The notes beneath the pieces were generated by a model, which was not told where the DNA came from, did no database searches, and saw nothing but the letters and a program-made list of their open reading frames with translations. A stretch of 64,000 nt of DNA, taken from positions 1,829,756-1,893,755 of the forward strand of contig JASSKH010000020.1 of NCBI GenBank assembly GCA_031763025.1. Reading direction: 5' to 3'. How positions within the stretch are numbered: position 1 is the first letter of the stretch; each line of letters starts with the position of its first letter. This document shows positions 1 to 64,000 of the stretch, in pieces. The position numbers were made by a program, and so were the translations under genes. This stretch comes from Macrocystis pyrifera (lineage: Eukaryota; Sar; Phaeophyceae; Laminariales; Laminariaceae).

Positions 1-459
1 GACCCCGAGGTAGATGGCAAAAAAAATAATTAATTTGGTGTCTTCAACCGCATATGAGCAGATTGAGCGCCCAGCAGTACGCGTGGGGTCATGTTGCGCC
101 CGTGCCCGGACGGCTCCCTTGCATCAATCACTATAACTCGAGCACCAACCATTGTATCGTCCCTCAACCCTGGAGAGGACGTTGCTAGTGTCGTCCGTGT
201 TCCCCTTCTGATTTCTCAAGAGCGATAAACTGCCGTTGAGATGTGTAGTGCAGGATCTGTAGAGTGCATGCAGGTCCAACCCAGGAAGCATTTGCTTCTG
301 CTAGAAAAAATGTGAACATGTTAGGGATCCAGTCCGGCAACATGAGCTCAATAAAAGTAGGTCGGTCATACAGAGCAGGCGTACCTCTGCGCTAAAATAC
401 ATAAGAGCATGACGTGGGGATCTATTGTAGTTCCGACGTGTGAAGCTTTCTCCACTCAC
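1..459. other. left-edge intron sequence of the GT10 gene
   Basis: This is the intron following exon e. I see no further exon with a convincing acceptor and no recognisable repeat. Confidence 0.35.
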
Positions 460-567
460 TGGTTGTTGTTCTCGAATGCCAAGAGGAACTTGTAACGCCT
501 GCTGACTTCGATCTTGTTCTGCCGCCGTTCCGTCGCTATGGCGCCCGGCACCGCTTTCGGTTCTTCC
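460..567 (-). CDS. GT10 gene, exon e with the YKF-LAFEN motif
   Basis: The exon is 108 bp, from the acceptor gccaacag to the strong donor CA|GTGAGTGG. One leading base completes the exon d codon and two trailing bases start the next. It encodes a basic linker and then RYKFLLAFENNN, the conserved GT10 core just before the DYVTEK donor-binding segment, which must lie on an exon beyond the left edge. Confidence 0.78.
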
Positions 568-3411
568 CTGTTGGCGACAAAATGGCGACAAAGGTCGGGA
601 AATGTTCCCAAACGTCGACACGTACAACATGCACAGCATGAACACGCATTCCGTGCACAGTCCCTACAGCACTATCACTGCATGCAGCAGAGTATAGAAA
701 ACATACACCAACACAATGAAAGCAGTGTATCCAGCGCATGAAGCACATACAGCGCATACCATACATACAGCAAATGCGCATTCAGTGCATACATTATGTC
801 TAGCAAATACGACGCATGTGGTACATACAGTGGTGCCTAGAGTACATGCAGCGCGTAGAGCACACAGAGCGCATGGTATAGTGCATACGTAACATATAGC
901 ACATTGGGCTGTTACAATACACCTAGATGTAGAACAGTACATGCAGCAAATACAGCAATACAACACATGGCTAATACAAAGCATCCAGCAATTGCGGCAC
1001 ACAGAGCACACGCAATGCATACAGCAGCATACAATACGAGCAGCACATCCATACAAACACATAGACCCGACGCGCGATGAACAAAAACAAAGACAGGAAG
1101 GAACCGGGGTTGAACCAAGTACATGAATCCTGGGACGGGAGAGAGCTAACGCGTTGGCTAACCTCTAGACGGAAAAAGAAAACATGGCGCTGCGCTACAA
1201 GAGACGGCTAAATCACGGATGTCACGGGTAACGGCAATTTTCGGCGGCGTCCTCCCGACTTTAGGCACTCCCACACTAAAACTAGTACAATAAGCCTATT
1301 ACAAGACCGCCTTATAACTTCAAGAACTCACACGCTATCAATAGAACCAATACATGAAGCCTATAGTAGAACGCCTCATAAATTTATGAACTCCCACACT
1401 AGAACTACAGTATTAATAGTACATTACGCCTGTAGACCGCCTCATAACATTTGGAGCTCCCACACTCAAGACTAGCACACTGAGCCTATTAGTAGGCTAC
1501 CTCAGAGCTTTAGGAGCCCTCACAACAAAACTTGTGCGGTAGCCCTATTAATAGATCGCCTCATAAATTTAAGAACTCCCACGCTAGAACTACTGCAGTA
1601 CATTGATTCGATAGAACGTCTCCAAACTTTAGGAGCTCCCACACTGAAAATAGTACCCTAATCCTAGACCGCCGTCTGTCACCGGTCTGAACTACGTGTC
1701 CTGGTATGTTTGCACAGGTCAAGCCGGCTAGGCATAATAAATATCAATAGCTAGCACGAACATGTTGTGCAGGCAGCCGCCGAAGGAATGCACCGTGGCG
1801 TGCTTCATGAGCTGCTCCATGTACTCCATCCGCTTCGTGGCGCCTGCCTCGTCGCAGTTGGACACGAACGCCGCTGCGGCGTCTGGAGACCCGAACCGTC
1901 CTTTTCCTTTTGAAAAAAAACAAACAACAACGCAGGGCGCACAAAAACGAAGCATACGAAACGAACGAAGCGACGTGAAATGAAAAGAAAAGACAGGCAA
2001 ACTGAAACCAAACCAAACCAAATCAAACCCAAAACAAAACAAAAGGTGGAACCAAACCGAACCAAACGAAAGGTGCAACGAAACCAAACCAAACTGCACC
2101 CAACCAAACCAAGCGAAGCGAAGCAAAACGGAGCAAACCAAATGAAGCCAATGTTCGAAAATATAAAAAATCAGGCGCTGATTAGGGGCTTGATCAACCC
2201 GGAAGATGTTACCGGCGGGAGGCCACATCGAGCCCAAAGGTACTTCTTTTGTTCGTTTATAAAGGATAGACCACTGAGCTAACTCGGTCTATCCTTCATA
2301 AACGAACAGCCAACTGAAACAAAAAACAAAAAACCAGCGAAAACTACATGAATAAATAAAAAAAAGCAATACTCGTACGAAAAACACACGAGACAAAACA
2401 CACACCCAACAAACTAAACTAAAGCAGATCGTAACAAAATTGAACATTAAAACAAACCAACTATTAATAACAAACAAACCAAATCAAACCAGAGAATAAG
2501 AATACTGTACCAGAGGAAGAGAGGAAAGGTTTGGCTCAGGTTACTATTATTCGGATCGGTCAAAGCAAACCAGACGAAAGTCAATGAAAAAAAAAAGAAC
2601 AAGGAGAAGAAAGCGACGTGAAAATAAAACCTTGAGCCGAAAGAAACAATACCGACACACTCGTACCTATAAAACACCCGAAGCACATCAATCTTTTAGA
2701 ACCGCAGTCTCGTTTCGGGCACAAAACCACTCCAATTTTAAGCAGTTCGTCTCCCAAACGGGACTGCACTCCTAAAAGGGTTCATCTTGGGAGATCAGAG
2801 GGGTACTAAATTGAAGACAATAACAAGTGGCGATTTCAGCAACGCTAACTGCGTGATTGAGGGGTGATACAAATTAATGTCGGAGCGAAGATGCCAGGAG
2901 TCGTTATGGCATAGACACGAGGCGCAACATGATCCTTCCTACCCGTCTCTGGGCGCTCGCTCTGCATGCAGACGGTTAGATACCACCAAAGTTACCCTTG
3001 TTTTGGCCATTATTAAGGCCGCTGAATGTGGATTCTCGGGGGCAGCGAAAAAAAAAACGCAGAGATGTAACATACCTATGTTAGTCTTGGATATTGGATA
3101 TCGAACGAGGATTGAGTTCGATACTGTACCCATAAACCAAACAATAATCGTATTCGATACTGTTTCGATCTTTGAAGCTTTGAAGCTTTCGTTCAGTGTC
3201 ACCATGAAAAAGCACGGGGGGGGTGCGACAGGAGATGGAAGGCAAAACAGTATCATCGAGAGCTCGAGATTTCGATGCAAGGAAAATTTCGACAGAACAT
3301 CCCAAGACTGCAGTAGTACCTGCAACTACGTTAGTACCTCACGGGTAGGTAGTCACAGCGTCGGCCGTACGAAACCACTGTGTCAAAATAATGTCATGAA
3401 TATGGGAAGGG

Positions 3412-3449
<38 letters not shown>

Positions 3450-5247
3450 GGAGATAGAGGAAGGGAGGAGGGGTGAGAGAGGAAGGACGAAAAGGACGGG
3501 GGCGTGGGGCAGAGTGGGAGAAGGGAGGGGAGAGGGCAAAGGTCAAGAGCGAAGAGAGGCAGAGGAGGAGAGAAGAAATGGGGGGGGGGGGGGGGGGGGG
3601 GGAGGAAGAGAGACGGAAGGGGGGAGGGGGAAAGATGGAGAGAGAAGAGAGGCAAAGGAGAGAGAATATGTGGGGGGCGGAGGAAAAGAGGAGGAAGGGG
3701 GGGGCGGGAGAGAGGAAGCAGTGGGTGGGGAAGGGAAAGGGGGAGGGAGGCGGGGACGGGGGAGGGTAGGAAGGAGAAGGGAGGGGAGAGGGAGGAGGGG
3801 GGGAGGTGGGAGCAAAATTCATTCGGTAGAAAGCCATACATACCTCGAAGGTCGACTTCAACGAGTTGAAGTACCGGGAGGCGGCTCCGCCGCCCACGTA
3901 GCCCAGAGGGACATCGCTGCTTCTCTCGTACGTCATGGTCAGATCAAAGTGAGACATGCACTGAAAGAGAGAAAAAAAAAAACGGAGCGGGGGGGGGGGA
4001 GGGGGGGAGGGGGGACAGCAAAGTACATAAAAGCGCAATTTTTGGTTTTGAGAATCGACCTCCTTCCTGCGACTGTTGCCAACTAAATGTCATAGAGCAC
4101 TCACTCTTATCCCATAGTTTTCCTCCCGCGACTATGACACCAGCAGTAGGCCGAACACCAGGTGTTGTAAACCGTAAAAAAAAAGCAATGGGCGCACCAG
4201 CAAAAAAGAGTCGGAACAGTCTATTTTCTGGAAGGCTCTCTCGCTCGACCAGACTATCGACGGAAAGCACCTTCTTGTGCGTTATTGGCAACCTTAACCT
4301 TTCCCCTTAAAAACACAATCGTGGACTATATTTTTTTTTTCGTAAAACAACCCTCGCTCTGTCACGGTATGTCGGGGAGCCTCTCATGGGCGGAGGGGGG
4401 GGGGGGGGGGGGGGGGGGGGCGGGGGGGGGGGGGCAAAAAGTGGTTTAAAAATCGACCACTCTGACCGTACACATAAGGACCGTGTGAATATCGATGCCA
4501 AAAATACTTGTGGTCCCCAATATTTCAGGACACAAAAGTTTGTCCGTATCAAATACATTGCCATCATCGTGACCCATACAAAACACCGGGTAAGCCTCCA
4601 GTGGAGACTCTTATCGTATCCGATTTTTTCGGGTAGTGGGGGGCGGGAAGATTAGGGTTTTCTAGGCGGTGCTATGGTGGCGGACGGGGGGAGGGGGGCG
4701 GCGGGGGGAGGGGGGAGGGGTGTACTCAATATGAGAGACGTACGCGATCTCATGCATGGCCGTAGTCGTATGACCATAGACCCTCGCATTCTTAAAATGC
4801 CGGGACGGAGCATGTCGGGGTTTTCACCGACCAGGCAGACATTGCTTGCACCAAGCGGGAAGCGCCGTGAGGTGTCCGGCGAGTCGCATGAAGGGTGAGC
4901 TGTCTTCTACAAAGAATCACTTGTGAGGCGGACCTGCATATGGATGACAGCTTCAATGGGTTAATCTACTTTCGGGTGTAGCCACATCCAGAAACGGCAA
5001 CGGGTTTACTATGAAACTGGCCCTTGCCTTACCATGAGCATCACGTGCTACGATCATTCCCATTTGTGCGGAGTAAAGGTTGCTCACCTCGCACAAAATG
5101 ATCTTACTCGACAACCAGCTGTGATGACAGCCGAAAAAAAAAAAAAAAAAAAAAAAAAGCGGTATCCTTGTTGTCTAGCTCAAGTAGTGAGCGGCACGTT
5201 TTACAGTGTCGTTGCCAAACGACGCCAACCCAACCCATACAAAATAG

Positions 5248-5283
<36 letters not shown>

Positions 5284-8200
5284 GATACCAGCATTTGACT
5301 ATCCTTGTTTAGGCCACTATGGGCAAGTAATTTGGCTCTGAGGTTGCGCTCGAGAATGGAACATGAACACGATTCAAACCTCAGACAGACAATCGATTCC
5401 CACCGTTCATGATCTAGATCTGTCCCACTAGGCAGATATACGAATTCCCGGTCTTTTGTATGATCTAGCTCTTTGTTGCCGGGTGGGACCGGTGTAATCT
5501 GCACGATCTATCTAGCAAATGTATCCTGGGTTGGATCTGCCCTACAAGGCAGATGTTGCACAACCTCTCGCAACGGCAGGCGAGGAACTATATCATCTAG
5601 ACGGACAGATAGACAGATCATGATCTGTCAAAAGAGGTGTGAGATAGTTGTTGGCGCCCGCGTACCGGTGAGACCGCAGAGCAATGAGTGTAGTGTTTCA
5701 CCCACCCGGGCCAAGTGGGTATGAGCGCCGCAAGCAACAGGACGTGAAGACAAACATCTCCGCGTCCGCAACAGCAGCCGTCTCTCCATTTCATGAAGAA
5801 AAACACTTCCATTTCGACGCCTCAGCGCCCTACATAGAGATACAGAGGGGCACCATCTTCCAAACCGCAGCTAGAGGCTCTGCTTAAAGCCAGTGACCTC
5901 AGCTTTCCAGCCATCATCTGCTTGTGGTTGAAAATTTTACGGTTCAAGATGAGGCAGGGGTGCTCAAAACACACCACGTACGTGTGACTGACGGACTGAG
6001 GGGGGGGGGGGGGGGGGGGGGTGCAAGCTTCGACCCCAATTCCACTCGGAGTAAGGCATATTTAGCGTCCCTGGAAACCCTATGATACGCCAGCCATTAC
6101 GAGTACGAGTTCCTAGTTCTTTCTATATGGACAACTAAACCCTGAAAGAAATGTTCGTAAAAAATATTTAGATACGCGCACTCTTGTCGGGTCCCGCAGC
6201 AGCAGCCTTCACTTCTCTCAATAAGGGAGACATATGCTTCGTACAAAGTTCCCGTGCCTAGAGGAGTGACGCAAGAACGATTTGAAAACCGTACAGCATG
6301 TGATACGGTATCATACGCACATTATATAATATTGCACCGTTATGAAAGTATCTGCTATTATTGCAGTACATGTAGGCATGTACACTATTAATATACCCTT
6401 TTAGAACTGCACCTGCACTTTTTCGGTGACAAAACACACGTGGAAATAGTGTGGAACCGATACCATCGAATGGTTTCCAATAGCTTTTCTGAACGATTCC
6501 GCCAAACGTTGATGTTCTGTCAGTATGTTAATCCGTGGCTTCGATGTGGCGTTCACGGCGAAGACGGTCTCTCCCGCACAAAACCAAGGACTGCCGATTA
6601 AAACAAAAGGTTTGAAAGCATCCACGAGTGACACGGCACACACCGCACACACGCGTGACACTATATAGGAACACAGCAGTACAGTACGTAGTGGGATAGT
6701 ATTTACAGAAATAGCAATGGATGCACGGAAGATGGGGCTCGAACTCTCGACAAACCCGGCCGCCCACGGAGAACGCACTGCAGCAGCAGCAGTGTTGTTG
6801 TACCTGTGGCAGTACGCACTATTACAGCAGAGACCCCGAGCTTTACAGATCGCAGGGTCCGATAAACAAACAACTGTTGTGCATATGTATTCATAGCAAG
6901 CCACAGCACTACAGCGCGGACCTGCACACGCGTCACGTTGCTTCCTGCTCTGCTGGGGGCAATAGGCGTGTCTAACGTTGTAGCCAGCTGGTTGGAACAC
7001 GTACCCTGCCTACTCATGTCCTGTTTGTTGTCTGTCGTGTCTGGGTTACGTACACGATACAAAAAAAAGTGAAAAAAAAAGACAAGATCTCTGCGAGGAT
7101 CGAACTCGCGCCTTTAAACCCAAAATCGGGCATCGTGACCATTTTTTTATTTATTCACCACTTTTCCTTTCCAGCTTAACTCGTAGGAGGTTTTACCCTC
7201 AGCGGTCTTCTTCTGGACAAGCCGCGGTCACAGGTGTCGTCCCTTCAATTTTTGTCGCGCATAGTACGGTTCGGCATTCTCACTGCTCGTCGATTTTCAA
7301 CGAATGGAGCTAAGTCACGCTTTCGCGCTTTCCGCTAGTCCATTTTTATGCAAGAAAAAGTCCCCCTAGGAGCATGCACTCGGTGAGACTTGAACCCACG
7401 AAATTGATCTTGATAGGCACGCGGACCCACTAAGCCACCGGGGACGCCGGCTTCTACCATATCACCAAATATCAACATTATTATTTTTGGCGGCGCGCAC
7501 GACACACCGCAGACGCACGCACGCACAGCAGCACGGCAGAAGAGAGAGAGAGAGAGAGTTATAGCCATGACCGATGACGGACCGCATCGTCCGATAAAGC
7601 AACTAGCCAAAGCAGTACACCGCGGACCTGCGACACGCGCGCGGTGTTGCCCGCTGCGGCTTGTGTGTTGCTAGGCGGGGTTGAAACATTGTTTGTGTCA
7701 TCTGCATGTTGTCTGGTGTCTAGATTTCTGGAGTGTGCTTCGGGCAAGAAAAACAAAACGTCAGGAATTTAAGGACAGTTAAGGTATTAATAGTAATCAT
7801 ATTTGATCCAAACAGGCCTCACAGTTTCGTCCAGAGTGTGAGTGGATCTGTCACGCACAGCAGCAGCAAAGACAGGTAGATGGTGGGACTACGGACCGCA
7901 GGCTCCGATACACAGCAGTACAGCGCAAATTGGTGCGTCACGCACGCACGGCATATGGGCGGCAGCGCGCCGTAACGCTTTGCTCTGTGTATGTTCTCCG
8001 CTGCCCACCTGGTGAATGTCTGGGTTGTGTGCTCGTGAGGCAAAAAAACAGGCAACAAACTCCAGGCACGTACGTACGAAATAAGGCCTCTCGTTGTGAA
8101 ACCAGGGAAATCGTCTTGTCCACTCCCGCCGAAAAAAAAAAGGCCGGAGCGCCCGCCACGCGCTCCAGGGTGCACGGATCGCGCTCGGACCTCGACCAAT

Positions 8201-9402
8201 GTGTTCGGCCGAGCTTCCCGTGTCAACTACTGAGCGTGGTGCCAAACAGTGCTCGTACGAAGAGATACATTCCAAAAAGTAAGACAACATCACAAACACA
8301 ACAACACATGCATCCGGCATGAGGTATATGAATCCCGCAGTACGCGCGATGGAACCGTCACACACGGCCTGCAAAGATGATTTTCAAATACAACCCTCGC
8401 TACACCTCACAGCCGATGACTTTCACTCAAATTGACATAAATACAGAACGCAAATCGTAACATATATAAATATAATAGAACCTCTGTGTCCGCGAGGAGA
8501 TTCTCCACAGGCCTATACGTCGTGGGCTCCAAGTTGAGCATAACGAACTTGACGCCCTTCGGCTTGGCGGGGAAGGCCGCGCTTCTGTCGTGGGTGGGGG
8601 CGTGAAAAAGGACGCCGTTCGACTTCGGGATAAGGCTCTGCACGAGCGAGCGAGCGAACAGCCGGACGGACGGACGAACGAGCAAGCGCATTTTTAATCG
8701 AGCGTGTTTTTAGACGCACGTTGCGATATTTCGGCTGAGGCGTTTCTGACTGGAGGTAGCTCCTCAACCGACGAACTGCGTAATGCCACCGGGAATATTT
8801 CCTAGCACCACTTGTATGGGCGCAGTACTGTTCGTGAAAAACACCTACTTAGAGGCCGCGGAATTGATTGTTTTCACCGAGGGTACGCCTACCTATCTTC
8901 TCCAAAATCCGTCTTAGATGGAGGTGTATGGAGCTCTTCAAGCGAGGAGCTCCAGAAAAAATCATGCCATCACCCCTACAAGGCAAGCACGCATGTCGTG
9001 TTGAAACGGCCATGCAAGAAAGCGAGCTAGCGAAACAGCAGAGATGTGTCCTCGCCGGCCATGCAAGAGAGCGAGCGAGCGAAACAATAGAGATGTGTCC
9101 TAGCCGCTGGACGAAACAATATAGATGTTCGAGCGAGCTCCAACCTTCACGTACGTACTAGTGTGTTCGGATCTCTCCTTCGTGAAACCCCTTTACCTAG
9201 AAGTACGTTGTTACCGATTCTTTAACAGTCTTCAATGTTCTATTATCGACACATTTCCCCCGCTTAAGTCTGCAAAACGATACCTACCCTCCGCGCTTCG
9301 CGTAGGTTTATTGCTCACCCGATCAGCCGTGAACACGCATTCCGTCGAACACGTCTCCCTCGCCTCTTTCACGAAGTCCGGTTCCATGAACGACAGCCAT
9401 CC
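460..9402 (-). CDS. GT10 alpha-1,3-fucosyltransferase-like gene, partial, five exons
   Basis: This host gene is read from five minus-strand exons: 9402-9319, 8637-8482, 3960-3840, 1882-1762 and 567-460. Each has an AG acceptor and a GT donor, and the phases agree across all four junctions. The parts fall in the order expected for family GT10 enzymes of the plant core alpha-1,3-fucosyltransferase type: a Cys-rich lead-in, a LFHAPTH segment with NLEP, then YERSSDVPLGY (plants have SLSSDVPVGY), AAAAFVSNC with SFGGCLHN (plants AAAFISNC, SYGGC), and RYKFLLAFENNN (plants RYKFSLAFEN). Such enzymes use GDP-fucose in the Golgi to fucosylate N-glycans; that role is inferred from the family. The DYVTEK region would lie left of base 1. 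The N-terminal anchor exon lies above 9402 and was not found. Introns are about 680, 4,520, 1,960 and 1,190 bp. I see no break in the exons. Substrate specificity cannot be judged. Confidence 0.8.
640..1130. repeat. degenerate ACAGCRCAT-type short repeat
   Basis: Roughly 9-12 bp units (ACATACAGC, GCGCATGCAGC and variants) recur for nearly 500 bp with poor conservation. It lies in the intron between exons d and e. The open frames here follow from the repeat and are not coding. Confidence 0.55.
1258..1677. repeat. minisatellite, about seven units of 57-66 bp
   Basis: Unit starts near 1261, 1318, 1384, 1449, 1509, 1568 and 1628 share AGGAGCTCCCACACT, followed by a CCTATTA core and GACCGCCTCATAA. 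Units differ by many substitutions and small indels, and two carry the palindrome TATTAATA where others do not. It is in the GT10 intron. Confidence 0.8.
1762..1882 (-). CDS. GT10 gene, exon d with the AAFVSNC motif
   Basis: The exon is 121 bp. It begins after gtctccag with two bases that complete a codon from exon c, and ends after two bases of a codon at AT|GTTCGT. It encodes AAAAFVSNC and, further on, SFGGCLHN, matching AAAFISNC and SYGGCHRN of plant core alpha-1,3-fucosyltransferases almost position for position. The donor is weak but is the one that keeps phase with exon e. Confidence 0.78.
1975..2165. repeat. AACCAAACC-type low-complexity tract
   Basis: Irregular runs of ACCAAACCA and CAAAAC make this strand nearly free of T. 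The irregular unit makes a telomere repeat unlikely. Confidence 0.5.
2249..2308. repeat. 22-bp arm hairpin
   Basis: GTTCGTTTATAAAGGATAGA is followed about 12 bases later by its near-perfect reverse complement (TCTATCCTTCATAAACGAAC), giving a long stem with one mismatch. It lies in the 1.96 kb GT10 intron. Confidence 0.7.
2690..2784. mobile_element. miniature inverted-repeat element, family B
   Basis: About 95 bp with inverted ends built on TTTTAGRACYGCAGTCYCGT and a short AT-rich centre (CACTCCAATTTTAAG). Related copies are at 14,917, 28,523, 31,480 and 36,067. Confidence 0.6.
3411..3825. repeat. purine-only tract with two long G runs
   Basis: More than 400 bases almost without pyrimidines on the + strand, including a G run at 3413-3448 and another at 3580-3602. 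It ends about 15 bases past the donor of GT10 exon c, so it is pyrimidine-rich sequence in the transcribed intron. The Pro-, Gly- or Glu-rich open frames here are by-products of composition. Confidence 0.85.
3840..3960 (-). CDS. GT10 gene, exon c with the SSDVP motif
   Basis: The exon is 121 bp, starting in phase 0 after ctctctttcag and ending after one base of a codon at T|GTATGG. That donor was preferred over GAG|GTATGT four bases upstream because it alone gives a phase that matches exon d. It encodes LTMTYERSSDVPLGY, the most diagnostic GT10 block seen here. If the stronger-looking upstream donor is used, an unseen microexon would be needed. Confidence 0.78.
4395..4434. repeat. poly-G run
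   Basis: A G run of about 26 is followed by one C and 13 more G. Other runs of at least 20 lie at 5249-5281, 6000-6021, 9852-9876 and, as C, 27080-27108. Confidence 0.9.
4710..4886 (+). repeat. interspersed repeat R5, copy 1
   Basis: This stretch shares GGCCGTAGTCGTATGACCAT, TTTTCACC and GCTTGCACCAAGCG with 38,085-38,232, allowing for substitutions. The second copy abuts the tail of LINE copy A. Nature unknown. Confidence 0.6.
5249..5281. repeat. poly-G run of about 33
   Basis: An uninterrupted G run in the 4.5 kb GT10 intron. A poly-A run of about 24 lies 90 bases upstream at 5135-5158. Confidence 0.9.
5408..5612 (+). repeat. interspersed repeat R6, copy 1
   Basis: It shares an order of blocks with 9,455-9,615: GATCTA..CAAGGCAGA, TGTTGCCGG, CTGGGTTGGATCTG and GCAGAT..GCACAACCTC. 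A partial third copy lies near 31,240-31,300 (TGATGATCTACATC, CAAGGCAGAT). No coding sequence or terminal repeats seen. Confidence 0.55.
6840..8065. repeat. decayed interspersed repeats around a SINE
   Basis: Three diverged copies (about 6840-7050, 7570-7760, 7880-8060) share GGCTCCGATA-like, AGCAGTACAGCGC and GACCTGCRNCACGC blocks, followed by TTGT-rich and GTCTGG segments. A tRNA-like B box (GAGTTCGATCC on the minus strand) lies near 7095. The SINE at 7142-7450 sits between copies. I cannot assign a family. Confidence 0.35.
7142..7450 (-). mobile_element. tRNA-derived SINE, full length
   Basis: On the minus strand it starts CCGGCGTCCCCGGTGGCTTA, with an A box (TGGCTTAGTGGG) and a B box (GGTTCAAGTCTC) spaced as in a tRNA. 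A unique body follows (AAAGTCCC, CGGAAAGCGCGA, GACACCTGTGACC, ACCTCCTACGAGT), then an A-rich tail. At least seven related copies occur here. It is in the 4.5 kb GT10 intron, same strand as the gene. Confidence 0.85.
8482..8637 (-). CDS. GT10 gene, exon b
   Basis: The exon is 156 bp, 52 codons, phase 0 at both ends. The acceptor follows a pyrimidine-rich run ending in cgtgcag; the donor is ACAGAG|GTTC. It encodes VLFHAPTH, then KGVKFVMLNLEPTTY, the segment before the acceptor-site motif in GT10 enzymes. The intron that follows is about 4.5 kb and holds SINE and G-run sequence. Confidence 0.7.
9319..9402 (-). CDS. GT10 gene, exon a (most 5' exon found)
   Basis: The exon is 84 bp, 28 codons, phase 0 at both ends. 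The acceptor ends in cgaaaag and the donor is CGG|GTGAGC, a strong match. It encodes a Cys-containing segment (ETCSTECVFTADR) like the SCSVxCKFG stretch of plant core alpha-1,3-fucosyltransferases. The acceptor is weaker than the donor. Confidence 0.65.
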
Positions 9403-9454
9403 CTTTTCGTTGAAAACGCAAAATAAAACGAGACAAAGCACATGAAAAAAATGA

Positions 9455-9615
9455 TGTCACGAGCTAGATCTTTCAAGGCAGACATTTTTCCGACCTTTAA
9501 GGTATGATCTACAGGTCATGTTGCCGGGGGTGAGACCCGCACAATCTGCAGGGTCTGTGAAGCACATGATTCTTGGGTTGGATCTGTACTATGCAGATCC
9601 CGCACAACCTCTTAC
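9455..9615 (+). repeat. interspersed repeat R6, copy 2
   Basis: Copy of 5,408-5,612, with TTGGGTTGGATCTGTACTAT and the same closing GCACAACCTC. It lies just upstream, relative to GT10 transcription, of exon a. Confidence 0.55.
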
Positions 9616-9639
9616 GTTAAACAGCAAATAAAACCGGGA

Positions 9640-9918
9640 AAAAAAAAAAAAAAAAACGAAAAAAAAACGAGCGAAAGTGATCACATCATACATAACACAA
9701 ACAAGATAGCGAATAACGAAAACGGGAGCGACAGCGATATAAAACGAAGCCCAAAACAACGAAACACAAAAAACGCAAAAAAACGCAAAGACACAGAGAC
9801 ACGAAACACAAAACACAAAAAGCACAGAACATAGAACTAAAAAAAAAAAAAGGGGGGGGGGGGGGGGGGGGGGGGGAGAAGGAAAAGGGGGGGGAATATT
9901 GCGAGAGAAAAAAAACAC
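9640..9918. repeat. A-rich tract ending in a poly-G run
   Basis: About 200 bases of A-rich ACGAAA-type sequence are followed by A11-G25 at 9841-9876 and GGGG-rich sequence. Low complexity only. Confidence 0.7.
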
Positions 9919-10490
9919 GTGCCAGCATATGTATATAGAATTTCACAAATCAACTTTGAGCACAGAATTACGAGCGAGCGTTAAACCTTAGTACCGAATC
10001 GGGACTGCGGTAATAAAGGAGTTAATTCAACACGCAGTGGCCGGGTAGAAAAGATGGCCGCAGGAGTGACGAAACGCTCTACCCACCTGCGTGCCAACTA
10101 GCTAGAGACTTATAGAAGCTGTGATCGAGAGTAAGTTTTTCGATGGATGACGTTTTCGTAGTGTTTCGGGGTCGGGAGCAGTGGCCGTAGCAGGCAAGCT
10201 ATTCAGGTATACATCCTTTTTGCCTCGTTCGCCAGTTCAAGCCTCTGCGCGAATCGACTACACCACCTCCTGGCATACTTTCGCGGGCGATAATCCTCTT
10301 TTCGCGGTCAACAACTATTACTTCAGAATTTGTACTCTCACGCTGCGGTCATTGTTCATGACCCTGGGTCGACCGTGGTCTACATTTACGTTCGTGTGCT
10401 ACGGCTGCTACCACTGCCACTGCCACAGCCACTACTACTACTACAACTACTACTTCTACTACTACTACTACTACTACTGCTGCCAATATA
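9919..10490. other. unassigned sequence with TAC repeat
   Basis: I see no supportable exon here. A TAC/CTAC microsatellite occupies about 10,425-10,478 and abuts the A1 repeat of the next element. Confidence 0.4.
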
Positions 10491-10748
10491 AAGCGTAGTA
10501 TATCTTAAGTTCGCGTTGGATGCCTGCTTAGTTCACAACCGACGGAATTTAATATTTATAGACATGGGCTCTACCGACGGAAAACTAAATGGCTTGGTTT
10601 GTTCAGAGGCAGAGAGAACAGAATAACAGCCAAAATCGTTCCGTGCCCCCTCCTAGCTTCTCGTGATTGCTGCACGAGTAGAGCAAGGCACTGCTCGCCG
10701 CCGATTGATAGGCCTAGACGCTAGGCCTACTGTTGTGGTTTCCGCTGT
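10491..10748 (+). repeat. split direct repeat A1
   Basis: It opens AAGCGTAGTATATCTTAAG and shares CACAACCGACGGAATTTA, GGGCTCTACCGACGGAAA, GTGCCCCCTCCTAGCTT and GCCGATTGATAGGCC with A2. Similarity fades after GTGGTTTC. Confidence 0.75.
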
Positions 10749-11235
10749 AGATTATCTGTTGAGTTTCCTCTTCACGACAGCAGCAGCAGCAACAGCGGCG
10801 GTTGCCGGGCTGCAGCATGCAACGGCAGGACGAGCAGGGGCGACGCACGCTTTCCTGGCACGTGTGCGAGAGGCGCGCGAACGAAGCGAGGGTCAGGGAC
10901 GATCGGGGCTTCTAGACCTTGAACTCGATTACAATTGGGCGTCGACTCTGATGAACAATGACTCACAAGCCTGCCTCATGCGTCTGCAAGCATCGTTACC
11001 TCGATCGCTTGGGGCCGCCAGCCATGATTTTTCCCGCGATTTTTTTTTTGCCTTGGCCGGTTCGCTCCAGTGGACGGGTAAGAGTTGCATGTACATGCAT
11101 GGAGGTAGTACGGGTAGAACGACCCACTCGTATACACTTGGGGGCGCGTTTAATCGCTGTCCTTTCTGAACCCGCGAATTCGCGAATCGGCCGTTCACAG
11201 GAGGGAACACTGATAATATTCGGGGCAGCTTAGAC

Positions 11236-12146
11236 GGTCAACATTTCGGCCGGCGCTTATGGCACGTCGGAAGCGCTGGACGACCTCGACTTTCTGGCCT
11301 TCACACCGCGCGGCGGGGCAGGCATCACCCTTTCACTGGCACAACGCCTGAGCACTTTGGGGCACGCGATCGTTACGATCGCGTGCCGCGGGCTCCCACA
11401 AGATGGCGCGGACCTCCATGTGGCGCTCGCTCGCTTGGAGGCGCTTGGCCTAGGCTTCAGCGCGGGGGATACGACCCTCAACGACCACGTTATGGAGCGA
11501 TTTGCGGTCGCCGATCGCCCGGTGAACCGGGCCAGGCTGATAGCTTCGGTCACCAAAGATCTCGAGACCTTCACGCTCGACCTGCGCGGTATCTCCGACT
11601 CCTGCGGCTACGCTTGGGCCTAGCCCCCGCCGGTGGGGTCCTTCCCCGCCATTCCGGGACCGCACTGACCCAGTCTTTCCGGCTACGTCGCCCTCGGCAG
11701 CCTTATCAACGCCGAAGTCCAGCAACCTCGCCGTACCCTCCACCCTGGCGGCCGGCGCCGGGGGTGGCGAATGACGGCAGTGGGGAAAGACCCGCAGGTG
11801 CCGCTTCGGTGACACCTGTGTGTTCACCCACGTCGATCCCGCTCGCAAGACGGCCAGCGGCAAATACGTGCAAGGCGGCTACCGGCGGGGGGTCGGCCGA
11901 GAGCATCCGGGGAAACCCGGCCAAGAGGGCCAAGGGCAAGGGCAAGGCGGGCGCTGGGGGTGGCGGTGCAAGCAATGGGAGCAGCGGTGGCGGCAGCGGC
12001 GGAAGTGGCAGCGGCGGCAGTGGCAGCGGCAGAGGCAGCGGCAGAGGCAGTGCTCCTTGTAGCGGCAACAACGGCGGCAGCGGCAGCGGCAGCGGCAGCA
12101 GGGCGTCGAGCGGGGGGGGGCTCCACTCGCTCGGCGGCGCCCAAGG
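11236..12146 (+). other. gag-like GC-rich region of the tyrosine-recombinase element
   Basis: The first part encodes a compact, helix-rich-looking segment (with TLGHAIVTIACRGLPQDG) and the second a Gly/Ser-rich stretch (about 11,940-12,120) over a GGCAGC repeat. The position ahead of the recombinase suggests the first reading frame of the element, but I do not recognise a family. Treated as a fossil. Confidence 0.4.
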
Positions 12147-12178
12147 TTGACGAATAGGAGGACGGGCCTCGCCCCTCA

Positions 12179-13181
12179 GTGGGGGCGAGGCCGATCGTGC
12201 GGAAGCAGCAGCGCAAGATGCAAAGCTTGTACGTCCGGGGTCGGCGTCCGTTGGGAGCCCAGGTCTTGGGACCAGCGGGCGTCGCGCTATTCTCACGAGT
12301 GCTGGCGGCCAGCTCATCCGCCAGTCGGTTGCGCCGTGGTCTCAGCGAGCTCATACGCCAGTCTTCCCGCCTTGGACCGGTTTTTCGGGGGTTGATGAGG
12401 GTGGCTCTGTATTTTGACACGTTAGCCTCCAATACGGATAAGACCCAGGCGTTGCTTGAGTTCGTAGCGTGGTGTGCGTCCGAGGGCAACCAAGCCGGTA
12501 CTATTGTCAGTAAAACTATCAGCCGTGTCACACTTCCACCGCGAACGAAGTTGCCCACGTCGTCGCCGCTTGTCAAACGCGCAATGAAAGGGGTGGCACG
12601 GTCGCACGTTGCCGCCGGTACCCCCCAAAAATAAGTCGTTGCCCTATGTCATGGGACACCTTGTTGGGAGGGCAGGGCCTGGGCTTGTCTTGGGGGGCTG
12701 GGTGGTCGACTTCTTTGGCTGTAGTTGGCATCAGCCTATTTTTTTCATGCCGAAGTCCGACGAATTATTCGTCTCTTCGTCCGGAGTTGTACAATCCGTG
12801 CATTGCTTGACGAGGGGTGACATAGCGTCATTCGCGGGGAAGCAGCGGTTGACCTCGTTGCAGTGCTGGCATCAGGCCACCAGCATCGAGGTCCTGTTTC
12901 GAGGCCACAAAGGCGACCAGGCTCAGCGAGGATCGGTAATCGTGCGCACACGTGACGACGCCTTCGGGGCGCGTTCCGGGGTAGGAGCAGGCGGCGGTGA
13001 CGTCGCTCTCATGGTGGAGATGTTGTCGGGATATACGTTGCCGGAAAGCGCCCCACTGTCGTCGTATCGGTACGGTACGGAGGTCAGAGTGTGGGGGTAC
13101 GCGGAGGCCCTCGGGGCACTTCGCGAAGTGGTAGCGAAAGCAGGAATGCCAAGTGGAAGCGGAAGCAGGAGACGACTCTAG
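12179..13181 (+). other. tyrosine recombinase region, fossil
   Basis: The N-terminal part resembles the SAM-like core-binding domain of tyrosine recombinases (LLEFVAWCASEGNQAGTI, then VKRAMKGVAR). The C-terminal part has HCLTRGDIASFAG, IEVLFRGHKGDQ and RTRD, which resemble the catalytic domain of DIRS-group and Crypton recombinases. These enzymes cut and rejoin DNA at integration. The sequence carries a few breaks and is probably inactive. Confidence 0.6.
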
Positions 13182-13435
13182 CGAAGTCGGCCTCCACTCA
13201 TTGCGTATCGGCGAAAACACTACGGTGGCGGCCGGGGGGGGGGTGCCGTAGAGGGCGATCTGAGAGAAGGTCGAGGGAAGTCTTCAAAGTTTTCTTAGAC
13301 GTATATCCGCAATAACCCAGAGGACGCGGATATTGTATCTCGTAAACTAGCAGAGACGGGAAATGATAAGGCAGAGGCAGCCAGGCCAGGGTACTGTTTG
13401 GGGTTGAACACCGTAGTCGACGCGAGCTCGGAATT

Positions 13436-13660
13436 GGGGTATGTCAATGGCTTACTACTATTGGGGGTCTCGGTCGTCCAAGACTGCGTTTGTTAGAACC
13501 CCGGTCAGTCGGCTGGGAGGGGGTGAATTCCGGGTACTGGCAGCACGATAGGCAACGAGAGTCAGCGGTCGGTGTCGCGGCTCTCGTACCATGCCGGTGG
13601 ACCCCCCCCCCGACGTCGCAGAGAATAATAATAACATGACAATTAGAAGGATATACAACA
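13436..13660 (+). repeat. split direct repeat B1
   Basis: It shares GGGGTATGTCAATGG, GGGGGTCTCGGTCGTCCAAG and GTTAGAACCCCGGTCAGTCG with B2, through to GGATATACAACAAA, and directly abuts A2. Confidence 0.8.
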
Positions 13661-13915
13661 AAGCATAGTATCTCTAAGTTCCCGTGATGTCTATTTTGTT
13701 CACAACCGACGGAATTTACTATTTATAGTCAAGGGCTCTACCGACGGAAACTGAATGGCTTAATTTGTGCAGAGGCAGAGAGAAGAGAAGACCGGCCACA
13801 ATCGTCCCGTGCCCCCTCCTAGCTTATCGTGACAGGTGCACGAGTAGAGCACGGCACTGCTCGCTGCCGATTGATAGGCCGAGGAGCTAGGCCTATTGCT
13901 GTGGTTTCTCCCGCT
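13661..13915 (+). repeat. split direct repeat A2
   Basis: Copy of A1, beginning AAGCATAGTAT right after B1 ends in ACAACA. About 130 bp of single-copy sequence, with a TATTATATTTTTATTATT stretch, separate it from B2. Confidence 0.75.
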
Positions 13916-14043
13916 CACCCGCCCCTTTCTTCTTTCGAAGGTGGGTGGAACGGAGCGGCCACATGGTGCTGGCCACACCGTATTATATTTTTATTATTGT
14001 TTGTGCTTCACCGGTAGCGATTTGGGGCTCTCACTGGGGGAGC

Positions 14044-14270
14044 GGGGTATGTCAATGGTTTTCTATCATTGGGGGTCTCGGTCGTCCAAGACTGCGTTTG
14101 TTAGAACCCCGGTCAGTCGGCCGGGGGAAGGAAATCCCGGGTACTGGCAGCAAAATAGGCAGCGAGAGTCAGCGGCCGGCGTCGCGGCTCTCGTACCACG
14201 CCGGTGGACCCTCCCCCAGACGTTCCAGAAAAAAACAAATAACACGACAATTCGAAGGATATACAACAAA
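14044..14270 (+). repeat. split direct repeat B2
   Basis: Copy of B1 with the same ordered blocks, ending GGATATACAACAAA. It marks the right end of the element. Confidence 0.8.
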
Positions 14271-14916
14271 ATTAAACAACAGCTGTGATATCGAGGATAT
14301 CGTCGAACCTCTCGTATTTGCAAGCTGTGTATAATACTTCCATCTCGCGTACGACGGGTTTTGTGTGGCCTCATGGAGTATGTACATATGGTGTGCCAGG
14401 CACCAGGTATGAGGAAGACAAAGGAGCATCTTTGAGGGGCGTCGAGAAGCCGATGCGTTTGTTTGTTTGTTTTATCCTGTTTTTTTAAATCCCCACCAGA
14501 GATCTGGTGGCGCCATTGTTGGTGGCGATCGACGGACAAAACGAAAAACCTTCACTTTGATGACTCCTGAGTCGGCGGTTACCGTTTGTGCACGTTTCAT
14601 AATATATATAAGCTACACAAAAAGCGAAAACAAAAACGAGAGCAAGAGCGACTCTCTAAAGTCACAAACAAAAGCAATGAGGCGACAATAAGGGCACAAA
14701 CTCCGTACGTGTTGTTTTCGTTATACGTAACACGCAGCGACACGCAGCTTGAAATACTTACTTGCTTCAAAAGAATTTGAATCGAGATCGCACACAGCGG
14801 GAGTTTTTTCTTGTTCAAAATTTCTTGAAAAAAAATAAATAATACCCATGTATATACCGCGTGAGCGCAAAAACAAACTACATGCATGGTATACAGTAGA
14901 GGTGATCCCAAACCTT
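14271..14916. other. unassigned sequence
   Basis: No exon, terminal repeat or known element is visible. It contains a short hairpin (CACCAGAGATCTGGTG at about 14,493) and A-rich stretches. Confidence 0.3.
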
Positions 14917-15113
14917 TTATTAGGACTGCAGTCCCGTTTTGGAGACAAACCACTCAGATTTTAAGTATCACGGGGGTCCACAGTAAATAGGACCAAATAT
15001 TGTCAGTGAGAACGGGTAAATATACAGGTTTTCATGTAAACCATAGGTCCTATTAACTACGGACCCCCTCAATAGTTTCTCCTCAAAACGGGACGGCGGT
15101 CCTAAAAGAGTTG
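14917..15113. mobile_element. family B miniature element split by a family A insertion
   Basis: The left arm (TTAGGACTGCAGTCCCGTTT..TTTTAAG) and the right arm (TTTCTCCTCAAAACGGGAC..CCTAAAAG) are the halves of a family B element. Family A sits between them, flanked by TA on both sides. Confidence 0.75.
14968..15072. mobile_element. miniature element family A, nested copy
   Basis: A 105-bp near-palindrome with ends on the TTACGGGGGACCATAGTAAA theme (here CACGGGGGTCCACAGTAAAT). TA lies at both ends (14,966-14,967 and 15,073-15,074). Removing it together with one TA restores the family B sequence, so the target duplication is TA. Confidence 0.8.
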
Positions 15114-15428
15114 ACAGTAACCAGGACCTGTCAAATACACAAAAACTTATTATATTTCGGTATTTTACCAAGCATATCCGTGCCACCTGCACCACAACAC
15201 GCCCCCTCGGACGACGTTCAGCGGTGGGTTTCTCGACAACGGGTAGGGCGTACGTACCGAGTACGACCAGCGATGCGTCTATGCTCTAACCTCGACGACA
15301 CCTTTTTCCGAAGCCACCATTTTCGTTGTGTGTGCGGGTGTGCCCCCCCCTTGACGCATGTTTTTGAGGAAACCGAGCCGGGTCTGAAATTCGTCCCAGG
15401 GGGGTGTGTTGTCTTATCACCCTAGTGT

Positions 15429-15612
15429 GATGCGGTGTTTTGGTCCTCTACTACTACTACGTATGTTTCACCGAACAAAAAATATGTTTTGAGGCTCCTG
15501 GTCTTCGAGGAGCTGCTGCACAGAAACGTATATCCCACCCAAAAGCTGGCGAGACATAAAATCAAGACGAACGATCCCGTGGCCTCGGCTGTGCAACGAA
15601 TACTACTGTAAA
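15429..15612 (+). other. coding-like segment of unknown origin
   Basis: The frame ending at the TAA at 15,609-15,611 is open for about 55 codons with a protein-like composition (VLRLLVFEELLHRNVYPTQK). I cannot name a family and see no clear splice site. It could be a scrap of a DNA transposon. Confidence 0.25.
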
Positions 15613-15687
15613 GCACGAAGGGCGTTCCACCAAAAAGGCGTTGTGTCTTATAGGGTAGTTCCTTAGAGGCCTTGATGAAAGAACCCT

Positions 15688-15770
15688 GTAGTGTTCTGTC
15701 TCTCTACCGTGGATCGTTTGATGTAAGTATGGGATTGGACGAGGCCTCCTGCGCCGGGCAGGAGGTCTCG
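15688..15770 (+). repeat. direct repeat, copy 1
   Basis: CTGTAGTGTTCTGTCTCT, then GGATCGTTTGATGTAAGTAT, then GAGGCCTCCTGCG, matches 16,052-16,117. Both copies contain a good splice-donor-like GTAAGTAT. Confidence 0.7.
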
Positions 15771-15879
15771 TCTGGCATTTTCCCCCACGCTGAGTAGATT
15801 AGAGTAACAACACATCTGCTCGGGGTTACTACCTGTAAATGATCCGAATACACGAGCATAATAATTATAATCCTACTGC

Positions 15880-16057
15880 CGGGTGGGTGGCATGGTCCCA
15901 GGAAATGATGCCACCAACTCCACTGCCGAGGTTTCGGGAGCGAAAGGAAGAAGTGACCTCGTTGGCCTACAAATTCCGAGACATTTCGATATCATCGATG
16001 GTTCCATTATTTGTGTGAAATTTGAGCCCATCGATTGGATCGCCATTTTACTGTAGT
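15880..16057 (+). other. coding-like segment between direct repeats
   Basis: About 59 codons are open, containing SDLVGLQIPRHFDIIDGSI and ICVKFEPIDWIAIL. Composition looks protein-like but the family is unknown. It ends at the start of the second direct-repeat copy. Confidence 0.25.
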
Positions 16058-16117
16058 ATTCTGTCTATCGTGGATCAGAAAATGTAAGTATTGGATTGGA
16101 TGAGGCCTCCTGCGTCG
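16052..16117 (+). repeat. direct repeat, copy 2
   Basis: Copy of 15,688-15,770: CTGTAGTATTCTGTCTATCG, GTAAGTATTGGATTGGATGA, GGCCTCCTGCG. Confidence 0.7.
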
Positions 16118-16277
16118 GTCCGTGCTCTCGCTCATACTTAGTTTCGCCTCTGTTATATTGTATTTGTAGTTGACCACTGGTCAGGGGCAGAGCTGTCTCA
16201 CCCAAACTTCCTTGACATGAACTCAGTCCTTTTCTGCACAAGCCGCAAAGTCCTTTCTGAACTCTGGCGACAGCAGC

Positions 16278-16286
16278 ATGACACGA

Positions 16287-16332
<46 letters not shown>

Positions 16333-16998
16333 CAGTAGCAACAGCAGTAGCACACGCTACTGCTGCGGTTGGTTGCTGCTGCTGCAGTGCAGCCGCAGCC
16401 GCAACACCGGCAGCAGCACAACATCAGCAGCAGTGGCAGCATCGCAGCCGACAACAACTTGCAGTATCCGCCCAAATTACTGCATTACAGAATGCGTACT
16501 GTACGCGCATTATCGCACGATGAAATACTCAAACATGAATCGAAATACTTGTACCCAGTTTGGATATACGTGAAGCACACGCAGCAGTATCCACAGCAGC
16601 ACAGAACCCCGACATACCGCGAGTACTCGCAGTGGGAGCAAGCAGTCTCGAACCCTTGAATTCCTCCAGTAGTGCTCGCCGAAACAACTTGCCGCGTTTT
16701 TCACCAGAAAAAGGTAAGGCGAACATCTTATATTATACCTGGTATGAAGGATCGTATCTTTAAAGCGGGACCGTATCTCCCATTTCTCTAGTGCAGATAC
16801 CTGGCATCTGGATATGAATTATTTCAAAGTTTGCACAGTTGAGTATCAACGACTTAAAAATCAGTCGAACTCACCGCTGACGTAGTTCATAATTTTATAA
16901 AAAGCGAAACACGTCCGATGTGAGTACGAACGACTGAGCGTGTAAAACTCAACTCTGGAAACTGCGCAATACGTCAGACACGCTTATCGGGCGCGCCT
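16278..16998 (+). mobile_element. CAG-headed interspersed element C, copy 1
   Basis: Order of blocks: CAG repeat (16,290-16,330), TGCAGTATCCGCCCAAATTA, CACAGCAGCACAGAACCCCG, AGCAGTCTCGAACCCT, AGTGCTCGCCGAAACAACTT, then an imperfect long palindrome with TTGAGTATCAAC and AATTTTATAAAAA, and TCGGGCGCGCCTGTTATGGA. The same order runs inverted at 47,958-48,760. No coding capacity; a tRNA-like B box (GGTTCGAGACTGC) lies on the minus strand. Confidence 0.7.
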
Positions 16999-17234
16999 GT
17001 TATGGATACTTGGTTTTGCTTTGTACATATTCGACGCAGAACGCCTCCGGACTACTGTACTGCCACTGCCGTAGCAGTGCTCGTTTCTCAATGCGCCTCC
17101 AGAAGTCAGACCTTGCAGCAGCAGACAGTAGTCCGGGCATGTACGACCACGTGTATGATATCCTCCGATGCATTTGGTCGACTTTACTTATCAAACTCAC
17201 AACACTCGGCCGAATTAATAGTCTCCAACAACCT

Positions 17235-18545
17235 TCACTCATTCAATTCGACCGGCGAAAACAGAAGGCGTGCCGAAATTACCGAGAAACACGGTATCAC
17301 CGGGATATCCAACGATCTGGTACCAAGAACTGAGAACGGCGCGACACCCCAAGAAGGCGTGCGTGGTCGACCGGCGAAGAGAGAGGGGCAAGGAAAGGCA
17401 GCCACCGAGTGAGGCAAGACCGAGGGGGTCGAACAAGCCGACGGCGGCCCGCAAAGCAAGGGAGTCGAGAGAAAGCGGTAGCATCAGCAAAGGCCGAGAG
17501 GTGGAACCCCGGCGACAAAATAAGATATGGTATGACAATAAGCTCTTAGCGGAGCAACAAAAGCGAAACAAATCTCCAGGACCGAAGAAAGTATAACATC
17601 CGTGTCTCCTCGCCCGAGCAAAGATCCTTCAAGTTCGGGTCGCTGCGCTCGTCGGTGGCGCGAGACTCCGAGATGCGCACACAGGAGAACCCCCGTCGGA
17701 GCCCCGCGAGCGCGACCCTCAAGGAAAGCGGTCGAAAAAGCAAGCGCGAAGCCAGGAAAGCCAAGGCGTCTGGAGTCCAGCCTAAATTCAACACGAAAGT
17801 TTCGGAATCGGAATCGAATGCTTCGCTCTCGCTCGTCAGAACGAGTCCATATAAACCTATTAATAGTACAGATATCTTTCTCTCTGAGCGTGCTCGGTTG
17901 GTACATCCCTGGCCTCTCAGAGCTCCCACTTGGACACCGCCTCCTTCTATTACTTGCCGCCGAGAGCCCTTTTTCCCTTATTTCTTCTTTAGTTTTGTGT
18001 GTGTGTGCGTGTACCCAGACCACGGCACCGCGGACGAGCCCGGTGCCGTCGCGGGTGTCAGCGGGTCCTGGCGGGTAGAGGGGGGGTTGGACGGAGCGCG
18101 GTCGCCGTGTTCGTGGATAGGCGTCGCGTGTCCATCGAGACACGAGACAAGCATGAACGAGCTCCGTCTGGCCTCCTCATGTGGGTTCGGTTATGTTATG
18201 TCCGAGTCTGTAAGGGACGTTTCGGTCTGCAAAAAAAAAATCAAGCGGTGCTTATTTTTGCGACCACGCGGAAGTTCATAGAGAAAAACTACGCAGTCTG
18301 AGCACCAAGATTGTCCAGCTGGAGAACGAGGGCGGCGGTGAGCACCGGGCTTCACGCGAGGCGGGCGACGGGGCTCACTGTGGCAAAGAGGGAGGAAAGC
18401 TTTACCCGGAGCGAATCGGTGGCGAGGCGGTCGCGAGAGAGGCGGGCCGCGTACGAGGCTGAGAGAGAAGCTCTGCTGTTCGATTTTTTTTCTTTTCAAC
18501 CGATGCAAGGTTTTCCAATCAGGCAGAAAAGAATGGCATGAGAGG
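17235..18545. other. GC-rich region with long overlapping open frames, unresolved
   Basis: Both strands are open over long stretches, for example a Lys/Arg-rich plus frame 17,270-17,596, a 208-codon plus frame 17,655-18,281 and a 219-codon minus frame 17,484-18,143. Composition explains part of this. I recognise no domain. A short segment at 18,285-18,400 could be a coiled-coil-like exon. It may include exons of the minus-strand gene interrupted by the copia element to its right. Confidence 0.25.
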
Positions 18546-18680
18546 GTACGGGGATTTTGTTTTCATGTCTGAATTTTTCGGTTTCGTTTCCTTGTTTTTG
18601 CGTTGCTGCTGTGCCGCGCTGCGCTTTCTTTTTTCGTACACACCGCATATCAAAACAAGAAAATAAGTATCCTACCTGGG

Positions 18681-18958
18681 TGTGAGATTTGCTCGTACCA
18701 AAGTCTGATTGAACTGACAGTGTGATGTATGTAACGGCAAATTGACCGACGGAAATATGCGGTGGGATTTATTTTTCCCGAGTGGGTTGCATAAAAATAT
18801 ATTTGGATGGTGTTCTAGGGTCACGGGGAACAGGGATGAGAGCCCCCTTGTTCTCGACGACAAAAATATCAACAACAACAACACCATCTCTTCTTTTGCT
18901 CCCTCGCCTCATGGTAAGGTTGAGCGGCGCCACACCCAGTGTGCGTGTTATCCTCTTA
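18681..18958 (+). repeat. 5' LTR of the copia element
   Basis: 278 bp, opening TGTGAGATTTGCTCGTACCA and closing ATCCTCTTA. It contains the TAAAAATATATTTGG promoter-like stretch shared with the 3' LTR. Confidence 0.92.
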
Positions 18959-19189
18959 CGCTAGCGTGGACTTGTAAGTCACGGTGGCTCGTACGCAGGG
19001 TGTGGCATGGATTTTTCCTCGTTCTCATCGCTGTCTGTGGAAGAACGTCTAACAATCGACGAATACGTCATGAAGGTGGCCCGTGAAGCCCGAGAAGAAG
19101 AGCGCGCAGCGGCAAGGGAGACCGCGACCCCAGAAGAGGAAGAAGGCACGAAATAGGGTGTACAGGCCCAGGGCAAGGAGCCCAGGAGC

Positions 19190-20057
19190 AGCAAGAACCC
19201 ATCCCAAGCTGCCGCTGCTGTCCACCTCTGTCATCGTTCTTCCTGTTCTTCCCCCGTCTGTCTCGTCCACATCTCCCGCCATGTTGACTACCCTCATTGC
19301 CCCGAGCCTCATTGGCAACAACGAGGGTGTGTCCCGTCCCGTTCCTCAGCTCCTGCTCCCTCGACATCTCCATTTCCCCGTGTACGCGCTGAGCACCGCA
19401 TCTTCTAGGACTTGATATGTCAATTCTGCATGGGTGAGCAAAATGCTCTTTTGTATTCCAAAAGCGGGGGAAAGGTTACGCGCAAACTGTTGATTAGCGT
19501 CAACATCGGGAAAAATCATTCCATGAACACAAAGTCTGCTCCTGAGCACACAGCCCCTCGAAAATTATACTCAATGGGGAAAAAAACCCAATGAGTACTT
19601 TTCGAGGGGCTGTGTGCTCAGGAGCAGACTTTGTGTTCATGGAATGATTTTTCCCGATGTTGACGCTAATCAACATTTTGCGCGTAACCCCAATGAGTGC
19701 TTTTCGAGGGGCTGTGTGCTCAGGAGCAGGCTTTGTGTTCATGGAATGATTTTTCCCGACGTTGACGCTGATCAACATTTTGCGCGTAACCCTTCCCCCG
19801 CTTTTGGAGTACAAAAGAGCATTTTGCTCACCAATGCAGAATTGGCATATCAAGTCCTAGAAGATAAGATGGGGTGCTCAGCGCGTACGGGGAAACGGAA
19901 ATGTCGAGGGAGCAGGAGCTGAGGAACGGGACGGGACGCACCCTCGTTGTTGCCAATGAGGCTCGGGGCAATGAGGGTAGTTAACATGGCGGGAGAAGTG
20001 GACGAGACGGACGGGGGAAGAACAGGAAGAACGATAACAGAGGTGGACAGCGGCAGC

Positions 20058-20062
<5 letters not shown>
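19190..20062. repeat. large palindrome in the gag side of the copia element
   Basis: Sequence from about 19,200 to 19,580 reappears in reverse complement between about 19,590 and 20,060. The right arm carries an extra tandem unit of roughly 110 bp (TTTTCGAGGGGCTGTGTGCT occurs twice). The arms are more than 90% alike by eye. The centre lies near 19,585. Confidence 0.85.
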
Positions 20063-20091
<29 letters not shown>

Positions 20092-20225
20092 ACAGCAGCA
20101 ACCGCAGTATCGGCAGCCGTACCAGCAGCAACAGCAGCAGCAGCGCAGCAGCATCAGCAGCCGCACCAGCAGCAGCCATACCAACAGCAGCACCACCACC
20201 ACCACCACCAGCACCATCAGCACTA
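20040..20225 (+). repeat. CAG/AGC trinucleotide-rich tract
   Basis: Imperfect CAGCAGCAG array inside the copia element, giving homopolymeric frames on both strands. Confidence 0.8.
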
Positions 20226-20367
20226 GTACGCCAACGATCGGGGAGGACGCGGTTGGAGCGGAGCGTCACAGCAGTGGGGCACTGGAGGCAGAGGACCTGG
20301 CGGCAGAGGCGGCATAGGAAGGTATGGGGGCGGTCGTGCGCAAACAGTTGGGGGTAGGGGGAGAGGT

Positions 20368-22923
20368 TTGCCTTCGAACCCCGCTCCTCCCGGTGGCTAC
20401 GACTATTCCCGGTACCCCCGTCCAACTGGAAATCAGCCGCCGGTGCAGGGGGCTGATCCCAGGAGTCGGCAGCAGCCGTGGGCGCACTCATACGGTCAAG
20501 CCAATATCACCGCCGCCGCCGCCACTGCCGCCGTCGCCACCGCCAACGACGCCCCGTATGCTCATGATCCTGACGCTGCCGCCACTGCCGGGGACGGCAG
20601 CTACCACGACGATGACCACGGGCACTACTACGAGGAAGATCTGCAGGTCGTGCCGTTCTTCCAAGAAGGCATGATACGGGTGGACCGTAGGTCTAAATCC
20701 GACGTCCAGGCGGTACCATGCTACTTCCTGAACAACGGGTACAACCATCCGTCGTCCGCTGTAAAGGTCATCAAGGCCTCGACGAGCGGCATCTGCTACA
20801 CCAGCGACGTGGTGTGGACGGTCCCGCGTGCGCCCATCATGCCCGTGCCGGCGCCGCTGGACGCGGGGGGTTCAGGGTACGCCGCCGCGCCGGCAATACC
20901 GGGTTTCAGAATTACGTACGAGCCACCGCCGCTTCAGTCACCGCAACCGCCGCTTCAGCCGCCGCCACCGCCGCTTCAGCCACCGCCGCCGGAGCCGCGA
21001 CGGATATCCGGCCGTACCCGTTCGAGGACGGTTCAGTTCTCCGCCACACCGGACGTTCGGCGCTCAGCAACTCCAGAGGGGCCACCCCCGCCGTCGCCAG
21101 TAAGCCGCGACCAAGGCCTTCACCATAGCGTCGGAGTTCTGTCAATGATGGACAAGGCGGCGTTGTTGTCGATGTTCGATACACGGGAGGCCGTCGACCC
21201 AAGTCGCCGCAAGGAGCCGATGAGTGGAAACCGCGAGGAAACATCGCCTAGAGGGGGGGCCCCCGGGGGGTTACCGTGTGCGTTCGCGACACGGCTTGCC
21301 ACTCGGGAGGACATCGACAACACCGTGAGGAACCAGCGGCCGCCCTACAAGCCTCCGGATTTGCCGCAATGCTACGCCTCTGACCTCAAGGTCCCACGAA
21401 GCCACAAGGAGGCCATGCGGTCGGAGTACGCTCATCTTTGGGAGGACTCGACGGGGCAGGAGTTTTAAGGATTGCTGGATGCGGGGACGTTTGAGCCAGT
21501 ATAGCAACCAGTGGACAACTACATCAACGCAATGTGGGTGTTTGACTGGAAGCCTGATGAGTAAGGTTGGCCCACAAAAACTAAGGCGAGACTAGTAGCG
21601 CGGGGGGATGAGCAGAGAGCTAACATTGATTTGGGGGAGTTGTTTGCGCCTACTGTTGCTGTTTCGAGTGTTCCGTTGTTGACAGCGATGGCGTGCGAAC
21701 TGGGTCTTGACTTGTGCCATTTTGACATTGAGCAGGCTTTCGTGCAATCTGACCTAGAGGAAAACGTATTCATGTGTTTGCCTCAGGGTTGCGGTGGACT
21801 GTCGGGGAATATAGTAAAACTGAACAAGAGTTCGTACGGTTTGAAGCAGGCCTCAAGGCAATGGCATGCACATCGTACTACGAGTCTGTTGACTTTAGGG
21901 TTTGCACAGTGCCTGGCAGATGCATGCGTGTTTCGTTTGATGGACGAGGGGCGAGTAGTGATGACTACAGTAGTGCATGTGGATGATATTTTTGCGGTAG
22001 GGGAGAGGGCAAGCTGTGACCAGTTTGGCAGGGACCTGGACCAAATGGTTCCGGTTCAGAACCTGGGAGAATTACGTTGGTATTCGGGGTGTTTTTACGA
22101 GAGGGGTTGGGAGAAGGGGGTGCTCACGATTTCACAGCAGACATTCGCTGAACAATTGGCGGATGAGTACGGGATAGAGTTTGGCAAGAGTGTTCCGATT
22201 CCTGTAGGCACGAAACTTGCGGAATTCGACAAGAATGAAGCACCGGGAGACTGGCCGTTTCGCGAGTTGGTAGGCTCACTTATGTGGCTATCAACCCAGA
22301 CTCGACCAGACATCTTTAATGCCGTAAGAGCAGTAGCAAGGTACTGCGCTTCACCAAAGTTAGTACACTGGAGGGCAGCACTTGGTATTTTAGGATATGT
22401 GAGACGGACTAGTTGCTTCGGGACTACTTTTCAGAGAGGTGCAACAGGGGGACTGAGCTTGCAGGTGTTTGCTGACGCGGAACACGCAAGCAAGGTGGCT
22501 GACAGAAGGTCAGTTTCAGGAGGATTGGTCATGTGTGGGGGTGTCTGCGTGTCTTGGTTTTCTAGGACTCAGAAGTGCGTCACACTCTCCACTACGGAGG
22601 CAGAGTACGTGGCGCTTGCTGACGTCATCAAGGAAGTGTTTTTGAGGCAGGTTTGGCGTTTCATGTTGCCTGAGGTGGGAATGCCCTGCATACCGGTGTT
22701 CGAGGATAATCAGGGTGCGGTGCAGCTTGGGCAGAACCCCATTACTAACTCCAACTCCAAGCACATTGACGTGCTACACCACTTCCTCGGGGAACTGGTT
22801 GCGAGAAAAGAGATATCGATTGTCCACGTACCATCCCCTTTTCAGCATGAGGATTTCCTAACCAAAGCGATATCGCGGGAGTCTTTCGAGTTTCATCGTA
22901 GCCTTGCGATGAATTTATGGTGA
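20368..22923 (+). other. copia pol remnants: integrase tail, reverse transcriptase, RNase H
   Basis: From about 20,690 to 20,830 the sequence resembles the C-terminal integrase region (GICYTSDVVWTV). A proline-rich linker follows. Reverse transcriptase begins near 21,410 (SEYAHLWEDSTGQEF) and continues through DIEQAFVQ, KSSYGLKQASRQW and VHVDDIF. RNase H includes DRRSVSGG, STTEAEYVALAD and EDNQGAV. The order is that of Ty1/copia pol. Described as a fossil only. Confidence 0.9.
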
Positions 22924-23237
22924 TCTTCCTACTGGAAAGCTGAATGTGAGACACAGGGACTAAGTTTTAATTTTTGGGTGATTGTTTCGTCCTTCGGAGT
23001 TTTGGTTCGACGGATTTTGTGTTTACTTTTTGGCACGGGTTTTTGGTTTTATCGGTTTTTGACCTTTCGACACTGATTTTTGGCTATCTGGGTTTTAGGT
23101 CAACTGAATTCTGGCTAACTGAGATTTTAGTTCAACTGTTGTTTTCGTATTTAGGTTTTTTTACCTTCAAGTTTTGATTGTTTTCTTGAGTTATGAATGT
23201 AGGCAGACAATCATGACTGTGCAACGAGCAGGGGGAA

Positions 23238-23525
23238 TGTGACACTTGCTCGTACCAAGGTCTGATTGAACTGACAGTGTGATGTATGTAACGGCAAAAT
23301 GACCGACGGCAATATGCGGTGGGATTTACGTTTTCCCGAGTGGGTTGCATAAAAATATATTTGGATGGTTTTCTAGGGTCACGGGGAACAGGGATGAGAG
23401 CCCCCTTGTTCTCACAACTCATCGACGACGAAAATATCAACAACAACAACACCATCTCTTCTTTTGCTCCCTCGCCTCATGGTAAGGTGAGCGGCGCCAC
23501 ACCCGGTGTACGTGTTATCCTCTTA
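23238..23525 (+). repeat. 3' LTR of the copia element
   Basis: 288 bp, opening TGTGACACTTGCTCGTACCA. It is followed directly by the target duplication CTGGG. Confidence 0.92.
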
Positions 23526-23722
23526 CTGGGGTATGTACGTACCCACGGCATGCGGCGTTCGGGTTGTTTTTCTGGATGGAGCATGGAATACCTGGCATTC
23601 GCAAGTCGCCTGGTTGCACCTACTTGTTCGTACCGTCCGTTACGTTCCACTTTTTTCCCGTGAGCGAGCGAAGCGGGCGGAACCATCCGCGACGCTAACC
23701 GCTTGTGTACATCTGTAGATAC

Positions 23723-23794
23723 CAGACAAAAACGCATGCCATCAACCGTAGCTTGTGAAACGTCATGAATTGATAATTTATATTCATCTGCAGA
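23723..23794 (-). CDS. unknown gene, candidate exon 5
   Basis: 72 bp, 24 codons, phase 0 at both ends. The acceptor is ttttttcaggtctgcag| and the donor CTG|GTATCT. It encodes SADEYKLSIHDVSQATVDGM and four more residues. The frame stays open well past the donor, so this could also be a longer exon. No family recognised. Confidence 0.35.
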
Positions 23795-26700
23795 CTGCAG
23801 ACCTGAAAAAAACGGCTTTTTCTGGTGTTGCAACAGCACCCGGAATATGTGTCCGTGTTGGATGGCCGCGAAACAGACCGAAATCATTGATTTTTCAACA
23901 TGTTCTGGATTTTGGCAAGAGCGCGATGTTGTTTGTGATTCGACATATATTTATTAAAAAACAAGTGTGGAGACGAACAAGAGTACGTCTGGAAATCCTC
24001 CAGGCAGAGTACAACACCGCTCCGTCCCCACCCATGTCGCTGTCGCGTACCACTACGCCAAAAAGTCAGCAAAAATTGCGCTAAAGGAGTGCGAAGACAG
24101 GCTGCGCGCCGGAAGCAGAAAACGCCCCAGACCCAACCGGCACAGGAGGCCAAGGAGGGAGTGCCGCTGACGGAAGAGGCGCAGGTGCAGATGCTGGAGG
24201 AGGAGATGCAATGCGGCTACTCTCGCCTGTTCTCACGTGTTCGGCCCGTGGTTCGGCATTCTTGCAAAACCCACATGAATTTTGTTTCCCAACACGAACT
24301 TTGTTTTTCCTGTTTTCTTTCGCAGTCTTGGTCTCTGTGAAACCGAGCATCAACTATTCAATCTGTCGAGCTCTCAGCTGACGTCCACCTGGCATGGAAT
24401 AATTCAATAAAGTGGTTCAGACTTGACAGTGTTTGGTGTGTGTGTTTTTTATGTGAACGACGGCTGTCGTCAATTTCGTTCATGGTGGTTGGTCGAAAAA
24501 CACTGAACGTTTTTTTCGCATGGGACGAAGACTGGACATGGACACAGCAGGTAACATCTATAAAAGGCAGCTCACGCCTAGGCCCAATACGCCCATAAGT
24601 AAGGCGGTCTGAGAAAGGAGGCGGTATCATGATATGAGGAGGTCAAAATCGCTTGAAGCGACTGGAGAATTGCACCCGTAACCTGGAATAAATAAGGCGG
24701 CTTCCCCCAATTAGACGGTCATATCGCCCTGGCACACCACCGCCATACTGGGGGACTATAGTAAATGGGACCAAATTTTGTTAGTAAAAATAGGGAAATA
24801 TGTAGTTTTTTGTGTGTACCGTAGGTGCTATTTACTATGGTCCCCCGTAATAGTGTACTCCCATCGTAGACAGAGAAGGATCTTCTTGGTGCCTCAAAGG
24901 GGAAACCGGCGACTAAAGAGCGAAGGTTACATGTACCAAACGCGCCACTGCGTGGTTTGGGGGAGGATACAAATTGCCAAGTACTCGGGTTGCAATGCAC
25001 GGATCGGAGCGGTACCATCCGGCACGTGCAAGCAATACGATCCTTCATGTATGTAGCCGCGCTGCCGGCTGGGCGCTCACTCGCGCCTTCTCGTAAACGG
25101 TTTTTCTTAGTATCAAAACTCATCACTGATTTTTGGTCGCTATCTCGGGGTCCCAAGGAGTTACAGTATACTGTGGTCACCTCCAAATCGGCCCAGACTA
25201 CGACCACCGCCCGCTTTCTTCCCCCGGTAGAGGCGTCATCCGGAGTAGGGGCAGCAAGCAGAGGGAACGCCTCCCCCGCCAGAACACGATCGCAGTCCTA
25301 AAGCGAGGGAGGGGTTTCAAAAAGTGGAAGGGGGAGGGGAGGGGGGGGGGGAGGCGTGGTCTTTTGATGCTTACCATGTTGACCTGACGCTGACCACGCA
25401 TTTCTTTCTAGACGGAGCACCGTTCCTACTCCTAATAGAGGCACCTCCCAACTTTTGGGAATCCGCTTTTTCGATGGCACGTGCTGGGAGCACTGGCAGT
25501 ATACTGGACATCTACTGGCAGTGTGATTGATATGGTTGCCGTGACGGCCTGTGATCACCAGTTTTTTTCCTGGAGCACTGGTAGTATACTGACTGCTGTG
25601 TGTTCTTCACATTGAACCGGTATTTCTACCCGTCGACACCCAGCACAACCAGTGTCCGTGCCGATTCTTCAATCGTATAGAGATACACAAGCTCTTGTGG
25701 TCACAAAACTTGGACACAAGATACTACATTGGAAAGGTAATGAGCAGTGAGCAGAGTAGACAATGCAATGCCATGTCCTCATTCTGGATACGACAAGCTC
25801 GACATCCGTACACATTCTATGAAAGAAAAATGTCGAAAGAAACAAAGACAAACAATTCGTTGTCGTACGTACTCATCTGTTTCTTCAGTATACCGTTGTT
25901 GGGGCGATTTTGTGCGCCGTATTATTTCCTGGAGTACTGGCAGTATACTGGTAGTGTATTGGCAGCGCAGCTGGGAGTATTCTTGATATCCTAATGACGA
26001 CTCTTGCTTACCAGATATTTCCAGGAGCGCTGGATCTTTTCCTGAGCCGTTCCCCACGAGCGCCAAGGGACGATCCCGTACTTGTGCACGTAGCTGTTGC
26101 ATTTCTGCATTGTTCCAGGGTGTGGTGCCGCGGGAAAAAGCAAAGACACGCAAATAATAAATTTCGAAGACGTACGTATATACCAGTAGAAACAAAAGCG
26201 GAAACGCAGCCATCGGAGCTGTGCACTCGCACAGCAGCAGTATTTGAAAAACAAAACAAAAAAAAACAAGTTCGTGTGATTCGAAAAAAACCCTCAAAAC
26301 TCATCATAAGTGGCAAGCTTCTGGGGGGATTCCTTCGATCGCCCGTCCATCGGTGTGTGTGCGTATACCGGTATACCGCCAGAAAACAGTAGTTATCTAC
26401 TGATTGAGCCTGCCAGTATATGCTGCCAGTAGAGATGATGTTACGTGCATATACGTCCCAGACGGGGGAAAATTGTAATCAGGGCCAAATATGCCCAATA
26501 AGAAAAAGGAATATATAGGTTATTGTGTTTACAATGGGTCCTGAATACTACGGGTACCCGTATATATAACAGCTCTCTGCCGTGCTATAGACGTCAGCAG
26601 GGCGTTAGTTGTTGAAGAGCTGGGCTGTTCAGAAGGGCCCATCTATCAAAAGTTGGGCCGTTCGTCACGAAGAGCTGTCCCACGGTTCCGCTCGTACCGA

Positions 26701-27078
26701 CCTCCCTTTCTGAAAACGAACGAATAATGGTATTCCTATACGTCCCACAGATAGACGTCACATTATATACACTACGGAAACCCACAAGAACCCTGGGGGC
26801 TCTCCACGGTCCGTGACCCCCAACATCCGCACGTGCGTGCACCTACATGATCCTACGTACAGCAGTAGTATCCGGATTGTCGGGCGCTCCTCCCGCACAC
26901 CAGTTGACAACAACCAAATACATGACTCTGTAATATTCTGTCGGGGTCCTCACGGGGTTATTAAGTCGGACAGGATGTAGTTGGCTTACTTTTGTCACAC
27001 AGACCCAAAAAACAGCCGCCCACAGGTCGTGTGCCTTGTTCACAGTCCTACTCCCAGTCGGTCCTATTACCTTCGCCA

Positions 27079-27109
<31 letters not shown>

Positions 27110-30100
27110 TGACGCACCGCCTCGGATCAACGTGTGTGCGCCATATTTTGCACACTAAACCGTCATTTCTGCCCAGCTACAGTATATACATCACAAGTAC
27201 AATTAGTGGCTGTTCTAGTTATTTATCCTACGAGTAGAGAGGTGCTACATTCTGTGGTCGAAGACTGAGACAGAACACCAGAAAGGTGGAAAGCGCCATT
27301 ACGGAGGACCATACTAAATAGGACCTACGGTATACCCAAAAAACTATATATTTCCCTATTTTTACTAGCAACATTTGGTTCTATTTACCATGCCCCCCCG
27401 TAATAATCCCGAGTACGGCTGTGAGTGAGTTAGATGGACGATTGGCCGTAAGTCGCCAACGACTAATTATTAGTCGGTTAAGTAGGCATTGCAGTTGGTA
27501 GCGTGTGTGTGTGGGGGGGGGGGGGCTCTACGTCTTTCGTATCTGAGTTGGCGCGTTTGTGGCTCGACTGCGTGAGTGTTATTGGAAAATTATACTGGTA
27601 TGACCGGGAACTACAGTGATCAGCACTCATCAAAAAAACAAAAAATCTACTGCTGCTGTTGTAGTTCATACTGCAGCCGTTTTACTCTTTACTACTAGCA
27701 AGCCTGATTACTATTACGGGGGACCATAGTAAATAGGACCAAATATTGTTAGTAAAAATAGGGTAATATATAGGTCTTTGTGTGTCCCGTAAGTCTTATT
27801 TACTATGGTCCTCCGCAATATTAAGTCGATTGGCCACACCCAACTGCAGCAATATAACTAGCCGTTGGGTCCAGCCAAGGCATGCCTTACTCAAGCCGAG
27901 CGAAGGCATACACGCCTTATTACTCACAGCGCTCCAGCTGGTCCGTCTTACCTTCACAATCTTCTCCCTCGTAAAACCGCTCTCTTCCGCCGTGGGAGGC
28001 GCTGCTTCCTCCGCCCCTGCCGCGACCTAGTTGGTCAAGAGTGAGACCACAGGAGAAAGCAAAATACAAAGAAAAGCCGACGAAAATAATAAAATTACAA
28101 AAGGCATCAACAGCAAGAACGCAACGACAAAGAGCAGCAAGAAGGCAAAAACGTCAGCGAAAAAAAAGAGACAGCAGAACAGCAGCAACTACCGCCATTA
28201 TCGGGGTTCAAGATCAAACCAACGTCCAACAGCATAAGACATAAGAGGTTGGGTTGGGTCTTCGCCCGTACCTTGATCCCAACAGGAACCAAAATACCTG
28301 AACAGACTACCAACCTGAAGATCCTTTCTCCCAGACGGTAAGGGGACCTCAGTACAGGAGCTCTACTATTGTACAGTCAGTGTGTATCTCGCCTAAACCC
28401 TGACCTGAAGAGAAACAGATGGAAGCTTCAACCCCGGCCTATCGCAGGCATTTCGTCCAATAATACTGTCAAAATAAAACGAAGGCATGTCTTTTACAGA
28501 GGACTTCCTTAGAAAAATGGATTATTAGGACTCCAGTCCCGTTTTGGGAACAAACCAGTCAATTTTCAAGTAGATGTGTCCAGAACGGGACCGCAGTCCT
28601 AAATGGGTTATAACCCTAGCCTACCTTTGGTATTCTTCGAATTGCGTTGTCAAACAAACTGGGATAAATCGACGCTTATCGGGTTCCTGAGAAGAGATGG
28701 ACGCTTCAACCCTGGTCTATCGACGGTGTTCTTTGAATTTCACTGAAAAACGAAGTGGGATCAGTCAACGATATCAGGCAAGTGTCTGGAGAAAAAAAAG
28801 GCTCGCTTAATCCCGGCCTATATCGTTGGTATCCTTCGGACTATACTGTAAAACAGTAATACCTGCCTTGCAAAACAAGAAGGCATGCCTCTCGTGGGGA
28901 GCGCAGCAAAGCAAGATAATGATGTGTGTTTTGCACGTACGGAGGAGATCGGAACGGATGTAGGTCTTGCGGTGGGCATACGTACGTACGCGAGGTATGC
29001 AAATGACACCAACTACACCAGTGGTTTCAGCGGCACCCAAACGAAAATCAACCGTTGTCGTGAGCTGAGCAGACGGGCAGGCATCAAGCAAGGGTTTGCC
29101 AAGCTGTCGAGCCAACAGTGTGGGGAGATACTCGGGAGTGTTTTTTTTTTTTTGCCATCCACCCGCCCGTGCTTTTGAGGGAGTCAGTGGGGGGGGTAAG
29201 AGAATAGGACCAGCAATTCGTAAATTTGACAGAGAGTGTTTTGCTGTATGCGGGCGTGCCACGGGGGCTGCAACAGGAGGAGCCAGACATGGGGTCGTGG
29301 ACTGCTGTGAGAAAGGAAGAGATACTGTAGGTCAACCCGTGCTTGAGGCCCAGGATGGTTGCGGGGGGGGTCGTTACACGTTAAAATTAGCACGACCAGA
29401 GGCCAAGGGGTGCCCGAGTGGTCGTGCGCCGAGGTCGAACGGCAGGGTAACGAAGGCTCGAATGGGCAGTCTAAAATGTGTGTAGTGGGTAGGGTAATAG
29501 TGCCTTCATTGGATGGGGAAAAACTACGTCGATGGCCATAGTGTTACATGTCATGTACAAAATAAATGAGCCATGGTTGTGACGTACCATATGAATGTGG
29601 CAAGTTAGGCAAGTGTGGGAGTAATATCCGTGAGGCCGGCGAATACGGAGTTTCGACGGGCGGAGTGGTAGTTGACTTGCGTGTGTACGGATGCAGGGAT
29701 GGGGCTGTGTGAGGGTAGCCCCGGGGTTTCCTTTGATCCACCCAAAGTCTTTGAGCGAGGGGTGAAAATTATAATTTACAAAAGTTCGAAAGCAAAGTTG
29801 CAAAATAAGCAGAAATGGCAGCAGCACCAGCAACATAAGCAGCAGCAACAGCAAATAAGGAAGCATCGGCAGCAACGGCATCACTCGCAACAGCAGCAGT
29901 AGCAGCAGCAGTGGCAGCAGCAGTGGCAGCAACAGTGACAGCACCAATGACAGGAGCAGTGACGGAAGCACCAGCAGCAGTGACATCGCCAGCGGCAGTG
30001 ACATCGCCAGCAGCAGCAGCAACACTAGCAGCAGCAGCAGCAGCAGCAGCAAGAGACATACTGAGTTTTTTTGCTGGGGCATTGTTGACCGGTTGCACAT

Positions 30101-33100
30101 ACCAGTCTCCTATGAATAGACCAGAAAACTGCCGTACTTGGTATACATGGTACCAGTCTAGACGGGAATATGTCACCATACACGAGTATATCCCAGTGGG
30201 TCTCAGGTCGTTGCTCTACTGTCAGTTGGCGATATCTGCCATGCAAGATCGTGCATGAGCAGATGATGTTCTTCCGCTATCGTGGATACTCAAGTCTTGT
30301 GCTGAAGTGCCCACAGATCTTCGGAGATCTGATGATGGTCGAGGCGAGGAATTTTCCAATTTTTCCTCTCCAGCGTCACCAATTAACTGCTCATGATCGT
30401 CGACGTGAGATGGCTTTTGTCTCGTCTCACGATCACTTTCCGTCTCGGCCTGACGTACCGAGCATCACCGATACCTGGCGTGTCCTACACGCTACACCTA
30501 CGTATACGCGAAGAGAAGCTTGCTGCAGACCTAAGGTCGAACCTGAGACACACCCATCTCCCTGCATCTCACACATATCCCCGCTTGATAATCCCAAGTT
30601 TTTGCTTGTGCGGAGCATCGTTGACATCTTCCTTACTGCTGTATCAGCCTATATTCTCCGAAGTAGCAGTTGGTCCCTCTTGAAGTGCGGGTTGAGCAGT
30701 GCCGGTTACCGGCTATAGTGCAGGTGAGGTCGTGTGGAACAGATGGGATTCATCAGTGTGGTACGTAGTGTGCGGAGGGAATAGTGCCGGTTGCCGCTCG
30801 TTATTGTGCCGGTATTGCTGGCTGGTGCATACCGGCACTATAGAGGGACCGGTACTATCGCATATTTTGGTGCAAGCGTAGGGGGGACTACCATCTCCCC
30901 TTTGATATTCACCGACGAGTCCTGCTGTAATGTTATTAATGGGGTGTTCGCAAAGAATTTGGCTACGTTGGCCTCCTTGCCGTCTGTTTCCAATATAGCA
31001 GAAAGAACCGGACTCCACGAAAAAAAAAAATGCTGTGGGGTGAAATGCGACCGAAATCAAGTTAAAAAAAAAAAGAAGCATTCTTGGGTTGCGTAACTCT
31101 GCGGGTTGGTTATGATAGCAAACGGAGCAACTTCTGATTGACCACCTTAAGATTCATTCGCCTGTTTAACCAATCAGCTCCTCCCGTTTGTCGGTTTCAA
31201 CCAATAGTATTTTCACACATCGGACAGTTCATCGATTCCGGCTTGATGATCTACATCTTTCAAGGCAGATAGATGAATTTCTCGATTTTTCATGGTCAAC
31301 TATCGCTCATGTTGATAGCTGGGACTTGTTATGGTCGGCATGAATTGGCTGACACATGGTTCCTGTGCAGATAAACCCCCTGCACAAAAAAGTTGTGTGA
31401 TCATGTTATATTTGTACAAACCCAACCGATTTGGATTTGATCGCAGACACACTACTATACGACAAATAAAAATAACTTAACCCTTTTGGAAGTGCAGTCC
31501 CGTTTTGTGACAAACTACTCAGAAAAGGGTGGTTTGTCGCCAAAATGAAAACTGTACTCTAAAAGGGGTTAAGCTCACCAAGTACCTCCTATCATACGGT
31601 CCATGCACGACAATTTGTCCACACTTCTGCCCGCACGCAGGGATATTTTTCGTTGGTTGCAGGTATTGTATGCGTTCTGAACAATTACACCGTAAAAAGG
31701 CTTGCCTCCAGGCGCAGCTTTTAATGGAGACTTTCCCCCCCCTTTATCTTGAATAAACAGGAAAAACTTGTATCGTTTCTGTAGGGGGCATCGTTTTGTG
31801 GACCACCAATATCTCAACGGATTCGGACGACTCGTGGAATTTGCCAGGTGGGCATTTTTCCGATTTCCAAAATATTTATTTTGACGGGGATATCGGGGGA
31901 AAAGCAGAACTTGGGAGCCACTTTGTATCGTGTTGTATGTGACAGCCAGCCATGCGATTTCAAAAAAAGAGTGCGGCACACAGCAGTCCCTTTCACCAAT
32001 CCCCGGGAGGTGCTTTTTATTCCCAGAAAAACGAAATTTCGCGAGATATTTGTTTTTTTTGCAGCCAGTCGGACGTCACAGCTGGCCTGAGTGTACCACA
32101 CACCATTGCTATACAAAAACAAAAACACACTTATGCGGACCACACTGCACCCAGCACACGCACGTGTTCTGAGAAGAGAGAAGAGCGTCAAATTCCAACG
32201 GAACGCTGCAGGCCAACGATTTTCTACTTGATCCAGTTTGCTGCTGCTGCTGCTGCTAATCCTCCTCCGGATGAGGAATCTCGGCACAACAGCAGAGCAT
32301 ACATGGCTATGATAACGGAGGGGGGGGGGGGGTGTTAGTTACATGTGCGATGACTGGGTATGTAAGTCGTGAAATTTTCGTTTTGACGTGTCGAGAGGCA
32401 ATGAGTTCCTGTGGCTGGGTGTGGTTTTGGCGTGTAGAGAGGCCATGAGGCCTTCCTGTGGCTGGGTGTGGATTCGGCGTGAGTGCAAAATGAAGACGTA
32501 CGATACTATTCGTACGAGTACTGCCGGTGTCGCTTGAGTGAAGCTGGCCCCTGGTATACAACATGACCAATATATCATATATCAGCCACATGTAATAATA
32601 CATGTATATCGTATGGTACGATATGTACAAAGTACGAATGGTACGAATGTTGATAGTCATTGCGCTGTACAGCACTACGGCTTCATCTGTGAAAATCGTG
32701 TGAGTGCAGGTCCATTTCGCTTCCACCTCGGGGTAATTCGGGATAGCTTCGACCCATTTCGGGGTGATTTAAGTCGACAACATTGCATTTTTCCAAAAAA
32801 AAAAAAAAAAATGCGGCTATCGACGTCGCTCCCGACGGCGGTCACGGCTTTCGTTGTTCCACGTTACAATTATTTTATATTAAAAAAATAGGCACTGAAA
32901 AGTGAATGGACAAATTGTCTTGCATGGACCATATATGCTTTTTTGGCCCAAGTATCACAGAACACCCCTCCCACAAAGAAAAAAAAGCAGGCTGCGTACA
33001 CAAAAATATAGGGGGAATGGTGTGTACTATTAATACTACACTAGCAATAAACGGTTCACGATGAACGAGGCGCCAACCATCGGCAGGACCTGCAACATAG

Positions 33101-36100
33101 CCAGTTAATCAACCCGATACACACCATAACTGCACTGATTGTAAACGTACGTATACATGAATATTTGTGTATGTATAAGATGTACTTTGTTTTTTTTTAC
33201 ATGCTGCACTCCGGCGGCCGAGGGTTCTTTCTCGCACTTTCGGCTGTGGGGCAAGCAAGGGGGGCGTCGGTACATTACGACGTATGTCTGGATCCCGGCC
33301 GAGCACCGTGCCGGTGCTCGGTGCATTTCACGTCGCTGAGCTGGCTCAAAAAACAAGGGCTTGCTTTCCGCCTCGCCGAGCCGAGTAAGTAACATACTGT
33401 AAGAAAACCCCATATATATATTTCATAAGTAAATAGCCCACCACTCCCGAACATTTTTGAAACCCCCTCTGCTGTGCAAATGGTTTCAACCTCAACAGAA
33501 GAAGTAGCAGTAGTAGCAGCAGCAGCAGCAGACAAACAGCAGCAACAGCAGTACACATCTGTCGGCTGTCGTATCTGTTGCACCAAGCCCTTTGACGGGT
33601 GTACACCTAATACCGGCCACGTTCTTTCGTGACCACAAAACTGACTCCCTCAGTCCGTCTACCGGGGAGAATTTGGTACCAGGTATTGGTGTCATGCCTA
33701 GCTAGTTGTCCAGCAGCAACAAAAACATACAGGACCAACAGTATGCATCTGTCAACCGTCGCATCTGTTGCACCAAGTCCGTTGACGGGTGATGTACACC
33801 TAACACCGAGCAAGTTCGTGACCACAAGAGCTGCCTCCCTCGGTCTGTCTACCTGAGATAATTTGGTACCAGGTAATGGTGTCATACCTAGCTTTTGCCG
33901 GGGACCATAGTACATAGGACCTGCGGCACAAAACCCTATACATTTACCCGTTTTTATTAGCAATACTTTAGTAATATTCACTATGGTCCCCCGTAATAGT
34001 TGTCCAGTCGCAAGCTCTCAGCAGCAGGTGATCGCAACGGGCAAGAGCCACATAGCCAGGCCCATGCTGCCTCCCGTCTCACAGTACTACCCCGTGTGGC
34101 ACCGGACACAGTCTACATTGCTCGACGGCCTGGCTGATACTCTATTTGTATTAAACAAATCCAGGGCACGTATGATACGACGAGCTGTGCGCACTTTCAA
34201 CAACAGAGTATTTTCTTCGCAAAGTTTTCTCTGCGTTGAAAACCTCAACAAATATGAAATTGCCCGCTTTTACCTGTCCAGTTTGGGTTTTTGGCCAACC
34301 TCAGCAGCAGCAGAAAACGTCTGTCGAGCGTCGTGTATGTCTATCATAGCGCTTTGACGTACACCACACACCTCACACTGAGCACGTGCTTGGCCACAAA
34401 ACTGGCTCCCTCGGTCCGTTTACCTGGGGGAAATTGGTACCAGATATCTACTGTATACCAGTATGTAGTTATCGAACCTATATAGTGAGTTGTCCAGTCG
34501 CACGCTCGCAGCAGCAGGTAATCGCACCGGGCCAGAGCCACAGAGCCAGGCTCGTTCTGCCGCCCGTCTCCCTCTACCCCCCCTGTCTCGGTGTCCATCT
34601 GGCATAGAAGTAGTAGTAGCAGCAGCCGTAGCAGCAGTAGTAGTAGTAGTAGCAGGGGGAATAGGGTAGTAGTAGTAGTAGTAGCAGTAGTAGTACAAGT
34701 AGATTTTAATTGTAGTAGCAGCAGTAACAGTGCCTGTACTGATAAGTAATAGCAATAGTCGTAGTCGCTGTGGTGTCGGCTATTGCTGTTGTTGCCGTCT
34801 GCACATGCTGTTTTTGCCTGGCCAATAGCAGTAGCGCTTTTGCCTGGCCAATAGCAGTAGATGCCCTGAACCGTATATAATACGTAGCCTGTGCATTTAC
34901 AAAATCTTAGTATTACGGGGGACCATAGTAAATAGGGCCCACGCTACACACAAAAACCTATATATTTCCCTCTTTTTACTAACAATATTTGGTCTTCTTT
35001 ACTATGGTTCCCCGTAATAGTAGTCGTAGTAGCATAGTATTTCGTAGCGTGCATGCGGCTTCTACCTTTACTACAGTACATCTATCTGCGTAGTAGTGAT
35101 AGTAGCGCATATTAAGAGAAACAGTATAGTAGGCATGCCCCCTACACATGGTACCACTTGCATGCTACGTTGCCGTTGTATGTAAGTTAGTACTATAGTA
35201 GTAGTAGGTATTACGGGGGACCATAGTAAATAGGACCAAATAGTCACTAAAAATAGTAAAATATATAGGTTTTTGAGTCTACCGTAGGTCCTATTTACTA
35301 TGGTCCCCCGTAATAGTAGATTCGTACTTGGTATTATCCATGCTGCTTCTACCTGTACCATTTTTTTAAAATCATCACTCTCACTTTCCAGTTTAACTCA
35401 GAGGAGGTTTTACCCTCAGCGATCTTCTGGACAAGCCGTGGTCACAGGTGTCGTCCCTTCTCCCCCCCGGTACGTGCCTTTCTTTTTGTCGCGCATAGGG
35501 TTCAGCATTCCCACTGCTCATCGATTTTCATCGAATGTACTCCATCTACGTAATACTGGCAGTGATATAAAGTATAACAGCAGTACAGCAGTCATGTCCC
35601 AACCCATGATACCGCGTGGTTATTTGATCTCTCTGTTCACCATGAGGTTGTCTGTATTGCATGAGCAATTGATCATGCTCTATTAACAGCATAAAAACTT
35701 AGTAGTAGTATAGTTAGTAGTCGTAGTAGTAGTGTGCCAGGTAGTATTTTGTAGAGTGCATGCTGCTTCTACCTGTACTACGTCCGCGTAGCAGTGTAGT
35801 ATTCACCACGGAAAGAGTAGTACTCAGTCCCTGCTGACTACTATTGCTCTTTCCTTCGAGCAATAAGCTAACCCATGGCTCACGTTCCCGCCAAGAACAT
35901 CTATACGTGTGTTACCTGTAACTCCCTTTTCGCCTTGCGATGCCCGCGGGATTTCACATTACCTACATCCCGAAGGGGAACCATGTAAGTATATGTATGT
36001 AAGTATCCAAGTCAAATTTTGAGTAATTTTCCCCCCAAAACAGCAGCACCTGGTATTTAGTACGGTCCTAACCCGTTCAGTAGTTTAGCAGCGCAGTCCC

Positions 36101-37442
36101 GTTTTGGGGACAAAGTACCTAGAGCTGGAGTGGTTCGTCCCAAAAATTGACCTAAAGAGACTGCACTCCTAAACGGGTCCAGCTAAATTTGGAACATCAC
36201 GATAAAAAAGTGGCGTTACAGCAAAGGCCTACTGCGTGATAGGGGAAGGTTACATACAAATTCGTGCCCGGGTTTCAATGCAAGGAGGCTTAAGGCGGGC
36301 ACGGGCTTTTCACCCCCAACTATTCTCGGGCTAGGCGACTCTGTGGGTTGGGATATAACTCTGTGGGCCTACGGATTTCACCTGTAGAAACAAACTAGCA
36401 ACTACCCATCATCACATGCCCAGAAGCCAACCTGTGACAACCAATAGCCAACACCCAGCACCCAGTAGCCAATGGCCTGTAGCCAATAGTCAGTGGCCAA
36501 TAGTCCAACAGGGGCAGCCGTCAACGCTACACCGTCACATACCTGGGTTCCCGTCGTGCCAACAGCGCCTTGTCCAGCGCCCTCCCCTGCCTCCTCTCTT
36601 TCTCCTGACCCTGCCCGATCTGTCTCCTTTTCAGCTTTATCGTCAACACCCCCTCCCTCTTCTTCAGTTTGTTCAGTTCGCCCTCCTCCCCCTTCCCCTT
36701 TTCCTTCTCCTCCGCTTTCGCCGCCGCCCCCTCCTACTGGCTGCCACTCCTGCCCTACTCCTCTCCCCCCCCCCACCCCTCTTTCACCCTGCTCCCACTC
36801 CTCACCGCCCCCTCCTCCTGCCCCTTTCCCACCTCCTCCTCCTTTCCCACTAAACTTGTTGCCACCAGCCCCAAATCCTGGCTTGCGGAGGGACCCCCCG
36901 GCAAACCCACGACCACCGTCACCGCCACCACCGCCATCAAAAGCTCCGCTACTACTGCTGCCGAGAGAGGAAAACCTCACCAAACCTCGCAAAATATCCA
37001 CCAGCGCTATGGAGGCCGTTGCCACCAGGATCCCCGCCAGCAACACGCCCTTCTTGCTTCGGCAAGACCACCGCGTGCTGCTGCGAAGGCCGCGGCGGTT
37101 GCGGCTGATACCGCCGCCCCGAGGGAACCAGCGGCAGCACGGGGAGGTCGAACAACCGGTAAGAGAGTAGGACAGGGAGGAGGTAATCCTGGTTTTGATC
37201 GCCGGTCGGTGGTGGTGTCGTTGTTGACGTTGTTGTGATCGCTGTTGCGGTGGTTGTGGGGGTGGAGGTGGTCGTGGTGCATGTGACCGCGTCGGGTTCC
37301 GGCCGTCCCGGATACCCGAGGGGGATACCAAGCCTTCAGGAATGACAACGTTGATTTCGCTATGGTCACCACCACCTCCACCACCGCCGCCGCCGCCGTC
37401 GACAGCCGTTCCCCGTACCGTTCCTCGTAAGATTCCCCGCAC
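23723..37442 (-). CDS. unrecognised multi-exon gene, probable type II membrane or secretory protein
   Basis: Five minus-strand segments look like exons of one gene: 37,442-36,543, 28,026-27,952, 26,104-26,012, 25,297-25,181 and 23,794-23,723. Each is in phase 0 at both ends, so any order-preserving join stays in frame. The long first segment has a hydrophobic anchor and a Gly/Glu-rich stem. The third and fourth adjoin as a Cys/Trp module (YVHKYGIVPWRSWG, then SWKYL and DCDRVL). It recalls the Cys-x-Trp-Gly-x-Trp-x-Cys modules I remember from secreted heterokont proteins, but I cannot name the family. Missing exons are likely. The first and last segments may belong elsewhere. A copia element lies 198 bp beyond the last exon. 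Confidence 0.42.
23960..24345 (+). other. coding-like patch, unresolved
   Basis: A plus-strand frame encodes an acidic, coil-like stretch (PLTEEAQVQMLEEEMQCGYS) preceded by a basic one. No clear splice sites or family. It could be a scrap of a mobile-element protein. Confidence 0.2.
24748..24850. mobile_element. miniature element family A
   Basis: About 103 bp, flanked by TA. Its inverted ends are GGGGGACTATAGTAAATGGG and, at the right, TTTACTATGGTCCCCCGTAA. Confidence 0.8.
25181..25297 (-). CDS. unknown gene, exon 4
   Basis: 117 bp, 39 codons, phase 0 at both ends. The strong acceptor is cctccctcgctttag| and the donor GGAG|GTGACC. It begins DCDRVLAGEAFPLL and ends RAVVVVWADLE. The Cys continues the Trp/Cys module of exon 3. 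Confidence 0.62.
25356..25482 (+). repeat. interspersed repeat R7, copy 1
   Basis: It shares GACCACGCATTTCTTTCTAG, GACGGAGCACC, CCT..ATAGAGG and CACCTCCCAACTTTTGGG with 37,870-37,990. In both places a LINE tail follows within a few hundred bases. Confidence 0.6.
25480..25965. repeat. CTGGCAGTATACTGG motif cluster
   Basis: Near-palindromic units built on ACTGGCAGTATACTGG recur at about 25,490, 25,575 and 25,935, on both sides of a LINE-tail fragment. Confidence 0.5.
25600..25870 (-). mobile_element. LINE 3'-tail fragment
   Basis: On the minus strand it ends with the tail consensus: CGGCACGGACACTGGTTGTG, CTGGGTGTCGAC, GGTTCAATGTGAAGAA. This is the 3' end found downstream of LINE copy A and at nine other sites here. 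Confidence 0.75.
26012..26104 (-). CDS. unknown gene, exon 3
   Basis: 93 bp, 31 codons, phase 0 at both ends. The acceptor follows a pyrimidine-rich run and ends caatgcag|; the donor CTG|GTAAGC is strong. It encodes KCNSYVHKYGIVPWRSWG and ends with QRSWKYL, a conserved-looking module rich in aromatic residues and Cys. This is the best-supported exon of this gene. Confidence 0.65.
26460..26568. mobile_element. degenerate family A miniature element
   Basis: An old copy with GACGGGGG, GGGCCAAATAT, AATATATAGGTT and GGGTACCCGTAT in the family A order. Confidence 0.4.
26570..27079. other. unassigned intron-like sequence
   Basis: No exon or element recognised. It runs up to a C29 run. Confidence 0.3.
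27080..27108. repeat. poly-C run of 29
   Basis: Uninterrupted C run, that is poly-G on the strand of the surrounding gene. Confidence 0.9.
27299..27403. mobile_element. miniature element family A
   Basis: Ends TTACGGAGGACCATACTAAA and, at the right, CCCCCCCGTAA followed by TA. The left flank is CA rather than TA, presumably decayed. Confidence 0.75.
27714..27818. mobile_element. miniature element family A
   Basis: 105 bp between TA dinucleotides. Ends TTACGGGGGACCATAGTAAA and its near reverse complement. Confidence 0.85.
27952..28026 (-). CDS. unknown gene, exon 2
   Basis: 75 bp, 25 codons, phase 0 at both ends. The acceptor follows cactcttgaccaactag| after a pyrimidine-rich stretch; the donor GTGAAG|GTAAGA is near consensus. 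It encodes an Ala/Glu-rich linker ending SGFTREKIVK. Confidence 0.6.
28425..28845. repeat. degenerate tandem repeat with family B insertion
   Basis: GCTTCAACCCYGGYCTATCG followed by GGTNTTCTTYGAATT recurs at about 28,431, 28,615, 28,700 and 28,803. A family B element interrupts it at 28,523. Confidence 0.5.
28523..28612. mobile_element. miniature element family B
   Basis: TTAGGACTCCAGTCCCGTTT at the left and AACGGGACCGCAGTCCTAAA at the right, around TCAATTTTCAAGTAG. Confidence 0.75.
28846..29820. other. unassigned sequence
   Basis: Open frames occur on both strands (for example plus 28,885-29,178) but none has convincing splice sites or a domain. It may contain undetected exons of the minus-strand gene. 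Confidence 0.25.
29815..30056 (+). repeat. CAG/AGCAGTGRC trinucleotide-rich tract
   Basis: Imperfect CAG array with GTGACA interruptions, ending in (CAG)8-9. Confidence 0.85.
30057..31479. other. unassigned sequence
   Basis: A 182-codon plus frame lies at 30,170-30,718, but composition and lack of motifs give no support for coding. A GCCGGT/CCGGCA-rich patch lies at 30,700-30,850 and a partial R6 copy near 31,240-31,300. Confidence 0.25.
31480..31573. mobile_element. miniature element family B
   Basis: Ends AACCCTTTTGGAAGTGCAGT and a near-complement (ACTCTAAAAGGGGTT), with a GACAAACTACTC arm. Confidence 0.65.
31574..33530. other. unassigned sequence
   Basis: No supportable exon or known element. 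It contains a G run near 32,320 and a TGGCTGGGTGTGG duplication at 32,412 and 32,460. Confidence 0.25.
33535..34520 (+). repeat. three copies of a 180-bp interspersed unit
   Basis: Copies at about 33,535-33,705, 33,706-33,900 and 34,310-34,500 share GACGGGTGTACACCTAA, GACCACAAAACTGRCTCCCT, CGGTCYGTYTACC and ATTTGGTACCAGGTA. Copies 2 and 3 are followed by AGTTGTCCAGTCGCA..GCAGCAGGT. A family A element sits at the end of copy 2. Confidence 0.75.
33895..33996. mobile_element. miniature element family A in a repeat copy
   Basis: It separates CCTAGCT from AGTTGTCC, which are contiguous in the neighbouring copy of the 180-bp unit. It is followed by TA. Confidence 0.75.
34608..34725 (+). repeat. 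TAG/AGC trinucleotide tract
   Basis: GTAGTAGTAG and GCAGTAGTAG arrays with short interruptions. Confidence 0.8.
34913..35017. mobile_element. miniature element family A
   Basis: TA on both sides. Ends TTACGGGGGACCATAGTAAA and TTTACTATGGTTCCCCGTAA. Confidence 0.85.
35211..35313. mobile_element. miniature element family A
   Basis: TA on both sides. The ends are a near-perfect inverted repeat (GGGGGACCATAGTAAATAGG). It lies 193 bp from the previous copy. Confidence 0.88.
35361..35540 (-). mobile_element. tRNA-derived SINE, 5'-truncated
   Basis: Minus-strand body and A-rich tail of the SINE family (GACACCTGTGACCACGGCTT, ACCTCC), without the tRNA-like head. Confidence 0.8.
36067..36180. mobile_element. 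miniature element family B, longer variant
   Basis: Ends AACCCGTTCAG..GCAGTCCCGTTTTGG and ACTGCACTCCTAAACGGGT. Confidence 0.6.
36543..37442 (-). CDS. unknown gene, candidate first exon with membrane anchor
   Basis: A 300-codon frame runs from an ATG at 37,442 to the donor CCCAG|GTATGTG, which leaves phase 0. Residues about 135-158 are a hydrophobic segment after a basic stretch (KKGVLLAGILVATASIALVD), as in type II Golgi proteins. The rest is rich in Gly and then Gly/Glu. The Gly-rich parts reflect simple sequence, and a proline-rich frame on the other strand is an alternative. The start codon is uncertain: an Asn/Gly/Thr-rich minus frame lies just upstream (37,366-37,779). Confidence 0.4.
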
Positions 37443-37869
37443 CGGTTATCCTAACGTTCCCGGTACCGAACCTCGAACTATTCTCCGGAACGCCTTCCGG
37501 ACCGATAGACGAACGGTTCCTCGTTCCGTTCCCTGCACCGTTCCCGGTGCCCATGTTGCCGTCTAAGGCCACTCCAGGCAAATGGTTGTAATCGACATCT
37601 GGCCGAGGGGAGGAGGATGTCGACGGAATAAATATCGAGGACGATGATGGTGATGGCGCCGCCATCCTTCCTCCTGCTCCTCCTCCTCCTCTTCCTCGCC
37701 CCTCAAGAAGTTCGTTCGTTCTGATGAAAAAAAAAACGCATCGTGGAGGGTACGGGAGAAAGGAAGGGGGCGTACTCATTTGTTATATAAAATGACTTGG
37801 CCATTGATCACGCATGCCTTCCTGGACGGGGCAAGGGAGCGTACTCATGTGTAGCTTGCCTCTTAAGTA
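37443..37869. other. upstream sequence with NGT-type degenerate repeat
   Basis: The minus strand holds a GGGAACGGTNCG-type degenerate repeat whose translation would give N-glycosylation-like sequons (NGT, NLT). Whether it is exon or upstream region is unclear. Confidence 0.3.
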
Positions 37870-37992
37870 TTTTTGACCATTCACCACGCGTTCCTTCCGA
37901 GACGGAGCGCCTTTCCTATACCTCCCTATAGAGATACCTCCAACATTTGGGCGTTCATTTCGTTTTGTTTCACCGTGTTTCCGTTCAGATAA
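37870..37992 (+). repeat. interspersed repeat R7, copy 2
   Basis: Copy of 25,356-25,482, with ACCACGCGTTCCTTCCGAGA and CGGAGCGCCTTTCCTA. Confidence 0.6.
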
Positions 37993-38084
37993 GAAAGGCC
38001 CACCTTCCCCCCTTCCTGTTTTGCCTTTGAGGCCACCATCCATCTATATATCCTGCCGTCGGATAACGATCGGGGGTGGGGGGG

Positions 38085-38232
38085 GATGTACTAGGGTCAC
38101 CCATGTCCGTAGTCGTACGGCCATAGAACCTCGGGCATCCCTATAATTACAATGTCGGGATGTAGCACGTCGGTTTTCACCTAATACGCGGACATCGCTT
38201 GCACGAAGCGCGAAGCGCCGTGATGTACCCGT
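38085..38232 (+). repeat. interspersed repeat R5, copy 2
   Basis: Copy of 4,710-4,886. It runs directly into the LINE tail at ACCCGTCAACATCCAG. Confidence 0.6.
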
Positions 38233-38802
38233 CAACATCCAGCACAACCAGTGTCCGTGCCGATTCTTCAATCCTAACGCGATACAACATCTGTGGTCAC
38301 AAAACTTAGCCACAGAGATACTACGTTGCCACGTATGTAGACAGCAGTGGACAATACAATACCATGTCATCATACTGGATACGACAGGCACGACATACAC
38401 ATTCTATGAAATAAAGAAACAAAAGAAAACAAATCAAAACAAAAACAAAGAAGACAAATCGAAAAAGAAAGAGAAAAAACTAGAGGAAAACAAACCGTCG
38501 CGCGCCCCCGCAAAGGAATATGGCAGGCACTTGAACTGAACGAGCTGAAGAAAAAGAGAAAACGAAACACCACTACTTGTGAACAGAGTAAGACTAAGAA
38601 CCAAGGGAAAATGACAGGCAAACCAAAGCACAAAGCACCCTCCGGGTAGCCGCAGCAGTTTGTGGTACGAGTAGCATAGCCAGGTTCGCCCTGCTATTAA
38701 TAGTCCACCTGATACCTTGCTACCCTGTCTGCCGTCTCCGTCCTGCGTTCATCAACTATGCCCCGCCACTCGGCGACAGACAATACGAAACAAGCAAAGC
38801 AG

Positions 38803-39111
38803 TCGCATCTGAGGACCAACGCCCCAACGGGTAGGGTGGACCGTAACTGGACCGAGTCCGGCGGGAAGGCCTCATAGCCTTGGTTTTTGTTAGTGGGTGA
38901 GCGCGAGCAAGTCCCACACTACCCGGGAGGGATGTCTGTCCCGGGTGGCTATCTCCACCGCACCTGCTCCTCTCGGGGGTCAGGTCGGGTCAACGTGCCC
39001 AACTGGGCTAAATTGACACACGACACGAAATTGGGAACGTGGAAGTGTGGTGAGCTTAAGCTTTATTTTTACCAATCCGCCGGAGGATAAAAAAAAAAAA
39101 AAAAAAAAAAA
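38803..39111 (+). mobile_element. poly(A)-ended insert of unknown origin
   Basis: About 309 bp interrupt the LINE A tail exactly between AAGCAAAGCAG and GCCTCGTCATCCACC, which are adjacent in other tail copies. It is GC-rich with stem-forming segments (GTCCCACACTACCCGGGAGG, GTCCCGGGTGGC) and ends in 23 A. No A or B box, no target duplication and no RNA family recognised. It could be a retroposed structured RNA, a SINE of another family or a processed transcript piece. Confidence 0.55.
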
Positions 39112-39291
39112 GCCTCGTCATCCACCCAAGCTACACGACTCCTATCATAAAGGCATATCAATAGAAGAACGGAAGAGAAAGAAATAAAATGAAAATCACA
39201 CAGGATCAAGCGCAAGAAAGAAAAAAAGAAGACTACGTTCGAACCAGCTGCACCAGTTGGCGGCACGAGTAGCATAGGCATGTTCTACTTC

Positions 39292-40083
39292 CTAGTCGGC
39301 CTGATGCCTTGCTACCCTGTCTGCCATCTCCTTACTTTCGTCCACCGCAGTTTCCCTTCTACTCCTGTTCCCACCCCACCCTGCATTCCCTTGGTCGGGT
39401 TTTCTGCCACTTCTCGTGTTGCCCGCCTTCCCTACATTCCCTTGGACACCACCCACGGCAGATGCACGGCGCTGCCTACTCAGCTCAGCCTCGTCCTCGT
39501 GCCACCTCACCATGAACCGTTCGGCTGCTTCGAGGACCCCCCGGTACCACCTCCCCGCCTTTTTTGCTGCAGTGGACCACAGCGCGGTCTCAACTTCAAA
39601 CACCAAGGGGGCAAGTTCCGTTGACCTTTCGGTGGCTCGGACCTCCCCAGGGTCTTCGATTATGCATCTTTGCAAAGAAACTGTCCGCCAGGTCTCGGGA
39701 TCTCCCCACCAGCCATCGTCCCGAACATCACCCGACTGGATAATCGCTCCTTGCTTTGCCGTGCCACCCCCCCCCGCAAAGAAGAGCTGCCGTTTACGGA
39801 TGGTCATTTCGATGCTCTCGCAACGTGTCATCTTGAGGGCCTTCGCGTACAAGAGGGTGGTATGGTCAGTAAGAAGTTGGCGCTGGAAGCCAATGGCTCG
39901 CATCAGGACTTGGTGGTGAGCCGTTCGAAGCATAGCAAAGTGTCCCGCTCTGAGGGTCCATGTCACACACCCGTACAGCAGGGTCCCAATCACCTTGGCC
40001 TTCAGCATTCGGACTTTCAGGATAAGGGGAGCGGTCGTACTATCATACAACTCCGGGCCGAATCGTTTGAGGCATGCTCGCAT
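39292..40083 (-). pseudogene. LINE A reverse transcriptase C-terminal part
   Basis: A 263-codon frame covers the thumb and C-terminal region (LYGCVTWTLRAGHFAMLRTA, MTIRKRQLFFAGG). It is separated from the palm domain frame by frame changes. It acts, if at all, in target-primed reverse transcription. Confidence 0.8.
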
Positions 40084-40254
40084 GAGACGGATCCGTTGGT
40101 CGATTTCGAGCGAGAGGTCAGCGCTTTCGTGGAAAATGCCGCCTGGGTATAAGAACTAGGCCGCCTGTTTATACCTCTGGCCTGTTGCATCGATGACGAG
40201 CGGTGGTGTGAGGGTTTTCTGGTCTGGTGTTCGTAGAAGCATTGTCTCTGTTTT

Positions 40255-40930
40255 CTAATCCGATACCGTGAGGCCTGCTGCTTCGAAGACCGTCACGATG
40301 ACCGTCACCATTTTTGCGAGCCCTTCAGCCGACTTCGAGACAATTCCTGTGTCATCGGCGTACAACATGCCCCACACAGCCCTTCCCACGCCCGCCAATG
40401 ACTCCGACTCCTCTGTTGCGACCACTCCAGCATCACTGAGTTGGACCATATATCCTTTACGATGGCTTCGTCTTGGGCTGAAGCGTACAAGTACGACGTG
40501 TAACGCAGCAGCGAAGATCACGTTGAACAGTAACGGTGATAGCACGCAGCCTTGCCGCAGCCCCTGCGTGACATCAAACCATTCCGAGTGCTCGCCGTCA
40601 TCCGTGCGCACGCGAGCCCGCATGCCTCCGTGGAAATTAGGGATAATTGTCAGCATCTTGGTTGGTACGCCAAAGCGTGTGATTACCTCTCATAGCAGCT
40701 CTCGGTCGACAGAGTCGTACGCTTTCTGCAGATTGTTCAAGCACACGTACGGGGGGATTTTCCTCTGTCGTCCGTGCTGTTGCAACCGGCGCACGACGAA
40801 CAACACATCAATCGTTGATCGTGCGGGGCGGAAGCCGCACTGTTCCTTCCGGGAGTAATCCCTTGGCCTCGCAATAGTTGCTGAGGCGGGACGCGACGAT
40901 GATCTTCACAATAAGCCGTTCTTTCTACCG
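40255..40930 (-). pseudogene. LINE A reverse transcriptase palm part
   Basis: The palm motifs [14 protein letters not shown] and [10 protein letters not shown] are intact in the frame 40,656-40,255. Upstream RPARST, LQKAYDSVDRELL continues to about 40,900 with an in-frame stop after DRELL. The frame starts abruptly at the junction with a 60-bp LINE-tail fragment. Confidence 0.8.
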
Positions 40931-40968
40931 TAGGCATCCAGCACAACCAGTGTCCGTCCCGATTCTTA
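40908..40968 (-). mobile_element. LINE-tail fragment at the head-to-head junction
   Basis: TCTTCACAATAAGCCGTTCT..CCAGCACAACCAGTGTCCG is the end of the LINE tail. It sits exactly between the 5'-truncated starts of LINE copies A and B. Confidence 0.75.
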
Positions 40969-42600
40969 ATTCCCATGATGACGGCGGGAATTCGGGGTAT
41001 GCCAAACTGGAAAGCGGTGGGACCAGACTCCCTTCCGGCCGAGATACTGAAAATCGACCATCCCGGGTTCATCCGGTACTTTCACAACTTACTTGTCAAC
41101 GTGTGGAGAACGGGTAACATTCCCCAGCAACGGAAAGATGAGACCATTAAGGTCCTTCATAAAAGAAGGATCGCTTTGATTGCAACAATTCCCGAGGGAT
41201 TTCGCTTGTTGTTCATTCAGGCAAAGTTTTGCTGACAATGGTCACGCCCCGCCTCAGTAACTACTGCGAGGCCGAAGGGATACTCCCCGAGCAACAGTGC
41301 GGCTTTCGCCCGGCACGATCAACGGTCGAAATGCTGCTCGTCGTGCGCCGACTGCAACAACTCGGACGAGCTAGAAAAATCCCCTTGTACATGCGCTTCA
41401 TCGACCTGCAGAAAGCATATGACTCCATCGACCGTGAGCTGCTGTGGGTGGAGCTCGCACGCTTCGGCGTACCAGAGAAGATGCAAACCGTTATCCGCCA
41501 GTTTCACGAATGCATGCGAGCCCGCGTGCGTACGGATGACGGCGAGCACTCGGAATGGTTCGACGTCACTCAGGGGCTGCGGCAAGGATGTGTCTTGTCA
41601 CCACTTCTGTTCAATGTCTTCTTCGCTGCTGTGATACAAGCCGTGCTGGTACGCTTCAGTGAAGACCCAGATATTTTGAGGGACTTGGTTCACCTCGAGG
41701 AGGACCTCGGCGAGGACGGGGTGAAGGTTGACCCACGAACTTGCGTACGGAGGCCAGTATGGGGCATGCTGTACGCAGACGATGCAGGCATTATGTCTTG
41801 TCGGCGGAAGGCCTTGCGAAGATGATGACCGTCATTGTGACCGTTTTCGAAGCAGCAGGCCTCACCGTATCCGAAAAGAAAACGTAGACCATGCTGCTGC
41901 GGACACCGAATCAGGCACCCCAGACCTCACCGCTCGTCATCGAAGCAGCGGGACAGAGATATAGACAGACGATGCAGTTTTTGTATATGGGCGGTCTTGT
42001 CGCAAGCGCTGACATTATGCCAGAGATCACACGACGGATCCGATTCGCATGGGCATGCTACAATCGGTTCGGGAACTGTATGATATGGAGTATGCCCCGT
42101 TCACTCTAAAAGTGCGCATGCTAAAGGCCGAGGTGATGGAGACCCTGCTGTAAGGGTGCGTGACGTGGACTCTTCGTCAGGATCACTTCGCTGAGCTCCG
42201 AACGGCACATCACAAACTCCTCCTACGGATCATTGGCTTCCAGCGCCGGCAACGCACTGACCACCTCATGTCGTACGCCAAGGCCTTCAAAAAGGCACAA
42301 TGTGAGAGCGTTGAGACGATCATCCGCAAAAGACGCCTCCTCTTTGCGGGGGCCGTACAGCGGACGAGTAATGAGCGGCTGACCCGCCGGGTGATGTTTG
42401 GGCTGATGGCTGGTGGGTAGAACCCAAGTACCAGGCCGACCGGAAAATAACTGGGCCCAATGTCTAGCAGACGGCCCCAGGGTTTTCCAAGCCACCGAGG
42501 GGTCCACGGAGAGCTTCCCTCTGCTGTTCGGAGTAGAAACGCTGTTCGGAGTAGAAACGGTGTTATGGCCGAGGGCGGCTAAGAAGAGCGGGAAGCACCC
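40969..42600 (+). mobile_element. LINE, copy B, opposite orientation to A
   Basis: The plus strand encodes the same protein as copy A: KAVGPDSLPAEILK near 41,010, [26 protein letters not shown] near 41,575, [12 protein letters not shown] near 41,775 and IIRKRRLLFAGAV near 42,340. There are frame changes and stops, for example after SCRRKALRR near 41,826 and at 42,151. It is truncated at both ends, lacking endonuclease and tail. The best stretch is 41,229-41,825 (198 codons). Confidence 0.85.
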
Positions 42601-42654
42601 TCCAGGTAGCCAAAGTAGTGAACTCTATTGTTTAATTTGGTCAACCGAGTCGTA

Positions 42655-42905
42655 CGAGTATTAGAGCACCTTGGACACACACGGCCGTTCGTCTGCCCCA
42701 CCGCGCGTCGAGGTGGTCTCAGATTTGGTACGGCCAAACAGTTTCGTGCCGAGCAGGTGGTTTCGCGAGGATGGCCGACAAGCTTTAAAGCAGGCAACGG
42801 GCGAACTAATACTCTTGGCGCTCCCGCCGTGGCGAAACAAACGAAGCCTGGTGAGCCTCTGCAGGCCCAAGTGGAGCCCGCGGTATGATACCTACCAGGT
42901 ATACC
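42655..42905 (+). repeat. direct repeat D, copy 1
   Basis: It shares CCGCGCGTCGAGGTGGTCTC, TTTGGTACGGC, TTCGTGCCGAGCAGG, CTCTTGGCGCTCCCGCCGTG and AGGYCCAAGTGGAGCCCG with 43,598-43,850. The copies are about 85% alike by eye. Copy 1 alone carries CTACCAGGTATACC near its end. Confidence 0.8.
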
Positions 42906-43489
42906 CTAAAGAAAAAAAAAGAAGTCAGATTTTGGGACCACACGCTCAATGCTCAGGGGCAAAAACACAAAGGTTCTTGCGATTTTTCATGGGCAAAAAC
43001 ACCATTCGTGGCATTTGCTTTTTTACTTTAATTCAGCATGTAACTGTTTTTGGCTCAAACGCAAGAGGTATACCTGATTTTTTCATCTTTTTTTTTCGGG
43101 TTTTTGCCAAAATCAGGTATACCTGGCCACTTTCGTGCCAAAAACAGTTAATACTGAAATCAAGTACAAAACACACACCAGGAGCCCTGCTATTGGCCAA
43201 GCTGACATTGTAACTGATTTTGGCACGAAAAGGACAAGGTACACCTGATTTTTTCTACTGTCTAGCTTTCAAGTGATTTTGGCCAACTTTGAACCAATCA
43301 GAGAGGAGGCCATACGTACACTGTGTTTTCTCTCCGTATGCGTCTGCCCTCCCTCGGTTGAAATTCTTCTGTATTGACGTATAAACTCTGTACTCGTACG
43401 TCGTACGTAAAAGCACGTATATACATGCGTACGCTGGTTTCACTTGTTCTCCTTTGGGGTGTGCAATTTTCTTCAGTCATTGTTAATAG

Positions 43490-43640
43490 TTGTGTGTACT
43501 CTGTTGTTTTCTATGACCATGGACACTCGGCGTTTCGTCTGCACCACCCCGCGTCGAGTGCGTACTCTGTTGTTTTCTATGTTCACAGCAGTCTTTACAG
43601 CACCATGGACACTCGGCGTTTCGTCTGCACCACCCCGCGT
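43490..43640 (+). repeat. tandem duplication of about 95 bp
   Basis: GTACTCTGTTGTTTTCTATG and CATGGACACTCGGCGTTTCG each occur twice. The second unit leads into direct repeat D copy 2. Confidence 0.75.
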
Positions 43641-43850
43641 CGAGGTGGTCTCAGGTTTGGTACGGCAAGATAATTTCGTGCCGAGCAGGCGGTTCCGCGA
43701 GGACGGTCTGGACGCTTTAAAGCTGTCAACGGGGGGGGGGCGCCAGAGTAAATACTCTTGGCGCTCCCGCCGTGGCGAAACAAACGAAGCATATTAATAG
43801 TGACTCTTTGCAGGTCCAAGTGGAGCCCGTGGTACCTACACATTGAAGAA
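43598..43850 (+). repeat. direct repeat D, copy 2
   Basis: Copy of 42,655-42,905. It has GCATATTAATAGTGAC where copy 1 has GCCTGGTGAGCC. Confidence 0.8.
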
Positions 43851-44145
43851 AACAAAACAATTCAGATTTTGGAGGCCATGTGGCACGCTTAATGCTTTAG
43901 GCGCGTTCTTTTTTTTTTCCGGATTGTCATGGACATCACACCGCTCGAGGCACGCGTTTTTTACTTGGTTTTAGAATGTACCTGATTTTGGCTAAATCGG
44001 ATCAGGTATACCTGATTTTGGCATTTGCACATAAAAAAATAAAAAATAAAAAACCATCGTGTGCCCCCACCACAGGGGGTCTGGCAGATACTTGAAAAGA
44101 ACGAGCTGAAAAAAAAAGGAAAAAAAAACAACAACAACACCACTA

Positions 44146-44154
<9 letters not shown>

Positions 44155-44176
<22 letters not shown>

Positions 44177-45290
44177 TCTTCACATTAAACCGCTCTTTCT
44201 ACGCGTCGACATCCAGCACAACCAGTGTCCATGCCGATTCTTCAAACCTAGAGAGATACACGTTCTGTGGTCACAAAGCTACGCCACAGAGATACTACGT
44301 TGCCACGTATGTAATGCAATGCCATGTCATCATACTGCGTACGACAGGCACGACATACACATTCCATGACCTAGAGAAACAAAAACGAAACAAAGAGAAA
44401 AAAAAAACAAAAAACAAAAAACACAAAACAAAAAACAATGACAATTCGAAAGAGAAAAGAAACAAAAAAAACCACAAAAATATACCTGGTATATGTATAT
44501 ACTTCAGTATAGCAACAAACCATCGTACCCCCACGTAGGGGAAGTGGCAGACACTTGAAAAGAACGAGCTTGAAAAAAAAAAGAAAAAGAAGAAAACACC
44601 ACTAGTCGTCAACAGAGTAAGACTAAGAACCAAGGGAAAAATAACAGTCAAACCAAACAAAGCACAAGGCATGCTCCAGGTAGCGGCAGCAGTTTGTGGT
44701 ACGAGTAGCACAGCCAGGGTCTCCCTGCTGGCCCGCCTGATACCTTGCTACCCTGTCTGCCACCATCGTCCAGCGTTCGTCAACTATGCCCGGCCCCTCG
44801 GCGTCAGACAGTACGAAACAAGCAGAGCAGGCTAGTCGTCGTCAACAGAGTAAGACCAAGAACCAAGGGAAAATAACAGGCAAACCAAACAAAACACAAA
44901 GCATCCTCCAGGTAGCGGCAGCAGTTTATGGTACGAGTAGCACAGCCAGGGTCTCTCTGCTGGTCCGCCTGGTACCTTGCTACCCTGTCTGCCGCCTCCG
45001 TCCAGCGTTCGTCAACTATGTGTCCGGCCCCTCGGCGTCAGACAATACGAAACAAGCAAAGCAGGCTGGTCATCCACCCACGCCACACGACTCCTTCAAT
45101 AAGGCTTATCAATCGGAGAAAGGAAGAGAAATAAATAAAATGAAAATCACATAGGGTCAGCACAAAAAGAAGAAAATAAAATGAAATATAAATAAACAAA
45201 AAAAGACAAAGGAAGACGACGTTCGAACCAGCTGCACCAGTTGGTGGTACGAGTAGTATATACGCATGCTCTACTTCCTAGTCTGCCCGG
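44155..45290 (-). mobile_element. LINE 3' tail, long copy with internal duplication
   Basis: The minus strand runs from a CCAACTGGTGCAGCTGGTTC block to the tail end GGTTTAATGTGAAGAA followed by an (AAC)n tail. A unit of about 230 bp with GCAGACAGGGTAGCAAGGTA and GACGCCGAGGGGCCG is present twice. No coding part. Confidence 0.8.
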
Positions 45291-45307
45291 TATGTAGACA
45301 CTGCATG

Positions 45308-45765
45308 CAATGGATTTCCCTTGGTTCTTAGTCTTACACTGTTCACGACGAGTAGTGGTGTTTTTCTTCTTTTTCCTTTTTTAATCCAGCTCGTTCTTTC
45401 CAAGTGTCTGCGACATCCCCTGGGGGGGGCACGACAGTTTGTTTCTTATTTATTTATTATTGTTTCTGTTTCTGTTTCGATTTGTCTTCTTTGTTTTTTG
45501 TTTTTTTTGTTTCTTTCGTTTCGCTTCTCTATTTCATGGAATGTGTATGTCGTGCCTGTCGTATTCAGTGCAGTTTGCCCATTGTGCTTACTGCATACCT
45601 GGCACGTGGCAAACGTAGTATCTCTGCTGCGGCGTAGCATTGTGACCACAGAATCAGAGCATGCATCTTTTCTATTAATAGGATTGAAGAATCGGCACGG
45701 ACATTGGTTGTGCTGGAGGTCGACAAGTAGAAAGAACGGTTTAATGTGAAGAACACACATGTCAT
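45308..45765 (+). mobile_element. LINE 3' tail fragment
   Basis: CCTTGGTTCTTAGTCTTACA to GGTTTAATGTGAAGAACACA. It contains TTCTATTAATAGGATTG where other copies have CTCTCTAGGATTG. Confidence 0.8.
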
Positions 45766-45945
45766 CATACTGGATATGACAAGCACGACATACATGTTAC
45801 ATGTTGCATGAAAGAGAGAAAACGAAAGGAAACAAAGAAAAAAAAAAGAAAAAAGAAAAAAAATCGAAAGAGAAAAAGGAAAAAAGAAAAAAAAAAAAAC
45901 TGTCGTGCCTCCCCGCAGGGGATGTGGCAGTGGCAGACACTCGAA
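45757..45945 (-). mobile_element. LINE 3' tail fragment joined tail to middle
   Basis: CATGTCATCATACTGGATAT to GGGGATGTGGCAG in the opposite orientation to the preceding fragment, making a local inverted pair. Confidence 0.65.
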
Positions 45946-46307
45946 AACTCTCATATTAATCAGTAATAAATGCTTACTGCGTTTACAATGTACTACATAC
46001 ACCAGTAGCCCGATGTTGTAGTTTACAATGTACTATTAATAATATAGCACCTCCGATCTCTCTCGGGTTAGAGAATCGGCACACTGGGTATGCTGGATGT
46101 CGACAAGTATCAATAGAAAGAAAAACACACACACCTACCTCTTGTTCGTGGAATTTTCTTCATCCTACCTAATGATTGGTATGCAGAGAGTAGAGGGAGT
46201 CACACAAGCCCTATGGTACGCAGGCCCCAGCGCCGCAGGCGCTTCAGGCGCGTGAGGATGCTATAGGCGCGCGGAAGGGGAAAAAAATGAGATCATAGGC
46301 ATGTGTG

Positions 46308-46590
46308 TGCGTTCTTCACAATAAACCGGTCTTTCCACAGGTCGACATGACAGATGACAAGTTCTGTGGTTAAAAAACTACGCCACAGCAGAGGTAGAGA
46401 TACTATAAATACATTGTACGTATGCAGTGAGAACAGCAGCAGTAGACAAAATGCAATGCCATGGCATCATACTGGATATGACAGGCACCATGTATTCTAT
46501 GAAAGAGAGAACACGAATGAAAACAACAGAAAAACAACAAAGAAAAAACGAAAACAAATCGAAACAAAGAGAAAAAGGAAAGGCATGTAG
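46308..46590 (-). mobile_element. LINE 3' tail fragment
   Basis: TTCTTCACAATAAACCGGTC through CATACTGGATATGACAGGCA. A related 60-bp scrap lies at 46,075-46,135. Confidence 0.65.
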
Positions 46591-46653
46591 ACCGTAGATC
46601 CTAGGTGACTATTTATATAAATATCAGGGCATTAGCCAAGTATAGGTATACGT

Positions 46654-46911
46654 AGCTCATAGAGACTTTTTCTTGCATTGAAAATTGATTAGCGGAAAGC
46701 GCGAGAGCGTGAGTTAGCTACATTCGATGAGAATCGACCAGCAGTGGGAATGCTGAACCCTATGCGCGACAAAAAATAAAGGCACGTACCGGGGGGGAGA
46801 AGGGACGACACCTGTGACCACGGCTTGTGCAGAAGATCGTCGAGGGTAAAACCTCCTACGAGTTAGGCTGGAAAGTAAAAGTGATGAAAATAAAATAAAA
46901 TAAAATAAAAT
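46654..46911 (+). mobile_element. tRNA-derived SINE, 5'-truncated
   Basis: It starts inside the body (GCTCATAGAGACTTTTTCTT) and ends in an (AAAAT)n tail. No tRNA-like head. Confidence 0.85.
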
Positions 46912-47957
46912 ACCTACGCCTGTTGGGCCAATAATAGGTACACTGCGCATTGTGCCCCGGAAGAAGCTTCCTGGCGCCGCCTGATATTCGGCCTGCGCTC
47001 CATCGTACCTACGAATGGCTCAAAAGGTCAAGGTACACCTATTATAAACTATAGAACTTCCGTATCACCTACTTTAGGTTTCAATTGCACCTATAAATGG
47101 CTCGAACAATCACTTTTTCGCTACTGAAATAGACAGTGGCCACACCAGATGCCGGGACTGCTTTCAATCAGCGTGCCTGTCAACAAAAACGCCCGAAAAG
47201 ACTGCGAAAACAGCACGAACGCGGGTAACACCTGAGACAACACAGGTCACCCCTTCATCTGAACTTCATAACAATCCACGTATATGAATTTTTTGTATCA
47301 AGATATATATTCGAGAAGCTCAGCTTGTCTCGTGTTCTTCTGTCTTATGGTGTCTGCCTAGTTCTGAACAGACAGAGCTCTAGTTCTGAACATTGCTAGT
47401 GGCGGCTTGTGTACAACTAGAAGAGTCTCGTACAAGTAGATAGTGCGTGAGTTGCCCTCTTATGGATTGGCGCCTTTTACTTCCGTCACCACGCCTCATC
47501 ATGCAGCAGCTCACGCTAACCATGACCCATCACCACATGCACTCATCGTTTACCCATACCATCAACCCATACCATCATATGCTGGTGTCGGCACCGCCGG
47601 CACCCTAGACGGGCACCCTAGACATGCTCATCTCAGATGATGCCCGTTAACGCTATCATGATCGACGGGTGGCACCGTTTATGCGGTGACTTTCGACTCG
47701 TGCCAACTATAGACAGCCACGTATGTTTCCTCCCTTCTTCTCGGCTAAATGACACTTGTGTGTTTCATGTGTTTTGGTTCTGGTTGTTTCGGCCTGTGTC
47801 TCGCGCGAGTTCGCAAGGGTCGATACGAAAAACCGACCAATCACATCGGAGGATATGGACTGTCTACTGCTGCATGCTCTGGAGGCGCATTGAGATACCA
47901 GTACTACTGTAATATTAATAGAGCAGCAGCAGTAATGTAGTTCAGAGGGGTTCTACT
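46912..47957. other. unassigned sequence
   Basis: No exon, repeat family or terminal repeat recognised in this kilobase. CACC/CATC-rich patches occur near 47,500-47,630. Confidence 0.3.
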
Positions 47958-48765
47958 TGGAATATGTACAAAGCAAAACCAAATATCCATAACAAGCGCG
48001 CCCGATGAGCGTGTCTGACGTATCACGCAATAACGCAGCTTCCAAACTTGAGTATCAACCACTCAATCGGTCGTACTCACAGCAGACGTTTTTCACTTTT
48101 TTATAAAATTATTTATTACGTCACCTGTGAGACCGACTGATTAAAAGTATTCATAGTTGATACTCGACTTTGCAAGCTGCGTAACACTTTGAAAAAATAT
48201 CATATCCAGCTGCCAGGTATCTACCATACCTACTATTAATAAAGAAAGTAAACCGATCCTTCGTACCAGGTACCGGTATACTGCTTGTACGTAACGTCAA
48301 GTTATTTCGGCGAGCACTACTAGAGGTAATCGAGGGTTCGAGACTGCTTGCTTCCACCGCGGGTATTCGGAGTCTGTCGGGGTTTTGTGGTGCTGCTGTG
48401 GATATATTGTGCTGCGTGTGCTATCCAACCTATAAATTCGGGCTTCACGCGGAGAATCCTGCCCATCCATGTTAGCAGTGTACTTTGCGGTTGTCAGGTT
48501 GTTCTGTATTGCCGATCGAAATCAGGTGCCAGGTATCAGGTGCTCGATACTGCTCACACTCGCAGCATCTCGAAATATATACTGCGATTACTGTCTGTAG
48601 TCATGATCTAGTATTTCATACCTCAGTACAGATAATGCGCGTTTGCTGCTGTTGTTTGGTACAAAACGCGTCTCGCAGTAATTTGGGCGGATATACTGCA
48701 AGCTGACATGCTCTCTGCTGCAATGCTGCTATTGCATGCTGTCGTCCTCCTGCTGCTACTGCTGC
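47958..48765 (-). mobile_element. interspersed element C, copy 2, inverted relative to copy 1
   Basis: The blocks of 16,278-16,998 return here in reverse complement and reverse order, from AACAAGCGCGCCCGATGAGC through GCGGATATACTGCAAGC to the CAG-rich head. This copy is slightly longer. Confidence 0.7.
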
Positions 48766-49035
48766 TGTTGCTATCGTTTTCATGTGAAAAGAGGTCATTT
48801 CTCCTGCACAAGCGCCGTGGGCAGTAGGCACAGCTCGCCTTAGATGGGTGTGATACTTGGGCGTGGGTATTGGGTACTTGGCAGCTGGGCAGATAAAGGG
48901 CAGCCGTACCGTGGTACACAAAATCCAAGTAACCTCAGTTCTGAGAAATGTGAGAAACCTCTCTTAGAACTGAGCTAATGTCTGGCCCCTCCAGAACTAG
49001 AATCAAACGTATCGATTCTTTCCTGCGCCACAAAG

Positions 49036-49405
49036 CCACTTCTTATGCAGTCGGATTTGGAGTCAGTTGAAAAAGCCCCTTTCCGACCGCACTTTTTCGA
49101 TTCAACTCGGTCAAATACGATCCAAACGCCCAATGCAATCGGATCGAGCAAAAGCGTATTTTTTTATCCGATCCAACGATCGCAATCCTATTCACCTCAG
49201 GTGGATCGGACAAGTGCGGACGGTGATTTCTTGCAACCGGGCCCCTCGATAAGCGGGAAACACCCCCTGATAGATCTTTGAGAGAACTCCGACACACTCT
49301 GAGGCGAAGTAGACAAATTTTCAACATTTCCGGGGCAAAAGCTCATGCGAACGTGCTGAAAGGGACTTTTTCAACTGACTCCAAATCCGACTGCATAAGG
49401 AGTGG
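49036..49405. mobile_element. 370-bp element with 48-bp terminal inverted repeats
   Basis: Left end CCACTTCTTATGCAGTCGGA, continuing TTTGGAGTCAGTTGAAAAAG; the right end is its reverse complement with about two differences. No coding capacity. No clear target duplication. The centre holds GGATCGG-type inverted segments. Probably a non-autonomous DNA transposon. Confidence 0.8.
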
Positions 49406-49430
49406 TCTGATAATTGATACCAGGTACGTA

Positions 49431-49488
49431 TTACCGGGGACCATAGTAAATGGGACCAAATATTGTTGGTAAAAATAGGGAAATAGTA
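49431..49488. mobile_element. miniature element family A, left half only
   Basis: It starts after TA with TTACCGGGGACCATAGTAAA and stops in the A-rich centre. Confidence 0.7.
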
Positions 49489-49559
49489 AAAAAAATGCCA
49501 TAAAAGTCACGTAAAATTTGGTCTATAACAATGCGAGTGAGACAGATACAAAAACTGAC

Positions 49560-50340
49560 AACTAAAACTCTGTTTATTTTTATTTCATTTTATTGTCTTC
49601 TTTGCGGTGACCCTATGTGATTTTCATTTCTCTTCCTTTCTCCGATTGATAAGCCTTATTGAAGGAGTCGTGTGGCGTGGGTGGATGACGAGCCTGCTCT
49701 GCTTGTTTCGTACTGTCTGACGCCGAGGGGCCGGGCATAGTTGACGAACGCTGGACGATGGTGGCAGACAGGGTAACAAGGTACCAGGCGGGCCAGCAGG
49801 GAGACCCTGGCTGTGCTACTCGTACCACAAACTGCTGCCGCTACCTGGAGCATGCCTTGTGCTTTGTTTGGTTTGCCTGTTATTTTTCCCTTGGTTCTTA
49901 GTCTTACTCTGTTGACGACTAGTGGTGTTTTCTTCTTTTTCTTTTTTTTTCCAGCTCGTTCTTTTCAAGTGTCTGCCACGTCCCCTACGTGGGGGTACGA
50001 TGGTTTGCTGCTATACTGAAGTATATACATATACCAGGTATATCTAGTTTCTTTTTTTGTTTCTTTTCTCTTTCGAATTGTCTTTGTTTTTGTTTTTGTT
50101 TTTTCTCTTTGTTTCGTTTTTGTTTCTCTAGGTCATGGAATGTGTGTGTCGTGCCTGTCGTACGCAGTATGATGACATGGCATTGCATTACATACGTGGC
50201 AACGTAGTATCTCTGTGGCGTAGCTTTGTGACCACAGAACTTGTATCTCTCTAGGTTTGAAGAATCGGCACGGACACTGGTTGTGCTGGATGTCGACGCG
50301 TAGAAAGAGCGGTTTAATGTGAAGAAAACAACAACAACAA
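49560..50340 (+). mobile_element. LINE 3' tail, long copy, inverted mate of 44.2-45.0 kb
   Basis: Same tail as 44,155-45,290, in the other orientation. It shares private features with that copy, such as TACTGAAGTATATACATATA next to ACCAGGTAT. Ends GTGAAGAAAACAACAACAAC. Confidence 0.85.
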
Positions 50341-50619
50341 CATTGCATCACCTGGCATTGATCTGATCCTGTTCGTACTGCTACGATGCAATGGTGTATT
50401 AATATTGCTTTTAAAAAAAAGTAATCACGAATTGAGACTGCTGTATATTTCCCTATCCGGAGCATGGGTGCCGGCTGGCACCCATGCAGGACATAAATTT
50501 TTGCGCCCCGAGAGCGAGAGGAAACCCCTGTCCACACATAATTCTCAAGTTCTGCATCGGTTCGAACCCGGCTCGTTTCTTCCGCCTTACTATTAAAAGT
50601 CGGGCCTGTCTCTGACCGT

Positions 50620-51150
50620 GCCGTCATCAAAGTGTGGTTTACCCCGAGGAGGTATCCTCCCACTCCAGAGTTAGTGGAGCCTGTCGTGAGACCACGGACT
50701 GCAGTGCATTGTATCGTTGTGGCGATGAGTGAACGTGAAAACAACAACAACTGGATAGGATAGGCACGACATACCCGTTCTACTAAAAAGAGATGAAACA
50801 ACGAAACAAAAAAAAGAAACAAAAAGTCTGAAGGGACAGAAAGCAAAGAAAAAAAAAAAAAAGAAAGAAAAAAACTACCCTGCTGTCGTGCCTGCCCTCA
50901 CAGGAGAGATGTGGCAGACACTCAAAAATAACGAGTCAAGAAACAGGACCTTGGTCCACTACATGTTATTGACACGTACAGAGTAAGTTAAGAATCGAGG
51001 GAAATAACAGGCAAACCGCAGAGCAAAGCACCCTCCAGGTAGCCGCAGCAATATATATGTTTACCAGGTATGTGGTACGAATAGCATAGCCAGGTTCTCC
51101 TTACTAAGGCCCTTGTTAATATGTCTACCGTCTCCGTCCTGCAGTAACAG
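50620..51150 (-). mobile_element. LINE 3' tail, diverged copy
   Basis: CACGACATACCCGTTCTA, GAGATGTGGCAGACACTC and GCACCCTCCAGGTAGCCGCA in tail order. It carries a TATATATGTTTACCAGGTAT stretch not found in other copies. Confidence 0.65.
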
Positions 51151-51156
51151 TAAGTA

Positions 51157-51488
51157 CCCGGTGGCTTGGTAGGTGGTCCGCGTGCCTATCAAAATCAATT
51201 TCGTAGGTTCGAGTCTCACCGAGTGCATGCTCGTAGGGACTTTTTCTTGCGAAAAAAAATTGATTAGCGGAAAGCGCGAGAGCGTGAGTTAGCTACATTC
51301 GATGAAATCGACGAGCAGTGCGAATGCTGAATGAACTCTATGCGCGACAAAAAAAGTAAAGGCGCGCACTGGGGGGGGAAAGGGGGACGACACCTGTGAC
51401 CATGGCTTGCCCAGAAGATCGCTGAAGGTAAAACCTCCTACGAGTTAGGCTGGAAAGTAAAAGTGATGATTGAAAAAAAAAAAAAAAA
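51157..51488 (+). mobile_element. tRNA-derived SINE, full length
   Basis: Head CCCGGTGGCTTGGTAGGTGG, B box GGTTCGAGTCTC, full body and an A16 tail. Confidence 0.88.
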
Positions 51489-51499
51489 GTACAGCAGTA

Positions 51500-51700
51500 T
51501 GTGTGTGTGTTCTTCACATTAAACCGTTCTTCTACTCGTCGACATCCAGCAAGCCCAGTGTCCGTGCTGATTCTTCACCCTAGAAAGATACGACGAGCTC
51601 TGTGGTCACAGACTACGACGCAGAGATAACACACCGTAATGCATTAATAGCCTACGCAATACCATGCCTTCGCACTAGGTGCTGCCGACACAACATACAT
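51500..51700 (-). mobile_element. LINE 3' tail fragment
   Basis: TTCTTCACATTAAACCGTTC, GACATCCAGCAAGCCCAGTG and TGTGGTCACAGACTACG in tail order. Confidence 0.6.
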
Positions 51701-51732
51701 ACATACATACGCCAGCAACGAGAACACACCAT

Positions 51733-51835
51733 ACCGGGGGGGAGAAGGGACGACACCTGTGACCACGGCTTGTCCAAAAAGATCGTCGAGGGTAAAAACC
51801 TCCTACGAGTGGGCTGGAAAGTAAAAGTGATGATG

Positions 51836-51879
<44 letters not shown>
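51733..51879 (+). mobile_element. tRNA-derived SINE, 3' part with long poly-A
   Basis: It begins at TACCGGGGGGGAGAAGGGAC and ends in an A run of about 43, directly followed by the next SINE. Confidence 0.85.
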
Positions 51880-51882
<3 letters not shown>

Positions 51883-52226
51883 CCGGCGTCCCCGGTGGCT
51901 TGGTAGGTGGTCCGCGAGCCTATCAAGATCAATTTCGTGAGTTCGAGTCTCACCGAGTGCATGCTCATAGAGACTTTTTCTTGCATAAAATTGATTAGCG
52001 GAAAGCGCGAGAGCGTGAGTTAGCTGTACATTCGATGAAAATCGACGAGCAGTGGGAATGCTGAACCCTATGCGCGATAAAAACTAAAGGCACGTACGGG
52101 GGGGGGGAGAAGGGACGACACCTGTGACCACGGCTTGTCCAGAAGATCGTCGAGGGTAAAACCTCCTACGAGTGGGCTAGAAAGTAAAAGTGATGCATAA
52201 AAAAAATAATAATAATAAATAAAGAA
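51883..52226 (+). mobile_element. tRNA-derived SINE, full length, at the poly-A of another
   Basis: It starts CCGGCGTCCCCGGTGGCTTG three bases after the poly-A of the preceding copy. A box TGGCTTGGTAGG, B box GAGTTCGAGTCTC, tail A-rich with (AAT)n. Confidence 0.88.
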
Positions 52227-52528
52227 AGAGAAGCAACGAAGAAACCAAACCGAAAAAGAAAAGGAGAAGAATCCCAAAGAAACAAATAAAATGGGGAGCC
52301 AAAGCTCAGACACATACTTACCCCGAGCATGAGCCAAAAGGGACGTGCAAGGGGGAAGAAACGGGAAGGAAAAAGGGAACTATGCATCCCGGGGAACACT
52401 TAATTAAGTAAAAACGAAAAGAGAAATAATGAGTGGGGCAAGATACGCTCGTCACCCACCCACCATGTAGTACTTCTTCCATAGGGATAAGGAGGGGAAA
52501 ATATAGGGAAAAGTCAAGTCATGAGTAG
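52227..52528. other. unassigned spacer between SINEs
   Basis: A-rich at first, then unremarkable. No feature seen. Confidence 0.3.
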
Positions 52529-52861
52529 CCGGCGTCCCCGGTGGCTTGGTAGGTGGTCCGCGTGCCTGTCAAGATCGATTTCGTGCGTTCAAATCTCACC
52601 GAGTGCATGCTCATAGGGACTTTTTCCTGGATAAAAAAATGATAAGCGGAAAGCGCGAAAGCGTGAGTTGGCTATATTCGATGAAAATCGACGAGCAGTG
52701 GGAATGTTGAACCCTATGCGCGACAAAAAATAAAGGCACGTACCGGGGGGGGAAGGGACGACACCTGTGACCACGGCTTGTCCAGAAGATCGTCGAGGGT
52801 AAAACCTCCTACGAGTGGGCTGGAAAGTAAAAGTGATGGAAAAAAATAAAATAAACAAAAA
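52529..52861 (+). mobile_element. tRNA-derived SINE, full length
   Basis: Head CCGGCGTCCCCGGTGGCTTG and an A/AATAAA-type tail that runs into TACCAGGTA and then a LINE-tail fragment. Confidence 0.85.
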
Positions 52862-52874
52862 TACCAGGTACATA

Positions 52875-53158
52875 CTTGTTTCTTTTCTTTTGTTTATTTT
52901 TTCTCTCGAATTGTCTTTGTTTTTTTTTTTTTTTTCTCTTTGTTTCGTTTCGTTTCTCTACGCCATGGAATGTCGTACCTGTCGTACGCAGTATGATGAC
53001 ATGGCGTTGCAGCATACGTGGCAACGTAGAGTATCTCTGTGGCGTAGCTTTGTGACCACAGAACTTGCATCTCTCTAGGATTGAAGAATCGGCACGGACA
53101 CTGGTTGTGCTGGATGTCGACGGGTAGAAAGAACGGTTTAATGTGAAAAAAAACAACA
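52875..53158 (+). mobile_element. LINE 3' tail fragment
   Basis: TTTGTTTCGTTTCGTTTCTC, CATGGAATGTCG, GGCACGGACACTGGTTGTGC and the end GGTTTAATGTG followed by A8-CAACAAC. Confidence 0.8.
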
Positions 53159-53233
53159 ACTGCTTGCTGGTCCTCTGCTGTGGGTGTATAAGAATAACAC
53201 CCACATCCACCTACTGTAGAGATGAAGCACAAC

Positions 53234-53543
53234 GCCCCCGGTGGCTTGGTAGGTGGTCTGCGAGCCTATCAAGATCAATTTCGTGAGTTCGAGTCTCACC
53301 GAGTGCATGCTCATAGGGACTTTTTCTTGCATAAAAAATTGATTAGCGGAAAGCGCGAGAGCGTGAGTTAGCTACATTCGATGAAAATCGACGAGCAGTG
53401 GGAATGCTGAACCCTATGCGCGATAAAAAAATAAAGGCACGTACCGGGGGGGAGAAGGGACGACACCTGTGACCACGGCTTGTCCAGAAGATCGTCGAGG
53501 GTAAAACCTCCTACGAGTGGGCTGGAAAGTAAAAGTGATGATG

Positions 53544-53572
<29 letters not shown>
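53234..53572 (+). mobile_element. tRNA-derived SINE with perfect 16-bp target duplication
   Basis: AGAGATGAAGCACAAC stands directly before the head (53,218-53,233) and is repeated right after the poly-A (53,572-53,587). The head, boxes and body are well preserved. This is the clearest retroposition footprint in the window. Confidence 0.95.
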
Positions 53573-53575
<3 letters not shown>

Positions 53576-53587
53576 ATGAAGCACAAC

Positions 53588-55625
53588 ACAGAACATACGC
53601 ATGATGCGTACAAGCACATACGTACAATCGTGCGAATACACAGCAGCAGACGCCAGTATAGCCAGAAGATGCGAAAATGGACAAAAAAAAAATGAAGCAC
53701 CGTTTGTTTATTCCGAACTTCAGTTGTACTTGAAATGCCGTCCGAAGCAGTCTATAATATACGTATGCATATCATTATTAAGATACGTCGCGAAGAAATT
53801 ATACGTATGCGTATCATCCAGATACGTCACGAAGCCCAAGAAAAATACCAGGTAGTGGTGGTTGGTGTGGATACCGTCTGTTTGTACGGCAGCTGTGAGT
53901 TCGACTGATTAAGTAGTTGATACTCAACTTTGGAAGCTGCGTACCAGTATATAATAGGTCTGTGAAAATTTAAGAGTTGGCAGTACGGTTCAGCAACTCA
54001 ACTGCTGTGATGATGAGTATCAATATTATTACATAATAATCTGGTATTTAATGTGGGAACAACAAGTCGAGGATTTCGTCGAACCTCATCGCTGCCAGCT
54101 GGGTGTGATGCTTCCACGCGCGCACGCCGTGAACACGAGCAATTAACCGCATGGGAGGCCGATAGATCCCTCCGCCATACCATACCTGGTACACTACATG
54201 AGCTGCAGGGCCAACAAGAGGATTTTACGCAAGACGGTCATAGACCAGACAGCGTAATACAGCAGCAGCAAGGACATAAAGTTCGTCCACATATCGTACA
54301 GCACATGATCGGGGCAATGCAGCAAGCAACTCTGAACGGAAGGCAGGCCTCAGCAAACCGAAAGCAGAGTTATCCGCGGAGCCACAACCTCTGCTATGTT
54401 GCAACGAACCCACCTGCTTGATTTCTCCGAGGTAGGCATCATCTCAAACTACACAGCTATCTCCTTCCCTTCCCCCTCCCTTCCGTGTTGCCGGCGAGAT
54501 CACGCACGTAGGTTGGTTGAAATGTCCACCAGGAAAAAAAAAGAGCTGTGTAGCATCTGCCAAGGGGTTATCCTGAACAAACTCAGACCTCAGACGCAAT
54601 CACTAGGACTGGACGAGGAAGGCGGTCGTGACAACGCTGTTGCTTGCTCGCTTGATGTGCTGCGGCAACTTCACGCAGACCCCAAGCGCACAGGCTGCTA
54701 AATGACTTCTCTGATGTGTTGTTGGAAAATAATGTTGAATGTTTTCCGATTGCGCCGCGTCGGAGAAATTTTCGGCTGTTCCGTTTGGCATGAAACCGTC
54801 ACTATTTAACATTTTGATTATTCAAAATATTCAGTTTTCGCCCGAAAAATCCTTCGCTCGCCCTCCTCGAGGCCGTGTATGTAGAGCCGGCCTGAGGCCA
54901 CCGTTCGCGTGCCTCTCGTCATATCACAGCTGGCTACTCGTTTGATATGTCGATCGCACGTGCATATACATATATACGTGACTATCGCAGCGACGCATTA
55001 TTACATTGTACATGATTGCCTCATTCCTCAATCCCATTTCCTCGCGAAAAACTGCGAAAAACTGGGGCTTTTGATAAGCACGATTAGCGGGGAAGGACAC
55101 CGCGCAAAGTAGAAAGGTATCATACGAGTACACGAGTACTTATATATAATATACGAGAAATCAGTTTGTCGTGCAGAAGATTTCTTAAAAAAACTATTCA
55201 CCGGACTCCTTTTTTGCTAGCCTCTCGTCCTCGCATCGTTCGCACATCTTCTGTCTCTAGAGAGCTGATCGATTGAAGATAGGCACCCGGTGGATCAGCT
55301 GTTAACACGTTAGGGCTCTACCTACCTGGTACGTTTTACACGCTAAACACGTCTTGCACGACCTACACTAGTGGCCCAAGAAGCGCGCAGTAAAAACTCA
55401 ACCTTGGGGGAAAAGATTTCGCTCTTCGTTCGTGTACCCCACAAACATAGTACCAGTGCTCATTTTATAAATTTTGAAATACGTCAGCTGTGAGTTCGAC
55501 TGATTAAATAGTTGATACTCAACTTTGCAAGCTGCGTAATGTGCCTCGTCTATATTCCATTTTTACCGAATTTTACAAGTAAAAAAAAAAAGTATTGTGA
55601 TAAACCGAGCGTGCGTATTGCTCAT
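53588..55625. other. unassigned sequence with small element C scraps
   Basis: Fragments of element C (GAGTTCGACTGATTAA, GTTGATACTCAACTTT, GCTGCGTA) lie at 53,890-53,945 and 55,478-55,545. Plus frames at 54,053-54,421 and 54,396-54,701 (with KKKELCSICQGVILNKLR) look mildly protein-like but have no recognised domain or splice sites. Confidence 0.3.
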
Positions 55626-56275
55626 TGTGATAGAGTACCTTGGTTTGTCGTCAATAGACCAACCATCAGTAGGGGCCGTTAAATATTATTGTTTCAGTCG
55701 GGTTTTACCCCGTTTACCATTTGGAATAATATATCTGTAGATACGCAGGCTGGTATCTAATTAGCCGAAGAGACGGAGGTGTACGCGCGTGGTGTGTTCG
55801 CACGCCAGGTTTTACGGGGTGTTGTACTATTGAAGTTTAGAGTAACGCATGCACTCCTACGGGGTGTTGTACTATTGAAGTTGAGAGTAACGCATGCACC
55901 CTTACGGGGTGTTGTCCTATTGAAGTTTAGAGAAACGCATGCACCCTCACGGGGTGTTGTACTATTGGAGTTGAGGGTAACGCATGCACCCTTACGGGGC
56001 GTTGTACTATTGAAGTGAGGGTGACGCATGCACCCTTGCCAGTAGATTATAGCCGGTTGAAGCCAGAGGACACTTCTGGCTTCAAAAAGCATCTGCTCCC
56101 CCCCCCCCCTCCCTTCTCACTCTTCTCACTTGCCCCTTCGAGCAAGCCTCGCATCAATAAAGTAAGAGAACGCTAACAAGAACTAGGTCTGAGTTTGACC
56201 AAGCACAGACACCTGTGTTACACTTCTTCTGTGGATCATCATCCCTTGGAACCCTTACTGCTCTCCCACATCACA
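55626..56275 (+). repeat. left LTR of the TRIM-like element
   Basis: 650 bp, containing five 41-bp repeats, a TAATATATC stretch and an AATAAA signal near 56,156. Confidence 0.85.
55805..56035 (+). repeat. 41-bp minisatellite in the left LTR, five units
   Basis: Each unit runs ACGGGGTGTTGTACTATTGA, then AGTTNAGAGTAACGCATGCA. The last unit is slightly shorter. Confidence 0.9.
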
Positions 56276-56389
56276 CTTGGCGTCGTCGTCGAGGATCTTC
56301 GACCCCGCTCTTTCGATTTTTCTGATGTCTAAGTAGCCATCTCGATATCGTCGTGGGATCTGCATCTACAACTATTCAGGGTGGGCTAA

Positions 56390-57066
56390 TGTGATAGAGT
56401 ACCTTGGTTTGTAGTCAATAGACCAACCATCAGTAGGGATCGTGATATTATTGTTCCAGTCGGGTCGAACCCCGTTTACCATTTGGAATAAGATATCTGT
56501 AGATACGCAGGCTAGTATATCTGTAGATACGCAGGCTAGCATCTAAGTAGCCGAAGAGACGGAGATGTACGCGCGTGGTGTGTTCGCACGCCAGGTTTTA
56601 CGGGGTGTTGTACTATTGAAGGTTAGAGTAACGCATGCACTCCTACGGGGTGTTGTACTATTGAAGTCGAGAGTAACGCATGCACCCTTACGGATTGTTG
56701 TACTATTGAAGTTTAGAGAAACGCATGCACCCTCACGGGGTGTTGTACTATTGGAGTTGAGGGTAACGCATGCACCCTTACGGGGCGTTGTACTATTGAA
56801 GTGAGGGTGACGCATGCACCCTTGCCAGTAGATTATAGCCGGTTGAAGCCAGAGGACACTTCTGGCTTCAAAAAGCATCTGCTCCCCCCCCCCCCTCCCT
56901 TCTCACTCTTCTCACTTGCCCCTTCGAGCAATCCTCGCATCAATAAAGTACGAGAACGCTAACAAGAACTACAGTAGGTCTGAGTTTGACCAAGCACAGA
57001 CACCTGTGTCACACTTCTTCTGTGGATCATCATCCCTTGGAACCCTTACTGCTCTCCCACATCACA
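56390..57066 (+). repeat. right LTR of the TRIM-like element
   Basis: 677 bp, longer than the left mainly by a duplicated TATCTGTAGATACGCAGGCT stretch near 56,500-56,540. Confidence 0.85.
56593..56821 (+). repeat. 41-bp minisatellite in the right LTR, five units
   Basis: Same unit and copy number as in the left LTR, so the array predates insertion. Confidence 0.9.
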
Positions 57067-57930
57067 TCATAGACATGGTATATTTTGCATTTACGCCCGT
57101 TATTAGTATACCGCCATAATATTGATATGATCGTGCATGCACCCAACAGGTTCGTAGCAGAGGTCATTCATCGTAAAAATCCCCCAATAAGTAGAGAATC
57201 AACAGCTACCTTTGGGCCGCGCGCCGAGGATCTTCCTTCATTGACCGCCCTCAAAGGCGAGGACTACACTATTTATAGCGGGACACAAGCAATCACGACG
57301 CCGAGAGCGCTGGAAAAAGTGCAAAAGTAGAGGAGTCCAGGTTGGGCACCCCCTGCGCGAAGTACAATAAATTCTGGTTCAGCGTTGTAAAAGAAAGCCT
57401 ACTGCGGGTGTAACGGTATCATTGAGTACGATTTACGCCGGAAAGTATTTGATTGATGTCGGACTAAGGTCTGTCTATAGAACGAATACGATAAAAATAT
57501 TGTCGGAAAAGGCAAAATAAATAGTAATGCCGTCACAAAGGCGTTGAGTCCGCACAGGGATTGCCATCATTTTTCGGCGCTCGATTTTAGTTCCAGAGAA
57601 CGCGAAGGTTAAAGTTGCCAAAACCGGACAAAAGGTATTTTTCCGCCAAATAAATGTGGTCGAGAGGCTTCCGAAGATACAATGTATTTCCGCGAAAAGA
57701 GCTGGTGGTCGAGAGCCTTCCGAAAATATATTGTGCGACTTTATATACCACTAACTGCTACCGTTTCGTCGAGAAAACGTGCGTTAAAAAACGAAAACAC
57801 ATCTGTGCGATCTCAAAGCCATTTTACGGTATACCGAATGAATGTCATGACGCATTTTTGATTTGTATGCGTAGTGATCTTGAAGCGAGCCACGTACGCA
57901 TACAAGGAGGTAATCAGAAGGAGAATATTT
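57067..57930. other. unassigned sequence
   Basis: A short tandem pair (GGTCGAGAGGCTTCCGAAGA, GGTCGAGAGCCTTCCGAAAA) occurs at 57,657 and 57,707. No gene seen. Confidence 0.3.
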
Positions 57931-57934
57931 CATC

Positions 57935-58070
57935 ACTATTTCGCCCCCCCCGCCCCCCACACCCTCTGCGGTCTAAATTATCACCCATTCTGTGTTGTAC
58001 GTATGTTGTGTCGTGAGTCATATAGAACTTGTAGTACGCGCGGTCGAAGCGTTTCGTACGGTGCAGGCAG
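57935..58070 (+). repeat. direct repeat E, copy 1
   Basis: It shares CACCCTCTGCGGTCTAA, CCCATTCTGTGTTG, GTCGTGAGTC and GTAGTACGCGCGGTCGAAGC with 58,970-59,070. Confidence 0.7.
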
Positions 58071-58969
58071 CACTCCAGACAACAACCGCTGTAGTCAGCA
58101 GTCACGAGCAAGTTGGTTAGTTGTGGGAACGAGGGGAACTCTACACTGTAGTTGGGCAGATATCCGCGGCCATTTTGGTTCAGTTTATACGTGGATTTCA
58201 TTTCATGTATCGTTTGCGCCTTCTTTGTCTCGCGTATTTTTAGGTGGGAAGCTTGGTGCTTCCCCCAGTCGTTTTTTTTTTTTTTCACCCCATGATTTTG
58301 CGGATCTTCCTTGCGCTCCAGCACCTTCGTGCAACCACGGACTCCTCAATTTGAGAAGAACAACATATAATCCGAAGAAAGTTGTTCATCACTAATTCGC
58401 CCCATCCCCCAAATACAATAGAGGTATAGGTGGGGTTGGCGTCGTGTGGCGACGCCGCTGTAAAACACGCCGCTCACTGCGTGAGCTACAGCAGACAGCC
58501 ACAGGCAGCAGGGTACCTTTTTTTTTGTCGGTCATACGGCTGTCGATCGAGTTAAATCATTTTTGTGCGGAGAGAACACTAACTCCGCACAAGGTGGATG
58601 ATTACATATATCACGTAGTGTGTATATGGTAGGGCACCCACGAGGCGGTTTCGTAGTGAACCCGTTCATTGCTGTCTCTGGAAGTGGCCACACGATAAAA
58701 CAAAACGATGCACTAACGCTGTCATCCATAAGCAAGAAAATCCGCCGCAAAAAGCGGTTCTTAGTAGGATGCAGCTCACCCTTCATGCGACTCGCCCAAC
58801 ACCTCACGGTGCAAGCAATATCTGCCTGGTCAGCGAAAACTCGACGTGCTCCGTCCCGGCATTGTAGGGATGCGAAGGTATATGGTCGTACGACTACAGC
58901 CATGCATGATAGTGAGTGCACCCCTCACACCCTCTGCCAATGATAACGAGTACACCACCAACCCCCCCC

Positions 58970-59070
58970 CCCCCCCCCACACACAGCCTCTGCGTTCTAA
59001 TATCCCGCCTATTCTGTGTTGAGTCGTGAGTCCCTTAAGACCCGTAGTACGTGCGGACGAAGCAGCACAC
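58970..59070 (+). repeat. direct repeat E, copy 2
   Basis: Copy of 57,935-58,070, preceded by a C run. Confidence 0.7.
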
Positions 59071-59825
59071 CTGGTCTGGTACATAACACAGCTTGCACAG
59101 AATTTCCAGTTACAGCAGTAACATACATGGACGTATAATAGTACTGTAGTAGCAGTAGCTGATGTTTCAAAGCAAAACAAAAGATTGTAACGTGCATACC
59201 GTAGCATGCATATTGTTGTACGTCCCGTGTATGAGGGGCGCTGTGATAACGAGCGATATGCCAATCTCGCCGCATACATTCATGCCAGGTATACCATACA
59301 TAATGTAACCTCTATGAGTCCAAACAAAAGGGGATGGCATTCACCTCAGAGTCCAAACGGGGATAATGTTCTAAGGGTGCCGAAGGACCACCTTCGTACT
59401 TGTCCTGAGTTTCCAGATTATCGGAATAGTTTTCGCGCATTTTGTTCTTCACTATAAATATTATAACTTTTAGGTTTTCTAATGTTATATTGTTTCCGCG
59501 TGTGTGTGAATGCGAAGCGTTCCTGATGTTTTGCCCTCTGGTGAAGGTCACAAATCGTGACAGAACGTCTCCACGCCGTCGCTTGATGCTAAATTCGCAA
59601 GCAGGTCGAGCAAATCTGGAAAATCGAAAGGAAGAAAAGAAGCTGTCCGATAAGAACGGCTTGGGACTCGAGAGAGGAAAACTGACTACAGAAGAAAGTC
59701 ACGGCTACAGGGACGGCCACTTCGTGATTGGGGGACGATGCGTATTGGTGCCCGAGTTACAACGGTTGAATGCAGCGAGCCGTGCTTCACGGACGGAAAA
59801 CATGATCCTGCCAGTTTCTCTGGGC
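59071..59825. other. unassigned sequence
   Basis: A plus frame 59,442-59,864 is open for 140 codons but shows no domain or splice evidence. Confidence 0.25.
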
Positions 59826-60152
59826 GCTGACCGAGTGATCTATATAGCAGGTAGTGCCATATAGTCCCCAAGGGTAGGTCGGGAGTTCGAATGTCGCCGA
59901 TTTCGTAATTTGTTCTTTCCGAGCGTGCGCACTGACCGTGGAGACAACGCGAACGACTATTGTAGTGTGCCTCTGTTTATACACACCAGTAGTAGTAGTA
60001 GCGTTTAACGAGGGGAGGGCCGCGGAGATCACTGTTGTTGCTACTACAGCAGTAAGTCGACGAGATTCCACGAAGTCTAAAAACCTATATATTGTTGGAT
60101 ATATAGCACTACCTACCTGTTAGACCACTCGGTCAGTTCGCTGACCGAGTGT
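59826..60152. mobile_element. tRNA-like element with inverted ends
   Basis: The left end CTGACCGAGTGATCTATATA resembles a tRNA-Leu/Ser A box, and GGAGTTCGAATGTCGCC about 55 bases on resembles a B box. The right end (60,100-60,137) is the reverse complement of the left over about 37 bp with several mismatches, then a 12-bp-arm hairpin (CACTCGGTCAG). It could be a SINE with an inverted second head or a miniature DNA element that captured tRNA sequence. Confidence 0.5.
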
Positions 60153-62029
60153 GGTCTAGAAGGAAGTTGCTACGTAATCAACAAACAAACCTCACGCTGT
60201 TCGCAGACGGCTAATAGCACTATTATAAAGGTATCGTTGTAGCGCTCGCTATCCCGGGGTCACGAAGCGGTTATCACCGTGGTTTACCGTATCATATACG
60301 GGACGAATTTCCGTGCGGGTTCTCTCCATGACCCAAAAACGCACGCGACCAGATTGGTGGCTTGGTGGGTGGGAGGCTGAGACCTGACCACCCCCTTCCC
60401 CATTTTGGACGTATGTACAACGAATCTGTTGATTGATCCCTAAAGGTATAGGCGCAGCTAGCACGGGAACGCGTGGCTGACTCCAGACATGACACGGAAC
60501 TCCTCTTATATTACATCCTCGCTGTAGAGTTGACTCGCCTCACATGCAGTAGAGGGTTCCACCTGACGAGTGGCATTGGTGGGCACACATTACCCCGATA
60601 TCCCAATACTCTACTGCCGGAATCCCTTTCCAGCGTGGAACTCCCCAATCTACCATGGATCTGATATGTCGTGTGTCTGAGTACAATCAACAGAATCCTT
60701 GGGGACACAAACATTGAGCAACGTGCATATATACAACACACAAGTACTAGGCGTACGAGTATACCACCGAATCGAGAGGTTGTGGAGTATTTGCTACATT
60801 TGTTCAATGTCTTCACGAACAACGTTTGTTTTCGTCGGCGTGACGGTTAGTCGGGACCTGGCCTACCCTTTCCCAAGTGTGGGCGTAGAACAAATCCTTC
60901 TGGAGACATAGAGCAATGTACATTGCACACCATTGTTCGGCGTTTTAAACCGAATCGAGAGGTTCTTGACAACTTTGCTGAGTTCACTGTATATGTTTCC
61001 ACAAGGACGTTTTTTTTTTACTCCCCCGCTATGGAGGGGTGGGGGGGGTGGCGGTCCCGGCGGCCAAACCTGTGTTTGGAAAAACTTCGTCCAGGCCCTC
61101 CCGTAGGGAGACGCGTTGCTCGGGGTTGTTTGCCCTCTCTCCCGTTGTTCAGAGAATGACAGCTTTATGATTACTATCATTATCATTATTGTCCGAGGGT
61201 GTGTGTTATCTCATCGTGCGTGGTATATATAACACGGTACCTTGTTCGCCTTGCGCGTTCGTTCGTTACCGATTTTTTTGTTGTTGGGTCATCAATACCA
61301 TCTTTCCTCCTCGTGGATGTGACTCCCCGACCTGGACCATCGAGTTTCCCCGGAGCCACCGCTTGATCGGTCCCTTCGAGATCAATCAACGCAGTGGTCC
61401 TTTCGAAAAGTCGGCAAGGTTGCACTACTTCTGTGTGTCCTTGACGCCATTGACCGGTTGCCTGCCCACTTCCGAATCAAGTCAGTGGCGTTTTTTGTTT
61501 GTTTTTTCTTGTTCATCCCATTTCGTTTTCTTCGCTCTTGTTTGTACGTCTCTCTCGCGCGCTCCTACCGTTCGTAGAGTCCAAGTCTTGGTACCCTGAC
61601 CATCATGTGGTCTGAAGAGATTATTTATAGGGGTTGTATTATAGGACAGAGGAGGAGAAAGAGAGCAGAGCGGAGCTCGAAAGCTCGGTGGGGAGAACGG
61701 AGTGCTCGAACTCTCCTCATGAGCACACGGCGAAATTCGTAAGAATGCCTGCGAAGACATACGCGACCCTCCACAACTTGTAGCCGTCGCTACTACTGAT
61801 ACGACCCAAACGAACATCCTCCCTGGCTCTTCACAGTAATCACGAGACCGAAGAGACATTTAAGACATGCTAGGACCTAAGAACAGCTAACGACAATCCG
61901 GCAGGAGAAAACCCGGCCACCCGGTCGAAACCCCCTGTATAGTACATATACTCCGAACCATTGCAATTGAAACAACGGTCGCATTCCAAACGGTGACTAT
62001 GACCAGTAAATAAATTGCCAAGTGGTGCC
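60153..62029. other. unassigned sequence, partly possible 3' LTR of the next element
   Basis: 60,153-61,500 shows no exon or repeat that I can support. About 61,550-62,029 lies beyond a polypurine tract on the minus strand and contains TATA-like CCTATAAATAATC and CCTATAATAC stretches, as an LTR might. Its partner would lie outside the window. Confidence 0.3.
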
Positions 62030-64000
62030 CTACTCCCCCATGCCCCTCAACGTAGCGCAGGGTTGGCGGCCTGACAAATTGTTCCTCGCATCACTCAACC
62101 ATGGTACTCATCGAAAAATGTCCAGACCCTCCTTTTTCACCGTCCAAAGGCAGATTCAACAAGAACCTACAATGGGACTTATAAGGGGTCGTAGCATGGG
62201 ATTTCGCCAAAATATTCGCGTGCTGCTCTTCCGAAGCTACGAACTGATTGTCAATCTTCTTATCACGAAGCAGCTAACAAAACGAAAACGCACGTCGACA
62301 ATCTTCCTCCGGGCTGAACTAGGAGGGCTCTCAGCCGACGCTATGGCCCCCTGATTATCCTCGAGAACCTGGACACATGATTTGCTTAGCTCTGCACAAA
62401 TAAACGACAACACTGCGCCCGCAAACAAAGTTTTCTTCACCCCTTCACCCAGGGCGACATACTCTGCTTCTGCTGTCGACAATGTAACACACTACTTGCC
62501 CAACTAACGGCCGCACCCTCCAGGGTATTTACCATCCCCGATACCGAGCGCCTATCGTTCGACTTATCAGCATATTCAGCATCACTGTGCGCAGTAAAAT
62601 TCATTCTCGAGCCCCGCACATAAGTCAATCCCATGAACCTGGTCCCGTGGAGGTAAGCAATAATCTTTAAAACTTCCTTCCAGTGACTCTTTGTAGGGTT
62701 GGGGGAGTGGCGCGCCACAACACCCACAGCGTTTGAGATGTCCGGCCTCGTCATGGTCGACAGCCACATCAAGCTGCACAGAGCTTCCCTGTACGGCCAG
62801 CCTCCTCCATGTTCGCCCTCCTCTCTTGGAGCTACGGTAGTTCCACACCGGGGGTCGCGGGGATGTCAAAGGATGAGTTAACACCAAAACGATTCAACAT
62901 GCTCTCATTAAACGTCTTCTGCGAAATCCCCAATATCCCCAATTCCCGGTCGCGTTTGAAGGCGCAACTAGTGCACCAAGCCAGTTCGTCGAGGTTATTC
63001 GTGGGAAAATTCGTAACTAGCGCGGCATGGAAATCTCTGCGTGTCTCGTCCGATGCTGCGATCACGATGTCATCCAAATGGACAGCCATGATCAGTTCTA
63101 CGTTGTCGTCCACAACCATACGAAACACACACGGGTCAGACCTACACTGCTCCATACCGTACTCTACCACGGTCTCTACCAATAATCCGGCCCACTACCG
63201 TCCGCTCTGCTTTAGACCATACAGTGATTTGTTCAGGCGGACGATCTTTCCTGACATGTCACAGGCAGTTTCGTGTATATCTCGGCGTTGAGGTTCGCGC
63301 GAACAAAAGCTTGTGCGTTATCTAGATTAGAAAAACGTCCAACCATGTTCATCGGCAACAGCCGCCAGAATTTGAACTCACGCTGACTAGGGAGTTGGCG
63401 CAAACGCTTCAAAGTAACTACATCCTGCACCTGGCTAAGACCCTTAGGCACAAGTCTGACCTTTTTACTATCATACTAGGTCATCCTTGCCCGTCTTCTA
63501 GGTAAACACCCACTTCGCACCTACAGGTTTCCACCCTTGTGGCGGTGTCGCGGCTTCGTACGTACTGGTCGTTTCGTGACCGTCCAACTCAATTTTCATG
63601 GCGCCGTGCCACGACGCTTTGTACTGAGAACGCTCTGCATCTGCTACGGACTGCGTGGGTGGTTCTACGTCTTCGGGGAAGCCACTCGCCATGCGCGCGC
63701 TCAAGTCCCCTCTATTCTCCACAGCAGGTCCCCCGGCCATCAAGGCTACTGCGTCCTCCGTCGTACAGGATGTATGATTCAGGATACTCGCAGGCTTCGT
63801 CCACCACTCGTGCGCTGCCGCGAGCAGCGCTTCTGCGCCTTCATCGTCCATCCTTATCTGGTGCACAGCAGGTTCACCTTCCAGGCGTTGGCTCTGACCT
63901 CGGGTCTGGCCCCGCACTGTCGGGGGAAGCCGTCCCTAGCTGCTGAGCTCGTGTGCTGGCCTCTCCAACAGGACCACGTGCGGGTCCTCATCATTCCCAT
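62030..64000 (-). mobile_element. Ty1/copia element, 3' part, fossil, cut by the window edge
   Basis: Read on the minus strand from the right edge: start of reverse transcriptase (GWKPVGAKWVFT near 63,500), FKFWRLLPMNMVGRF and AQAFVRANL, HLDDIVIA, then RNase H (DRRSVSG, STAEAEYVALGEG, EDNQGA) ending near 62,100. A polypurine tract (GAGGGGCATGGGGGAG) follows at about 62,030-62,050. The upstream gag, protease and integrase would lie right of the window. It has several breaks. It differs clearly from the copia element at 18.7-23.5 kb. Confidence 0.88.

What the first reader, a model, noticed from the sequence alone, without database searches (positions are those of the whole stretch)
10491..14270. 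Tyrosine-recombinase element with an A1-B1-A2-B2 split direct repeat
B1 abuts A2 directly, and B2 lies just beyond. This is the layout known from PAT and Ngaro elements. The interior carries a recombinase-like region and a gag-like GC-rich region but no visible reverse transcriptase. It may represent a recombinase-only or RT-less lineage, or a decayed member of a DIRS group.
Basis: partly seen in the sequence, partly recalled or inferred. Interest (0 to 1): 0.75.

Follow-up and report, generated by a model that had tools for sequence, protein, structure and literature searches.

The report
Decayed RT-less kelp Ngaro-type retrotransposon
This is an old, broken copy of a jumping element of the Ngaro kind in a genome that matches giant kelp; it belongs to a branch that lost its copying enzyme in a single deletion and most likely spread by borrowing the proteins of intact relatives that share its ends.

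Summary
Window 10493-14270 is a tyrosine-recombinase (YR) retrotransposon with A1-[interior]-B1-A2-B2 split direct repeats (A1/A2 86%, B1/B2 88%). The ends recur at unrelated sites of the same genome; 0 of 9 copies with both ends visible show a target duplication. The interior holds gag's C-terminal part and a frame-broken YR. Relatives with similar ends carry RT and YR; L037 carries gag, RT/RNase H and YR. The window's branch lost RT by one ~2-kb deletion between CAGGT repeats: the same junction, with point differences in some, is in all 19 RT-less copies read (three are one duplicated locus), and its pattern is at 160 places, against 86 for the RT-YR border. The window copy later also lost leader and gag N-terminus. 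Seven young copies (97.5-99.5% identical over 2 kb) all have a dead YR, so their spread was most likely driven in trans. 'RT-less lineage' and 'decayed member' are both right. A new member of a known kind.

The parts
10493..10742 (+). A1, left terminal repeat; element begins at GCGTAGTATATC
   Evidence: (86.1% to A2; same start in other A copies apart from point differences, unrelated left flanks)
10743..11234 (+). remnant of the 5' leader; long copies continue here with about 5.5 kb (leader tandem repeats of about 158/355 bp plus gag N-terminus)
11234..11236 (+). internal deletion point of the window copy (relative to L030, positions 2765 and 8259 are adjacent)
   Evidence: L022 and L026 have different break points
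11234..12150 (+). C-terminal gag remnant, frame broken, with Gly/Ser-rich tail
   Evidence: tblastn of L037 gag, matches 11234-11864; translation of the tail; zf-CCCH in L037 gag, E 1.1e-4
11799..11831 (+). CCCH zinc finger of gag (CRFGDTCVFTH)
   Evidence: translation; same motif in L037
12258..12266 (+). junction of the RT deletion (CAGGT)
12272..13413 (+). tyrosine recombinase remnant, frame broken, 25-bp insertion before the HxxR motif, in-frame stops
12753..12755 (+). codon at the position of catalytic Arg I (lysine in this copy)
   Evidence: residue role recalled, not from a call
13195..13206 (+). HSLR (HxxR motif)
13302..13304 (+). presumed nucleophile tyrosine codon (TYIRNN)
   Evidence: role recalled
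13436..13662 (+). B1, internal repeat
13663..13908 (+). A2, internal repeat, abutting B1
13909..14043 (+). spacer between A2 and B2
14044..14270 (+). B2, right terminal repeat; element ends at ACAACAAA

Best explanation
The window holds an old, internally deleted, non-autonomous copy of an Ngaro-type YR retrotransposon family (A1-[gag, RT/RNase H, YR]-B1-A2-B2). RT-bearing members are mostly 8.7-9.5 kb. In one ancestor the RT was lost by a ~2-kb deletion between two CAGGT repeats, and that RT-less form multiplied. The window copy belongs to this branch and later also lost part of the 5' leader and gag's N-terminus. Mechanism (inferred from anatomy and known YR retrotransposons): the RNA runs from A1 to B2; RT made by RT-bearing relatives copies it; the internal B1-A2 joint lets the ends be joined into a circle; the relatives' YR inserts the circle at a short site without target duplication. 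Shown here: the shared ends and unrelated flanks, the shared deletion junction, RT-bearing relatives with similar ends, the broken recombinase in the RT-less copies examined, and a recent set of copies whose recombinase is dead in the same way in each. Inferred: the circle, the trans supply of proteins, and the order of events.
For: Termini. RT-bearing relatives: L037 has gag (zf-CCCH E 1.1e-4), a 774-aa RT/RNase H frame with YVDD and a 390-aa YR with HSLRIG and TYTRNN, with an A1 match 6.7 kb upstream of its RT-YR border. L040 and L042 run from RT through YR into B1-A2-B2, which is 87.9-88.6% identical to the window's. Of 40 L040-like B1-A2-B2 places, 21 have the RT-YR border pattern just upstream; of 40 L039-like A1 places, 19 have it within 10 kb. 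Of 40 window-like B1-A2-B2 places, 0 have that border and 24 have the deletion junction, although only 100 of 160 junction places were listed. Junction: 12 of 12 and 7 of 7 RT-less copies in which it was covered; 160 places for its pattern and 86 for the border pattern, reversed-pattern controls 0. Tree of the YR region: the seven RT+ copies form one group, support 1.000. Selection: median dN/dS of YR 0.78 (36 pairs of RT-less or unassigned copies) against 0.34 (20 RT+ pairs). Trans: L010-L016 have a stop at the presumed catalytic lysine and HSLG instead of HSLR in 7 of 7, yet are 97.5-99.5% identical over 2 kb, with seven different right flanks. In the four young copies compared, non-coding B1-A2-B2 is closer to RT+ copies (91.7-94.2%) than the YR coding DNA is (86.0-86.7%).
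Against: Library support for YR and RT is below the curated cut-offs (PF00589 21.3 of 27.1 bits; RVT_1 15.6 of 29.6 bits), a piece with the RNase H part hit nothing, the six window frames tried hit nothing in Pfam, and no solved structure matched meaningfully. The border pattern marks only the 3' end of RT beside YR: some of its 86 places are RT-truncated (for example C58, 3.4 kb from A1 to B2), so it is not a count of complete RT genes. L038 and L039 lack about 115 aa of the RNase H part, and L041 has A1 joined near RT residue 371. The 0.78 median is below 1, so some selection on YR/gag after the RT loss is not excluded; L018 and L027, whose junction is not covered, were in that set. The greater likeness of the ends does not hold for every RT-less copy: L026 shows none (YR 88.0-88.5%, B1-A2-B2 87.9-89.1%) and the window copy little (86.4-87.5% and 87.9-89.2%). 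L037 itself shows only the first 88 nt of B. No circle or transcript was seen, and no empty site was examined. L028-L030 share their left flank and are one duplicated locus.
Confidence: 0.9

Rival explanations
1. A self-sufficient RT-less element (gag plus recombinase) that moves as DNA by its own YR, like a Crypton with borrowed ends.
For: dN/dS among RT-less copies is below 1 (0.78); HxxR and Tyr can still be read in several older copies.
Against: 14 of 14 RT-less copies whose YR was laid on L037 show in-frame stops; the young copies lack the HxxR arginine in 7 of 7; RT+ relatives with similar ends and open YR frames are present.
Confidence: 0.04
2. A plain relic: each RT-less copy decayed on its own after insertion, with no RT-less lineage.
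For: The window copy is old (B1/B2 88%) and has a second deletion not seen in the other copies compared; other copies have their own internal deletions (L039, L041, L044).
Against: The same deletion junction in 19 of 19 copies read and at 160 places by pattern, and a tree in which RT+ copies stand apart.
Confidence: 0.04
3. A PAT-like (DIRS) element rather than Ngaro.
For: PAT elements have the same split direct repeats (PMC4157794, passages); brown-algal Ectocarpus has both Ngaro and PAT-like families (PMC12477816, passages).
Against: No methyltransferase domain found by Pfam in the four L037 frames searched; but RT was also found only weakly, so a diverged domain could be missed.
Confidence: 0.15

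Closest known systems
Ngaro retrotransposons (Cafeteria burkhardae; PMC8547959, section 11 read whole and other passages)
   Same: A1-[ORFs]-B1A2B2, gag - RT/RNase H - YR order as in the RT-bearing relatives here, YR with HxxR and Tyr, ORF-deleted variants.
   Different: The window branch lacks RT; that paper describes variants lacking ORF1 (gag).
Ectocarpus DIRS/Ngaro and PAT-like families (PMC12477816, passages)
   Same: Same order of elements in another brown alga, abundant (15 Ngaro and 5 PAT-like families in its Table 1).
VIPER and its non-autonomous derivative SIRE (PMC6681497, passages)
   Same: A YR retrotransposon with split direct repeats and a shorter non-autonomous derivative.
   Different: SIRE is about 0.4 kb and consists mainly of the end regions; here gag and YR remnants and a leader are kept.
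PAT elements (PMC4157794, passages)
   Same: A1-B1-A2-B2 repeats.
   Different: Described there as DIRS-group elements, a group defined by a putative methyltransferase domain, which was not found here.

Membership tests
Ngaro | split direct repeats A1-[ORFs]-B1-A2-B2 with internal repeats downstream of YR | tested here: met
   also L038-L042
Ngaro | gag, RT/RNase H and YR encoded | tested here: not met
   window copy: RT deleted, gag and YR broken. Met in the RT-bearing relative L037 (RT and YR by motif and sub-threshold Pfam scores), so the window copy is filed as a non-autonomous derivative, not as a complete member
Ngaro | YR with HxxR and nucleophile Tyr | tested here: met
   L037-L042 and L044; Pfam PF00589 only below cut-off; both motifs still legible in the window copy but out of frame
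Ngaro | no methyltransferase domain | tested here: inconclusive
   no such Pfam match in four L037 frames, but Pfam finds even the RT only weakly
Ngaro | RT/RNase H and YR group with Ngaro references in a tree | not testable with these tools
   no reference sequences at hand
YR retrotransposons in general | no target site duplication | tested here: met
   0 of 9 copies have a repeat of 3 bp or more across the ends (by eye): window, L022, L026, L031, L036, L039 with full ends and the single-B forms L025, L027, L044; L035, whose B match is only a short stretch, was left out
PAT | methyltransferase domain with split direct repeats | tested here: inconclusive
   split repeats met; no methyltransferase match, with the limit just stated
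DIRS1-like | inverted terminal repeats with internal complementary region | tested here: not met
   (pairs of 20 nt or more in 9500-15500): the repeats at the ends are direct; one 22-nt inverted pair (82%) lies inside A1 and A2, none joins the two ends
Crypton | YR only, no gag or RT, no split direct repeats | tested here: not met
   gag remnant and split repeats present

The most novel reading that the evidence does not exclude
The ends would then be most of what RT and YR need in cis, which makes the cis requirements of this poorly studied group readable by comparison.
Probability: 0.65. Interest if true: 0.4.

Novelty: new member of a known kind. Interest (0 to 1): 0.3.

Why it matters
To my knowledge (recalled) YR retrotransposons are little studied and what they need in cis is mostly inferred. 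Here one genome holds many RT-bearing copies with open YR frames, an old RT-less branch, young RT-less copies with dead recombinase, single-B and B-A-B-A-B end variants, and private deletions, with nearly the same two end points. That set allows comparative mapping of the sequences needed for copying, circle joining and insertion. The main text of the kelp genome paper has no occurrence of DIRS or Ngaro (PMC10498591, term search), so this family may also be missing from current annotation (not checked).

Tried and rejected
Pfam on six of the window's own frames: no hit; replaced by comparison with intact relatives. Pfam on an RT frame of L035 and a gag frame of L030: no hit. NCBIfam on L037 YR and RT and a window YR piece: nothing useful. 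PDB by sequence with L037 YR and RT: chance matches only. IMG/VR for relatives of YR and RT: no confirmed locus. Rfam on the window: nothing at the gathering threshold. Structure prediction was not used: its description admits window proteins and loci from tools other than the one that gave L037, and the window's YR is broken. The first idea that the ~9.2-kb copies would carry RT was wrong: their extra ~5.5 kb is leader tandem repeats and gag N-terminus, without an RT match. L028-L030 were first taken as three young insertions; rejected, because they share a left flank. Indel counts come from overlapping alignment pieces and are not used. In the second tree (B1-A2-B2) the labels of L011, L013 and L014 were wrong (printed as RT+; they are RT-less), so only the first tree is used. 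Rows dropped before counts: 7 of 47 rows and 2 of 42 (overlapping or partial pieces of a place already counted). Of the 40 B1-A2-B2 places, 19 lack the border pattern and were left unassigned.
Full report
What is there. The element runs from window 10493 to 14270. Its left end is A1 (10493-10742). Its right end is B1 (13436-13662), A2 (13663-13908), a 135-bp spacer and B2 (14044-14270). A1/A2 are 86% and B1/B2 88% identical. In the copies fetched, A starts at GC[G/A]TAGTAT-like sequence and B ends at ...ACAACAAA, with point differences in a few, and the sequences outside are unrelated, except in L028-L030. Among nine copies with both ends visible (window, L022, L026, L031, L036, L039 with full ends; L025, L027, L044 with a single B), none has a direct repeat of 3 bp or more across the ends (by eye; L035, with only a short B match, left out). 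That is what recombinase-driven insertion predicts.

Host. The window lies in an assembly of 537,376,219 bases in 223 contigs. The published giant kelp (Macrocystis pyrifera) assembly has 537 Mb and 223 contigs (PMC10498591, abstract and passages). I take the host to be giant kelp on that match alone.

Interior. The six window frames tried have no Pfam match. Compared with proteins of the related locus L037, the window holds the C-terminal part of gag from 11234, with a CCCH finger (CRFGDTCVFTH), and a recombinase remnant at 12272-13413. The recombinase is broken by frame shifts, a 25-bp insertion and in-frame stops, but HSLR and TYIRNN can still be read; lysine stands at the position of the first catalytic arginine (the roles of these residues are recalled from the YR family).

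RT-bearing relatives. L037 has three long frames in order: gag (zf-CCCH, E 1.1e-4), a 774-aa RT/RNase H frame with YVDD, and a 390-aa recombinase. Library support is below the curated cut-offs (RVT_1 E 0.014, PF00589 E 2.6e-4), so the assignments also rest on motifs (RNase H on recalled motifs only), gene order, and 34% identity to a second RT frame in L035 that is itself followed by a YR-like stretch. An A1 match lies 6.7 kb upstream of L037's RT-YR border, but L037 shows only the first 88 nt of B. L040 and L042 run from RT through YR into the same kind of B1-A2-B2 ends as the window's; L038 and L039 do so with about 115 aa of the RNase H part missing, and in L041 A1 is joined near RT residue 371. 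A search with the L040 ends gave 40 scored places at 95-100% identity, 21 of them with the RT-YR border pattern just upstream. A search with A1 and the next bases of L039 gave 40 places, 19 with that pattern within 10 kb; nine of the 19 also pair with a B1-A2-B2 place, seven at 8.7-9.5 kb and two at 3.4 and 5.2 kb. In one search about 40 of 150 scored YR places (hand count 41) have an open frame of 340-433 aa and no stop in the matched stretch. So RT-bearing, often intact and young copies with these ends exist.

The RT-less branch. In L037 the RT is bounded by two CAGGT repeats; the alignment gap is 2,052 bp. In 12 of 12 RT-less copies whose junction was covered (window, L021, L022, L026, L028, L029, L030, L031, L032, L036, L043, L045) the two sides meet at the same place, with point or small differences at CAGGT in L026, L031, L043 and L045, and likewise in 7 of 7 of L010-L016. 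L028-L030 share their left flank and count as one locus. A 37-nt pattern across the junction matches 160 places with up to 3 mismatches, its reversal none. A 38-nt pattern across the RT-YR border matches 86 places, 49 perfectly, its reversal none; it marks the 3' end of RT, not a whole RT. Of the 40 window-like B1-A2-B2 places, none has that border and 24 have the junction among the 100 junction places listed. In a tree of the recombinase region the seven RT+ copies form one group with support 1.000, and the window copy branches nearest to them (0.967) (L018 and L027 were labelled RT-less there although their junction is not covered).

The window copy's second deletion. Long RT-less copies (about 9.2 kb from A1 to B2 by the places) carry about 5.5 kb more at window 11235: a leader with tandem repeats of about 158 and 355 bp, and gag's N-terminus. 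Other short copies break elsewhere (L022, L026), and L039, L041 and L044 join A1 or its leader to parts of RT. Internal deletions that keep the ends are therefore frequent among the copies seen.

Is the RT-less branch driven in trans? The median pairwise dN/dS of YR is 0.78 for 36 pairs of RT-less or unassigned copies and 0.34 for RT+ pairs (21 pairs, 20 with dS above zero); for the gag C-terminus it is 0.76 (66 pairs of copies lacking RT or not covered at the junction). Selection on these genes was thus relaxed after RT loss, though not proved absent. The stronger test is L010-L016, the seven loci cut out beside the window's own: pairwise identity 97.5-99.5% over 2 kb, B1/B2 98-100%, seven different right flanks, yet in 7 of 7 the recombinase has a stop at the presumed catalytic lysine and glycine in place of the HxxR arginine. 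Copies that encode neither RT nor a working YR multiplied recently. In four of these copies B1-A2-B2, which has no known coding function, is 91.7-94.2% identical to three RT+ copies, while the recombinase DNA is 86.0-86.7% identical. The older L022, L031, L036 and L018 show a smaller excess, the window copy little (86.4-87.5% and 87.9-89.2%), and L026 none (88.0-88.5% and 87.9-89.1%). Ends kept alike are expected if RT+ proteins act on both; exchange by template switching would give the same picture.

How it works. From published anatomy of Ngaro-type elements and what is seen here, I infer: RNA from A1 to B2, copying by RT of an RT+ relative, joining of the ends through the B1-A2 joint, and insertion of the circle by the relative's YR. 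None of these steps was observed.

Known or new. The layout A1-[ORFs]-B1A2B2, isolated AB repeats and ORF1-deleted variants are described for Ngaro in Cafeteria (PMC8547959, section 11). A dependent derivative of a YR retrotransposon is described for VIPER as SIRE (PMC6681497, passages). Ectocarpus has Ngaro and PAT-like families (PMC12477816, passages). Passages of PMC3783388 (fungi) and PMC9210276 (Xenopus) mention truncated or degenerate elements. Searches for non-autonomous with DIRS or Ngaro found 29 and 19 papers, most of which I saw only as listings, so I make no claim of first report. I file the window copy as a decayed, RT-deleted derivative of an Ngaro-type element.

Noticed in passing
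window 20227-22923 (+): Two long frames (413 and 452 aa) that look like gag and pol of a Copia-type LTR retrotransposon; name from recalled motifs, no library search run.
   Followed up: no
window 39292-40155 (-): A 287-aa frame that looks like the tail of a LINE-type ORF; recalled resemblance only.
   Followed up: no
L018, L042; G000:C204:4467517-4469744; G000:C190:14538506-14539967: Right ends with extra A-B units (B-A-B-A-B), the counterpart of copies with a single B and no A2 (L025, L027, L044, L045).
   Followed up: partly
L028, L029, L030 (C223, C192, C191): Three nearly identical RT-less copies with the same left flank, two of them within 0.3 Mb of a contig end: a duplicated chromosome segment rather than three insertions.
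   Followed up: partly
L035:900-4300 (-): A second, distant RT and YR family (33-35% identity to L037 over most of the match) a few kb from a copy of the window family's A repeat.
   Followed up: partly
L030:3137-6526 and other long copies: Leader built of tandem repeats of about 158 and 355 bp; L037 has repeats of about 140 bp in its leader; function unknown.
   Followed up: no
window 14920-15105: Imperfect inverted repeat (38 nt, 79%, 110 nt apart) just right of the element, possibly the ends of a small DNA transposon.
   Followed up: no
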